A DNA stretch of 64,000 bases, from the NCBI GenBank assembly GCA_030765065.1, contig CM060989.1, positions 39,051,501-39,115,500 on the forward strand. The letters are read 5' to 3'. The DNA comes from Deroplatys truncata (taxonomy: Eukaryota; Arthropoda; Insecta; Mantodea; Mantidae). Made by a program: the position numbers and the translations under genes. The stretch's first letter is position 1. The number at the start of each line of letters is the position of its first letter. The notes under the pieces were generated by a model that worked only from the letters and a program-made list of their open reading frames with translations, was not told the origin of the DNA and did no database searches. Below are positions 1-64,000 of this stretch, one piece after another.

Positions 1-622
1 GACGAGCTGACTGAGTTAACACATACGAATCATAAATAAATACACGCTGTGCAGTAAAAAACATATACTGAGCCATAATATACTTTGTGACTAAGTACAG
101 GACAAAATAATAAATAACTCGTAATAACTGAACTACATCACATCACTGTCAACTCAAAACTGCACTTCACACTGCACAGCAAAAACACAACAGCGTGACT
201 TTGTTTATAGCAGCAGTGTGTTATCATGTTTTTATTATATTTCCAGGCGCCCAGTGGAAAAACACCGCGCTGCCGGTAATATTGTTCATAAAATACCCCA
301 TCAAGTGTACAAGACAAACCCACACACCCTGGAAGAATTAAAACAAAATATCTGCCAGGAAATTGCCAGCATTTCTCAACGTGAACTACGGCGAGTGATG
401 GATAGTTTCCTAAAGAGGTGCCAAAAATGTATGGACAACGACGGTGGCCAGTTTCAGCATCTCCTTTCATAAAGTTGGCAAGTAATGCTTTGAAAGTAGT
501 TTTAAAAATGTTATATGGTTTCATCCGCGCCTTTGTATGATAGCGGCAGACGGCAGCCAGCGCCGAGGACGCGGACAGGAGAAACACCGCGCAGGCGGTT
601 CGGAGTTTTTTGGTTCTCTCTA
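1..622. mobile_element. Fold-back Tc1/mariner-like element, copy 0 (truncated by window edge)
   Basis: Bases 1-622 match bases about 33416-34044 of the complete copy B nearly end to end. The sequence runs off the left edge, so only the right part is present. The right end (about 595-622) is a diverged form of the terminal repeat that ends GGCTCACTCTG in copy B, and it is followed by a TA (623-624), the target expected for this superfamily. It encodes a transposase C-terminus on the plus strand (218-472). Confidence 0.8.
218..472 (+). pseudogene. Transposase C-terminal fragment (DUF4817-associated Tc1/mariner type)
   Basis: An 84-residue open frame ends in a segment of the form HTLEELKQNI...RRVMDSFLKRCQKCMDNDGG. 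This is the usual C-terminal tail of insect Tc1/mariner-superfamily transposases whose N-terminus is a DUF4817 helix-turn-helix. The DDE catalytic core is absent, so the fragment cannot act as a transposase. The same tail appears at 33666-33893 and, inverted, in the left arms of copies A and B. Confidence 0.75.
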
Positions 623-699
623 TAATCGATTCTGTGATTTTGCTGTTTCCGGTTCCTTTATTTCTAGTGCCTGCCTCGCGTTTATACGTTTGTGGTTTA

Positions 700-1003
700 T
701 ATGAGGTTAACATTCACAAGATTGTGTTTCTGAAGAGCAATATCCAGAACTGCCTGCAATTGTGCAATACTATTTCTCCATTCCAGAGCATAATGCTAAT
801 GTGGAAAGAGTATTTTCTTTAGTAAATGCACAATGGACAGAAGAAAGGAAGAGGCTGGCATTTACTTCAGTCAATGCAATGCTGCAAATTCAGTATAACA
901 TGAAAAATATAAGTTGCATTGCTTTTCATAGACTCAGAGCAAGTTCCTTTATTCTGTTCAACGCTCAGAGAAATATGACTGGTACAAAGCTTATTGTAAA
1001 ATA
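700..1003 (+). pseudogene. hAT transposase C-terminal dimerisation domain remnant
   Basis: The plus-strand frame reads LPAIVQYYFSIPEHNANVER followed by VFSLVNAQWTEERKRL and LQIQYNM. That is the hydrophobic, SIP-H-NA-VER-FS signature of the hAT dimerisation region (Dimer_Tnp_hAT), which closes the RNase-H-like core in hAT transposases. Only the last roughly 90 residues are visible. Upstream coding is missing because the fold-back element ends just before it, at 622. No terminal inverted repeat was located. It is a remnant and probably inactive. Confidence 0.7.
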
Positions 1004-1974
1004 GATCTCAACTGTAGCAATACAATTGTGTATATTTTAGTAATTTGTGTTTAATGTAATTAAAAAGTTATTTAATGCAAACTAACATTAATTTTCTTCA
1101 TTAATGACAATTCCCTTGCCGACTACGTCCTTGATTTTGGTTCTTGGATTATGGTAACCTTACACTGAATCTAAAAATAAAAAAGCATTTTTAGCAAAAG
1201 CAACGAGCACGTTTGTACTTTGAACATCGTTATTCCAAAATGTGAAGTCGAATAAATTCCAAACCTGGCATTTCAGCTCAGCATCTTACTAAGATGTGAC
1301 ACGAACATTTACAAGAAAATTCCCCCGTCCCAATGTGCCCTTTACTGGGGTCATAAACCTGATATCCAGTGTCGAGTTTTTTAATAACATGCAAACCCGC
1401 AATAAAATGGTGATTTAAATAAAAATGCGTCGCGTTCAACAAAAGAATTCTGAGATGTGCATGATACTTTGGTAAAAATGGAGAGCGCCTATGGAAAAAA
1501 ATAGAGCAAAATGTTTATCGCAATGGGAGGAAGGGGAATTAAAAGCATTCCTTCGACCACGAGAACCGGTTACCGCCGCAGGAAGAATTTTTTCGCTCCA
1601 TAAACAAAAATAACAAAATAAGCGTATCAATAAAAAAGTGTTGCTAGTAGCTCATAGCGTTAACCTTGGAGGAATTTACGGAAAGGAATGCGCTAGCGAC
1701 AGGGGGCGACATCCTTGTTCCTCGACATCAGTCCCATTGCCAAGAAATGTTAGGATGTCTGGTGAGAACTGGATCAAGAACCTTCCTTCCTCGCATAATA
1801 GCTCTGGAATGTTAATGCTTCATGTCTGTCCCTGAACGTTGCTAATGAAAATACATGCAATTTCCGGAACGGAAAACTGTGTAAGGTATAATACATTGAA
1901 TAGCTTCAGTATAGGCCGTACATTTTCTTCGTCGCTTCGCCCGTAGACGACCATAGGCACACTGTGAAATTTTA
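1004..1974. other. No gene recognised; one family-H scrap
   Basis: AT-rich sequence without a convincing coding frame. Bases about 1258-1358 are a degraded piece of family H in F orientation (the segment ending in a CCCC-rich stretch and CCCTTTA). The frames at 1436-1630 and 1638-1835 have no recognisable domain. Confidence 0.6.
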
Positions 1975-2001
1975 TACAGTGATTCGTTGGAGATGTCAGA
2001 A

Positions 2002-2005
<4 letters not shown>

Positions 2006-2040
<35 letters not shown>

Positions 2041-2048
2041 CGCGCGCG
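2006..2048. repeat. (TG)n(CG)n microsatellite
   Basis: An alternating TG run passes into an alternating CG run. It sits inside the left terminal repeat of the mariner and has no counterpart in the right arm, so it expanded after insertion. Confidence 0.95.
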
Positions 2049-2092
2049 TGAGGTTAATGCCCATATCTCTGAGCAGTTCAAAAAAATCAATT

Positions 2093-3148
2093 TTATTTCT
2101 CAACATAGTCTCCTTTCAATTCAATACATCTTGTCCAACGAGTCTCCAATTTTTTTAACCGTTCCAAAAATTATGATTTTTCGAAGTCTGCAAAATATGA
2201 GGTTGTTTCTGTCATGATGTGTTCACTGGACGTGAATTTCTTCTCAGCGAGCCAATTTTTCAGGTTTGCGAAGAGGAAGAAGTCGCTCGGAGCCAAATCT
2301 GGAGAATATGGTGGGTGAGGTAGCAGTTCGTAGCCCAATTCCACAAATTTTGCTATGGCAATGGCTGACTTGTGTGCGGGTGCATTATCCTGGTGAAAGA
2401 AAACATTTTTCTTCAAGAAATTGGGTCGTTTCTTTAATAATTCCTTGTGAAATTGATCCAGCATTGCAGCATAATATGAACCTTTGATCGTTTTACCCTT
2501 TTCCAGGTACTGGATGTATATCAACCCTTCTAAATCCCAAAAGACAACTGCCATGCTTTTTCCTGCCGACGGAATGGTTTTCGTTTTCTTTGGAGGAGGT
2601 TCGCCGAAGGAAATCCACTGCTTTGATTGTTGTTTGGTTTCAGATTGACAATAATGGATCCAAGTTTCATCAACCGTGATATAACGCCGCAAAAACTCAT
2701 TTGGGTTGCGCTGGAACATGTTCAACCATCCCTGTGAAATGGTCCCACGATTCCGCTTGTTCTCATCTATGACTAGTCGCGGCATCCATCTTGCTGACAG
2801 CTTCCTCATACCCGAAAGTTCGTGCAGAATGTTATACACCCGTTCACTCGAATTGTTTACGGTCTTGGCTATCTCACAGATTTTCACTTGGCAGTCATCC
2901 AACACATTATCGCGAACTTTGTTCACCATTTCTTCTGTTGTGACCTCAACCGGCCGTCTGTGGGCACGGCATCTCTTGTGCTCGAACAACCACATCGAAA
3001 TTCTGTGAACCACCTGCGAACTATGCCATGTGATGGAGCAGTGTCCCCATAATACTTGTTCACTTTTTCTTCCGTTTCCTTCACCATCTTACCATGCAAA
3101 AAGTAGTGCTTTACCAGAATACGAAATTGACTTTTCTCTATTTTCTAT
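2093..3148 (-). pseudogene. Mariner transposase, broken
   Basis: The main open frame (2171-3013) carries a helix-turn-helix region, VDETWIHY with the first catalytic Asp, HQDNAPAH with the second, and YSPDLAPSDFFLF with the third. Thirty-four residues separate the second and third Asp, the D34D hallmark of mariner. The N-terminus (KHYFLHGKM...PSHGIVRRWFTEF) is in another frame, so there is a frameshift near 2955. The initiator position reads ATA. A TAA at about 2171 cuts the normal C-terminus, which continues in frame to CIELKGDYVEK and a stop at 2093. The catalytic residues are intact but the gene is dead. It is near full family length (about 345 residues). Confidence 0.9.
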
Positions 3149-3289
3149 GAAGCAACACACATCTGCTTATTTTAGACGCTCTCAACGATGTTCTAAGAAA
3201 CAAACGACGAATTTCTGCGATTATACCCAAAATGGATGTAAGACTTGGATGCAAAAAGTGCTATCTCTCGTCAAAGCCATCCGCCCTCG

Positions 3290-3829
3290 TAAGCGAAAGG
3301 ATTGAAGTTAACAATGAGTGATCTTCCAGACCCCATCCGCATGGCATGGCAGCCCTACTATACATAGGAGACAAAATCGTGGAAGTACATGAGAGTCACT
3401 CCACCGCTTATCAGCAAAGCAGAATACGTATGACTATACACAATGTGTTATGAGGATTGTTAAAACACTACCCTAATTTTTTTCCATCCATAGTCAGTGA
3501 AAGCATGCTCTGACACAGCATAATTACGAAGCTCATCTCTACTTTGCTGTCATGATGTGTGAGAGGCAGGAACAGGACGATCAATGGTCAATCGATGGAT
3601 GTTCATGGACAAAGGCACATTTCATGTGAGTGGCCGAGTCAACAAGTATAACTGCATTATTTGAGAAACTGAAAATTTCACACGCCTCATACGACACATT
3701 ACATTTAACACACTGAGTGCGATGTTGTGATATAACCATCATTTTGTCTTCTATGCACAATAGTGCTGCCATGCCTTGCGGATGAGGTTTCAAATATCAC
3801 TCATTGTTAACTCCCATCCTTTCTGCTTA
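3290..3829. mobile_element. 540 bp MITE with about 75 bp terminal inverted repeats
   Basis: The left end (TAAGCGAAAGGAT, then GTTAACAATGAGTGAT and a CATCCGC-GGCATGGCAGC block) is mirrored at the right end (about 3740-3829), with TA at both borders. It has no coding capacity. TA targeting and size suggest a Tc1/mariner-dependent MITE. It lies inside the 5' region of the mariner above and is therefore younger. Confidence 0.85.
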
Positions 3830-4149
3830 TATTACAGCAAACTGCTCAGAGATGTGTGCATTATCCTCTTATATATAATGTTTCACTTTTCTGACATCTC
3901 AAAACGGATCATCCTATAATTTGGCATGATTTTACGACTGGCTATATGCTATTTTCCTGATGATTCATAGATTCATATAAAGCTAATTTTATTTTCCATA
4001 AGTGGAGTTTTTAAGTGGTTCTGCCCTTTTATGTGTGCGTGTGTGTAAATACCTATAGTAGGAGCTTGCTGGAATACGTCATTTCGCAAAGATTCTAGTC
4101 AGATCATGAAAATCCAGCGTTCAGGTGTAGATTATACAATGGAGGGGGA

Positions 4150-4592
4150 CACCTCAGGCATTCCGATCTACAGAGATCTATTGCGGCTACCACCCCGCCC
4201 CAGGAGAAAGGGATCGAGTGAAGAAACTACAGGAGGTACAGGCCGCAGGCAGACGTGCCACAGAGACACGCAGAAGCTCCTAACAGTTCCAGGCTCGAAG
4301 TGACCAGTGAACAGCCCTCTGGTGATCACGAGGAGTATTCTTACATTTGGGCAAGCATCCGCGGCATTTGCCTGGTACTGCCATACGCCACGAAACCTAG
4401 AAGCACACCTGAAAGATGAGAAGGAAACGAAATGAAAGGAAAATTGATGGAGAGAAAATCGTGGTAGATGAGAAACCACACCAGCATTCGCCTACCAACC
4501 AAGGGAAAGCACAAAAAAGGTCGACGGGACTCGAACCCGGGACCTTCTGTATGCGAGCCTCACACGATACCGCGAAGCCATCTCGCTCGGCA
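4150..4592 (-). mobile_element. tRNA-headed SINE, long type
   Basis: Reading the minus strand, the head at 4592-4519 begins GCCGAGCGAGATGGCTTCG (A-box-like) and includes GGGTTCGAGTCCCGT (B box). A body follows whose segment at about 4430-4500 resembles 19090-19170. The head would recruit RNA polymerase III through internal promoters. It is not a tRNA gene: the ends do not close an acceptor stem and an unrelated body follows. The outer limit near 4150 is approximate. Confidence 0.7.
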
Positions 4593-4599
4593 AATCCGA

Positions 4600-5272
4600 C
4601 ATACAGTGTAGCTTCATTCTATTGGGACTCCGCAGATAGCGAAAGGTTAGGTTAGATTAGATTAGATTAGTTAAAGACTATACCCCTAATAAGCTGCGTT
4701 ATTTCATGAAGAACCGCGACAGAACACGTACTTTCGCAAGTTTTCAATCGGCTTTTCATGATCTACCTATTCTTCGCGTTGTGACGGGTGTCAGCAAAAG
4801 CTTGCGACATAATTTTCATTTTGTACATTTAAGCGACACAAGGCCCGCCTCTGTGCTATAGGGGCTATAGCTCAAATCCCATTTATGCTAAAAATCCTCA
4901 CCGCATCTTTATTTTAAACCACTTAACAAATCTGAACGTTTCGACCAATTTGAACGAAACTGTTGTAGCTTAGGCCACGGCCATCATTAAGACTGATTCA
5001 CAATATCCGGGATCGGAAATCAAAACGGGAAATGCATTACAATGTGAGCGTTCACAGTGGGAAGCTTGCCGGAACACGGGAACGGAAACGGGAAGCATGG
5101 GTCAAGTTTTAACCTTTTAATTCCAATTCCCGGGAGAGACATACTGCAATCATATTAGAAGTAGCTAGCTGTCTTCATAGTAGAAATTGTTAGAGGAGGC
5201 CGTCAGTCAAAACAGTGCTAAAGTTCTCTCTAATCGCAAGCTTGGAAAACAAAATCAGGGCAACACACAACA
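4600..5272. other. No gene; short TTAGR run and GGAAACGGGAA-rich patch
   Basis: There is a short GGTTAGGTTAGATTAGATTA run at 4644-4670. Bases about 4995-5155 have repeated CGGGAAACGGAA-like words that look like one end of a DNA transposon, but I found no partner end. Confidence 0.5.
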
Positions 5273-6095
5273 CTAGGTCATATCGCGACTTATATCCATA
5301 CATACGAGTACAATAATAATAATACATTGGACACTTTATATTGATTAAATAATGCAATAATTGTAATACATTGTTATAAACATATTTTAGATTATTAACT
5401 CTTGAACACAGCTAGAACAGTACAACCTATTATCTTTTATACATTTTTATTTGATGTGTTATGTTTAAATCTTGTTATACAGTTTGATGTCTTTCAAGAA
5501 AAAAATAATGTTTTTGAAATGAGTAGGGTTGTTTAAAGCTAAAAATATATCTTCAGGGATGTTATGTCTTCTTCTCTCCATGGTATAACTTGTGCATTTA
5601 GTGATGAGGTGTTCGATGGTGCAGGTCTCGCAGTGAGGAGCATTTTCTTTGGCGAGTAAGAAGGAATGGGTTAGGCGTGAATGGCCTATTCGTAAACGTG
5701 ATCTTTTCTTTTTAGAGTCTGCAATGTGGAGCCTTTCCTAACTATGTGGAGTTTGTTTGATGTTTTAATGACCCAGTCTTGCTTCCATTTGACAGTTGGT
5801 CTTCTAAAAAAATAGCTGAGCATCTCTGAAGGGCATTGGCCATTCTTCCACTGGAGGTAGCAAAGTTGCTTTATTGGCTTCCCTATCTGCTTCCTTATTT
5901 CCTGATATTCCACAATGGGATGAAATCCAGAAGAATATAACTTCTTGATTATTTGAGTAATTTGGTTGTAAAACTTTGGATATCTTGGATTAATGTTAAG
6001 TCAGTAGAGCGGTCTCGGATACTCTGAAGAGTGCTTAGTGAATCAGTTAGAATTGCACTGTGTTTATGAACAGAGTTTAATGTACCCCATTAGGA
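5273..6095 (-). pseudogene. Non-LTR retrotransposon (LINE) 3' end with RNase H domain
   Basis: On the minus strand the frames give an RNase-H-like stretch (SAILTDSLSTLQSI, then SSHCGISGNKEADREA) and a C-terminal cysteine motif (HCETCTIEHLITKC). A 3' UTR of about 200 bp follows, ending at the CTAGGTCATATCGCGAC border. Stops and shifts occur throughout, for example within the 5686-5913 frame. The same 3' part is on the plus strand at 53281-53932. The reverse transcriptase is missing, as in typical 5'-truncated LINE copies. The order RNase H then CCHC knuckle fits the arthropod R1/I/Jockey-like groups, but the clade is not certain. Confidence 0.8.
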
Positions 6096-6150
6096 TACGC
6101 TTTTGGAATAGGAATAAGAAACAATAATGGCAGGTTTTTATAAAATGTTC

Positions 6151-6650
6151 ACCGAGCGGGATAGTTCAGGCGGTAACGTCTGCGGCCCGCATTCGGGAGG
6201 TCGTGGGTTCGATTCTCGTAGCCGACCTTCCTAATCCATGGGTTTATTTCGAGGTATCCCCGGGTCGCTAGACGAATGCTGGGAAGAATCATTAAGTCCT
6301 CCGAATTTCCTGCCCTTTCATTTCATCTCAATTCTCATTTCACTTCCCTTTCATCCGCTTTGTCTCTTTCAGAGTTGTACGTTTTGGTGGGAGGTCTCGG
6401 CGTGTGCATGACAAGGGAAAATGATGCTCTGTGTAAACCTTCATCCCCGGAATGGGGGCGGTCTCCGGATTCCGATCCCCCAATGCGCATCCGGGGAGTT
6501 TAAATCTGTAAATGGTAGAGACCTTGCCCTCTGTCTGTCGTATCCCTCGTCCGGCCGCCCTTGCCTCTCACCTTATCCGGGGCATAGGTACAAAAGATCT
6601 ATTAGATCTATTAAGAGTGCTAAGTTCCCCTTCCGCGTTCAATCCTAATC
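6151..6650 (+). mobile_element. tRNA-headed SINE, complete-looking
   Basis: The head (6151-6227) starts ACCGAGCGGGATAGTTCAGG, with an A box around TAGTTCAGGCGG and a B box at GTGGGTTCGATTCTCG. It is followed by a body of about 400 bp that ends near a TCTATTAGATCTATTAAG tail. A closely related head is at 50865. Internal boxes predict RNA polymerase III transcription. No reading frame in it is protein-like. Confidence 0.8.
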
Positions 6651-7051
6651 CTAGAACATGTTCACTGTATCGAATTTGAGGCAATATTTTATATCATAAC
6701 ACGCTGTGAATGCCAAAGTGATTGTAGTGTAAATTAATATTATTGTATGTACAGGATTTTAGATGTTTGTTAGCCATAAGTATTGTTAGGAAATAAGTTT
6801 ACACGGTCTCACTGAAACTGACAATAGAAGTGGGTAACAATAAACCGAGGGGGTGAGTTGTTTATCACTAAGAAGAGATAAACAAATGACGTCAGGGTAG
6901 CGTGCCTTTTTTTAGAAATGGAGGGAATATCTTCCCTAGAGTATATATGTTAGTAGTAGTGACTGGCTGACCAAAACAGACGCTAAAGTGGGCGCGATTT
7001 GGTAACCAATAGCAGCTCTATTATAATGTTTAGGCAACTCGAGGTGAAGGA

Positions 7052-7060
7052 GTATATATT
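7052..7060 (+). promoter_or_regulatory. LTR TATA box
   Basis: GTATATATT sits at the same relative place in solo LTR 1 as GTATATATT in copy 3, TATAAAAAG in copy 2 and GTATAAATT (minus strand) in copy 4. Confidence 0.65.
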
Positions 7061-7333
7061 CTCGAGCCATACCCACGTTTCGCGCAGTTTGGAAGAACCT
7101 CTCACGAGGTGAACGTCACAGAGTTCGAAGAGTCTCTCACGAGGTACACGTCGCACAGTTCTGAAGAATCTCTCGCGAGGTAAACGTCGCAGAGTTAGTT
7201 ACAAAAATGTAAAGTACGCGAAGTAATTGGTGCGCGGCAACTAAAACGACTGTAGTTACATTCGGAAATATCACAGATTCAGTCAGGCGTGTATAAAGGT
7301 TAAATATGTCAATTATTAATTAAGTGTGACAGC

Positions 7334-7339
7334 AATAAA
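7334..7339 (+). terminator. LTR polyadenylation signal
   Basis: AATAAA within GACAGCAATAAAAGT. The signal is conserved in all four solo LTRs, about 190-200 bp before the right end. Confidence 0.65.
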
Positions 7340-7584
7340 AGTCTAGATTCATTTTTTATCAGTGTTATCTTTTAGCAACAACTCCTTTCTGTTTACACAC
7401 CCTGCTTAGAGGCACTTGCTCGACCGAGTTATAATAGCTAGCCGGAGGACAAAGAAATCCAAATTTAAAATAATAAAACAAGAGGCGCCCAGTAAATAAG
7501 ATAACACGAGCCATGAGAACCGCGACAAATTCCAAAGCTGGTTACCTACATAAGGTTGTCTAAACTGCAACCAGGTGCAAAAAT

Positions 7585-7925
7585 TCTGATGCGTTACATT
7601 CACATGACTTTCTCTACCCTGTATCGTTTATTAGTTGGCATACAAAGTTTGTTTTCCTATCTACTTCTTTAATCCAGATAAACCTTCACGGAAATAGCTA
7701 GTATAGAAATTCAAAGTCAACATATAGCGACTCGCTTTTAGACATCTGCTTATCCATTCGGTTTCCTATATCCCCCATATATGTACAACGAAATGTGCAA
7801 CTGTTTATCTCGATTAACATAAAGTAGATAGATAAATAAGCTTTCGTAAGAATAGTTTCCAGAAGAGATGTAAAAACAATGGTGGGTAGAGAAATTAACG
7901 TGAATATAGCACATAACATTTTTGC
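7585..7925. mobile_element. Family H, fold-back pair of truncated ends
   Basis: Bases 7585-7703 are the R-orientation head (TCTGATGCGTTACATTCACA then GACTTTCTCTACC). Bases 7789-7925 are the matching tail in F orientation. The two face each other across a short spacer, giving an imperfect palindrome. Confidence 0.7.
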
Positions 7926-8249
7926 CACCGTTCACCGTGCCAGAGTCAGCATGGGTCCCATCCACTACATACGTAAACTTGTAAAGCCATTTGATTGTAT
8001 GTTGGTACTTGAACGCACCTCCCACAATTTTCATAAGGCTCGCCGCATGTTCCATTAGAGATCCGGAATGCCTGTGATTTAAGAAGCTGCACAGTCTTCT
8101 TTCAGGATAAGCTATCTCTTTGGGGTTGGTTAATGTTTCGCTCTGCTACTGCACAACGCGGTGGCTCTGGGAATGCATGGAGACAGAAATAGACTTAAAG
8201 AATATCAAACCAAACCAAACCAAACCTCCACGCTTTAACAGCACTTTTC
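7926..8249. other. No gene recognised
   Basis: Non-coding sequence with a short ACCAAACCAAACC run at about 8210. No domain or repeat family was recognised. Confidence 0.5.
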
Positions 8250-9541
8250 TAGTGTGATTTATGAAGAACTGACACATTATTTTTTAATTATTCTGTTCGA
8301 AATTCACTCAATGCCCCAATTCTAGCACCAAATTAAGCAGAATCTTCTGGAGTTTCGATTGTCTGTCACTAGCTGCGCAGATGTTCATGTTTTATTCGTA
8401 ATTGTTAGTTTTATTGTCGGCAACTGTTTTTGAGATTTTGTTCTAGTGAACGTGAAAATGTAGTACACATTAAATGAACGACTCTTCCTTATAAAGCAAT
8501 ACTGGATTACGAATTCAATTACAGCTACTCAAAGGGCATACCCGAGAGAATTTGGTGTTCAGGATCCTCCCCAAAGAAATGCAATACTGGGACTGGTAAA
8601 TAAATTGGAAAGAACTGGATCTCTGGTGAGTGAAAAAGGCAAAACTCGTTCATCTAGGCTTCCCACGGTTGTTATTGACGTAAGGGCACGACTGGATCAG
8701 TCACCCAAAAATCATTAAGACGTTTGTCGCAGGAGACAGGGTACAGCTACTCAATGTGTCAGAGAGCTGTGAAAAGTGCAGGCCTAAAGCCGTATAGGAT
8801 TACGGTTGTCCATGAGTTACAGGAACCAGATAAGGGTAGACGACTGAATTATTCTCGTTGGTTTCAGGCGTTCATTGTGCAAAATCCTGCCATATTGTCC
8901 ATCACATGGTTTACAGATGAAGCATGGTTCCATTTATCCGGCTATGCACCTTTGCACTCGGTTAAAATCGGCGTTTGGTGCGCAATATCCGCACAGAGAA
9001 TAGTGGGAGCAATTGTTTTTTGAAAACAATGTGAACACTGCAGAGTACCGACGGATTTTCATGGAGTTTGCTGAGCGACTAGACGATGTAGAGCTGAGTC
9101 AAGGATATTTTCAGCAGGACGGCGCTACATGCCATACATCAAATGAATCCGTGGCACTAATTGCAAGTCTCTTTGACGACCGGATAATTTCCAAGAACCT
9201 GTGGCCACAGAGATCTCGGATTTGACATCGCCGGACTGCTTTCTATGGGGTTACTTAAAAGACAGGGTTTATGCCACACGTCCCCAGACATTGGACGATC
9301 TGAAGCACAACATTACACAGGAGATTCAAGATATTGACAACAAAGTCCTCCAACGAGTGGCAGTACCATGGAACGTGTTGAGTTGTGCCTTATGCAGGAT
9401 GGAGGACATTTTCAACATTTGCTATAGAGGTAAATAATCTCCCAAATTCCTCTGCATTTCAGGTATAATAAGCTGTCGCTAGCTAACTCGTTTTGAAACA
9501 ATTAAAGAAATAAATGTGTAAGTTCTTCATAAATCACTCTG
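8250..9541 (+). mobile_element. Tc1/mariner-superfamily element (DUF4817 type)
   Basis: Terminal inverted repeats TAGTGTGATTTATGAAGAAC at the left and CTTCATAAATCACTCTG at the right enclose 1.29 kb. TA follows the right end (9542-9543); the left position now reads TC. A broken transposase fills the plus strand. Confidence 0.85.
8458..9437 (+). pseudogene. DUF4817-type transposase, broken in at least three frames
   Basis: A DUF4817-like DNA-binding region (RLFLIKQYW...QRAYPREFGVQDPP) is followed by RRLSQETGYSYSMCQRAVK. The core then shows FTDEAWFHLSGY (first Asp), FQQDGATCHTSN (second Asp) and SPDCFLWGYLKDRVY (third Asp). The core parts lie in successive frames (8724-9023, 9013-9225, 9201-9437). 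The ATG at 8458 is followed at once by TAG. I count about 38 residues between the second and third Asp, more than the 34 of mariner. It is related in type to the fold-back family, but its sequence and ends differ. Confidence 0.85.
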
Positions 9542-10010
9542 TATAATCTTACATTGGCTAAACTGCTCTCAAAATCTCAATGCTCGACAGCATTAGAGCT
9601 GTCAATTTGGCAAACAGCTTGACGATTCTCGCGATACGAAGTTCCTTACTATTCAATAGTTTTATGTACGAATATGTAGAGTTTGTATTCTCAAAATTGT
9701 AGATAATCGGAGCATAGACAAGAGAAAGGCATGAGATCTTCACAAACATCACTTATGTTCCGGTCATCGTAAGAAACGTACTAGACCAAAACATTCGCAC
9801 GGTGTCTCAGTTCATGTTGATTGTTCGGTAACGAAGCAGCGCTGTCGCTTGAGAGCATAGGCGAGACCACTTCCTACTTAGGCCTCATTTATGCAGGCGA
9901 TTTCGTGTCGCACGACAAGAAGTGATGCGACGCGGTATAATTTTAGTGGTCTATTTATACATGCGACGTGTCGCACTCTGTAGTTTTGGTAAAGCAGTTC
10001 TACCAGCCCT

Positions 10011-10800
10011 TTTTACTTTCTCTACTACGTATAGTAAGTAGGGGAAGTATTGTATTCCACCCAAAAACTCGATACCGAGATTTCGCCGGAAATACATGTT
10101 TTGAGACCCCCTGAATCCAAAAAAAGCGACACGAAGGTTTTCAAGAAAATCCCCCTCCCCAGATTACCCTTTACATGCAAGATTTTTCGAAAATTTTAAT
10201 TTTCTCAAAAATGGCTCTAACGATTTTGATTAAAATATCATATGTTTAAGATATTTTTATGACAAATAAAATGTATATCTTGAATTTCCTGGGAATGCCT
10301 CCAAAAGTATTCTTCATTGTGAACGACTTTTGCATAACTGGTAAACCGTAAGAGATAGACAGAATTTTACTACACAAAAAATGTAGATCGCGTTAAAATA
10401 CACAATTTATGTCATATACATTTTTGTTGTTGAGTGAACCATTTTGGAGATATTGGTTGTTATTCCCTTAAGTTTTTCAATACTTATTTTCTCAAATGGG
10501 AATTCGTTATTCATTTTTTTGTCTTGGATATGCAAAGAGTATTAATCTGTGGGAAAGGGAATGGTGCTGCACCTAGCAACCAGCTATTAAGAGATATGTA
10601 TGTGCTTAAAGGCTACTGTATTTCCAAATTGCCCTTGTAAATATATATTCCCCTTACATCTACAAGAAAATTAGCAATAAGATAGACTCTGCAAATGTTT
10701 ATCTCGATTAACATGAAGTAGATGGAGAATAATCGTTTGTATAAATAGTTTGTACAAGAGTATAGAAAGTCATGCGAGTGTAACGCATGAGATTTTTTTA
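10011..10800 (+). mobile_element. Family H, F orientation, near full length
   Basis: It starts TTTTACTTTCTCTACTACGT, with the inverted 12-mer ACTTTCTCTACT and hairpin CTACT/AGTAG. It ends in a degenerate form of AGTAGAGAAAGT, then CATGCGAGTGTAACGCATGA and a T run. The central GT block is deleted in this copy. Confidence 0.85.
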
Positions 10801-10861
10801 CATTTGTTCGACAGTTAAATGGTTCCTGGTTGTACTATTGCTACTAACTCTCAACTTGGAA

Positions 10862-10885
10862 AGAAAAGAAAGAAAGAAAGAAAGA
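10862..10885. repeat. (GAAA)n microsatellite
   Basis: A short AAAGAAAG-type run inside the Harbinger-like element. Confidence 0.8.
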
Positions 10886-11815
10886 CGAGTGGAATGTACA
10901 GCCATTGACAGTACCAGGTTCGCGGAGAGTGAGTTTAGACACCTCTTTGAGAAGTTGCTTCTTCTTGTCACGATTCTTACAATTTTCTGACACAACTTCC
11001 CTAATTGAACCCCTAATACGAATTTCTTCTATAAAATGTCCCGTATCCATACTTGATAAAAACCTTAACGATGAAAATCAGATCACTACGCAACACGTGA
11101 AAACACTGAAAAATCAAAGCTACATTCTGGATTTCCCAAAGTGGCAGCACTGACTCAACTCTGTCGCTCACAATGCAGCAATGCGACGTGTATAAACAGA
11201 CCCAATTTCAACCATGTATACTGAGGTCATGCGACTGTCGCATGTGTCGTGCGACCTGAAAGACCATGCGGCGTTTTTTCGTAGTACGACACAGAATATT
11301 GTGCGACTGTCATGCTGCACGTATAAATGCTCCCATTTAACTCCATGTGCTTTCAGATCGTGTCGCACTTGTCGCACAAAACTAAATCACATGCATAAAT
11401 TGTGCCATATCCAAACAGATATAAATGGCGGCCGTTAACGAAAGATGTGTTCCAATATCAAACGTTTGTGCAGTGAGGAACCAACCAATAAAGATAAAAG
11501 TAATTATTAATAAATAATATTTATAAATAAATAGAACAGTGTTGTGGCAAGCAAACAATAGATCCGCGCCTAGCGTTAGGATTTGGCACAGCCAAATGGA
11601 AAAGCACCATGGTTGTACAGTTGATGGCGTAAAGACTCGCATCGTGATCGTGTATTGTTCAGAAGCTGGCAATGCATGGAGAAAAAAAATTAATTTAAAG
11701 TTCTATGGACCCCGGGTTCATTTGAGCATAATTTCACACAATTTATTCATTCATCGTCCGATATGTCCTACCCAGTTAAAATACGTTAAACTTAAAAATA
11801 AAATAATTTTCTTTT

Positions 11816-12554
11816 AAAAAACTGATGTGTTAAACTCACATGACTTTCTCTACTCTTGTGCAAACTATTTTTACAAACGCTTATTCTCTATCTACTTCAT
11901 GTTAATCGAGATAAACATTTGCAGAAACTTATTGCTAATTTTCTTGTAGGTGTAAGGCGAATATGGTAGGCTTTAAGCGATAGTCGAATATTTTAAGACC
12001 TGGCATTCCATTCTCTTTGCATGTCCAGGAAATAAAAAACCAAACGAATAACGAATTCCCATTTAAGAAAAAGCATAAATATTGGAAAATTCAAACAAAT
12101 TACAAGGAATATCTTGGAAATGGTGCACTCAACAAAAAAAAAGTATGACAAATTGTGATTTTAGCCATATCTACATTTTTTGTGTAGAAAACTTTTTATT
12201 TGTCATAAAAACTTCTTAAATATATATTTTAATTAAAATCGTTAGACCATTTTGAGAAAATCAAAATTTTCGAAAAGTATTCCATGTAAAGGGTAGTCTG
12301 GGGGTGGGAGGATTTTCTTGAAAATCTTCGTGTCCCATCTTTGAAAGATACTGAACCTAAATACCAAGTTTGGGGTTTGTCCGACTTTTCGTTTTTGAGT
12401 TATGTCGTTCACAGACACACGGGCCTTCTTAAAATGATTTTTTTTGGATTCAGGAGGCCTCAAAACATGTATTTCCGGTGAAATCTCGTTATCGAATTTT
12501 TGGGTGGAATGCAATACTTCCCCTACTTACTACACATTGTAGAGAATGTAAAAA
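11816..12554 (-). mobile_element. Family H, R orientation, near full length
   Basis: It begins CTGATGTGTTAAACTCACA followed by ACTTTCTCTACT, and ends in the CTTCCCCTACTTACTACACA hairpin end. Confidence 0.85.
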
Positions 12555-12599
12555 TACCACTGAAATAATAAAACTCTTACTACTTACTTTCAATGGGAA

Positions 12600-12772
12600 A
12601 TTATAAGTCTTCAAAAGTGTTCAGTTTTATAAGGATCGCCTTGTGTAATCCAACCAGGGAACATCGCGAAAAAAAACCCAAAGTCAGGTTGGTCGGCCCA
12701 ACAGGAATCGAATCCGGAACCACCCGAATGCAAGCCTCACACGTTACCGCACAGCCAATTTGCTCGGTATAC
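12600..12772 (-). mobile_element. tRNA-headed SINE fragment
   Basis: The minus-strand head (12772-12690) begins ACCGAGCAAATTGGCTGTGC and contains GGATTCGATTCCTGTTG as B box. A short body follows. It is related in layout to the heads at 4592, 6151 and 50865. Confidence 0.65.
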
Positions 12773-12779
12773 ATTAATA

Positions 12780-13173
12780 ATAGAAAGTAATACCGCCCAA
12801 AGAGCTTCAGTTGGTTGACTTGCCGAAAACCTTGAAATAATATTTTCAATGTGTTCACTGGCAAATGCAGCTAAACGCTCTTGTATCCAAGCGATGCCCC
12901 ACGACTACACATCAACCAACCGTGCCAGCTCTGATGTGGACACGTGAAATTAAAGAAAGCACTTACTTGCTACAGTAAGTAGCGACGGATGCTCTTAGAA
13001 AAAACAAGCACTTTCCTCTTCATGGAACGGACAGGATGTCATTTAGTCACGAACTTGATCTGGAGGGCGAAGTGGAGAAAACGGAGTGGAGTGCCTGACG
13101 AGCCAAGTGATAACGGGTGTTACATTCTCCCTTCAGCACACCGACACAAGTGAGGTAAAGAGAGAGTTGAAGT
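12780..13173. other. No gene recognised
   Basis: A mixed stretch without a credible frame or repeat family. Confidence 0.5.
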
Positions 13174-13300
13174 CTGTGTCACATTCATGTAACTTTCTCT
13201 ACCCACTATCGTTTATTTATTATACAGCTTCTACAAACTATTCTTATGAAAGTGTTTTTCTCTCTACTTCATGTTAAGGAAAGTTCGCAGAAATTTGGTC
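13174..13300 (-). mobile_element. Family H head fragment, R orientation
   Basis: Contains TGTCACATTCATGTAACTTT and CTCTACC followed by TACTTCATGTTAA, the subfamily-2 head. The copy breaks off after about 130 bp. Confidence 0.65.
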
Positions 13301-13770
13301 AAAATTTTCAAAACATTCAAAAAATAGCTTTTTGTCTAAAAATACTTTGAAAGTTTAGCTTCAATTTACATGTTATAGTTTTGCTCTTAGAGCTCTTAAA
13401 AACCCAATACGTGAGCATTTAAATGGCCAGGGCACATGGCCTAAATGGTGTGTATTTACTTCTAATTCCTTTTACTCGGCTTTGATTTTTCTTCCATTTT
13501 TTTGCGCCTTTAAAGGATTCCATACGAGGTGGTTTGTAACCAATCTGGTTCAATTCTTCAGCAGAAACTCTGAGAGAATGAAACTAGTAATGGGTTTTGC
13601 TAAACTTTTAAATTGCTCCAGATATGACACAATTAAATCGACCATTGAGGATAAAGTGTTGCAAAGATTATATTTAAAGACAAACATTTTCTTCCTGAAA
13701 CAATTAGTAGAATGAACAAAATTCTATATGCTAGTTTTGGTGCATGTGTATTTAATTAATATGACAGTAG
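13301..13770. other. No gene recognised
   Basis: AT-rich. The frame at 13482-13715 has no recognised domain. Confidence 0.5.
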
Positions 13771-14620
13771 TTTTACTTTCTCTACTACGTATAGTAAGTA
13801 GGGGAAGTATTGTATTCCACCCAAAAATTCGATACCGAGATTTCACCGGAAATATATGTTTTGAAACCCCCTGAATCCAAAAAAAAGCATTTTTGGAAAC
13901 ATGTCCGTGTGTGTGTGTGTCTGTGAACAGCATAACTCAGAAACGAACAGTCGTATAAACACCGAACATGGTATTTAGGTTCAGCATCTTCCAGAGATGC
14001 GAGACGAAGGTTTTCAAGAAAATCCCCCACCCCAGATTACCCTTTACATGGAACATTTTTCGAAAATTTTAATTTTCTCAAAAATGGCTCTAGCGATTTT
14101 GATTAAAATATCATATGTTTAAGATATTTTCATGACAAATGAAATGTATATCTCGAATTTTCTGGGAATGTCTCCAAAAGTATTCTTCATTGTGAACGAC
14201 TTTTGCATAACTGGTAAACCATAAGAGCTAGACAAAATTTTACTACACAAAAAATGTAGATCGGTTAAAATACAGAATTTATGTCATATACTTTTTTTTT
14301 TTTGTTGTTGAGTGAACCATTTTCGAGATATTACTTGTTATTCCCTTAAATTTTCCAATACTTATACTTTTTCTCAAATTCGTTATTCATTTTTTTTTGT
14401 CCTGGAAATACAAAGAGAATGGAATACTACACATAGCAATCACCTCTTAAAATATTTGACTATCGCTTAAAGCCTACCATACTCCCCTTGCACCTACAAG
14501 AAAATTAGCAATAAGATTAACATGTCGATTAACATGAAGCATATGGAGAATAAGCGTTTGTAAAAATAGTTTGTACAAGAGTAGAGAAAGTCATGTGAGT
14601 GTAACACTTCATATTTTTTC
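13771..14620 (+). mobile_element. Family H reference copy, F orientation, full length
   Basis: An 850 bp complete copy. In order: ACTTTCTCTACT with hairpin CTACT...AGTAG; GGGGAAGTATTGTATTCCAC; a GT microsatellite (about 13906-13925); a CCCCACCCCAGATTACCC block; internal T runs (about 14290 and 14390); the inverted 12-mer AGTAGAGAAAGT; the stem-loop segment CATGTGAGTGTAAC; and a T run. No protein-like frame on either strand. See findings for the rolling-circle interpretation. Confidence 0.85.
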
Positions 14621-14837
14621 AAAATTACGATTTCTGCATTGTGCATAACTGATTAATAAGTAGGCAATAAAAGTAAAATAAACATTTTTCACAAAAACTA
14701 CTTAAGATAGCTGCACAAAACTTAAAACACACTTATACTTGCAGTAGAGCAGCATGTGACAAAATTTTGAGAAAGTTTAGATGAAAACTGCAAGATTTAG
14801 ACATTTTACCTATGGTTACCCTTGATGGAGATGAACC

Positions 14838-15630
14838 TTTGCAGATATAGTTCCATTAACATTTCGTTGTAAACAACTGAATAGCGACAGCACTCCAAGG
14901 AAATGATAAACTATTGAGAAATTCAAACCAATAACAACGGATATCCCGAAAATTGGAGTGTCACAAAAAAAGTTATCTGAAATACAGAAATGTTTTAAAG
15001 AGAGATTTACAGCTTTTCTTTGGTACGTTTTTGTCTAAAGTTTAACAGCTATAGAAAATAACTGTATCCGAATGAAAAGGGCTTTATTGACTATTCCCAG
15101 AAAATTCAAGATATACATTTTATTTCTCATGTAGTTATCTTATACACATGTTATTTTCATACAAATAAAATCCTTAATTTACTGGGAATAGTCTCTGAAG
15201 TGCTCTTTATTCTGAGTCAGTTTTGTAAATTGGTAAACAGTAAAACATAGACAAAAATTGTAGATCTCGTCGAAGCACGCAATTTACGTCAATTTTTTGT
15301 GGCATTAACCATTCCCGAGATATTCTTTGTTATTAGTTTGAATTTTCAGATACTTAATTTTTTTTTCAATGCAAATCGCTATTCTTTATTTTTTTCTTTC
15401 TTTCTTTTTCGTGTCCATGCAAAGAGAACAATTTCAAAGCCATTACGCCTTTGAAAAAAATTTACTATCGCTTTAGCTTATTTAGAATACTTTTTATACC
15501 TACAACGAAATTAATATTGAAGATTTATCTGTATTAACAAGAAGTAGACAGAAGAGTAAGCTTTGGTAAGAACAATTTGTGGAAGGTGAGCAGAGAAAGT
15601 AATGTGAATGCAACACATCAGATTTTTGTT
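14838..15630. mobile_element. Family H, head-to-head fold-back copy
   Basis: Bases 14838 to about 15160 read in R orientation, and about 15165-15630 repeat the same internal segments in F orientation, ending GCAACACATCAGATTTTTG. The two halves are inverted copies of the central and terminal region. Confidence 0.7.
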
Positions 15631-16088
15631 TAATACGAGTACAAATAAAGAAAAAATTTTCCCCTACTTTGCTCTGCTGCCTTTTTCATTTCAAATGTCC
15701 GTGTTTAATTATTCAGTACGTGATTGCTCAATATAAGTGCACTTTCTGTTGAAATGTATTCTTTAATATGAAATTAATTTTCCTCGATTTCTTTCTACCA
15801 ACAAACTTCAGGAATATGCTCCGAGAGGGAATGTTTCTTGCAGAGTCCATCGCTCAACCTAACTCATTTTATGGCACATTTCTGTGAAGGCACATGGTGC
15901 AACTTCCAATCCTAGCTTCTGAAGAGTTTTACGACGCTTCTGCTTGCTATAAAACCCTGCCCATAAAACCCAGCAAATGTGTTATTCTGTCCTTAGCCGT
16001 GTTTCCATATTTCCTCAAACAGTGGCTATATCACATGCAATAGTTGGAACTCCAGCAACAGTTAAACGTGTAGTCTGTAACCGTTTGT
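15631..16088. other. No gene recognised
   Basis: AT-rich sequence without a supported feature. Confidence 0.5.
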
Positions 16089-16092
16089 TTAA

Positions 16093-17031
16093 AGGGACAA
16101 GGTAGTCTGAACACATGGAAATTACACCTTAAATATGCTAAGTTACCACTGCTCTTAAAGTTCTCAATGGTTTTTCCTGAACATTTTTATGAATTATTCT
16201 ATAAATCATTACAATTCTTTCAAGTGGTTGTTTGCATTGATACCTAGTTGATTCCGTAAAAAATATTTCATTCAGCAGAAAAATAATAAAATTTACTCTT
16301 GAAACATGTGAATTCATGTACCTTTTATTCTGATGCTACTTCCAATACAGAATCACACTTTTGCATGCTGGTTCTTAGTATAATCAGCTATCTTCTGAGC
16401 CTCAATTATTTAGTTATGTATATCAGTTCACTAGAAATTGAAAAACATTATTTTACAAAGTCAAAAAAATAAAAATGTGGAAAATTTGCAATGTTGTCGC
16501 TTTCTTAATACCACTAATATAACTTATAAAATTATGATTGTGGTTCAGAAAGTTTAATTATGTGTTGTAAACATGTATTGAAAATTTCAGCTCCCTACCT
16601 CTCATACTTTCTGAGAAAAAGGTACATAAGTATCCAAAATTGTTGTTTTGAGAAAACTGAATTTAAAGTTTGAACACTAAAATTCTGATAAACGTAAGTA
16701 CATTCCAGAGTCATAATCATCAGCACCTTCATTCCTGGATTGCTTCAGTTTTTCTGATTGCCTTCTCTTGGTCCTGGCCTCTTTTGTTAATTGCTGAACT
16801 GCTTGCTGGGCGTGATATAGTCGTTCGTTGTTGAAAGATACAAAAATGTTCTAAAAAGGAGCGTTGCATGACAGCTTTAAAGGAATGCAGACCACTTCTA
16901 AATGGTGTTCAAATGCCTTAAAAAAACCTCTTAACCCCCTAAAAGTATATATTTTCTGAAACTGAAAATATAAGAGAGATTTTATTAGTGCCTAAAACAA
17001 AAAATGTGAATTTCAGAGTACCTTGTCCCCT
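16093..17031. mobile_element. 939 bp element with TTAA target duplication
   Basis: The left end AGGGACAAGGTAGTCTGAA and the right end (other strand) GGGGACAAGGTACTCTGAA match at 17 of 19 positions. Both are flanked by TTAA (16089-16092, 17032-17035). TTAA duplication is the piggyBac signature, although the terminal bases are not the usual CCC. A TA-targeting element inside TTTAA contexts is the alternative. No transposase is encoded. Confidence 0.75.
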
Positions 17032-17225
17032 TAAATAATTCAATCAACACAATATTACACCAAACAATTTCCTGACTAGAAGTCCCTTTATGGCTTTATT
17101 TTCTTCATATAAATTAACATTTAGCCTGCATTAGCTGAAAATTTCCTTTTGACAATGATTAGCTTGTATACTTAACAACTATTAGCCCTTATGAATAGGA
17201 ACTATAAAAGATGCCCAAAATTCCT

Positions 17226-18720
17226 ATGCTTCACACTCACATGAATATCTCTACCCATTGCATCTTCACATAAACCCTTATATACAGTGCGTTTCAAAAG
17301 TCGCGCATATTTTATGCTACAGCTAAATGAAAATGTTTTTCAAAAAACTCTCGGACACATCAAACAGTAAGTATTAAAAGACACTTTTTCACAAAAACAA
17401 ACCATTCTAAATATCATTGTGCAAGTTGTGACGTCACAGAAACATTTTAAATGACAACCTATACTTTTTTCTACCATTTATACAACAATCGTTGCTATGA
17501 CAACCAAATACAGTTGACAGAGAACCTTTATGTATGTATGCATGTATATATGTCAACAATAACATCACTAACATTAAAATAAATAAGTTACAAATGCAAA
17601 TCATAACGTTTAAGCATATCGATTGGCTTTTATTTTGCTCTGTCTTGTGTACATATCCTGTCACCATATCCAATCATCATTAATACCTATATCAATTCTC
17701 TCAATTTCACTTTAAAACATCGTTATGTTGTGTTAAGTCCAACAAATAAACTGAATCAATAACACCAAGTTCAAATATTTATTTAGTTACCATTGCAACG
17801 TTTGTTGTATAAAACAATTGATAGTTTGCACAGTCACACACAATGATAAAATCTCTCAGATGTATACAAAAAATAGGGTGTAATTTAAAAATTTCTAATA
17901 ACGTCATAACTAACGCAACAATGATATTAAGAATGGTTTGTTTCTGAGAAAGAGTGTCATTAATTATACTGTTTAACGTGTCCCAGCGTGTTTTTAAAAC
18001 CTTTCCATTTGGCTGTAGCAAAAATATGCGAAACTCTTGAAACGCACTGTATAAACGTGTCCGTAAAAAAAAAAAAAAAAGTGATACTTCCAATCAAAAT
18101 AATTTGCCAATAGTAATATTTTAAATTTAGCAGTATGGAGTTGACGCATGTTCGCACTTCATAAGTCACTTTTTCATTTGGGGGTGGGTTAATAATGAGC
18201 CCAAAACTGGAAAACCGAAGAAATGCCTAAAACGTAGTAATGATTATTTCGAAACTGGCTAATGCTACAGAAAAGTTATTTGACGTAAATTGCTTCAATG
18301 AGCTCTATATTATTCCTTAAACAAGCTTTTGTCAGTCTCTTTTGAACCAATTTTACAAAATTATACCGAATTCATTCAGAATGAAGAGGACTTCAAGACT
18401 ATTCAAAAAATTCAAGATATACCTTTATTAAATGGTATTTTAATCAAAATAACTATTAAAACTTTTGAAGAGATGAAAAATAAAGAAAAATGTTTCATAT
18501 AAAGGATAAATTGAGGTGCGGAATTTTTTTGATAAATCTTCGCACGGTTTCCTAAGTGCCTTACTCGAATATGCAATTTGGTATTTTCCGATTTTTCATT
18601 TCTGAGTTACGCCTCCCATTACGCACACCTGCGCGCGTCCTTTCTCTACAAGACCTTTGGGGGGGATTTAGTGTACCTCAAAACAGGCATTCCGATATAA
18701 TCTAGATATGGAAATTTTCG
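17226..18720 (-). mobile_element. Family H, R orientation, interrupted by a MITE
   Basis: The head at 17226-17280 (CACACTCACATGAATATCTC) is cut at a TA by the MITE 17285-18049. The central and distal parts resume at about 18190 and run to 18720, including the TTTCTGAGTTACG and CCTCAAAACAGGCATTCCG segments. The copy is old and the far end is missing. Confidence 0.6.
17285..18049. mobile_element. 765 bp MITE with about 150 bp terminal inverted repeats
   Basis: The ends CAGTGCGTTTCAAAAGTCGC and (other strand) CAGTGCGTTTCAAGAGTTTC are flanked by TA (17283-17284, 18050-18051). Similarity between the arms continues inward for about 150 bp, to TTATGACGT/TTGTGACGT. It has no coding capacity. The frames at 17434 and 17779 are parts of it. 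Confidence 0.85.
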
Positions 18721-18724
18721 GACA

Positions 18725-19170
18725 AACGGAGGGGCTCTCGCAAGCGGGGCAGAGAAACCAAATAGGCCGCAACGACCCTTTTGGTTTCTACCGTGATCCC
18801 TGGGAGAGAGGGATTAAGGGCTGAAGAGGAGCCAATTCGGATGACCAGACGCAAGCATGGACGCGGTCATTAGCGTTTCCAGTTCAAACGCATCCTACGC
18901 CACCCGGGGTCACCCACAAGCCTTCTAAACACCGGCGGCCCTGGTGGGGCCTACTCAGAGGCGAGCCTAACTGAGCAGTCCCGCAACGACGCCAAGGAAG
19001 AAACCTTTACATTGCACAAGGCACCGTCCGGCTGCAACCCGCCGAAACACCGTCGCCTGGTCCTACGACCCTAAAATACATGACAAGGAAGACGAGAACA
19101 GGAAATGCGGTCAGGAAAGTCGTAGTAAGAGATGAATCACTCCAGCACTTGCCTGCCAACCAGGAAACCC
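18725..19170 (-). mobile_element. SINE body, tRNA head not found
   Basis: A GC-rich island in an AT-rich setting. Its last 80 bp (ending CACTTGCCTGCCAACC) resembles the body of the SINE at 4430-4510, and the order of other segments is similar. The tRNA-like head expected near 19200 is missing. Confidence 0.5.
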
Positions 19171-19179
19171 GGTAGAGTA

Positions 19180-19679
19180 GGCGGTCGCCGGAAATAAATG
19201 TTATAAATGTGTTTATCCCCTCTTGCTATAATATAAACTATCGCTTGTTTCGTCGTTCCTAGCAAGTTAAATACTGGTTTTAATCAAGCGCAGTAAAGAA
19301 TTAAAACATTTTAATCCACTACCACAATCGATTTCATTCCAGAAACTAGACTTAAACTAATTTACAAAAATAAATTCTACACAATTATATAATAGATTCA
19401 TATTCCATAATGTTGTCTTTAACATAGAATGATATAACCATAATGACAATGGCTTGCAACTTTTCTGAAAGATATGCTTCGTTAACTCGCTTCACGTTAA
19501 CAAAATGACGTGTACTCCGTAACATGTAGAAAATTAGACCTTTTAAGGACCAATGAACTCACTGCACTCTTAGTATACACAGAACATCTTCAGGAATAAA
19601 TATCTCTCCCTTTTCCATAGACATTTCAATTTATACATACACCATCCACTATCAATTTAAGTTGATTTATTATTATTAC

Positions 19680-19746
<67 letters not shown>

Positions 19747-20040
19747 GAATATACAGATAACATGAAAAGAAACCCTATTGTGCAGAGCATACTAGGATTA
19801 TAGTTTTACAATCATATACTACTAACAAATAATTGAACATTATGATGAAAGCTTACTAAAGATGCGATGAATGATGTTAGGGAAGTCAGAATAACATTAT
19901 GAGTCTTCTCAGGCTGCGGATTGAGAAGTTTTCAGTCCCGGCGCTGTACAGGCTACGAGGTAAACACTGTCCACTACATCGCGTCGTATCAATTTCGGCG
20001 AAATGACTGCTTTGCACCGCTATGCGTACAGTGACTTGCA
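19180..20040. other. No gene; contains a trinucleotide run
   Basis: AT-rich, with no supported coding frame. The (TTA)n run is listed separately. Confidence 0.55.
19668..19746. repeat. (TTA)n microsatellite
   Basis: About 26 ATT/TTA units with one C interruption near the start. Confidence 0.97.
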
Positions 20041-20044
20041 GTCG

Positions 20045-20112
20045 TAGTAAACAGGTGCGCGTTGGCCTGCATTGGTGAAGGTCTCAGGTTCAAATACTGC
20101 CAAATACTTGAA
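20045..20112 (+). mobile_element. tRNA-like SINE head (weak)
   Basis: GTAGTAAACAGGTGCGCGTTGG followed by CTCAGGTTCAAATACTG gives A- and B-box-like words at tRNA spacing. No body was recognised. Confidence 0.35.
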
Positions 20113-20321
20113 GGTACTTTTTATGTTTAGTAAATTTAAGTAGAACTGATAGTTTGGCAGGAAGTGTGGTTTCACTTAATTAGCTTTAATTATGAGAATT
20201 TCATTAAAACAGAAATCGTTACTTGTTAGAACAAACAATTCATTTTCTAGTGCATTCGGAAAGAACGCTCTCGAAGCATGAACAGAAATGAATTAGAAAA
20301 AAAAAAAAAACTCATGTATTC

Positions 20322-20398
20322 GCAGGCGTAATTTGAACTTCCGACCTTCGAAATGACTTTCCAGCATGTTAACCAATGCGCACTAGAGAACATTAACA
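20322..20398 (-). mobile_element. tRNA-like SINE head (weak)
   Basis: The minus strand reads CTAGTGCGCATTGGTTAACA, then GGAAGTTCAAATTACGCC. These are tRNA A- and B-box words, related to the plus-strand head at 20045. Confidence 0.4.
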
Positions 20399-20589
20399 AC
20401 GACCATCACCGTAGCCCTAATCAGCGGGCTGGTGAATGCGGCGTCAGCACCTGCATTTCGCATTGTCTGTAAAATGCAAGGTTGCCTAGTTACCAATCCG
20501 CAGGATGAGAAGACGCATGCGGTATATATATGGATTTTCCAGTTCACTGTCACAAAAATTCAGGTGAGTGCCTAAGATACATCTTGATC

Positions 20590-20997
20590 ATCCAAATACA
20601 GGGCACTCAAAAATCAGATGTACAGTTTGAGGGGATCCACAAAAGATGAATAATCATCCGAGACATTGATCTTAAATCTCTCGATATCTGACTTAAATTT
20701 GCCGTGGCCAGATAGGAATTGAGTAAACAAACGTTCGTCACAAGCATTTTGCTCTGGAGTCTATGCTGGATCCCAGGAGAAAAAAATATTTCTCTCGTAA
20801 CGTGTCCTTTCTGGGTTGTGGTCAGGATGTTGTTCCATTGGAGAGTCTTGTGGTTTTCAATTTTCCTTTCCAGGTAATATATAGGAGCTCTATCGTATGA
20901 AACTTCCATCATAGATTTTTCAGCTTCCTTTTGCTAGCAAGTCTGCTTTGTCATTTCCGATAGCACCTGTGTGTCCTCGAACTTCGGAGAGATCTCT
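20590..20997 (-). pseudogene. LINE RNase H fragment
   Basis: The minus strand reads a motif of the form EVRGHTGAIGNDKADLLASK, the conserved last block of the RNase H domain in arthropod LINEs. It is followed in frame or near-frame by SYLATANLSQISRDL and DPLKLYI-like residues of the downstream region. The longest clean frame is 101 residues (20607-20912). The reverse transcriptase is absent. Its sequence differs from the LINE at 5273/53281, so it is a second family. It abuts a family H fragment. Confidence 0.65.
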
Positions 20998-21275
20998 TTA
21001 AAACACACAATTGGGTTCAAATGATTCATTTCTTGGTCATTCTTTTAAAGTCCCGTCAACATTCGGCTGTTTCTCGCGATTGCATAGAACAGTATGGAGT
21101 TTTAAGGCCAGCATATAGCGTCCAGTTAAACATTTGACTATCGCTGCTCTCTTTGTATCTATAACGAAATGTGTAATGTAGCTATTTCTGCAAAGGTTTA
21201 TTTGGATTAAAATGTATTAGGCAGAAAAATTAGCTTTAGTAACAAAGTTTGTATACCCACTAATAAATGATATCA
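20998..21275 (+). mobile_element. Family H tail fragment, F orientation (subfamily 2)
   Basis: Contains AACACACAATTGGGTTCAAA, TTTCTCGCGATTGCATAGAA and the AACGAAATGTGTAATGTAGC segment. The final inverted 12-mer is lost. Confidence 0.65.
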
Positions 21276-21621
21276 GACAATTTTTTTATTCACATAGCCC
21301 AATAATTTTTAGAGCGGATTTCATATTATGATTTTCCCCATTATAAAGACAACACACAGGAACCACGGATGTCGTTTTGATTCTCGCAACACCTGGTTGA
21401 ACAGAGCGGCGTGCCGTATGGTTCCGCTCCCTATCTCTTCTGTTTGGATACACTCTCAACTTCCGTTCTGTTTTAACTTCAGCTTCGTCCTGCTGTCACG
21501 ATTTTAGGATTTCTCTGCCTCTTTTCAGAGCAAACATTTCAGTCAGAAATCAACATTTATATAGGCGTTAGGTATAAATTACACCCATTTTTACCTTCTT
21601 TATTTTTCAATTCGACCCAAA
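21276..21621. other. No gene recognised
   Basis: No supported feature between the family H fragment and solo LTR 2. Confidence 0.5.
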
Positions 21622-21625
21622 AATT

Positions 21626-22486
21626 TGATGCAGTAATTTGTATCACAAATTATGTAAATGTTAAGAGTGATTGCAGTGTGAATATGCATTGTTGTGTGAC
21701 ATTGATTTTAGATGTTTGTTGATTGTAAGCATTGTCGAGAAGTAAGTTTATACGGCCTTACTGAAACTGACAATAATAGCGTGCAATAATGTAGCGAGGG
21801 GGTGAACTGTTTATCATTATTAGAGACGAGCAAATGACGTAATATTGGCGCGTTTTTCTTAGAATTTGCTGGAACATTTTTTCCTAGAGCATATGTTTTC
21901 GTAATTTTCATTGGATATAAAAATAGACGCTAATGTTGGCGCGTTTTATTAACCAATAGCAGCTCGGTTATAATCTTTAGGCATATCGGGGTGTGGGAGT
22001 ATAAAAAGAGCTAAGTCAGAGGTAGATCCCTCTCAGTTCATCGGAAACATTTGTACATTACACGTCGCTCCCAGTCCATCGGAAACATTTGTGCATTACA
22101 CGTCGCTGAATACATCGCACAGTTTATCGATTCGCAGGTTACGCGTAGCAAAGTTATAAAAAAAATCTCAAGTGTTGTAAAGTTAATTACACAAAAAGTT
22201 GAAGTACGCGAATTAAGAATGAGCAGTAAATAAGTTATTATAACAGTTTCAGTTTGGCGAGTGTCAAGATTAATATGTGAGAGTAAATAATGTGTTCGAC
22301 AATAAAAGTGTAAAACAAATTCTTTCATCAGTGTTATCTTTGGATAAAAGACTCCTTTCCGTTTACACATCTGTATAAGAGAAGTGCTCGAACAAAAAGA
22401 TCATAGCTAGCCGGAGGACAGTGAACCCAAAATATTAAATACAATAATAGGCGCTCAGTAAAAGATAACACGAAGTGACCGCGACA
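21626..22486 (+). mobile_element. Solo LTR 2 (861 bp)
   Basis: The most diverged of the four LTR copies. The ends TGATGC...CCGCGACA are flanked by the exact duplication AATT (21622-21625, 22487-22490). TATAAAAAG is at about 22000 and AATAAA at 22301-22306. Two tandem units of about 35 bp (CATCGGAAACATTTG...) lie between them. The ORFs inside (for example 22038-22370) are incidental. Confidence 0.85.
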
Positions 22487-22622
22487 AATTGTCTTTTATA
22501 CGTGCGGCAATTAAACAGTAGCATTCTTTCAAACTTAACAAAGAATACCGCCACATATTTGGCTCTCAAACGTGGGGCTCAATAAATAAATAAATAAACT
22601 ATAATACCGTCACAAATTCCAT

Positions 22623-23165
22623 GTCGAGAATTCACCAAAAAATACACGTTTTGAGGCCTCTGAATCAAAAAAGGCATTTAAAACATATTTGCATAACAAA
22701 TAAAACGTATATCTTCAATTTTCTGGGAATAGACTGTGAAGTTCTCTTCATTCTGAATGACTTTTGCATCAACCCTAGGAGGTAAACAAAATCTTACTAC
22801 AGACAAAAATGTATATCGTTAATGGCAAATAATATTTTGGTGGTGTTAACATGTCATACAAATATCTTACACTTATGGTATTTTAACCAAAATCGTTAGG
22901 TATCTTTGAGAAAATATAAAATAACGAAAAACTCCCCATGTAAACCTTAGCTTTGGTTGGGGGGATCTTTTTCGAAATCTTCGTGTTGCATTCTTTAACC
23001 AACTTTTCACGGACACACACATACACATTTATCTAAAGCCTATTTTCGTATTCAAAGGACATCAAAACGTATATTTCCATTGAAGTCTCCGTATTAAATT
23101 TGTGGATGGAATGCAATATTTCCTCTGCCTGTTTTAGGTAAGCAGTACAGAAGGTAATAAAAAAA
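22623..23165. mobile_element. Family H, fold-back copy
   Basis: 22623 to about 22850 reads in F orientation from the TTTTGAGGCC segment inwards. About 22850-23165 reads in R orientation, ending near the hairpin end. It is an inverted pair sharing the central region. Confidence 0.65.
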
Positions 23166-23166
23166 T

Positions 23167-23388
23167 TTGATGTGTTACACTCACATGACTTTCTCTACTC
23201 TTGTACAAACTATTTTTACAAACGCTTATTCTCCATATGGTTCATGTTAATCGAGATGTTAATCTTATTGCTAATTTTCTTGTAGATGCAAGGTCAATTG
23301 GTAGGCTTTAAGCGATAGACAAATATTTTAAGAGCTGGTTGCTATGTGGAGTATTCCATTCTCTTTGCATTACCAGGACATAAAAAAA
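23167..23388 (-). mobile_element. Family H, tandem partial head (222 bp)
   Basis: The R head runs TTGATGTGTTACACTCACAT ... TTGCATTACCAGGACAT, then an A run, immediately followed by another complete R copy. The break is at the internal A run. The same partial unit with the same break occurs at 45736-45966. Confidence 0.8.
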
Positions 23389-24210
23389 TCTGATGTGTTA
23401 CACTCACATGACTTTCTCTACTCTTGTACAAACTATTGTTACAAACGCTTATTTTCCATATGCTTCATGTTAATCGAGATATCGAGATGTTAATCTTATT
23501 GCTAATATTCTTGTAGATGCAAGGGGAATTGGCTTTAAGCGTTTAAGAACTGGTTGCAATGTGGAGTATTCCATTCTCTTTGCATTAGCAGGACAAAAAA
23601 AATTAATAACGAATTTGAGAAAAAACATTAGTAAATTTAAGGAAATAACAAGCAATATCTCGAAAATGGTTCACTCAACAAAAAACAAATGTATACGACA
23701 TAAATTGTGTATTTTAACGCGATCTACATTTTTTGTGTAGTAACATTTTATCTATCTCTTATGGTTTACCAGTTATGCAAAAGTCGTTCACAATAAAGAA
23801 CACTTTTGGAGACATTCCCAGAAAATTCAAGATATACATTTTATTTGTCATAAAAATATCTTAAACATATGATATTTTAATCAAAATCGTTAGAGCCATT
23901 TTTGAGAAAATTAAAATTTTCGAAAAATGTTCCATGTAAAGGGTAGTCTGGGGTGAGGGATTTTTTTGAAAACCTTCGTGTCGCATCTCTAGAAGATACT
24001 GAACCTAAATACCAAGTTTGGTGTTTATCCGACTGTTCGTTTCTGAGTTATGCTGTTCACAGACACACACACACGGACATGTTTCCAAAAATGCATTTTT
24101 TGGATTCAGGGGGTCTCAAAACATATATTTCCGGTGAAATCTCGGTATCGAATTTTTGGGTGGAATACAATACTTCCCCTACTTACTATACGTAGCAGAG
24201 AAAGTAAAAA
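23389..24210 (-). mobile_element. Family H, R orientation, full length
   Basis: Complete copy from TCTGATGTGTTACACTCACA to ACTATACGTAGCAGAGAAAGTA, with internal (CA)n at about 24063-24074. Confidence 0.88.
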
Positions 24211-24788
24211 ACATAGAATAATAAATGCTAAACCGAGGAATTAAATTAGAAAATACAGATAAAAAATCCCTCAGGTATCCAATATGCAGGCAGATTATGT
24301 GATAACCACGACAGCAAAACGGGGCTAAGGGGGTGGACATGCAATTTACTATTGAATTCGGAAGCACAACATCCGTTTCCTACATGCCACACATGAAAGC
24401 GTAGTGCTCCATTCATGTGATGATGATGATGATTATTATTTGCTGCTCGATAATTAGATGAGCCAAGCCTGGAACGGACAACCTGATTAAAATTCATGAA
24501 CCCTAAAAATAGTGATTTGGTATCCGCCGTTCTAGTTCTCATCTGTTTAAGCAGTGCCAACAACCAAGCGTTTGTTTTGCTACTGTAGAACAGTTACAGA
24601 CCCTTCACTTGGAGGCACGACCGGCTTAACAGGAATTTTCTTGGCGCCAGGAAGCTTGCCGCTTGCCGACTGGAAATTATGTCTTTGAACCGCCATACAT
24701 CTCTCACACCTTTCAAGAAAATTTGCATTAACACGCATTAATTCTTCACAGTCATGTAAATAAAATCATACTTCTTCCATAAAAAGAA
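24211..24788. other. No gene recognised
   Basis: The frames at 24246-24563 and nearby show no domain. A short GATGAT run lies at 24419-24433. Confidence 0.5.
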
Positions 24789-25589
24789 TTCTGATGGGTT
24801 ACATTCACAAGACTTTCTCTACCTACTTCGTTTTAATCGAGATAAACCTTTCCGGAAATAGCTACACTACACGTTTCGTTATAGATACAAAAGGAATAGC
24901 GATAGTCAAATGTTTTAGAACTGGACGCTCTACGCTGGCCTTAAAATTCCATACCCCTTCCATGACATCGCGAGAAACAACTGAAAATCGACAGGAGTTT
25001 AAAAGAATTGCTAAGTATCGAACAACTCGAACCATTAATAATCTCAGAAATGGCAGATGCCACAAAAAAGTTATTTGAAATGAATTGTGTATTTTAGAGA
25101 TCTACATTTTTTTGTGTAGTCATTTAGTCTATCGCTTAGTTTACCAGTTAAACAAAGTTATACAAAATTCCTTCCGAACGAAGAGGACTTCACAGGCTAT
25201 TCCCAGAAAATTTGAGATATATATTTTATTTGTCATGTAAATATGTTTAAGGTACGTTATTTTAATCAAAATCGTTAGAGCCATTTTTAGAAAATCAAAA
25301 GTTTCGAAAAATGTTCAGTGTAAAGGGTAGTTTTGGGTGAAGGACCTTTTTGGAAATCTTCGTGTCGCATCTTTGGAAAGTGCTAAACCCAAATAGCAAG
25401 TTTGGTGTTTATCTGACACACACACACCCACACACCCACACACACACACGGACGGACGGACCTTTTTCTAAAAACTTTTTTTTGGGGGGTCAGGGGGCTC
25501 AAAACAAATACTCCTGTGAAATCTCGACATCGAAATTTTGAGTGGAATACAATAGATGCTTTCATTAATACGTAGTAGAGAAGGTAAAA
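24789..25589 (-). mobile_element. Family H, R orientation, subfamily 2
   Basis: Starts CTGATGGGTTACATTCACAA with CTTTCTCTACC; ends TACGTAGTAGAGAAGGTA. Internal (CA)n at 25419-25450. Confidence 0.85.
25419..25450. repeat. (CA)n microsatellite inside family H
   Basis: A CACACACACCCACACAC-type run at the position where other copies also have GT/CA repeats. Confidence 0.85.
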
Positions 25590-26389
25590 TTAACGCAGGT
25601 CAATAGAATTCACTGAAAATGGTCGTCCTGCAGTCTCCTTCTCCTCCGAATTCCTCCCATTCCGTTTTTTTTTTCCTCCTCTTCTTCCCCTCATTTTCAT
25701 CACCTTCTGCTTCTTCTTCAGGGACGGCCGGCGTTAATTTTAGCAAAACGTATTCAATTATATTGCGTGTTTCTTGGTGATTCAAAAAAGCAAAAGTATG
25801 TCGTTTGTTTTCACACAACTTATCACAACATGATAAAATATAAAAAAAATTCAAATGTATTGAAACGTCGAGATAGTTACGATATACAAATCGAATCTAA
25901 CAAAATTCTGAAGTTTTTCATCCCCCACTGTGGACAAGGACAATATTTTATGCTGTTCTTTAAGTACACGTTATGCTAAGCTAAAGCTTACATAAGAGCG
26001 TGCTGGCGCTAATCTACAACTCCCTGAAGGACGACAAGCTCACCGAAACCGTTTCACATAAGAAATACTGTATACAATGAAGGACTCGAACCTACTAAAA
26101 TTGGGAAGTAACGGTTTGCTGTTCTATAGCGGTTCTTGTGATCTGTACTGCCCAATTATGTAAAGGAGCTTGCTAACTGAAATCTGTTCTTTTCTTTGCG
26201 TAACATGCGAGCATTTTCACATGTTTACGAATAGCTGCAATAAAGGTCTATGAATTTTAACAATAAAAACGCTAAAACCGCTCAGATCCACCTTTCTCTA
26301 TTACTGAACCTTCTGCTTGAAGTTTAACGTGCTTAAAACCATAGGTCATAACTGACAGCGAAATGGGCCCGGGGTCCCTAGAGCTTCGA
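25590..26389. other. No gene recognised
   Basis: Includes a purine/pyrimidine-biased stretch (about 25640-25720, TTCTCC/TTCCTCC). The frame at 25600-25854 is low-complexity E/K and not a credible protein. Confidence 0.5.
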
Positions 26390-26545
26390 GTTACCAGAGA
26401 TTCGTCTTCTCAGGATAATGGAAAACCCGGCAAAACCTTATCCAGATGGCTTATCCTAACCGAACTCAGGACCTCTTGAATAGGAGGCAGACACGCTGCC
26501 CACACAACACGAAAATGGGCTTACTGAACCTTTCTAAGAAGTAAA
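26390..26545 (-). mobile_element. SINE with tRNA-like head
   Basis: The minus strand reads GTGGGCAGCGTGTCTGCCTC, then AAGAGGTCCTGAGTTCGGTT (B-box-like). A body follows with GGATAAGGTTTTGCCGGGTT. No counterpart was found in the window. Confidence 0.5.
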
Positions 26546-26643
26546 CCCGTCCACTCGGGGGGAAAGTATTCCCAGAACCAACTATTTTATAGGTTAAAAT
26601 CACTTTCTACTACGGAAATGTCTGTAAATACAAAAAGAAAAAA

Positions 26644-26905
26644 TCTGGTGTTACATTCACCCGAGTTTCTCTCCCCTCTATCGTTTATTAGTGGCTATAA
26701 AAATATTCTTACGAAAGCTTATTTTTCTTTCTACTTCATTATAATCGAGATAAATCTTTGCAGAAATAACTACATTACCTACACATTTCGTCATAGATAG
26801 AAAGCGAACAGCGATCAAATATTTAATAACTGGACGCTATATGTTGGCCTCAAAAGTCCATACTGTTTAAATGCAATTGCGAGAAACAACTGTCAACAGG
26901 ACTTG
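26644..26905 (-). mobile_element. Family H head, truncated (first of an array)
   Basis: A subfamily-2 R head of about 262 bp, ending ...GTCAACAGGACTTGAA at an A run. Confidence 0.75.
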
Positions 26906-26911
26906 AAAAAA

Positions 26912-27025
26912 TTCTGATGTTACACTCATATGACTTTCTCTACTTTGTACTCTTGTACAAACTATTTTTACAAACGCCTATTCTCCATCTACTTCATGCT
27001 AATCGAGATTAACCTTTACAGAATG
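26912..27025 (-). mobile_element. Family H head, truncated (second of an array)
   Basis: An R head TTCTGATGTTACACTCATAT that breaks after about 115 bp at GATATTTTACC. Confidence 0.75.
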
Positions 27026-27130
27026 ATATTTTACCTTTTTTTTTGGTACCTTATAATTTGGGATTTCCTTTTTAATTTGATACATATTTTATTAATATAG
27101 GCAATACTTACTTTAAATATAATTTTAAAA

Positions 27131-27266
27131 ATCTGATGCGTTGCACCCAAATGACTCTCCGCTCACCGTCTACAAACTATTCTTTCAAACCCTCATTCTC
27201 CCATTTACTTCTTATTAATACAGATAAACCCTCATTATCATTCACACATTTCGTTGTAAGCACAAA
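27131..27266 (-). mobile_element. Family H head, truncated (third of an array)
   Basis: An R head ATCTGATGCGTTGCACCCAA, truncated at TTCGTTGTAAGCACAAAAAA. The next head follows directly. Confidence 0.7.
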
Positions 27267-27270
27267 AAAA

Positions 27271-28960
27271 TCTGATGTCTTGTACTCGTATGACATTCTC
27301 TAATCTTGTACCAAGTATTTTTACAACGGCTTAATGTCCATCCACTTCATTTTAAACAAGATAATCATTTGCAGAAACTATCTTATTGCTAATTTTCTTG
27401 TAGATGCAAGGGGAATATGGTAGACTTTAAGCGATAGTCAAATCCTTAAGAGCTGGTTGCTATGTGGAGCATTCCATTCTCTTTGTATGTCCAAGAGATA
27501 TTAAAATAAGGGGGAAGAAGAAGAAGCGAATAACGAATTCTCATGTGAAAAAACCTATAAGTACTGAAAAATTCAAACATATAACAAAGAATATCTCTGA
27601 AATGGTTCACTCGACCCCTAAAATAAGTATATGGCATACATTGTGTATTTTAACGAGATCTACAGTTTTTGGTGTAGTAAAATTTTGTCTATCTCTTACG
27701 GTTTTCCAGTTTATGCAAAAGTCATTCAGAATGAAGAGGACTTTTGGGGACATTCCCAGAAAATTCATCAGATACATTTCACTTGCCATGAAAATATCAT
27801 ATGATGTTTTAATTAAAATCATTAGAGCCATTTTTGAGAAAATCAAAAATTTCGAAACATGTTCCAAGTAAAGGGTAGTCTGGAGGGGGGATTTTCTTGA
27901 AAATGTTCGTGTCGCATATTTAAAGATACTGAACCTAGATGCCAAGTTTGGTATTTTTCCGACTTTTCGTTTTTGAGTTATGCTGTTAACAGACACCGCA
28001 TGGACCTTTTTCTAAAAATGCTTTTTTTACTTTCCCTACTTCGTATAGTAAGTAAGAGAAGTATTGTATTCCACCCATAAATTCGATATCGAGATTTCAC
28101 CGGAAATACATGTTTTGAGACCCCCTGAATAAAAAAAAAGGATTTTTGGAAGCATGTCTGTGTGTGTGACTGTGAACAGCATAACTCAGAAACGAACATT
28201 CGGATAAACAGCAAACTTGGTATTTAGGTTCAGTATCTTCCAGAGATGCGACACGAAGGTTTTCAAGAAAATTCCCCCACCCCAGACTACCCTTTACATG
28301 GAACATTTTTCGAAAATTTATTTTTCTCAAAAATGGCTCTAACGATTTTGATTAAAATATCATATGTTTAAGACAAATGAAATGTATATCTCGAATTTTC
28401 TGGGAATGTCTCCAAAAGTATTCTTCATTGTGAACGACCTTTGCATAACTGGTAAACCATAAGAGATAGACAAAAGTTTACTACACAAAAAATGTAGATC
28501 GCGTTAAAATACACAATTTATGTCATATACGTTATTTTTGTTGAGTGAACCATTTTCGAGATATTGCTTGTTATTCCTTTAAATTTTCCAATACTTATAC
28601 TTTTTCTCAAATTCGTTATTCATTTTCTTTCTCCTGGTAATGCAAAGAGAATGGAATACTCCACATAGCAACCAACTCTTAAAATATTTGACTATAGCTT
28701 AAAGCCTACCATATTCCCCTTACAGCTACAAGAAAATTAGTAACAAGATTAACATCTCGATATCTCGATTGACATGAAGCATATGGAGAATAAGCGTTTC
28801 TAAAAATAGTTTGTACAAGAGTAGAGAAAGCCATGTGAGTGTAACACATAAGATGTTTTTTACTCAGGGCACCTCAAAACATTTCCGGTGAAATCTCGAT
28901 ATAGAATTTTTGGGTGTAATGTAATACTTCCCCTACTTATACGTAGTAGAGAAACAAAAA
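27271..28960 (-). mobile_element. Family H, R orientation, split by another family H copy
   Basis: The R copy runs from TCTGATGTCTTGTACTCGTA to about 28027 (CTAAAAATGCTTTTTTT). It resumes at 28861 with CTCAGGGCACCTCAAAACAT and reaches the ACGTAGTAGAGAAA end at 28960. The gap is exactly filled by the opposite-strand copy below. Confidence 0.8.
28028..28860 (+). mobile_element. Family H, F orientation, inserted into an older R copy
   Basis: A full copy from TTACTTTCCCTACTTCGTAT to GTAACACATAAGATG plus a T run. Its insertion point is the T run before GGATTCAGGG of the host copy, showing a preference for T/A runs. Confidence 0.85.
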
Positions 28961-28964
28961 ATGA

Positions 28965-29655
28965 TTTGAGTATTGAACAATTCGAACCATTAATAATAGA
29001 TATCTATGAAATGGCTGATGTCACAAAAAACGTTATTTGAAATAAATTGTGTGTTTTAATTATATATACGAGTTTTGTGTACTATGTTTTCATCCATAGC
29101 TTAACGTTTACCAGCTATATAAGATTATATAAAAGTACTTCTGAATGAAGAGGACTTTACAGGCTATTCCCAGAAAATTCAAGATATACATACATTTTAT
29201 TTGTGATATAAATAGATTTAATATATCTATGGCATAATAAGAAAAATCTTTATTTACATTTTTCAGAAACAAAATTGTAAAATGATCCATATAAAGGATA
29301 GTTTGGGTGGGAGGATTTTCTTCAAAATCTTTGTGTCACATCTTGGGAGTTATTGAACTTAAAATACCACGTTTGGTATTTATCCGACTCTTTGTTTTTG
29401 AGTTATGGTGTTAAACACATACACAAACACGGACCTTTTTCTAAACAGCTTTTTTTGGATTCAGGAAGCCTCAAGACATGTATTTCCGGTGAAATCGATT
29501 GTACATACGTGGTAGAGAAAGTAATTACTTTAAAAATCGATCACTTTACCTAATATATAAATATGGATCAACAAGCAATAGCTAGAATAATAAAATTTTG
29601 TAAGAATAGTTGGTAGAGGAATGAGTAAATGTCATGTGAATGCAACACATCGGAA
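28965..29655 (-). mobile_element. Family H, subfamily 2, with an inverted tail scrap
   Basis: 28965-29527 is an R copy lacking its head and ending ACATACGTGGTAGAGAAAGT. 29540-29655 is an F-orientation tail ending ATGTGAATGCAACACATCGG. Confidence 0.7.
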
Positions 29656-29788
29656 TTACATTACGGAATGGGTGTATGTGCGGGGTTATTCAAAAAGGAC
29701 AGATAATAAATATTCATTTTTAATGAACGAAAATAGATAGCGACACATCATTGAGTAGAAGAAAGTTCAAAGCTTAAAGCCCCACCTA

Positions 29789-31043
29789 CACTACGTGATC
29801 AAAAGTATCCGGGCACCTGGTCGAAAATGACGTACAAGTTCGTGGCGTCCTCCATCGATAATGCTGGAAGTCAATATGGTGTTGGCCCACCCTTAGCCTT
29901 GATGACAGCGTTCACTCTCGCAGGCATACTTTCAATCAGGTGCTTGAAGGTTTCTTGGGGAATGGCAGCCCATTCTTCACGGAGTGCGGAACTGAGGAGA
30001 GGTATCGATGTAGGTCGACGAGGCGTGGCACGAAGTCGGCGTTCCAAAACATCCCAAAGGTGTTCTATAGGATTCAAGTCAGGACTCTGTGCAGGCCAGT
30101 CCATTACAGGGATGTTATTGTCGTGTAACCACTCCGCCACAGCCCGTGCAGTATGAACAGGGGCTCGAAGGTGTTGAAAGATGCAATCGCCATCCTCGAA
30201 TTGCTCTTCAACAGTGGGAAGCAACAAGGTGCTTAAAATATGAATGTAGGTCTGCGCTGTGATCGTGCCACGCAAAACAACAAGGGGTGTAAGCCCCCTC
30301 CAGGAAAAACACGACCACACCATAACACCACCACCACCTCCAAATTTCACTGTTGGCACTACACACGCTGGCAGATGACGTTCACCGGGCATTCGCCATA
30401 CCCATACTCTGCCATCGGATCGCCACATTGTGTACCTACCGTGATTCGTCACTCCACACAACGTTTTGCCACTGTTCAATCGTGTAATGTTGACGCTCCT
30501 TACACCAAGCGAGACGTCGTTTGGCATTTTCTTGCGTGATGTGTGGCTTATGAGCAGCTGCTCGACCATGGAATCCAAAGTTTCTCACATCACGCCTAAC
30601 TGTCATAGTACTTGGAGTGGATCCTGATGCAGTTTAGAATTCCTGTGTGATAGTCTGGATAGATGTCTGCCTATTACTCTTTACGGCCCTCTTCAAATGT
30701 CGGCGGTCTCTGTCAGAAAACAGACGAGGTCGGCCTGTACGGTTTTGTACTGTACATGTCCCTTCACGTTTCCACTTCACTATCACATCAGAAACAGTGG
30801 ACCTAGGGATGTTTAGGAGTGTGGAAATCTCGCGTACAGACTTCTGACACAAGTGACACCAAATCACCTGATCACGTTCGAAGTCCGGGAGTTCCACGGA
30901 GCGTCCCATTCTGCTGTTTCACGATGTCTAATGACTACTGAGGTCGCGGATAATGAATACCAGGCAGTAGGTGGCAGCATAATGCACCCAAGAAGAAAAA
31001 CGTATGCTTGTGGGGGCGTCCGGATACTTTTGATCACATAGTG
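29789..31043 (-). mobile_element. Tc1 element (1255 bp), complete but dead
   Basis: The ends CACTACGTGATCAAAAGTAT and ACTTTTGATCACATAGTG are inverted repeats with TA on both sides (29787-29788, 31044-31045). MITE-2 copy 2 shows the empty site as ...CCCCACCTATTAGTTCC, which proves the TA duplication. The transposase is on the minus strand. Confidence 0.95.
29871..30909 (-). pseudogene. Tc1 transposase, broken
   Basis: The N-terminal frame (30909-30634) carries the paired-like DNA-binding region (VREISTLLNIPRSTVSDVIV) and a GRPR-type motif (GRPRLFSDRDRRH). The second frame (30578-29871) carries SDGRVWVWRMPGER, the long GGGGGVMVWSCFS box and SPDLNPIEHLWDVLE with the catalytic Glu. The first Asp motif WSDESR is out of frame, just before this part. 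The second Asp is replaced: the motif reads FQHLRAPVHTA, with Leu at the Asp position. Thirty-four residues separate that site from the Glu, the DD34E arrangement of Tc1. Frameshifts plus catalytic loss make it inactive. Confidence 0.92.
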
Positions 31044-31094
31044 TATTAGTTCCATTCACTGCCTACAGCCACGCTGTGTTTGTTTACGAGAAAA

Positions 31095-31205
31095 TGGCGA
31101 CGTCACAGTGAAAGTTGTTTTGTGTGCTGCATTACGCAAAGAGTGAATCCATTGTTTCATTGCAGCGTGCATTTCGTTGTAAGTTCAACAAAGAGCCGCC
31201 TCGTC
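31095..31205 (+). pseudogene. DUF4817 helix-turn-helix remnant in MITE-2
   Basis: Reads MATSQ-stop-KLFCVLHYAKSESIV and QRAFRCKFNKEPPRHK. This is the N-terminal DNA-binding part of a DUF4817-type transposase, with an early stop and no catalytic domain. MITE-2 copy 2 has the same fragment. Confidence 0.7.
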
Positions 31206-31369
31206 ATAAAGAATTTACAATTGATACAATAAATGAAGCTTATTTTGAACACATAGAATAAAATTTTGAACTTTTCTCTATTCAGTGATGTATCGCATGT
31301 GTCGCCATCTATTGTCGTTCATTAGAAATAAATGTTTAAAGACTGTTCCTTCTTTTTAAATAACCCAGT

Positions 31370-31866
31370 ATTACACAGTAGCAGGCTTTTATGCTTACGT
31401 TGCGTTTAAGAGTTTTATTTTAATGGCCCTTAACAGATACCTGTTTAAGCCTTCCAAATATAAGAAGAAATGTTGGTGAGTTGGCAGCAAAAGTAAGTTA
31501 CTTTTAACTTCATGAATTTTAACAATAGCACGGGAATCACCATGTTGAGGATGTGTAACCTGGGACCGGAACAAGCAAACTTCCTGTGCGTCCACACGGT
31601 GGTGTGGGAGGAAGAATCGAATGGGATCGCTAGCCATATCGAGTAACAAGTCGAGTGGACCGGTAGTACGTACAGGAATGTGAGTAGACAGGGCACATTC
31701 CAGCCCCGCTCGCCCGCTCTTCCGTTTACTCCCAATTTACATAATCCATTCTCTTGGGTACCAACCAGTTCCGAATCTCAACACGCCATTGATGGTTCCC
31801 TTCACAATGAACCTTTGTTCTGCGATTTTTATCATTCGCTGATCTCCTTACTATGCAAAACATAAC
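31370..31866. other. No gene recognised
   Basis: Unique-looking sequence between MITE-2 and the hAT element. The frames at 31395-31735 have no domain. Confidence 0.5.
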
Positions 31867-31920
31867 TCATTTACTAGGGATGGGACCTCGATTCTCTCGA
31901 TACTCGGTGGTATCGAAGTG

Positions 31921-32688
31921 CAGAGTGAGCCAAAAAACTACGAACCGGCTGCGCGGTGCTTTTCCTGTCCGCGTCCTCGGCGCTCGTTGCCGTCTGTCGC
32001 TATTATAGAAAGGCGCGGATGTAACCATACAACAATTTTAAAACTACTTTTAAAGGCTTTACTTACCAACTTTATGAAAGGAGATGCTGAAATTGGCCAC
32101 CGTCGTTGTCCATACATTTTTGGCACCTCTTTAGGAAACCATCCATCACTCGCCGTAGTTCACGTTGAGAAATGCTGGCAATTTCCTGGCGGATATTTTG
32201 TTTTAATTCTTCCAGGGTGTGTGGGTTTGTCTTGTATACTTTGTTTTAAGTTGCCCCAGGGATAGAAATCGCAGGGGATTAGGTCGGGAGACCGAGGGTG
32301 CCACAAATCTCTACAAACAATTCTGTCCTCAAACACACTTCCAATTGTTCTCATCGAAATATTAGCCGTATAAGCTGTTGTAGAGTCTTGTTGAAAAAAG
32401 GCAGAATCACGCTCCCTGGGTGTTTTAGACAAAGGGGGGCAAAATTATATTCACATATGTACGGGCTTCTACTGTTGATTCGAAAAACATTGGCGAGTGA
32501 TGGATAGTTTCCTAAAGAGGTGCCAAAAATTTATGGACGACGACGGTGGCAGTTTCAGCAATTCCTTTCATAAAGTTGGCAAGTAAAGCCTTTAAAAGTA
32601 GTTTTAAAAATGTTGTATGGTTTCATCCGCGCCTTTCTATGACACCGGCAGACGGCAACGAGCGCCGAGGACGCGGACAGGAAAAACA
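31921..32688 (-). mobile_element. Fold-back Tc1/mariner-like element, copy A
   Basis: Starts CAGAGTGAGCCAAAAAACTA like copy B. The inverted right arm (about 32490-32688) is present, but the last 35 bp of terminal repeat are lost. Both arms encode the same transposase C-terminus in opposite directions. Confidence 0.82.
32160..32432 (-). pseudogene. Transposase catalytic-core fragment (copy A)
   Basis: The minus frame carries AFFQQDSTTAYTANISM (catalytic Asp) and HPRSPDLIPCDFYPWGNLK (next catalytic Asp), with 38 residues between the two Asp. It runs into the C-terminal tail encoded by the left arm. The first catalytic Asp and the N-terminus are missing. This places the fold-back family with DUF4817-type transposases such as that at 8458-9437. 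Confidence 0.8.
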
Positions 32689-33208
32689 GGATGCAGTTTT
32701 CCCTGTACTTTGAGATAAATCTTCGATACATCGGTAGGCATTGTTAGAAGAGGCATAAGATGCGGACTGAATGATACCCTGAAATACTTACTTCGCGGAT
32801 GATGTTTACCAGCTCTCCCATTATCTTAATGATATGCAAAGTAAAGTGAATACCCAATTTGAAGAATAAAGAAGACTCATATGAAAATTAATATACAGAA
32901 AACTACACAAATGAGACTAAATACTAGGAGAAAAATTATAATAGGCAATAAAAATATTGATACTGTTCGGGAATTCAAATATCTATGTACAGAGTGAGCC
33001 AAAAGACTCCGAACCGCCTGCGCGGTGTTTTTTCCTGTCCGCGTCCTCGGCGCTCGTTGACGTCTGCTACTATCATAGAAAGGCGCGGATGAAACCATAC
33101 AACATTTTTAAAACTACTTTTAAAGGCTTTACTTACCAACTTTATGAAAGGAAATGCTGAAACTGGCCACCGTCGCTGTCCATACATTTTCGGCACCTCT
33201 TTAGGAAA

Positions 33209-33436
33209 CTATCCATCATGGAACTTTTGGGGGGAATTTACCAAACGATGACCGATGTCGTCTAATGTTTCCTCGGTAAGAACTGAACGCCGTCTTTTAG
33301 ATTTCTTAGCCTGAACACTTCCTGTGGCCTGAAATTTACTGTAAAGTTCATGGATTGTTGCACGGTCTGGAACTTTTACACCTGGAAATCTTTCCGAAAA
33401 TCGTACTTTCATTTGATGAGCTGTCCGAGTTAACAC
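33209..33436 (-). pseudogene. DUF4817 N-terminal fragment (copy B)
   Basis: Reads VRFSERFPGVKVPDRATIHE then KFQATGSV and RRRSVLTEETLDDIGHRLVN, the helix-turn-helix and linker typical of DUF4817-type transposases. It stops at the junction with the left arm (HDG), so the catalytic core is deleted. Confidence 0.78.
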
Positions 33437-33665
33437 ATAGAATCATAAATAAATACATACTGTGCAGTAAAAACATATACTGAGCCATAATATACTTTGT
33501 GACTAAGTACAGGACAAAATAATAAATAACTCGTAATAACTGAACTACGTCACATCACCGTCAACTCAAAACTGCACTTCACACTGCAAAACAAAACCAC
33601 AACAGCGTGACTTTGTTTATAGCAGCAGTGCGTTATCATGTTTTTATCATATTTCCACACATCCA

Positions 33666-33893
33666 ATGGAAAAACATCGCGCAGCCGGTAATATTGTTCA
33701 TAAAATACCCCTCCGGGGTAACTTAAAACATAAAGTGCACAAGACAAACCCACACACCCTGGAAGAATTAAAACAAAACATCCGCCAGGAAATTTCCCAG
33801 CGTGAACTACGGCGAGTGATGGATAGTTTTCTAAAGAGGTGCCAAAAATGTATGGACAACGACGGTGGCCAGTTTGAGCATCTCCTTTCGTAA
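33666..33893 (+). pseudogene. Transposase C-terminal fragment (copy B)
   Basis: Contains HTLEELKQNIRQEISQRELR and LKRCQKCMDNDGGQFEHLLS, nearly the same as copy 0. The final part is encoded by the right inverted arm, so the left arm encodes it too on the other strand. Confidence 0.78.
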
Positions 33894-34599
33894 TGTTGAT
33901 AAGTAAAGCCTTTAAAAGCAGTTTTAAAAGTGTTGTATGGTTTCATCTGCGCCTTTCTATGATAGCGACAGACGGCAACAAGCGCCGAGGACGCGGACAG
34001 GAAAAACACCGCGCAGGCGGTTCGGAGTCTTTTGGCTCACTCTGTAGTATAATTGATAAGGATGGTGGAGCCCTTGAAGATGTTACGAATAAAATAAAGA
34101 AAGCCAATGGTGCTTTTGTCCTATTATATCCAGTCTGGAAATCTAACGTTATATCAAGACGTATTAGAATTGAAATTTTCAATGTGATATCAGTTTTATT
34201 ATGCAGCTGTGAAACTTGAAAAATAAAATCATTCAAAACAAAATATAAACATTTCTCAATAGAAGTTTAAGAAGAATTATAAGAATAAGATGGGTAGATA
34301 CAGTTTAAAATTTAGAATTATGGAAAATAAATAAAAAATACAATAGAAATAAAACAACGAAAGGGATATGGATAGGACACATACACTAAGAAAAGAAGAT
34401 AAAGCAGTAGAAATAGTGGCTTTGCATTGGAATCTCCACGGTAGTGCAGGAAGAGGAAGACCAAGAAACTCGTGGAACAGAACAGTTATCGAAGAAATTG
34501 CTAAAGAAGGGTAAACGTGAAATGAAGTAAAGAAGTTGGCAAGAAACAGGGTCCGATGGAAATACTTTGTGAATGCCTCATACTCATCATAAGGAGATA

Positions 34600-35015
34600 C
34601 AGGAGACTGATTGCACTATTGAAAGTTGTTCAGTTTAACTCTATTAGAGATAAGGAATGAAAGCAGTCGAGACTTCATGTCATTGCCTCGCAAGTGTCCC
34701 CAAACTGCTGGACTATAGTTCATGATATATCTTGACTGCGTTTCCTGTGGATAAATCAATATAACATTCCATAAACTCTTGTCTGCATGAAAACATGTAA
34801 AAAATGCGGGAAGGATTAGAGGTATTCAAGAAACATGCGGAGTTAACCGAATTGTAAATGAAAAAGCTGATTTAGCTGACGCACTAAATCACGTTTCTGC
34901 AATAGCCTGGCTTGATGACTCACTCTCAGCCATTACATTTACCAAAATTATTACAGCTGGAATGTTGCAATTTCACACAGATATAGTTTAAAGTTTTCAC
35001 TACAGAGCATATTTT
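34600..35015. other. No gene recognised
   Basis: Sequence between the LINE fragment and the mariner, within the hAT. No domain seen. Confidence 0.45.
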
Positions 35016-35019
35016 TTGT

Positions 35020-36200
35020 TTCATGTACAGCTCTAGCGAGAAAAGCGTGAACTACGCAACAAAGATGGCGCACAGTTACTGTCGTCCACGTGTGAAGAGC
35101 AGAGAGGTGTGGTTCGATATTTATGGGCCAAAGGGCATAAACCGAGTAATAATCACAGGAACATGCGTGGCGTGTATGAGGTTGATTGTATGGACCGTAG
35201 CAATGTTTCCAGGTGGTGTGCATTCTTCCTAGAGGTCCGTCAACCTCAGTGATTCGCTACGCTCCGGGAGGCCGGTAACAGCTGCAACCCCGCAGAATGT
35301 CAGAGACATTGAGGCGGCAATTTTGAACGACCGGCGTGTGCAACTGTGAACCATATCGCAACAGTTCAATATTTCCTAATGTGCAGTGTACGATACTGTT
35401 CACGACACGTTGAAATTTCGTCAAGTTAGTGCTCGCTGGGTGCCTAAGAACCTGACACAACCACAAGGGCCAGCGAATGATGACGAGCTTGGATCACCTA
35501 ACGCGATACACCGCAAAAGGGCATGTCTTTCTAAAAGGAATCGTCTCTGGTGCTGAGCAGTGGGCATATCACTACACGCCCGAAACCAAGCAGGCAAGTA
35601 TGGAGTGGAAATATGCTGGTTCCCCAGTGAAGAAAAAATTCAAAGTGACTCAATCTGTGACGGTGTTCTGGGATATGCATGGTGTTGTATTGGTGGACTT
35701 TGCTGAACATGGGACCACTGTCAATGCTGCAGCCTACATGAAAACTTTGGTGAAGTTGCGTCGTGCCCTTCGTGACAAACGCCACATGAATGCTGACGAT
35801 GTCAAAATTCTTCATGACAATGCTCGCCCCCTATGTTGCTGCTGCTGTTCGTCAGAAAATCACCAAATTTGTTTGGGAGGTACTCCAGCATCCAGCATAC
35901 AGTCCGGACCTTGCACCGTTGGACTTTCATCTGTTTGGTCCCATGAAGAAATTCCTGGTCGGCCAACGCTTTGCGACAGATGTGGAAGTGAAATCAGCAG
36001 TCCGCAGATGGCTATACTCCAAGGAAACGGACAGAACATAATGAAACTGGGAAACTGGTAACACGATGGGAGAAATGTGTTGAGAAACTTGGTGACTATG
36101 TCGAAAAGTAGGTGAAAGGTGTAAGTTAATTTGTGATTTTTTTTAACTATTAAACTTTTTGTAAAAAAAGTATTGTACGTTATTTTTCGATCCGCCCATC
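35020..36200 (+). mobile_element. Mariner-like element, ends not resolved
   Basis: A nearly full-length but frameshifted mariner transposase is present. I could not identify matching terminal repeats, so the limits are approximate. It lies inside the hAT element. Confidence 0.75.
35060..36115 (+). pseudogene. Mariner transposase, broken, first catalytic Asp lost
   Basis: The N-terminal part is scattered over frames (MRGVYEVDCMDRSNVSRW; SDSLRSGRPVTAATPQNVRD). The main frame (35477-36061) begins in the linker, then GIVSGAEQWAYHYTPETKQ, where the usual GDESW reads GAEQW, so the first catalytic Asp is Ala. ILHDNARP gives the second Asp. A frame change near 35830 leads to AYSPDLAPLDFHLFGPMKKF (35790-36041) with the third Asp. 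Thirty-four residues separate the last two. The C-terminus reads CVEKLGDYVEK. The gene is inactive. Residue style is close to rosa-like mariners, but the D34D spacing is ordinary mariner. Confidence 0.85.
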
Positions 36201-36605
36201 TGTTAGTTTGTGTTTACCCAAGTCAAACTCGGGCCACGAGTGTAGCTTACAGATATACCGTATAGCTTATTTCCACAAATCCTTTAAACGGTTTTCAGCA
36301 CAAAACAGTTACTTAAAAAGGGGAGCAGAAAGTATCACCATCATCCTTGACTAACAATAGGGGATATATAACCTGCGGCATTATCGAGACATAAACAATT
36401 GCTGCAAATTGAAGAACGTCAAACAGGAACAATTTCGGAATCGCTACAAAATTGGTTACATGCGTTGATACACAGAAAACTACTAATAAGAACATAACAA
36501 GGTGAACAAGCTATCGCCTTTAAACTTTTTTATAAACTGAGTATCGAGTATCGGTGCTCAAAAATGAGTATCTGTAACGAGTATCGTCCCATCACTATCA
36601 TTTAC

Positions 36606-36940
36606 TTTTGCTCTTTCATCACAGTTTTATTTAGTTTCATTATAAAATAACTTCCATCCATGCGATTGCGGTTTCTCATATATCCTTTATGATATGTTGT
36701 TTTTCCAAGGTATCATATTCGCCAATGGTCATTCACCTTGATCATCGGTTAACATGGCATAGCCACATCAACACTAAAGTCAATCAGGCATATTCTCCTC
36801 TCGTGCAATAGGAAGAGAGAGTTGGTATGGGAAAATGTGTGCGAAGAAATCTGCACGAGCAATATTTGGCTATTAGATAAAAACAATAATAGTGGTTTTG
36901 GAAAGACGTGAGAATCAGGATGGAAGACATTGAGAAAAAA
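36606..36940. other. No gene recognised
   Basis: Sequence after the hAT target duplication. No supported feature. Confidence 0.5.
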
Positions 36941-37778
36941 TCTGATGTGTTACACTCACATGACTTTCTCCACTTGTACAAACTATTTTTACAAACGCTT
37001 ATTCTCCATATGCTTCATGTTAATCGAGATGTTAATCTAATTGCTAATTTTCTTGTAGATGCAAGGGGAATATGGTAGGCTTCAAGCGACAGTCAAATAT
37101 TTTAAGAGCTGGTTGCTATGTGGAGTATTCCATTCTCTTTGCATTACCAGGACATAAAAAAAATGAATAACGAATTCCCATTTGGGAAAAAGTATAAGTA
37201 CTGGAAATTTTAAGGGAATAACAACAGTATCTCGAAAATGGTTCACTCAACAAAAAAAGTGTATATGACATAAATTGTGTATTTTAACGCAATCTACATT
37301 TTTTGTGTAATAAAATTTTGTCTATCTCTTATGGTTTACCAGTTATACAAAAGTCGTTCACAATGAAGAATACTTTTGGAGACATTCTCAGAAAATTCGA
37401 GATACACATTTCACTTGTCAAGAAAATATCTTAAACATATGATATTTTAATCAAAATCATTAGAGCCGTTTTTGAGAAAATTAAAATTTTCGAAAAATGT
37501 TCGATGTAAAGGGTAATCTGGGGTGAGGAATTTTCTTGAAAACCTTCGTGTCGCATCTCTGGAAGATACTGAACCTAAATACCAAGTTTGGTGTCTATCC
37601 GACTGTTTTTTTCCTGAGTTATGCTGTTCACAGACACCCACACGGACATGTTTCCAAAAATGCTTTTTTTGGATTCAGGGGGTCTCAAAGCATGTATTTC
37701 CGGTGAAATCTCGGTATCGAATTTTTGGGTGGAATACAATACTTCCCCTACTTACTATACGTAGAGGAGAAAGTAAAA
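36941..37778 (-). mobile_element. Family H, R orientation, full length
   Basis: From TCTGATGTGTTACACTCACA to CTATACGTAGAGGAGAAAGT. About 838 bp, and close to the 13771 and 23389 copies. Confidence 0.88.
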
Positions 37779-38290
37779 AAGAGATACGGACTAGTTATGA
37801 GAATAAAAGTAGTTGATTTTGTATAAAACAGTTAAAAGAAATTTGGGGAGGGAGAAATATGGGACATGTGCGATCAGTCTGAAAGAATAGGTCTTGCTTG
37901 GTTGCGCACAGAAGTACTTTAAAAGAAGAAGAAGAAATAACTGAATAGTGTGTAAAAAAGGTTAAAGTGCGGAGAGATGATATATGGAACAAAAATGGGA
38001 TAATTTAAACAAAGAAACAGCAGCATTAAAATGCTAGCAAGTCCAAGGGCAGAAACAATTAAAATGGTGGGGAAATTTTTAGGAAATGTAAGAGATAAAT
38101 GGACACGGAACATCAGAAGAAGAAATGGGTTTCAGAACTGCCTGGAAAGTGCAGAGATGGTATAGTAGCTAGTTTATAGACGTACTAGCTTTTCTTAAGT
38201 GTATGCTATAATTGTAATGTATTAAAGAAATGTGGAAATAACTACACCAAAATTTAAATATTCTCGTCTCCATAAGCTTTATCCGATTCT
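37779..38290. other. No gene recognised
   Basis: A purine-rich stretch (AGAAGAAGAAG at about 37925). No recognised domain. Confidence 0.45.
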
Positions 38291-38291
38291 T

Positions 38292-39569
38292 CGAGAGCAG
38301 TCCCAGAAGAACCCGACCTGGCGTATATACAGCGGTTGTTGTTTCAAACAAATGACTATGGTAGAGAGTACCACCCTTATAAAGCTTAAGTTTGAAGTTT
38401 GACGATGCTACGTTGTTTAGTAATTGTTTGGCAGCCATTAATAGCGAACTCTCTCTGCGAATTTGTAAACATGGATAAAACTGGTCATCGTTATGTGATA
38501 CAATACTTTCATTTGAAAGTCTTAGTCCAACTAATATTAAAGCTGAGCTAGATTCTACTCTGGGGGAGTCTGCTCCTTCGTTTACAACAGTAAAATATTG
38601 GATGGCAGAGTTTAAGCGAGGCCGTACGAGCTGCCAAGACGAACATAGCAGTGGTCAACCAAATGAGCTGACCACGCCAGAAATTGTGAGGAAAATCCAC
38701 AAAATGGTATTGCATGACTGTCGACTGAAACTGCGCGAGCTAGCAGACATCGTAGGCATTTCAAAAAGTGCTGTACATCGCACACTACTTAAAAATTTAG
38801 ACATGAGAAAGCTGTGCGCAAGATGGGTGACGCGTTTACTCACAATGGAACAAAAGCAGCATCGTGAGGATGTTTCAGTCGAGTGTTTGGCGATGTTTCG
38901 CTGCAATAAAGCGAGTTTTTGCGTCGATTCATAACCATGGATGAAACATGGGCCATCACTTCACACCTGAGACGAAGGAACAGTCAAAACAGTGAATTGA
39001 AAAGGGAGAATCGCTCCAAAGAAGGCGAAGACAGTTCCATCCATGGAGTCAGTGTTTTGAGATGCACGTGGGAAAATTCTCATTGATTATCTTCAAAAAG
39101 GAAAAGTAATCAACGGCGAGTATTATGCAAACTTATTGCAGCGTTTGAATGATGAAATCAAGCAAAAACGGCCGCATTTAGCGAAAAAGAAATTCTGTTC
39201 CATCAAGACAATGCACCAGTTCACACATCCATTATCGTCATGGCCAAAATCAATGAGTTAAGGTTCGAATTGCTTCCTCATGCACCCTATTCACCAGATT
39301 TAGCCCTCTCTGAATATTTTCTATTTCCAAAGTTGAAGAAATAGCTTGGTGCTAAATGATTTTCCATCAGTGAAGAGCAGGAGTCTGTAGTTGATGGCTA
39401 TTTTTCAGAACTCGATGTTTCTCAGTATAAACAGGGTATCGAAGCTATTGAACATCGCTGGGAAAAGTGTATCGAGCTGAAAGGAGACTATGTAGAGAAA
39501 TAAAGATGTTTTTTCCCCAAACCTTTTGCGTTTTCTTTGTTATGTCGGGTACTTCTGGGACAGCCCTCG
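38292..39569 (+). mobile_element. Mariner element (1278 bp), copy 1 of a family
   Basis: The left end CGAGAGCAGTCCCAGAAGAA matches the right end read on the other strand, CGAGGGCTGTCCCAGAAGTA. TA follows the right end (39570-39571). A sister copy is at about 46705-47968. Confidence 0.85.
38471..39503 (+). pseudogene. Mariner transposase, broken
   Basis: Starts MDKTGHRYVIQYF. An N-terminal helix-turn-helix and linker run through frame 38602-38934 (TTPEIVRKIHKMVLHDC, KLRELADIVGISKSAVHRTL). A shift near 38925 breaks the FLRRF segment, so TMDETW reads out of frame. Later parts (DYLQKGKVINGEYYANLL, HLAKKK, HQDNAPVHTS-like) are spread over frames. It ends EHRWEKCIELKGDYVEK at the stop 39503. The 46 kb sister is better in the middle but not in the N-terminus. 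The gene is inactive. Confidence 0.87.
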
Positions 39570-39689
39570 TAAACCGCAAATCCTCTCTACGAGTTGACTG
39601 TATACTGCTGCTATACACGATTATTTTGCGACTGCTAACATATAAACATGCAGTGAATGATGTCACCCTGGCTGGGTAACCGTCTCGTT

Positions 39690-39815
39690 ACTTTAATAAC
39701 TGTTAACGCGATAACTAGTTGTCTTCGTTACTTTGGTAACCGTTATTGGGTAATAGTTACTTTGGTAACGGCTACTGAGTAACTAATTACTTTGTATTTT
39801 GCCCATTCCTAATGA
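39690..39815. mobile_element. hAT-like terminus
   Basis: Repeated GTTACTTTGGTAAC and GGTAACCGTTATTGGGTAA words end in TTGCCCATTCCTA (outer end at 39815). This is the reverse of a TAGGAATGGGCAA hAT end with subterminal repeats. The partner end was not found. Confidence 0.55.
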
Positions 39816-40134
39816 GTAATAGTAACATGCACTATAATGAGCACTAACTTTGTTATAAGTGGTGTCCATCTGAACTGACATTCCTAGTATTCCTCGCCAC
39901 CACGGGTTGTAATTCATGAACTATAGTCACTCTGTGGGGTTTCAATTTCAAAAGTTTAGCAGCGGTATGAACAGAGTTTTTTTGAAACACCACTTCTTGT
40001 GTAACACGTCTTAGACACTTCTTTGGAGAGCATTCGAATGATGCACCAATTTAGTCAATTTTTTTTCTCCCCTAGAGCGTCATGTCTTTTTCGCTTCTTA
40101 GGTTTAGCGTTTAGTGATCGTTGTCCTAAACATA

Positions 40135-41015
40135 CGAGGGCTGATCAACAAAGACTGAGACTGATTTTTTTTCACAATGTTTATTACTCCAATTCAATGT
40201 TTACATGATCTTTTTCAAAGTAGTCCCTTCCTACTTCAATGCACTTTTTATAGCGTCTCTGCCAGTCCTTGAACACGTGCTGCAGACCACTCTTTGTCAG
40301 GTCCTTGAGAATCGCCTCACTTTTCTTGAGCACTGCTTCAGAGTTCTCAAATCGAATACCCCTAAGCTTTGCCTTTAGTGATGGGAATAAAAAAATGTCA
40401 CAGGGTGCAAGATCGGGGCTATAAGGTGGATGTGGTACACAGATAATGTTGAATAGAGCCAGAAACTGCATGACTTGATTTATGACGTGAGGCCGTGCAT
40501 TGTCATGATGAAGTCGCCACCCAGTCCGAGAAAGCTCTTGTCGTTTCTTTGTAATGTGCTTCCTCAGTGTAGCCAATACTGACGTGTAGTATGCTGCTGT
40601 AACAGTAGTGTGAGGGGGAACTGCATGCTGGTAAATCATTCCATCACAGTCAAAAAATGTGATCACTATCACTTTCCCTGCAGATGGAACAACTTTTGCC
40701 TTTTATGGTGTTGGAGAACCTGGCGATTTCCACATTGTGCTGGCTTGTTTTCCTTCAGGATCATAATGATGCAGCCATGACTCCTCACCGGTGATAATCG
40801 ATTTAAAAAATGCATCACCTCCATTGTCTGGTGTGCGAAATGCACGTAGGTCTACAAAATAGAGCATTACTACCAACCTACCAATACGAGAGTGCTGCCG
40901 CCTACCAACAGTATACATTAAAACCCGCTCTTTTCAAATATTTATGTTACAGATACGAAACTATCACGGAAGCTACAGGAAAAAATCAGTCTCAGTCTTT
41001 GTTGATCAGCCCTCG
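40135..41015 (-). mobile_element. Mariner element (881 bp), internally deleted
   Basis: The ends CGAGGGCTGATCAACAAAGA and TCTTTGTTGATCAGCCCTCG are perfect inverted repeats, extending over about 37 bp. TA lies on both sides (40133-40134, 41016-41017). About 0.4 kb is missing from the N-terminal side. Confidence 0.95.
40184..40918 (-). pseudogene. Mariner transposase, N-terminally deleted
   Basis: The minus frame 40918-40703 has SIITGEESWLHHYDPEGKQA; the catalytic Asp of GDESW is Glu here. A TAA follows PGSPTP. The same frame continues as KAKVVPSAGK and from 40672 onwards, with HHDNARPH (second Asp), PHPPYSPDLAPCDIFLFP (third Asp, 34 residues later) and a mariner C-terminus. One in-frame stop, one catalytic change and loss of the DNA-binding domain make it non-functional. 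Confidence 0.9.
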
Positions 41016-41339
41016 TATTAACCATACACCTAACAGTTTCTCTGCCTGGAACTGAAATTCCAGGAAATTTCTCCTGAAATTGTCTTCGCACCTATCTTAT
41101 TCGGTTTTTACGTATCATACACAGAAAGTCTTTGTTCAAGCGTGAATTTTTCGGTAGGCATTTCGGTGGACCATTAAAAATAATTTAATGTAATTCACAC
41201 ACAACACAGATATCTAGAATAAACTTTCACTTTTGAGATGCACAATGAACAAACTCTGATCTTTACAGCTCGAACAGAAAGCAGTAGCTGACATATATAA
41301 CAATGATAAACGTAGCCCTGAACGGCTTATTTACCGCTA

Positions 41340-42044
41340 AAAGACCGGGGTCACCGCAGTGAAGGCGAACTACATACACCCCTAGCTGTAAGTGAAACCC
41401 ATGGTAAATGAGAAAAGTATATGGCAGGTTTTCCAAAGCCTAGGCCTTCTCTTTCATTTCCCTCTCTCATTCCGTCAATTTAACGTTCTAAAATCAGTGC
41501 GGAAATTACTTTTCTGGAGTAATAGTAAATACCAAATTATTTTAATATATGAATACTCATTGTGAGCATAGGTTAACCAAGGAAGAAAAAGGAATTTCAC
41601 AAAACAGAGAATAATTTGACTACGATGTGCGGGATATGGTTAATGTTTTACGTACTCAACACTTCAAAGTGCCATGTCATTACAATTTGTCTCAACCAAG
41701 AACAATCCTCTTGTAAACATGCGGGAAGGAAGAAAGAACGACAGAAACAGTGAGACGGAACGCTCTTAGGCCACTGATTGGTGGAGGGAAGTTCATGGGT
41801 GTTTTATTTGTTTTCGCAGAAATAACCGCCTTTAAGAAGTTAAACACTGAAAACACTAATCTAATCACTGCTCAGCGTGAATTAGTTTCGGGGAGAGAAC
41901 AGTCTATGCATGTTTAGATTCATTTCTCTGTATCCTGCACATACACCACAGATGTATTCTAAACTCGTGATTCTGAAAGAAATGTTAACAGAAATATGTA
42001 TAAGCATAGAGATATAAATCAAAAAGAAGACAGGCGCAGTTATA
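41340..42044. other. No gene recognised
   Basis: No supported feature. Confidence 0.5.
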
Positions 42045-42046
42045 TA

Positions 42047-43312
42047 CGAGGGGCACTATTTACATTTTGAGCCTTGGCAACGCTGAATGTTTTAGGTGCC
42101 ATCTGACGTTTCTAATGGAAAATGTGACATTTTTTTACCATAATCTACTTCAAACATTTTTTCAATAGAGCGTCATTTGTTTTCTTTACACTAACTTGAA
42201 AGTTGTGTGTCAACAAATACATGGAATTAACTTGTGAAAATTTTCATGCAATGATTTATTACGACTTTCGACGTAGATTATCAAGACAAGAGTGCATCGA
42301 TCAACCAACTTCCACATTTGGCGACGAAGCTTCATCCTTTGCCACTATGAAACGCTGGTATAACGAATTTAATCGTGGCCGCCGTTCGCTCAATGATGAA
42401 GTTCGTGAAGGTCGTCCAAAATTAGTTGTGCCAGAAAATATTGATGCTGTGCAAAAACTAATAATGAAAGATCGTCATGCAACATATGGTGAGATTGAGG
42501 CAACCCTAGGGATTAGTTCCACCAGCATATACAAAATATTGCATAATTATTTAGCCGTGAACAGGTTTGCTCTCGTTGGATCCCACATAATTTGACGCAA
42601 TCTCAAAAAGATGCCCGTGTCGATTGGTGTACAAAAATGCTCAAGAAATGCAATGGCGGTGCCTCAAAAGACGTATATAAGATTGTAACAGGTGATTAAT
42701 CATGGATCAATGCGTATGAGTCGGAACGTAAACAGCAGTCGACTGTATGGTTGTTTCAAGATGAATCAAATTCAACAAAAGTTGTTCGCACTCGAAGCAC
42801 TTCGAAGCAAATGGTCGCTGCTTTTTCAGTAAAACTGGCCATGTGGCAACAGTGCCTTTAGAGGAACGTAAAACGGTCAATGCCGAATGGTACACAACCA
42901 TTTGTTTGTCGGAAGACTTCGGTGAAGTAAGGAAAACCAACAAGAACCGTAGGATCGTTCTTCATCAAGACAATGCGAGCGAACACACATCTCGTCTAAC
43001 AACAGAGTATTTGAAGGCTCAAAAAATCGAATTGATGGGTCATCCGCCATACAGTCCAGATTTGGCACCCAATGACTTCTTTTTGTTCCCGAACATCAAG
43101 AATAAATTGCGTGGAAAACGATTTTCGTTGGCAGAAGAAGCCGTTGATGCCTTCAAAAATTATGTTTTGGAGGTGTCTCAAGAAGACTGGAATAAATGCT
43201 TTGACAAATGGTTCAAACGGATGCAAAAGTGTAATGATCATAAAGGAGAATACTTTTAAAAACAATAAAGCAGTTTTAGTTATTAGGCTCAAAATAAAAA
43301 TAGTGCCCCTTG
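42047..43312 (+). mobile_element. Mariner element (1266 bp), complete ends
   Basis: The ends CGAGGGGCACTATTTACATT and (other strand) CAAGGGGCACTATTTTTATT are flanked by TA (42045-42046, 43313-43314). It has full family length and is the best preserved mariner in the window apart from that at 1977. Confidence 0.95.
42221..43259 (+). pseudogene. Mariner transposase, few disabling changes
   Basis: I chose the ATG at 42221 (MELTCENFHAMIYYDF) rather than 42203, because family members start close to this point. The DNA-binding domain is open to about 42590 (WYNEFNRGRRSLNDEVREGR; ATLGISSTSIYKILH). A frameshift follows near 42560. In the shifted frame the first catalytic site is GD-stop-SW, where TAA replaces the Glu codon right after the Asp. 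From 42843 the frame is open again: HQDNASEH, GHPPYSPDLAPNDFFLFP (34 residues between Asp) and MQKCNDHKGEYF at the stop. All three catalytic Asp codons survive. Confidence 0.92.
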
Positions 43313-43314
43313 TA

Positions 43315-43960
43315 GTATTAATTATTGTTAAATAATATGCAGCAAAACTTTGTATTACTGATGAAACAGTTGTATTCCTATGCCAACTTTTGGAACAAAG
43401 TAGGCCTCGAGGTGAATGCTGATTCAGATATTGTTTAACTTGCAGAATCGCTTCTGATATTTAAGGTTGTATTTTCTGCACCTCTCGCATACTTCACAAG
43501 CCCAGAACACTTGCGTATGTACATATGCAATTTAAAAGCAATCACTTATCATCATGGAGCAGGCCTGTCAATCTGAGGAAATAAAACACAGCCTAGGCAA
43601 ATCTGAAATGGCGAGAGGCAAATGATTGCGCAATGCTTACTGAAGCATAACCTTGTGCTATTACATGATAATAGTATTTCTCTTTAACTAATTTTATTGG
43701 TAATGTCTTATTCGATTTTTTGTCAAGAAGTGCCGCTGTTACAGCTAGTATTGCAAAACTTATGTGCACACACGTACGTCAAATACGTAGCGGGTCGAGT
43801 CCACTCCGACTTGTTTACAACAGGATCGTTCTCGTCTGAGAGTTAGCATCTCTCAGTCGGTGTTAGGGAATAAGAAACAAAAACTGTCCTTACTTTGCTT
43901 TCTTGAGGTAATAAAAATGGCAAAATAACATATCTTTGAAGTGTTTTAACACCCTTCTTA
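43315..43960. other. No gene recognised
   Basis: No supported coding frame or repeat. Confidence 0.5.
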
Positions 43961-43964
43961 CTAC

Positions 43965-44150
43965 TACGGCACCACAGATGGTGGACGCTGGTGATACTCT
44001 TGTTATATTAAATGAAATAATTGGTAAAATAAATGTTCCAAGCTTAATTTAGGGTACCTCTCCGACATTTGTCAGTTATGAGGACTGAGCAAACCCCGAA
44101 AAAGCAACCTCAGGGAAGACAATTTTGGCCATATTTGAAATTAATATATC
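43965..44150 (-). mobile_element. Degraded SINE body
   Basis: The order of segments (ACGGCACCACAGATGGTG, TTAGGGTACC, CATTTGTCAGTTATGAG, AAACCCCGAAAAAGC) parallels the SINE at 59222-59470. The tRNA-like head is not recognisable. Confidence 0.45.
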
Positions 44151-45114
44151 TATGTTACAAATGTTGGAAGGTACAAAATTAACCTACGTCCTTAGATATC
44201 GAAGTCTTTGAACCAGAAAAAAATTATTACATACATTTGTTCATTAACATTGTTCACAGAATTCATTAATAAGTCAGGAATTCACGCCTTTGGGCCCCAT
44301 TATGCAGTCATTTAGGCCTTTGGGGGAACGTATTTAAGGGTATTTAAGGGGTTTGTTTTCAAAATTTTGGCACATACTGCATAACCTCAATCAAATGTTT
44401 CAAGTTTTATACAGGTATCTTTAATATTTTTGAGAAAAAAAACATTAATTATGCAAATTACTCAGCTGTTTCACGCTACATATAAGTCGTAATTTTGAAA
44501 AAAACAAACATAAATACTACCACATTTAAATACTAATGTACAAAACTGGCATACAGAATTTTATTCAATACTCTGGTTCTCTAAGGAAAAAACTTAAAAC
44601 CTTTAAATACATTTTTTAGACAGCATGACCTAAAAGTAAAACTTCTAACACAGAGCACATGAGCTAAAAGCTTTAAACTGGGACCAACTTTGGTTTCAAG
44701 TCACATGACAATTACCCTTTGTATTTGAAATGTTTAATAACTCGACTTGATTTGATTAGGTTTTACTTTTCATTATGTCATTTTACATGATTGATTTCTC
44801 AAGGCGCTCGCATTATCTGTTCAAAAATCTCATACTTCAATTTATCGTAATTCGTTGCAGAGTTAACATATGCGTTATATTGGCAGCTTTTTTATGTTTA
44901 AAACGCTATTCTTTTATCTAACCTACATAAAGATTAAATGGCAGAAATTATGAACTCAGAAGAAACTGAAATGGAAGTGAAATCACAGAAGCAGTAGAAG
45001 GAATAAGACTAGAAGTACTTCCACAAAAAATCCAGAAAATAATATGATAGCATTTAATCGCCTGGGGAAGGTAAAACAAGGTGAAAATTTCCTCGAAAAT
45101 AACTGCTAGCGAAT
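44151..45114. other. No gene recognised
   Basis: AT-rich non-coding sequence. Confidence 0.5.
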
Positions 45115-45735
45115 CAACAAAAATTCGATACCGAGATTTCACCGGAAATACATGTTTTGAGACCCCCTGAATCCAAAAAAAGCATTTTTAGAAACATGTC
45201 CGTGTGTGTGTGTGTCTGTCTGTGTGTATCATATGTTTAAGATATTTTATGACAAATAAAATGTATATCTGGAATTTTCTGGGAATGTCTCCAAATGTAT
45301 TCTTCATTGTGAACGACTTTTGCATAACTGGTAAACCATAAGAGATAGACAAAATTTTACTACACAAAAAATGCAGATCGCGTTAAAATACACAATTTAT
45401 GTCATATACATTTTTTTTTGAGTGAACCATTTTCGAGATATTGCTTGTTATTCCCTTTAATTTTCCAATACTTATACTTTTTCTCAAATTCGTTATTCAT
45501 TATTTTTTTGTCCTGGTAATGCAAAGAGAATGGAATACTCCACAAAGCAACCAGCTCTTAAAATATTTGATTATAGTTTAAAGCCTACCATATTCCCCTT
45601 GCATCTAAGGAAAATTAGCAATAAGATTAACATCTCGATATTTCGATTAACATGAAGCATATGGGGAATAAGCGTTTGTAAAAATAGTTTGTACAAGAGT
45701 AGAAAAAGTCATGCGAGTGTCACACATAAGATTTT
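45115..45735 (+). mobile_element. Family H, F orientation, start and centre deleted
   Basis: Begins inside the element at AAAATTCGATACCGAGATTT. The GT microsatellite (45204-45230) joins directly to ATCATATGTTTAAGAT. The end GCGAGTGTCACACATAAGAT is complete. Confidence 0.8.
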
Positions 45736-45966
45736 TTGTCCTGGTAATGCAAAGAGAATGGAATACTCCACATAGCAACCAGCTCTTAAAATATTTGACT
45801 ATAACTTAAAGCCTACCAATTCCCCTTGCATCTACAAGAAAATTATCAATAAGATTAACATCTCGATATCTCGATTAACATGAAGCATATGGAGAAAAAG
45901 CGTTTGTAAAAATAGTTTGTACAAGAGTAGAGAAAGTCATGTGAGTGTAACACATCAGATTTTTTA
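45736..45966 (+). mobile_element. Family H, tandem partial tail (231 bp)
   Basis: Directly after the previous copy. It starts TTTTGTCCTGGTAATGC at the internal T run and ends GTAACACATCAGATTTTTT. It mirrors the unit at 23167-23388. Confidence 0.82.
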
Positions 45967-46700
45967 AACAGTTTATCATCAATGCTCGAATTAGCTAATT
46001 ATGCCACATCTTGAGCAATTTTAAAGTGTAGCTAAAGTCATATGCCAGCTTTTTAAGTTCATTCTCTCATCTATGATGATAATGTGTTTATATCGCTTTT
46101 TATAACGTCTGAGGGGCAAGCTTATAAGAAACAGGGTTTAAATTCAAAATTATCACAACAAATGTTAAGTTTTATTCTAATAATTGGCGTGTACTTGGCC
46201 TGAAACAGACAAAAGAGATACGTCCTGCCTAAATCCAACGCAGTTCTGGCTCATATCACGATGGTTCTGGTGACGTAAACACAATGCGTTATGTTATGTA
46301 TGCCAAGTCCAATAATGAGGATTCCGACAAGTCAAGGTCAGCTAACAAAGGGCGGAAATATTAAGCCAGTCAGCTATTGTTATAACGTTCCTTGGTACTC
46401 TGCGTGTCGCTAAACTGCAGATACATAATATAATATGCATGCACTTGCCAGACTGCACTACGGAAACGACGTACCACCTAACACATGGTGTGTGTCTGCA
46501 ACTCTTTTGAGAAATCTGAACAGGTAGCATGCTTAAGCCTGGAGGAAGAAGGGGATGTGCTGATGGGAGTGATGTTAGTGATGATCAAGATCCAGGTTTT
46601 GATTTACCAAAGTGTTTGAAAATGACAGTGATACCGAGATTTGTTTAACTTATTAAAATTAGTGTACACAGTTATAAATTAAATGCTATAAAAGTAAAGA
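45967..46700. other. No gene recognised
   Basis: No supported feature. Confidence 0.5.
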
Positions 46701-46704
46701 GTGT

Positions 46705-47968
46705 AGGTACGACGTAGCCGTTGTTGTTTCAAAAAAGTGACTATGGTAGAAAGTACCGACCTTATAAAGCTTAAGTTTGAAGTTTGACCATGCTACGTTG
46801 TTTAGTAATTGTCTGGCAGCCATTAATAGCGAACTCTCTCAGCGAATTTGTAAACATGGATAAAACTCGCCATCGTTATGTGATGCAATACTTTCGTTTG
46901 AAAGGTGTTAGTCCAACTAACATTAAAGCTGAGCTAGATTCTACTCTGGAGTAGTCTGCTCCTTCGTTTACAACAGTAAAATATTGGGTGGCAGAGTTTA
47001 AGCAAGGCCGTACGAGCTGCCAAGACAAACATCGCAGTGGTCGACCAAATGAGGTGACCACGCCAGAAATTGTGAAGAAAATCCACAAAATGCTCTTGGG
47101 ATGATCGTCGACTGAACGCGCGCGAGCTAGCAGACATCGTAGGCATTTCAAAAAGTGCTGTATATCGCATACTAACTGAAAATTTAGATATGTGAAAGCT
47201 GTGCGCAAGATGGGTGCCGCGTTTACTCACAATGGAACAAAATCAGCATCGTGAGGATGTTTCAGTCGAGTGTTTGGCGATGTTTCGCTGCAATAAAGCA
47301 GAGTTTTTGCGTCGATTCATAACCATGGATGAAACATGGGTCCATCACTTCACACCTGAGACGAAGGAACAGTCAAAACAGTGGATTGAAAGGGGAGAAA
47401 CGGCTCCAAAGAAGGTGAGACGTTCCATTTGCAGGAAAGGTCATGGCGTCATTTATTTTGGAATGTGTGTGGAATAATTTTCATTGATTATCTTCAAAAA
47501 GGAAAAGCAATCAATGGCGAGTATTATGCAAACTTACTGCAGCATTTGAATGATGAACTCGAGCAAAAACGGCAGCATTTAGCGAAAAAGAAAGTTCTGT
47601 TTCATCAAGACAATGCACCAGTTCACACATCAATTATCGCTATGGCCAAAATCAATTAGTTACAGTTAGAATTGCTTCCTCGTGCACCCTATTCGCCAGA
47701 TTTAGCTCCCTCTGATTATTTTCTATTTCCAAAGTTGAAGAAATAGCTTGGTGCTAACAGATTTGCGAACAGTGAAGAGCTGGAATCTGCAGTTGATGGC
47801 TATTTTGCAGAACTCGATGGATCTCAGTAAAAACAGGGTATCGAAGCTACTGAACATCGCTGGGAAAAGTGTATCGAACTGAAAGAAGATTATGTAGAGA
47901 AATAAAGATGTTTTTTCACAAAATTTTTGTTTTCTTTGTTAGGTAGGGTACTTCTGGGACAGCCCTCG
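46705..47968 (+). mobile_element. Mariner element, copy 2 of the 38 kb family
   Basis: Closely similar to 38292-39569. The right end CTTCTGGGACAGCCCTCG is followed by TA (47969-47970). The left end is eroded, so 46705 is approximate. Confidence 0.85.
46856..47905 (+). pseudogene. Mariner transposase, broken
   Basis: Begins MDKTRHRYVMQYFRLKGVSP, with a TAG after the STLE residues. The DNA-binding part shifts frame after KIHKMLLG. From 47214 it is open: CNKAEFLRRFITMDETWVHH (first Asp), KEQSKQWIERGETAPKK. A frameshift near 47460 then leads to IDYLQKGKAINGEYYANLL and HQDNAPVHTS (second Asp). TAG follows KIN. Downstream PYSPDLAPSDYFLFP (third Asp) and CIELKEDYVEK finish it. Catalytic residues are conserved, but at least two stops and two shifts disable it. 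Confidence 0.9.
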
Positions 47969-47970
47969 TA

Positions 47971-48482
47971 GCTGTCTTCCCCACTATAACTACTACAAGA
48001 ACATACACAGTCTTATGAACAAAGCCTGACCGTCTCGAGCGCTCGCGGAAGCACCCGATTCGAGCTCGTCTCTCAGAGCCTGCGAGTTTTAAACTGACCG
48101 AGCATACATATAAATTATATTTAACTTTTCTTCTTAGTTTAAAGTGATAATGTGATTTACATTATTTAGTGGGAAAAAATGTGTAACTTTCAAATTCTTT
48201 ATCCAGGTTTTCAACGAAACTACGGAGCGTTAAATTCTGATACCGACGGCGGCTATTGAATCTCCCTAGAGAAGTTTACACAAAGGATCAACGATTCGGA
48301 ATGCCACTCTTAACCGAAATAACAATTACTACTCCATGTTCTGCTGTCGACGTGGGAACGTGCGATACGCCACTCAAATATCAGTTAGATGCTTACAGGC
48401 TTAACTTGCCCGACCTCCTGTTGCGTAGCGGACAAGCTCAGTTATTTTCTCATGCTTTAAAAAAATTAGTTTCTGTCTTTCA
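47971..48482. other. No gene recognised
   Basis: The frame 48256-48525 (89 residues) has no recognised domain and overlaps the start of a family H copy. Confidence 0.5.
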
Positions 48483-48968
48483 TTTTTACTTTCTCTCCCA
48501 TCTACCGTTAGTAGGTAAGATGTAATGTATTCCACCCAAAAAGTTTATCTCGAGACTCCCTGACCCCCTTCCACCAAAAGTAGCAGATTAAATTAAATAC
48601 CAAGCTTGTTATTTGAGTACATCTTTCAGTGATGCAACACAAAAATTTTCACGATAATCTCCAACCCAACTACCCTTTGCATGGAAAATTATTCGTTACG
48701 ATTTTGATTAAAGCACTTGAAGTTTTAATACAAATACATGACAAATAAAGTGTATATCTTGAACTTTTTCGAAGTAACCTGTGAAGACCTCTTCTTTCTG
48801 AATGACTTTTGTGTCATTGATAAACCGTAAGAGATAGACAAAATCTTACTGCACAAAAATGTAGATCTTGTCAAAGCACGCAATTTATGTACAGTAAAAT
48901 GTTTTGTGTTGTTTACCATTTCCGAGATATTCTTTGTTATTGGTTTGAATTTTCAAATACTTTTACTA
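48483..48968 (+). mobile_element. Family H, F orientation, subfamily 2, tail missing
   Basis: Starts TTTACTTTCTCTCCCATCTA with hairpin CTACC/GGTA. It ends at TTTTCAAATACTTTTACTA, where the next copy begins. Confidence 0.75.
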
Positions 48969-49458
48969 TTTACTTTCTCTACCGCGTACCTAGTAGGTAG
49001 AGGAGGTATTGCATTCCACTAAAACATTCGATACCGAGATTTCACCGGAAATATGTTTTGAGGCCTCCTGAAACCAAAAAAGGCATTTTTAGAAAAAGGT
49101 CCATGGGATCATGTGTGTGAACAAATATAACTCTAAGCGAAAAGTCGGATAAATATCAACCTTGTTATTTAAGTTCTGTAACTTCCAAAGATGCGACATG
49201 AAGATTTTCAAGAAAAAATTCCCCACCCCAAATTACCCTTACATAGAATATTTTTCGAACTCGTTTTCTTTTCTTCTGAAAAATGACTAACGATTTTGAT
49301 TAAAATGCCACATATTATAGATGTTTACGTGACAAACAAAATGTATATCTTGAATTTTTTGGGAATAGCCTGTGAAGTCCTCTTCATTCGGAAGGAATTT
49401 TGTATAACCGGTAAACGTTAAGCGATAGACGCTAACGCACAACGTTATATTATAGGAG

Positions 49459-50411
49459 TATATGCAGGTGGATCATTGAGAGTGTACAATATCTCCAAAA
49501 CTAAGCAATGTAGAAAGAAACGTCTTGAATAAAACTTGCTTGATATTATGGAGAGAAGTATCGTGTTCTATTTGGAGAACGTTGTGATGGTCATTTTAGG
49601 GTCAATTCAATGTTGTTTTTTTTTAATGGGAACCTACCTTTTTAGGTTGTTTTCTCACTCCTAATAAAAAACTAAACAACAATTGTATAAAGCACTTTGC
49701 AATTGTTCTTACACCAACGTAAATAACTAAAATTCTGAATGGCCCTGTACGAAGAGCGCAATGAATGGTTGGACCATTCATGGATGATCATTTAAGGATC
49801 AATAAATTGGAATTGAGTTTTTATTTGGGGACACTCTTTAACTGCCGTAGTCCTTAGCGTCTCATTGTATATTGGCGTGAAAGACCGATAATTTTGCTCA
49901 GAGGTCTCTTTATCAGGCTTGAGGTTCTTCTACGTGCTGTAAATGCACTACAAGGGACCACCGGCTTTATTTCCCTTTCGAAGGAAGCCATGCTATGGAT
50001 TTTTACGCACGCAAAAAATCCATCGCCCTCCGCCGGGTTTGAAACCTCGACCTCTGGAACTAGAGGCTAGCGTGGTAACCACTACACCACGGAGGACGAC
50101 TATTTGAGGGTTCAAGTTATGTTTCGTAATTCGAAACCAACTTTTTTTTAATCCTTATTCCTCATCACAAAATAAACAGTTTTTTATAAACCATTTTCTA
50201 ATGAAGAAACAGCATACAAAATGTAGGTTCCCATTTAAAAAGATTAAACTGGCCCTAAAATGAACCATCATAACGTCCTCCAAACAAAACACGACTAGTG
50301 GCATTTACTTTCCCCCATAATATCAAGCAACTTTTACTAAAGACATTTCTTTCTACAACGTTTAGTTTTGAAGATATTTAGTCTCGATCTAAATGGTCCA
50401 CCCTCTTTATA
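49459..50411. mobile_element. Long-TIR element at TA, with a SINE inside
   Basis: The left arm (TATATGCAGGTGGATCATT, AAAACTAAGCAATGTAGAAA, TTGCTTGATATTATGG, then a GGGAACCTACC block) is mirrored at the right (about 50165-50411). Arms are about 200 bp. The borders lie at TATA-like sites. A SINE (49805-50098) fills the centre. Confidence 0.75.
49805..50098 (-). mobile_element. SINE with tRNA-like head, family shared with 59530
   Basis: On the minus strand the head (50098-50027) reads TCCTCCGTGGTGTAGTGGTT with A box, and AGGTTTCAAACCCGG as B box. CCTCCG and CGGAGG could pair like an acceptor stem. The body continues with GGTGGTCCCTTGTAG and CCTCAAGCCTGATAAAGAG. Its match along head and body to 59530-59760 argues for a SINE rather than a tRNA gene. 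Confidence 0.8.
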
Positions 50412-50864
50412 ACACACAATTTATTTCAAATAACTTTTCTTGTGGCATCTGCCATTTCCGAGATATCCGTTATTAATGGTTTTAATCATTCAACACTTAG
50501 CCATTCTTTTAAAGTCCTGTCGATTTTCAGCTGTATCTCGCGTTGTCTTGGGAACACATATAGCATACAGCTCTAAAACATTTGACTATCGCTGTTCCCT
50601 TTGAAGCTATAACGAAATGTGTAATATAGCTGTTTATGCAAAGATTTGTTTCGATTAAAATAAAGTATACAGAAAAGTAAGCTTTCATAAGAATAGCTTG
50701 TATACACACTAATAAAAAATAGAGGATAGAGAAAGTCAAACACACTAGAGTTGTTTTATTGTCAAAGCGATAACACAGGGGTGTCAAATGCTTTTGGTCT
50801 CTACTCGCCACCTCTAACTTCTAAGTATATGCTAAAGTGCGAATTAAGAAAACTTTTTTTTTTA

Positions 50865-51005
50865 ACCGAGCGGGATGGCTCAGGCGGTAAAGTCTGTGGC
50901 CCACATTCGGGAGGTCCCGTGGGCCGACCAATCTGTCTGAGGTTTTATCGTGGTTTTCCTCAGTCGCCAAGGTAAATACCGGATTGGATATTTAAGTCTA
51001 AATAA
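50865..51005 (+). mobile_element. SINE with tRNA-like head next to the minisatellite
   Basis: The head ACCGAGCGGGATGGCTCAGG matches that at 6151, with CATTCGGGAGGTCC after it; the B box region is shortened. The body runs to GATATTTAAGTCTAAATAA. The minisatellite begins about 45 bp later. Confidence 0.65.
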
Positions 51006-51047
51006 TAGTAAAATGAAAAATAAGTGGTAATAACGAATGCTATTCAC

Positions 51048-52535
51048 CCTAACGCCATCTGCACGGCACGAAGCAGAAGATCCAACTGCAAGATGGCATC
51101 TCCAGAGACCTAGAAGGCTAACCGCCTTTCCGTGTGGGGGCGGCGGTTGGACTGGACGGCACCCTAATGCCATCTGCACGGCATGAAGCAGTAGTTACAG
51201 GGATGAGACCTACAAGGTTAACTGTCCGCCTTTCTGTGTGAGGGCGGCGGTTGGACTGAACGGCACCCTAATGCCATCTGTACGGCAGACAATGAGACCT
51301 ACAAGGTTAACTGTCCGCCTTTCTGTGTGAGGGCGGCGGTTGGACTGAACGGCACCCTAATGCCATCTGCACGGTATGAAGCAGTAGTTACAGGGATGAG
51401 ACCTACAAGGTTAACTGTCCGCCTTTCTGTGTGAGGGCGGCGGTTGGACTGGACGGCACCCTAATGCCATCTGTACGGCAGACAATGAGACCTACAAGGT
51501 TAACTGTCCGCCTTTCTGTGTGAGGGCGGCGGTTGGACTGAACGGCACCCTAATGCCATCTGCACGGTATGAAGCAGTAGTTACAGGGATGAGACCTACA
51601 AGGTTAACTGTCCGCCTTTCTGTGTGAGGGCGGCGGTTGGACTGAACGGCACCCTAATGCCATCTGCACGGTATGAAGCAGTAGTTACAGGGATGAGACC
51701 TACAAGGTTAACTGTCCGCCTTTCTGTGTGAGGGCGGCGGTTGGACTGAACGGCACCCTAATGCCATCTGTACGGCAGACAATGAGACCTAGAAGGTTAA
51801 CTGTCCGCCTTTCTGTGTGAGGGCGGCGGTTGGACTGGACGGCACCCTAATGCCATCTGTACGGCAGACAATGAGACCTAGAAGGTTAACTGTCCGCCTT
51901 TCTGTGTGAGGGCGGCGGTTGGACTGGACGGCACCCTAATGCCATCTGTACGGCAGACAATGAGACCTAGAAGGTTAACTGTCCGCCTTTCTGTGTGAGG
52001 GCGGCGGTTGGACTGAACGGCACCCTAATGCCATCTGCACGGTATGAAGCAGTAGTTACAGGGATGAGACCTACAAGGTTAACTGTCCGCCTTTCTGTGT
52101 GAGGGCGGCGGTTGGACTGGACGGCACCCTAATGCCATCTGTACGGCAGACAATGAGACCTAGAAGGTTAACTGTCCGCCTTTCTGTGTGAGGGCGGCGG
52201 TTGGACTGGACGGCACCCTAATGTCATCTGCACGGCAGACAATGAGACCTAGAAGGTTAACTGTTCGCCTTTCTGTGTGAGGGCGGCGGTTGGACTGGAC
52301 GGCACCCTAATGCCGTGTGCACGGCACGAAACATTCGGTCTCTGCGACACCTGACGGAGCGGGTGGTTACAGGAATGAGACCTAGAAGGCTAACTGTCCG
52401 CCTTTATATGGGGCGGCGGTTGGACTGGACGGCACCCTAATGCCGTGTGCACGGCAGGAAACATTCGGTCTCTGTACACCTGACGGAGCGGGTTGTTGCA
52501 GGGATGAGACCTAGAAAACTAACCGCCCATCACAT
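51048..52535. repeat. GC-rich minisatellite with two alternating unit lengths
   Basis: About 15 units, each with GGCACCCTAATGC and GTGTGAGGGCGGCGGTTGG. Measured between successive GGCACCCTAATGC starts (51158, 51262, 51351, 51455, 51544, 51648, 51752, 51841, 51930, 52019, 52123, 52212, 52301, 52431) the spacings are 104, 89, 104, 89, 104, 104, 89, 89, 89, 104, 89, 89 and 130. The 104 bp unit has an extra GTATGAAGCAGTAGTTACAG-type insert. The outer units are more diverged. No coding role is seen. Confidence 0.95.
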
Positions 52536-52539
52536 ATCG

Positions 52540-53280
52540 TTCTTAAGAGTTATCCACCAACAGTCCAAGGAGTTAATGCGACGTAAAATAGAATAAACAA
52601 AACAAAAAAAAACTTTTTAGTCGACATGTACATGGGCTTTGCTTTTACATAAAGTGACATGTTAACCTTATGAGAAAGCTGGAATGTTGTATGAGAAACG
52701 ATTACAAACGAATGATCAAACGGGTCAAGTTTTCAAGAACTCAAATACAGTGCAGGACAGTTAGTAACTTTCTTCAATCCACGAAGCGTGTTAATGGTAA
52801 TACCGTTAAGTCCACATTTCACCGACAGACCTTTAGCTGTAACACATTGAGAAGCACTAAAAAGCACAATCAGGGATAGAAATAAAGGTGCCATTTGGAA
52901 GCATAAACAAAATATCTTCTTTATCTATGCGAGACCTGAAGTGAATATCACTTGATGACCGATAGAAACTGGTGCCTGCCCCAAACAGACTGCTCGGCGG
53001 CACAAGTCAGGTACAGCAACCGGTTTTTCGTAAGTGTAACGTAACACCGGTTGTGAGGTCATGGGCAGGACCTTGCACTGGGTAACGAGGGGTCAGGGTA
53101 ACCACAGGCCTAGCTTCCCTAGAGAATAAAAAATTTTAGCACGGTTACGCCCAGGACACTCTTTATTGATGTTACATGTTGGTATTGAATATACGTCTGC
53201 CCTATTTATGAAATTCACCTGTAAGTATTAACGAGGGATTACAATTTCTGTATCTCCTTGCATAATTCCTCTCTTTCTTA
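52540..53280. other. No gene recognised
   Basis: The frame 52670-52879 has no domain. No repeat family identified. Confidence 0.5.
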
Positions 53281-53932
53281 TGCAAAAAGCAACATACAAT
53301 CCAGGAAATGAGGAAGCAGACAGGGAAGCCAAAAAAGCAATTTTGCCACCTCCAGTGGAAGAATTGCTAGTGCTCTACAGAGATGCTCAGTTATTTTTTT
53401 AGCAGACCAACTGTCAAATGGAAGCAAGACTGGACCATTAAAACATCAACCAAACTCCACATAGTTAGGAAAGGCTCCACAAAACCCTCCACATTGCAGA
53501 CTCTAAAAAGAAAACATCACGTTTACGAATAGACCATTCACGCCTAACCCATTCCTTCTTACTCGCCAAAGAAAATGCTCCTCACTGCGAGACCTGCACC
53601 ATCGAACACCTCATCACTAAATGCACAAGTTATACCATGGAGAGAAGAAGACATAACATCCCTAAAGATATATTTTTAGCTTTAAACAACCCTACTCATT
53701 TCAAAAAACATGTTTTTACTTGAAAGACATCAAACTGTATAACAAGATTTAAATATAACACATCAAATAAAAATAGATAATAGGTTATACTGTTCTAGCT
53801 GTTCAAGACTTAATAATATAAAATATGTTTATAACAATGTATCACAATTATTGTATTATTTAATCAATGTAAAGTATACAATGTATTATTATTGTACTCG
53901 TATGTATGGATATAAGTCGCGATATGACCTAG
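53281..53932 (+). pseudogene. LINE 3' end, sister of 5273-6095
   Basis: The plus strand reads NPGNEEADREAKKAILPPPV (end of RNase H), SRLRIDHSRLTHSFLLAKEN, HCETCTIEHLITKC (cysteine knuckle) and MERRRHNIPKDIFLALNN. The 3' UTR ends ATAAGTCGCGATATGACCTA. It is 5'-truncated before the RNase H catalytic part. Stops occur, for example after the residues of RDAQLFF. The shared 3' border with the 5 kb copy marks the true LINE end. Confidence 0.82.
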
Positions 53933-53983
53933 TAGTCAAAGCGACTATAAACAAAGAAAAATAACAATAGCAGACTGCCTCTG

Positions 53984-54175
53984 TGCTCGAGTGGTCAGCG
54001 TTCTGCCTTCTAACCAGGAGGTCTTGGGTGCGATTCTCGGCTAGGACGGGTGCCCCAAAATGAAGCTCCAATTAGACAATAGCATTCTGGGTTTCCAACA
54101 AAAGTCGAATGCTGCAGTGTTTTTCGGCATTATAAGATAGGTGTTCATACATAAAATACAATGATTTTATGAAAG
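53984..54175 (+). mobile_element. SINE with tRNA-like head
   Basis: CCTCTGTGCTCGAGTGGTCA (A-box-like) and CTTGGGTGCGATTCTCGG (B-box-like) stand at tRNA spacing. A short body follows, ending in an A-rich run at 54172-54185. It lies about 50 bp after the LINE 3' end. Confidence 0.6.
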
Positions 54176-54185
54176 AAAAAAAAAT

Positions 54186-55038
54186 CGTCCTAAGAAGGCG
54201 CCCACTCTAGACCAATTCTGTTCAGATATTTCTGTAATTAAATGCTTCTAAAGTCTATAGTGAAATTGTATGATCATACACGCAAATTATTACTTGGAAA
54301 TTCAATTTCTGTACTACCGATTCCTAAAACTTCCCTATGGAGAGGAAAATTCGTACAGTTCCACACACGCACACAGAGAATGATAGAATCACCGTCCGCT
54401 TTTTTTTTATCAATAACCCAACTTACTGCGTAAAACTGCTATAAATATCCTGCAATGAATGTATTGTCGTACATGGTGGTGTTCAGCACCGGCCGACTGA
54501 TTGGTTGGAGAGAGAAGGAGAGCGGCGCTCTACTCGACGTAAATGCCAGAAATGCCTTCGAGACGCAACGAGATACTTCTGGATTGTTTTGCCCCGCCTC
54601 CTGCGAACTATCTAAGCTCCTGAGAAGTGAGTTTTTGTTGCTGATGCGACAAAGTGTTGGTTACTCAGTGTGAGATTTTGATGACAGTTGTAGCGTACAG
54701 TGACTGCTCCTACTCGAGCAATTAGAACTCCCGCGTTCGACACCCCAATGAGTGAAAAGGAAAGAGGAAGGTCTTTTTTTTTTCAATAATTGCATACTAG
54801 CACGAAGCGGCGATTTTTGTTTCCGTTAAACGAGCAAATACTTAGAGGTTATGCTCTCCTCTCTTCTCTCCCTTTCAGACTTCCCCGCGCGAATTTTTAG
54901 CTGTTAAAGGTAATACAATATGCGTTACATCTAAATACTTGTTGTAATTGCTGTTCATTTCGATTGGATTAACGTAAAGTTGGAGCAAGAATACATATAA
55001 TCATGAAACCTGGAGGTGTATTGTATTATTCTCCATGC
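54186..55038. other. No gene recognised
   Basis: The frames at 54242-54673 show no domain. A weak tRNA-like patch near 54690-54750 is not supported. Confidence 0.45.
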
Positions 55039-55039
55039 T

Positions 55040-55795
55040 TATTGTTTCTAGTTACGTAGACCAGTACCTTTAACAAAGATTTTAGACTATTAACTAGACT
55101 CTTTCCTGGGAGATCTCCTATTGAGCCAATCACTCCCAGGTGTTCATATCTTCGCGTGATTAGCGCTTTGCAGTCGAAGATTGTATGAGAGGCAGTTTCC
55201 TCTTCATCACATAACCTGCAAATTGGGAGATACCCATTATATGAAAATATTTTCTCACTCTACAGTGACTTGTAAAGACGCCTAATATTACGCTCATTTG
55301 TGCCCGACTGGGACTTAAGATTTTTAGTAAAAGATAGTGTTGGTCTCAAAAAAATTCTCTTATATGTCTATGTCCTTCCACTTGTGCCCATTGTTCCTGG
55401 TGGTTATTTGTAAGCCATTTTGAGATGATTCTCCTTATAATGGTTAAGGGAATGCCAAATACTGACTCAGGGCCAATAGACTTTTGAGCAGAATCTTTGC
55501 TAGGCTGTCTGCTTTTCATTGCCTATTTCCCCTATATGCCCTGGCACCCATTCAAGTGTTACCTTGTTATGTTTCGTCATTTTATGAAGTTTTGTAGGCA
55601 GTTTCAGACTACCATGGTTGTGATATGGCTGCTTGCAATTGTACTGTTCATTTACCCCGTGTTAAAAGAATTCGTGTCCATTATCACTGTGGCAACCGCA
55701 CTGTACAAAAGGTCAATGACACGGAATGTTAGCTGCCACTCGCTCAAAACACTACTTTTCTATCTTCTGTAGGTTCTTTTTCCAGTCTCTTACGG
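55040..55795 (-). pseudogene. LINE RNase H and cysteine-knuckle fragment, third family
   Basis: The minus strand reads LEWVPGHIGEIGNEKQTA (RNase H last block) and further on CRLCDEEETASHTIFDC (CCHC knuckle), RRYEHLGVIGSIGDLPGK and SLVN. The order and spacing fit the C-terminal end of an arthropod LINE ORF2. Many stops and shifts. The sequence differs from the LINEs at 5 kb, 20 kb and 33 kb. The plus-strand frame 55497-55772 is its shadow. Confidence 0.78.
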
Positions 55796-55833
55796 TGGTT
55801 TTTACTACGTTATAACCCTGTACCACTTATAAT

Positions 55834-56790
55834 CAGTGGCGTAGCGTAAGGGTAGACTTTGAGACTGAATCTATCAAAATAAATTGCCAAGAAGTTAAGT
55901 AAGTTTTTAAACAATTAAATAAAGATCAGCCTCAAACAAACAATGAAAAACTAATTAACACAATCACCTTCACCGCTACTTACCCCAACGCCCCAACCCC
56001 TACTGCTAAGTGTCAGATTGTAGTGCTGCGTACTTAGGCAGCTTCGAAATCTCATGATGCAGCAACAAAGTCGAGTAGAGACTGGGATGGCTGAGCGAGT
56101 GCAACTCTCATCAAGAGTGGACTTACATAGCTTTTCCCACTAAATTTCGAGCTCTCGTTGTAGGAAGAAATGTCTATTTTTTTGTGCATTAAGGGCACAA
56201 AGACAGCAGCAGAGACTTAACACGTTTAGTGAGATGTTTAGTCTCTGTGTACCTGCTCTCTCCAAGGTCCGGAAACAGGACAATAGGGGTTGGAGACAAG
56301 GGTAGGGCAAGGCAGTAACAAACATTTCATTCCTCAGTTATTGGTGAACCAGCATTATGTGCGTGCAGCTGTGCAGTGTTAATTTTACGTAAGCCTGTGT
56401 ATTGTTTCATTGAGCGTGTTTTATGTACGGTTTTAGAAATATGAACAATTCCATCGATTTAATGGATTACTTATTAAAAACTCAGTTTTCGACTCTATCT
56501 TATGAGAAAAAGTGTGAACTTAAAGGCTAAAGACCAATTCCTAAGCTTGGCATTGTCTTCCAGGAAAAGAACCAAAAAACGGATATTTCAAACATCCTGG
56601 TACAGTAAATTTAATTGGCTAACTGGCAGTTACATTCATAACAAAGTGTGTTGCTTTGTGTGTTTGCTTTTTGGCGGGGAAAAGGAATGGAGTGTTGAAG
56701 GAATATCAAATATTAAAAACATTGAAAGAAAGGCTTGCAATAAAAATCGCCGACTGGAGTTTATATACAAAAAAACCTAGGTGAGTATCC
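55834..56790 (+). mobile_element. ZMYM1-like hAT element, 5' part
   Basis: CAGTGGCGTAGCGTAAGGG at 55834 is a classic hAT terminal repeat. The coding remnant starts 0.6 kb downstream. No 3' terminus was found, so the element is truncated. Confidence 0.65.
56441..56780 (+). pseudogene. hAT transposase N-terminus with TTF-type zinc finger (ZMYM1/DUF4371 type)
   Basis: From ATG 56441 the frame reads MNNSIDLMDYLLKTQFSTLS and YEKKCELKG, then a stop. The frame starting 56502 carries FQTSWYSKFNWLTGSYIHNK, CCFVCLLFGGEKEWSVEGI and NIERKACNKN. This is the TTF-type zinc finger that precedes DUF4371 in ZMYM1-like hAT proteins. The catalytic and dimerisation parts are absent. A GTGAGT follows the last residues (56779), but a stop codon lies just before it, so a spliced host gene is not supported. 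Confidence 0.82.
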
Positions 56791-57314
56791 ACATTGTTTT
56801 CATGATTTACAATCATACAATGGTTTGTAGGCATTTTGTAAAGTTACAACTAACCCTATGTGTTTATAATCCAGTGCAGTGTAAAATGTATGTTCAGTCA
56901 ATTTCGGCAATTAATAGTGATGCTAATGGCTACTAAAACAACAATAATCGAATCGTAATAGAGAATTCACACTATTTTAAGAGAACTTGTGCATCATTTA
57001 AAAAATTCCAAATAAAGTTTCACTATTGTCCAATCTCTTCAAAGCTTTTTTTCTCCATCGAAATAGACAATTTCTTCCTCTTGGAAACCATCACAAGGCA
57101 CCACAGAACAAAATATGTATATGTATGTATAAATAAAAACTTCACTACTTGCCTACAAGTAAAAATATGAACTGTACCGTAAGCCGAACAATATTGGCTT
57201 GTTTCATTTTTGTAAGAAACGATTGGTGGCCAGTTGCGTCTAATAATGGCCCGACGGTCAAAGTATGTACAATCATTTGTGTAGTTTCAGAAGCGCGTAC
57301 GCTCAACAATGTGA
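56791..57314. other. No gene recognised
   Basis: AT-rich. No supported feature before solo LTR 3. Confidence 0.5.
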
Positions 57315-57318
57315 TTTT

Positions 57319-58164
57319 TGAGGCAGTATTTTAATCACAACACTGAATGCCAGAGTGATTGTAGTGTAAATTAACATTATTGTATGACAATGATTTTAGA
57401 TGTTTGTTAGCCATAAGCATTGTTAGGAAATACGTTTACACGGCCTCACTGAAACTGACAATAGAGTGGATAACAATGAACCGAAGGGGTGAGTTATTTA
57501 TCACTAAGAAGAGACAAACAAATGACGTCAGGGTAGTGTGCCTTTCTTTAGAAATGGAGGAAATATTTTCCCTAGAGCATATGTGTTAATAATTGTGATT
57601 GGCTGACAAAACAGACGCTAATGTTGGCGCTATTTGGTAACCAATAGCAGCTCTATTATGTTTAGGCATTTCGGGGAGGAGTATATATTCCGGAGCTATA
57701 AGCATGTTTCGCACAGTTCTAAGCAATCTCCGCGAGGTACACATCACGCAGTTCTACAGAATCATTCACGAGGTACACGTCGCGCAGTTCTAAGGAATCT
57801 TGCGTGGAGTGCACGTCATACAGTTTGGAAGAATCTCTCGCGTCGTAAAGTTGGTTACAAAATGTGAAGTACGCGGCAACTAATACGATAGTAATTACAT
57901 TCGGAAATATAACAGTTTCAGTCAGGCGTGTATCAAGATTAAAGATGTGAAATTAATTGTGACGGCAATAAAAGTGTAAAAACAAATTCTTTCATCAGTG
58001 TTATCTTTTAGTAACAACTCCTTTCCGTTTACACGCCCTGCTCAGAGATATTTGCTCGACTGAGTAATAATAGCTAGCCGGAGGACAAAGAACCCAAATT
58101 TAAACATAATAAAACAATAATAGGCGCCAAGCAAATAAGATAACACGAGCCGATTACCGCGACA
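57319..58164 (+). mobile_element. Solo LTR 3 (846 bp)
   Basis: TGAGGC...CCGCGACA flanked by TTTT (57315-57318, 58165-58168). TATA box at 57681-57689, AATAAA at 57967-57972. Three to four tandem units of about 35 bp lie between (57712-57850). It is close to solo LTR 1 along its length. Confidence 0.88.
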
Positions 58165-58168
58165 TTTT

Positions 58169-59094
58169 TTACGGATTTTTTTTGTTTGTTTTATTTGTTT
58201 TTCTTCCGAACAGGTTGTAAACGGAATGTCAGATGATCGGGATTGTTCTATATCAGTCTTCCTGATGTTGATTATTATAGGTTCCAAAATAGCATCTGAC
58301 ATAATTGTCTTTCACACATGTATTGCTAAAGCTCAATGAAATAACTACATCGTTAGCCGGAAGATTTCTGGCGGATGTCACTGTACATTAAATTATCTGT
58401 GCAATCTGCCGCACTTAAGCTGGTGAAAGTCAACGGTTGTTTTGACATTAACGTTTTCATATTCTGGGATTGAATATACGCTCAGGTTCACAAGCAACGC
58501 TTCTGAAAGCCTGTGAGTTGAACGCCTTCTTCTTTGTTTTAATTACAACCATTGCAGATGTGTACGGTTTCGTTCAAAAGACTACCGTGTTGCAACAGAC
58601 CTTTTAATTACCTCAGCATTCAAAACTCACTCAAGGCTCCTGATTATTTAGTCAGTGAACATTCGGCAAAAGCAGCGGTTGTAATACAGTTGAAATTTAG
58701 CCGCTGTAACTGTACTTCAATGTGTCCAAAAACAAAATACTGTTCTGTGTATCTATAATTTTCCTCCATTTGTTAATCATTCTTAAAATGCGAGAAAAAA
58801 GCCACCTTCTGGTGAAAAGGTGATTGCCTCAGCTAAAAACACATCATTGCTACCCGAAATAGCAATTATGATACATGCGTTTAGAGCAAGTTTACTTTTC
58901 AGTGAAAATAATTACATTTAATATTGAAAATTACGCTGCCTACTTTAGCATCTGTGTAACTGGGGTAAACACTTAGAAGCGTAATGACTAGGGCTGCGAC
59001 ATCGGAGTTGTTAAGTTTGTTTAGAGGCGTCCTGTAGTTGACTGTTTACAACGAGAGAGTTACATGTACAATTGAATCAAGTATATTGTTTTTG
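58169..59094. other. No gene recognised
   Basis: No supported feature. The frame at 58552-58758 has no domain. Confidence 0.5.
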
Positions 59095-59210
59095 TTTTTT
59101 TTTATTCAGGGAACCTCAAAACCATGTATTTCCGATAAAATTTCGGTATCCAATTTTTGGATGGAATAGAATACCTTCTCTACCTGCTAGGTAAGTGGTA
59201 GAGAAAGTAA
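59095..59210 (-). mobile_element. Family H end fragment, R orientation
   Basis: ATTCAGGGAACCTCAAAACC to GGTAAGTGGTAGAGAAAGT. The hairpin CTCTACC/GGTAGAG is intact. It is informative for the subfamily-2 hairpin. Confidence 0.75.
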
Positions 59211-59221
59211 TAAATATTGTT

Positions 59222-59470
59222 TAAAGCCCTTTGTTACTACATGCGGCACCTCAGACGGTGATTGATACATAAAGTGAAATGAAATGGTAACCGGAAAAGG
59301 AGTTTGGGAACGAAACGTTCCAGGCCTAAGTTTAGGACACCCCGGCATTTGGCACTTATGACTGAGGAAAACCTTGGAAAAATTTGTAAGGGAGGACGAC
59401 CCTGGCGACATTTGAACCACAGACCCACCGTTCACGAGTCCGTGCCTTAACGACCTCGACTACCCTGACG
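59222..59470 (-). mobile_element. SINE with tRNA-like head
   Basis: The minus-strand head at 59470-59395 includes GGGTAGTCGAGGTCGTTAAG and GTCTGTGGTTCAAATGTCG (B box). The body contains TCATAAGTGCCAAATGCCGG. A degraded relative is at 43965. Confidence 0.65.
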
Positions 59471-59529
59471 ATACACACTTTTTAAATGGCAGAAGGTTTG
59501 AGCATACTTTGGAAACCCAATTTTACCCC

Positions 59530-59760
59530 TTGGGGTTTTGAGATTTTTATTTATGGACGCTCTTTAACTACTGTGGTCCATAGCGTTCCATTCTATGTAG
59601 GGCGTAATTTTGCTCAGAGGACTCTTATCAGGCTCGACGTTCTTTTGCGTGCCGTAAATCTACGACAAGGGACCGCCGGCTTTACTTCCCGCCACCGAGT
59701 TTAAACCCGCGACCTCATGAACTAGAGGCTAGATTGGTAACCACTACACCCCTTGGGTGG
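59530..59760 (-). mobile_element. SINE, second copy of the 49805 family
   Basis: The minus-strand head begins CCAAGGGGTGTAGTGGTTAC and has CGCGGGTTTAAACTCGG as B box. The body matches 49805-50098 (GGTCCCTTGTCGTAGA; CCTGATAAGAGTCCTC). Confidence 0.78.
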
Positions 59761-59764
59761 ATTA

Positions 59765-60415
59765 GCATTGTGTGTTGTGGTAAAATTAATATTACATACA
59801 TCTTATTTTAGAAATGTAATAGCATACTGCAATATCGTGTGAAAAGTGCATTATTACTGAATCAAGGAATAGTTTGAAAAGACCAGACGAACTCGAATCT
59901 TTCCTATATCCGAGATTCTATTATGCATTTCACACACAAACATTGCACACTAGTTTTTAACGAGATCGTGCGTTTTATTGTTTTGAATGATATTAATATA
60001 AAAAAAGCAATTTATAATGAACTTACCATCGTCATCTCCGATTTACGGTAACGCAATGCTACCAATTTAACAGTATAACTAATACGATGGCTTAGTAAGA
60101 TACTATGATTCTTTGAGTAAAATGTTTGATGGTTGATGCCGTAACTCAAAGCGGGTAGTTTGAAAATAATATGGACGATATTAGAGATTAAGTATTTCAA
60201 GAAGAGTTTCAAGTCGGAGACGTGATTATGAAGACGCATGGAAATTAGGTAGGCGTCATTGATTCCTGAAAAATCTAGAATGAGATATGACGTGTTCATT
60301 CAGCTTGGATAACAGTAAATTAGTTTTCAATTATGTTTGAAATAACGTAAGTTATTCTGTTAAAAATATGCAAATTAAGGCTTCAAGCGTATTTTACTTC
60401 GCCGCCCTAGTGTAT
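59765..60415. other. No gene recognised
   Basis: AT-rich. The frame 60012-60299 has no domain. Confidence 0.5.
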
Positions 60416-60419
60416 ATTG

Positions 60420-61216
60420 TGTCGCGGTATCGTTCGTGTTATCTTATTTACTGAGCGCCTGTTGTGTATTACTAGTTTGAATTTTGGGTTCTTTGTCCTC
60501 CGGCTAGCTATTATTACAAGTCGAGCAAATCTCTTAAACAGGGCGTGTAAACGGAAAGGAGCTGTTACTAAAAGATAACACTGATAAAAGAATTTGTTTT
60601 TACACTTTTATTGCCGTCACACTTTATTCATTTCACATAATTACTCTTGATACACGCCCGACTGAATCTGTTATATTTTCGAATGTAACTATAATCACTT
60701 ATTTGCCGCACATTCTTAATTCGCGTATTTCACATTTTTGTAACTAACTTTACGACGCGAGAGATTCTGTAGAATTGCGCAACGTGTAACCCGTGAATGA
60801 TTCTCTTAAACTGTGTGTTACCCGTCTCTGGCAGGGAATTTATACTCCCTCACCCCGATATGCCTAAACATTATAATCGAGCTTCTATTGGTTAATAAAG
60901 CGCGCCAACATTAGCGTCTATTTTATATCCAATCAAAATTACGAACACATATGCTCTAGGGAAGATATTCCCTCCATTTCTAAAGAAAAGCGCGCTACTC
61001 TGACGTCATTTGTTTGTCTCTTCTAATTAATAAACAACTCACCCCCTCGTTTCATTGTTACCCGCTCCTATTGTCAGTTTCAGTGAGGCCGTGTAAACTT
61101 ATTTCCTAACAATGCTTATAATTAACAAACATCTCAAATCAATGTCATACAATAATGTTAATTTACACTACAATCACTCTGGCATTCACAGTGTTGTGAT
61201 ATAAAATACTGCCTCA
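60420..61216 (-). mobile_element. Solo LTR 4 (797 bp), minus strand
   Basis: Reads TGTCGCGG...GCCTCA on plus, flanked by ATTG (60416-60419, 61217-61220). Minus-strand TATA box at about 60837-60845 and AATAAA at 60607-60612. Only about two of the tandem units of about 35 bp remain, which accounts for much of its shorter length. Confidence 0.88.
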
Positions 61217-61220
61217 ATTG

Positions 61221-62077
61221 TATGCTATTACAGCCAACAAATATGTTGGTAGATGTGTCAGGTGTTGGAATTCTAAATTTCCTTCTGTGTAGGTAAATAT
61301 CATCGAGAAAACGCAGGAAACACACGATCGTGCAGAAAAGTTAATGGATTTCATGCTATTCCACAGGAATAAACACACATAAAACTGACATCTTCGCTTT
61401 ATGCATTAGATTATTCTTCGGAATATTACCCGACCTTGCTCTCGATGACAAAAATCGAAAATCACTTAACAGGCGCGTGCGCCCAGCTAGGTCTAGCAAA
61501 CCGTCGCTCAGAATTATGATAATGAAGCAGTCAAGCAAAGGGTGACAGTAAATAAATGATCAAAGCAGGTTAAGTAAACCTTTTCTCGCTTAGAAAACGC
61601 AATTCTTTTGGCAGCCACTGCTACTGAGATTTTAGACAACAGTTGTCATGGAAACACGAGGGAAACAGAATTGATCCACCATTTGACAATTCTCCCGTAC
61701 TTTTTGAGCTCTGGGGGAGTGACAATTCTGGTATCCAGACACCAGTATTATAAACATGGGATCGATTGGCGGAAGTCAAATTAATAAAATAATCACAAGC
61801 CCTACTTTTTCCTGCTGGTTTGCTTCCCCGGGACCCAACAGAACAGTGGATGTCACCTTGGCCAACCACATTATTAATGAGCCAGTCAAACCCGTGTAAA
61901 CAAGGATATTAGTAAAGTCGTTTATTCATTTCAGTCTTACAAACTTGACAAATATGATAGGGACGTTTTGGGAAAGAACACTGAGATTCTCAGATCACTG
62001 CAATTAAAATTACGTCAGGTTTAGAAGTCTACGAATATTGTACAGTCGGTCCAACTAAAAGTGGCCATCTCCAAGGT
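61221..62077. other. No gene recognised
   Basis: The frames 61356-61538 and 61621-61869 have no domain. Confidence 0.5.
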
Positions 62078-62922
62078 ACCCATTGCATTGGAACCAAAAA
62101 TTCGATATCGGACTTTCACCGGAAATGCATGTTTTTAGGTCCCCTGAACAAAAAAAAACATTTTTAGAAAAAGTCCGTGCGTGTGTGTGTTGTGAACAGC
62201 ATAACTTAAAAACGAAAATTTGGATAAGCACCAAACTTGGTATTTACGTTCAGTACCTTCCAAAGATGCGATACGAAAATTTTTCAAGTAGATACATTCC
62301 AAAACTCAAACTACCCTTTACAAGGAAGACTTTTCGAAATTTTTTATTTTCTAAAAAAATGTCTAACAATTTTGATTAAAATACCATAGGTTAATACTAT
62401 TTACATGACATAAAATGCATATCGTCAATTTTCTGGGCAACAGCCTTTGAAATCCTCTTCATTCGGAAGGAATTTTGTACAGTCTTATATTACTAGTAAG
62501 TGTTAAGTGATTGGCGAAAACATCTACATAAGAAATGTAGGTATCTTTATAGCATACAATTTATTTCAAATAGGTTTTTTGTGGTGTAAGCCATTTCCAA
62601 GATATCCATTATTAATGGTTCGAATTGCTCATTACTTGACCATTCTTTAAAGTCCTTTTTCAACATTGTTTCTCGCGATTGCATGGAAACAGTATGGAAT
62701 CTTAAGACCAACCTATAGCGTTCAGATCTTAAACATTTGACTATCCTGTTCCCTAGTATCTATAAGGAAATGTGTAATGTAGCTATTTCTGCAAACTTTA
62801 TTTGGATTAAAATGAAGTAGATAGAAAAATAAGCTTTAGTAAGAATAGTTTGTATATCCACTAATAAGCGATAGAGGGTAGAGAAAGTCACGTGAATGTA
62901 ACACATCAGATCTTTTTCAAAG
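62078..62922 (+). mobile_element. Family H, F orientation, subfamily 2, first 30 bp lost
   Basis: From CATTGCATTGGAACCAAAAA to GGGTAGAGAAAGTCACGTGA and ATGTAACACATCAGAT. (GT)n at about 62177-62190. The end 12-mer is GGTAGAGAAAGT, matching the subfamily-2 start ACTTTCTCTACC. Confidence 0.85.
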
Positions 62923-62973
62923 TCCCTTCGAGTGAGCGCGCGGTTCACAACCGTCAGCTTCTGTGCACACACA

Positions 62974-63472
62974 GGGTTATTCAAAAAGAAGGAACGTATT
63001 TTAAATATTCGTTTTTAATGAACGACAATAGATAGCAACACATACGACACATCATTGAATAGAGGAAAGTTCAAAGTTTTAAGCCCCACCTATTAGTTCC
63101 ATTCGGTACCTACAGCGGCGCTGGGTTTGTTTACGAGAAAATGACAACGCCACAGGAAAAGTCGTTTTGTGTGCTGCAGTATGCAAAGAGTGAATGCATT
63201 GTTTGATTGCAGCGTGCATTTCGTTGTAAGTTCAACAAAGAGTCGCCTCGTTATAAAAAATGTACAATTCATACAATAAATTCGTAGAAGATGGTTGCGT
63301 ATGCAAACGGAAAAGCACTGGTCGTCCTGGCATAACAAATGGTGCTCATTTTGAACGCATAAAATAAAATTTTGAACTTTTCTCTATCCAGTGATGTAAT
63401 GTACGTGTCGCCATCTATTGTCGTTCATTAGAAATAAATATTTAAAGTCTGTTCCTTCTTTTTGAATAACCC
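62974..63472 (+). mobile_element. MITE-2 copy 2 (499 bp), uninterrupted
   Basis: TIRs GGGTTATTCAAAAAGAAGGA and CCTTCTTTTTGAATAACCC. It carries the empty site (63083-63092) of the Tc1 found in copy 1. It is longer than copy 1 by a segment around 63285-63335 that encodes CVCKRKSTGRPG, so copy 1 is internally deleted. Confidence 0.88.
63139..63340 (+). pseudogene. DUF4817 helix-turn-helix remnant in MITE-2 copy 2
   Basis: Reads MTTPQEKSFCVLQYAKSECI, a stop, then QRAFRCKFNKESPR. After a shift comes FVEDGCVCKRKSTGRPG. This is the N-terminal DNA-binding part of a DUF4817-type transposase. No catalytic residues follow, because the element ends about 130 bp later. Confidence 0.72.
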
Positions 63473-63514
63473 TATTATATAAAGGAGCTCGATCTTTCAG
63501 AGAAGAACATATTT

Positions 63515-63883
63515 TTGCCTGCCAAGCATGGACTGAGAGAATGTCTCCCCTCCCCTATTAATTGCATCCCCTTTTGGTTTGTAACTGGAGTACGTCACAA
63601 GAGCTTATTAATCCACTTCTCGTCATTTAACTCCCTGCCTCTCCTAGTTCATCTGGATGACTTAAATCCATCTGCACGTTACGCCTATTGTGCGTTCCAT
63701 CCTGCCTTGCTTCCTTTTGGCGATGTTTCATCAACTTCTCTTCCAGAAAAGGAGGATTTTGAGTTTTGTTCCACTATGAGCGAATTATTTTCAAGATCAA
63801 TCATGTTTATAGGGCCACAATATATGAGAGGTTACCAAAATGCAACTTCGTCATTTTTCCACTATTATGGAATAAATCACTAG
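63515..63883 (+). CDS. Open frame of 122 codons, unknown
   Basis: I do not recognise this protein. It is the longest clean frame in the last kilobase and opens with ATG at 63515. The composition is ordinary (no low complexity), with a hydrophobic stretch around residues 30-47 and a Phe/Tyr-rich C-terminus. There is no promoter, splice or homology evidence, and the setting is repeat-rich. It may be a chance frame or part of an unrecognised element. Confidence 0.15.
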   Translation: MPAKHGLRECLPSPINCIPFWFVTGVRHKSLLIHFSSFNSLPLLVHLDDLNPSARYAYCAFHPALLPFGDVSSTSLPEKEDFEFCSTMSELFSRSIMFIGPQYMRGYQNATSSFFHYYGINH

Positions 63884-64000
63884 AATCTGGTGGTATTTGG
63901 GTTGTTAGGTTCAATTCATAACCGGCAACTCCTTCGCAAATACACACCTTTACATGTATTGAGAAGGTTATATTAGCAGGTGTTCAAAACTTTGCTCGTC

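What the first reader, a model, noticed from the sequence alone, without database searches (positions are those of the whole stretch)
13771..14620. Family H: abundant non-coding element with Helentron/HINE-like architecture
Seen: about 27 segments from roughly 20 insertions between 1.2 and 63 kb, on both strands. A full copy is about 0.85 kb. One end starts at ACTTTCTCTACT. The inverse AGTAGAGAAAGT lies about 30 bp inside the other end and is followed by the stem-loop segment CATGTGAGTGTAAC and a T run. A GT microsatellite sits in the centre, and there is no coding frame. Known: HINE/DINE-1-type elements have subterminal inverted repeats placed asymmetrically, a 3' stem-loop, a central simple-repeat core and T-rich targets. 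Inference: family H may be a lineage of that kind.
Basis: partly seen in the sequence, partly recalled or inferred. Interest (0 to 1): 0.75.

Follow-up and report, generated by a model that had tools for sequence, protein, structure and literature searches.

The report
Non-coding rolling-circle jumping gene family
This is a very common non-coding jumping DNA element that shares both ends with a gene-carrying rolling-circle element in the same genome, which very likely moves it, and that often lands inside its own copies, so that they stack up.

Summary
Family H is a HINE, a non-coding relative of a Helentron (endonuclease-bearing rolling-circle transposon). Thirty-six related segments cover 20.5% of the window; the genome holds 201,314 exact 5' ends and 238,584 3' ends within 2 mismatches. 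The joined flanks of the finding's copy match 38 other places without a break, and the empty sites read base by base show T-runs with nothing but Ts gained beside the element. An autonomous partner lies in the same genome: about 10.4 kb, an open 2,324-aa Rep/PIF1-helicase/endonuclease frame, H's 5' leader and H's last ~40 bp. In the four of five partner copies where the start is visible, the 5' end is doubled, as expected if a self-nested composite moved from outer 5' end to inner 3' end. That model is in print for Fusarium Helitrons. A new, very abundant member of a known kind.

The parts
13771..14619 (+). full-length H element (HINE) in the finding, with its flanking Ts
   Evidence: (the 40 best-scored copies genome-wide, itself included; the others 90-94% identical)
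13775..13786 (+). 5' subterminal inverted repeat ACTTTCTCTACT, directly after the flanking T-run
13775..13808 (+). 5' end hairpin: the subTIR pairs with GTAAGTAGGGGAAGT (a DINE-1-type IR whose 5' arm lies inside the subTIR)
   Evidence: MFE -4.9 kcal/mol, z -2.44, 7 of 200 shuffles as good
13907..13920 (+). GT microsatellite core
14390..14398 (+). internal T-run (9 T), the self-insertion hot spot
14580..14591 (+). 3' subterminal inverted repeat AGTAGAGAAAGT
14593..14609 (+). 3' palindrome, ATGTG-7 nt-CACTT here (usual form CACAT)
   Evidence: a compensatory pair (ATGCG/CGCAT) in the copy at 10759
14614..14619 (+). 3' terminal T-run, shared with target Ts
44356..44617 (-). paralogous empty site of this copy (186 of 278 columns identical, continuous across the junction)
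23161..24208 (-). full-length H followed by an extra H 3' tail starting at the internal T-run (right-side composite)
45227..45964 (+). H copy followed by an extra H 3' tail; the 228-bp tandem unit
36936..37777 (-). full-length H copy
28025..28858 (+). full-length H copy, head to head with an inverse copy at 27266-28032

Best explanation
Family H is a non-autonomous Helentron (HINE/DINE-1 type). It has no gene of its own. The protein of a Helentron in the same genome recognises the shared ends and nicks at the 5' hairpin end (TACTTTCTCTACT...). It then peels off and copies one strand to the 3' palindrome and T-run (...CACATCAGATTTT), and joins it into a T|T step of a T-run elsewhere. H carries its own internal T-run at a fixed place (element position about 620), so new copies often land inside old ones. 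Such nests can move again from the outer 5' end to the inner 3' end, which stacks 5' parts. They can also move from the inner 5' end through to the outer 3' end, which stacks tails. Shown: the ends, the empty sites, the partner sharing both ends, the nested junctions, and the doubled 5' end of the partner copies that could be read. Inferred: that this partner moves H, the nick and strand-transfer steps, the re-mobilisation of nests, and the exact T|T cut.
For: Ends are sharp in the 30 copies laid out with flanks (chosen as best full-length matches). Empty sites: the joined flanks of the finding's own copy match 38 other genome places as one continuous stretch (38 of 40 scored rows, of 1,419 candidates; the other 2 rows are its own two flanks), and one more in the window. 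The H copy L008 lies in a repeat whose empty versions are in the window, and an H copy lies inside Helentron copy d where copy a is empty. Partner: 18 of the listed PF14214 hits lie in open frames over 2,000 aa. P0001, one of these, holds Helitron_like_N and PIF1, a C-terminal Exo_endo_phos_2 at 28.2 bits against cut-off 27.4 when that part is scanned alone, and HxH, YxxxY and Walker A motifs. The Helentron begins with H's first 630-650 bp (84-91% identical in copies a, b, c, e) and ends with H's last ~40 bp; the last 38 bp average 89% over 16 of 30 H copies. Self-nesting: junction counts; 12 left/right pairs 858-908 bp apart; one read in full.
Against: H is not a simple deletion of the partner: beyond the internal T-run the leader resemblance is weak, and the last 60 bp are only 67% identical on average over 16 of 30 copies. 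The endonuclease domain is only just over its cut-off and did not appear at E<=0.01 in the scan of the whole protein. The 3' palindrome alone is no more stable than shuffled sequence (z -0.72, and -0.43 in the partner). The number of Ts gained is not constant: 5, 5 and 3 in the three cases counted, and a duplication of Ts only cannot be excluded. Movement was not observed. H pairs average 93% identity in the 5' part while partner copies a and b are 98.7% alike, so most H copies read here probably predate the present partner copies.
Confidence: 0.93

Rival explanations
1. H is a MITE moved by a DDE transposase, its inverse repeats being ordinary terminal repeats.
For: It is short, non-coding and abundant with inverse repeats; DINE-1 elements were themselves once called MITEs (PMC4067079, abstract; PMC2374699, search listing). 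Mariner-like frames lie in the window (named by eye).
Against: The repeats are asymmetric (one at the 5' edge, one about 26 nt plus Ts from the 3' edge). Empty sites read base by base show no duplication apart from Ts. A Rep/helicase element shares both ends.
Confidence: 0.02
2. H is a retroposon (SINE-like) whose T-run at the end is a tail and whose tail-only copies are 5' truncations.
For: Tail-only segments exist that start at the internal T-run.
Against: The tail-only segments counted start at one fixed place and follow another 3' end, as nesting predicts. Truncation rates were not measured, since the 30 copies fetched were chosen as best full-length matches. The 5' end is hairpin-forming and shared with a Rep/helicase element.
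Confidence: 0.01
3. The doubled 5' parts and repeated tails arose by slippage or unequal crossing-over between T-runs, not by nested insertion followed by mobilisation.
For: Most of the 100 left junctions listed have the same T length, and tail units occur in evenly spaced runs of about 231 bp in the listing, as local tandem growth would give.
Against: The outer and inner 5' parts of partner copy a are only 93.3% alike, while the same part is 98.4-99.4% alike between a and the other copies, and the two parts fall in different places of the tree. Twelve left/right pairs lie one element apart; one was read and encloses one complete H.
Confidence: 0.25

Closest known systems
HINEs and DINE-1 (Drosophila, mite, Culex; Thomas and Pritham 2014, PMC4067079)
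   Same: 12-15 bp subTIRs, one at the 5' edge and one inside the 3' edge; an IR nested in the 5' subTIR; a short 3' palindrome; a microsatellite; T-rich targets; variable terminal Ts; no non-T target duplication; a partner with Rep/helicase/endonuclease.
   Different: H has over 200,000 exact 5' ends here. The 3' subTIR lies at or below the short end of the published distance. H and the partner copy compared share under 80% of the last 60 bp, so by that paper's rule they are one family but different subfamilies. H has an internal T-run used as a self-insertion site.
FoHeli elements of Fusarium with multiple 5' termini (PMC5148889)
   Same: Composites with several 5' termini and one 3' terminus, explained there by self-insertion and transposition from the outer 5' end to the first 3' end.
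   Different: There the duplicated 5' stretch is typically under 200 bp (passages). Here it is a unit of about 630-650 bp ending at one internal T-run, in about 20,000 junctions, and present in the four autonomous copies that could be read.
Maize Helitrons with multiple 3' termini (PMC3288121)
   Same: Nested Helitrons re-mobilised to give extra termini.
   Different: Canonical Helitrons with CTAG ends; the internal 3' termini sampled there were nearly all mutated (passages).

Membership tests
Helentron-associated HINE / DINE-1 | subTIRs of about 12-15 bp (family rule: at least 11 identical bp) | tested here: met
   12/12 inverse match in the finding's copy; the partner's 5' subTIR is identical and its 3' subTIR shares 11 bp
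Helentron-associated HINE / DINE-1 | asymmetric placing: 5' subTIR at the edge, 3' subTIR well inside | tested here: met
Helentron-associated HINE / DINE-1 | published distances in mites: 2-4 nt from the 5' terminus, 38-60 bp from the 3' terminus | tested here: inconclusive
   only Ts lie before the 5' subTIR, so its distance cannot be fixed; the 3' distance is about 26 nt plus Ts from the subTIR's end, or about 38 from its start
Helentron-associated HINE / DINE-1 | short palindrome near the 3' end (5-10 bp, 8-35 bp from the end) | tested here: met
   ATGTG/CACAT; all 5 pairs (G-T allowed) in 22 of 30 genome copies and 9 of 18 window 3' ends that passed the filter; the fold alone is weak
Helentron-associated HINE / DINE-1 | IR whose 5' arm lies inside the 5' subTIR (DINE-1) | tested here: met
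Helentron-associated HINE / DINE-1 | insertion into T-rich sequence without target duplication | tested here: met
   duplication of Ts only cannot be tested in a T-run
Helentron-associated HINE / DINE-1 | autonomous partner with Rep/helicase plus C-terminal endonuclease sharing both ends | tested here: met
   the endonuclease is only just over its cut-off
[quoted passage not shown]
   mean 67% over the 16 of 30 H copies with an exact CACATCAGATTTT end; so same family, different subfamily
Helentron-associated HINE / DINE-1 | mobilisation in trans by the Helentron protein | not testable with these tools
   needs an experiment
canonical Helitron | A|T target, 5' TC and 3' CTRR ends | tested here: not met
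   T-run targets, ends T-ACTTTC and CAGATTTT (the canonical motif is recalled; CTAG and the AT target also seen in passages of PMC3288121 and PMC5876387)
DDE MITE | fixed-length target duplication and terminal inverted repeats at both edges | tested here: not met
   (a duplication of Ts only cannot be excluded)

The most novel reading that the evidence does not exclude
The internal T-run is a maintained landing pad. The family grows by landing in itself, and the recently spread autonomous Helentron is itself such a composite with two working 5' ends. Self-nesting followed by outer-5' to inner-3' mobilisation would then be the main route by which this lineage makes new forms.
Probability: 0.3. 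Interest if true: 0.65.

Novelty: new member of a known kind. Interest (0 to 1): 0.45.

Why it matters
A very large HINE family with a recently spread, open-frame Helentron in the same genome gives very many junctions for testing how endonuclease-bearing rolling-circle elements choose ends and targets. The fixed internal T-run turns self-insertion into something that can be counted, and it suggests a route from a transposon to satellite-like arrays.

Tried and rejected
MITE and SINE readings were considered and dropped (see rivals). A telomere idea for the 3.4-kb array near the start of contig C1 was dropped: two stretches read there show a 3,409-bp unit with one H copy in each, and the first 2,500 bases of C1 read N, so nothing can be said about the chromosome end. 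L051 and L048 gave no clean empty site, because their host copies are too diverged. Rfam gave nothing at gathering scores in the window. The endonuclease part had no useful PDB match by sequence (one at E 0.39). The species was not identified; fifteen chromosome-sized contigs plus one over 600 Mb would suit a bush-cricket, but that is recall only, and a paper search with 'katydid' (listing only) told nothing about this genome. The closest precedents were found with the searches; no search was made for this element by name.

Full report
Observation. The copy at 13771-14619 has ACTTTCTCTACT at 13775 and its exact inverse at 14580. The window holds 23 matches to this 12-mer with up to one mismatch, where 0.31 are expected. 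A profile from 30 full-length genome copies finds 36 segments covering 20.5% of the window, and none in three shuffled windows. The window lies in a 4.29-Gb genome of 818 contigs.

Termini. Thirty copies with 1.5 kb of flank were laid out (eight of them aligned, not all in one orientation). They are the best matches to the query, so they are full-length by selection. Similarity starts at a short T-run followed by ACTTTCTCTACT and stops in a T-run after CACATCAGA. Where the counts could be read, the left T count runs from 1 to 6 and the right from 2 to 9 (29 and 28 of 30 copies). The 5' edge folds into a hairpin that includes the whole subTIR (z -2.44), as in DINE-1, whose IR lies in the subTIR. 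The 3' palindrome ATGTG/CACAT is weak by energy alone (z -0.72, and -0.43 in the partner). It keeps all five pairs, G-T allowed, in 22 of 30 genome copies and in 9 of 18 window 3' ends that passed the filter; one window copy (10759) has a compensatory change.

Empty sites. The finding's own copy sits in another repeat. Its joined flanks match window 44617-44356 on the minus strand across the junction (186 of 278 columns). Genome-wide, 40 of 1,419 candidates were scored: 38 rows are single matches running across the junction at 73-78% identity, and the other two rows are the copy's own flanks. I could not fetch these 38 letter by letter, so they show an empty site but not its T count. For L008 the empty site reads GCC-T7-AGAAATGG in one window copy and has a C within the T-run in two others; the filled one has T6 on both sides. 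For Helentron copy d the empty site in copy a has T8 and the filled one T6 and T7. For the finding's copy the window empty site has T7 and the filled one T4 and T6. So five, five and three Ts are gained against these relatives and no other base is duplicated. The simplest reading is T|T insertion of T-ACTTTC...CAGATTTT; Ts alone cannot settle this.

Autonomous partner. A Helitron_like_N search of the genome scored 150 of 291 candidates. Eighteen listed hits lie in open frames of over 2,000 aa. Copies a (C9) and b (C4) agree at 98.7% over 10.46 kb. The 2,324-residue frame of copy a (stop to stop, no start codon asked for) holds Herpes_teg_N (a cysteine-protease family by recall; OTU proteases are reported for Helentrons in PMC4067079), DUF6570, Helitron_like_N and PIF1. 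Its C-terminal part, scanned alone, holds Exo_endo_phos_2 just over the cut-off; the scan of the whole protein did not list it at E<=0.01. HxH at 1146, YxxxY at 1327, Walker A at 1643, GDFNFD and SDHKP are present (their meaning is recalled). Helraiser's helicase part is among the PDB matches. The frame contains a 63-bp coding minisatellite, and 11 of the 18 long frames have lengths equal to 2,324 modulo 21.

Shared ends. The partner's 3' end is TGTAGAGAAAGTTATGTGAATGTAACACATCAGATTTTTTT in copies a and b. Its last 38 bp average 89% identity to H and its last 60 bp 67% (16 of 30 H copies, those with an exact CACATCAGATTTT end). Its 5' end begins with H's first 630-650 bp at 84-91% identity in copies a, b, c and e. 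Past the internal T-run the likeness is weak but above shuffled sequence (82.5 against at most 62.5 in 100 shuffles).

Double 5' end and self-nesting. Upstream parts of five partner copies were read. In the four where the start is visible (a, b, c, e) two H-type 5' parts stand in a row, the outer one stopping at the internal T-run. In d the stretch begins too late to tell. In copy a the outer and inner parts are 93.3% alike, while the same part is 98.4-99.4% alike between a and the other copies. In b the whole partner lies in the internal T-run of another H-type copy, whose 5' part is on the left and whose tail is on the right. Genome-wide there are 201,314 exact 5' ends. Of nearly the same kind of end, 19,656 follow the internal T-run flank and 7,468 follow an H-type 3' tail. 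There are 8,518 3' ends directly before an H tail and 40,213 unoccupied internal T-runs, so 17.5% of tails with that exact flank are occupied. A crude expectation is 0.6%: 201,314 ends over about 31.6 million T-runs of five or more, extrapolated from this one window. The excess is inflated by the spread of composites, as the mostly uniform T5 junctions among the 100 listed suggest, and by local tail runs. On C1, the 100 left junctions listed and the 44 of 100 listed right junctions that lie in the same span were paired: 29 same-strand pairs lie 600-3,500 bp apart, and 12 of these 858-908 bp apart, that is one H apart. One was read in full and is a complete H in an H T-run.

Literature. Thomas and Pritham 2014 (PMC4067079: abstract and passages) gives the HINE definition used here. 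The Fusarium paper (PMC5148889: passages) already proposes that self-insertion followed by transposition from the outer 5' end to the first 3' end gives several 5' termini. The maize paper (PMC3288121: passages) does so for 3' termini. The Helraiser paper (PMC5876387: passages) reports the 3' hairpin as terminator in canonical Helitrons, citing earlier work.

Verdict. H is a HINE with a Helentron partner in the same genome: a new member of a known kind, notable for its number and for the fixed internal insertion site.

Noticed in passing
L071, L072 (G000:C1:20300-24100 and 119000-123500): Tandem array of a 3,409-bp unit near the start of contig C1, with one full H copy per unit in the two stretches read; the first 2,500 bases of C1 read N.
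   Followed up: partly
L039:1542-2465: 63-bp (21-aa) coding minisatellite inside the Helentron frame; frame lengths of many copies differ by multiples of 21 aa.
   Followed up: partly
window 7618, 13203, 24823, 62877: 3' ends with the subTIR variant GGTAGAGAAAGT, more diverged: perhaps an older sister subfamily of H.
   Followed up: no
window 6675-7248, 21618-22003, 57317-57789, 60699-61237: Another repeat family, with 36-bp tandem units at 7080-7196 and 57709-57800, that serves as target for H (L008).
   Followed up: partly
window 51122-52328: Tandem array with units of about 89, 104 and 193 bp.
   Followed up: no
window 2171-3088 (-), 29871-30584 (-), 38479-38934, 40184-40702 (-), 42765-43259: Mariner- and Tc1-like transposase frames (named by eye, no family search).
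   Followed up: no
L009-L013: Other Helitron_like_N hits that score higher than the Helentron of this report (171-196 against about 105 bits), 4 of 5 with a stop inside: other Helitron or Helentron families.
   Followed up: no
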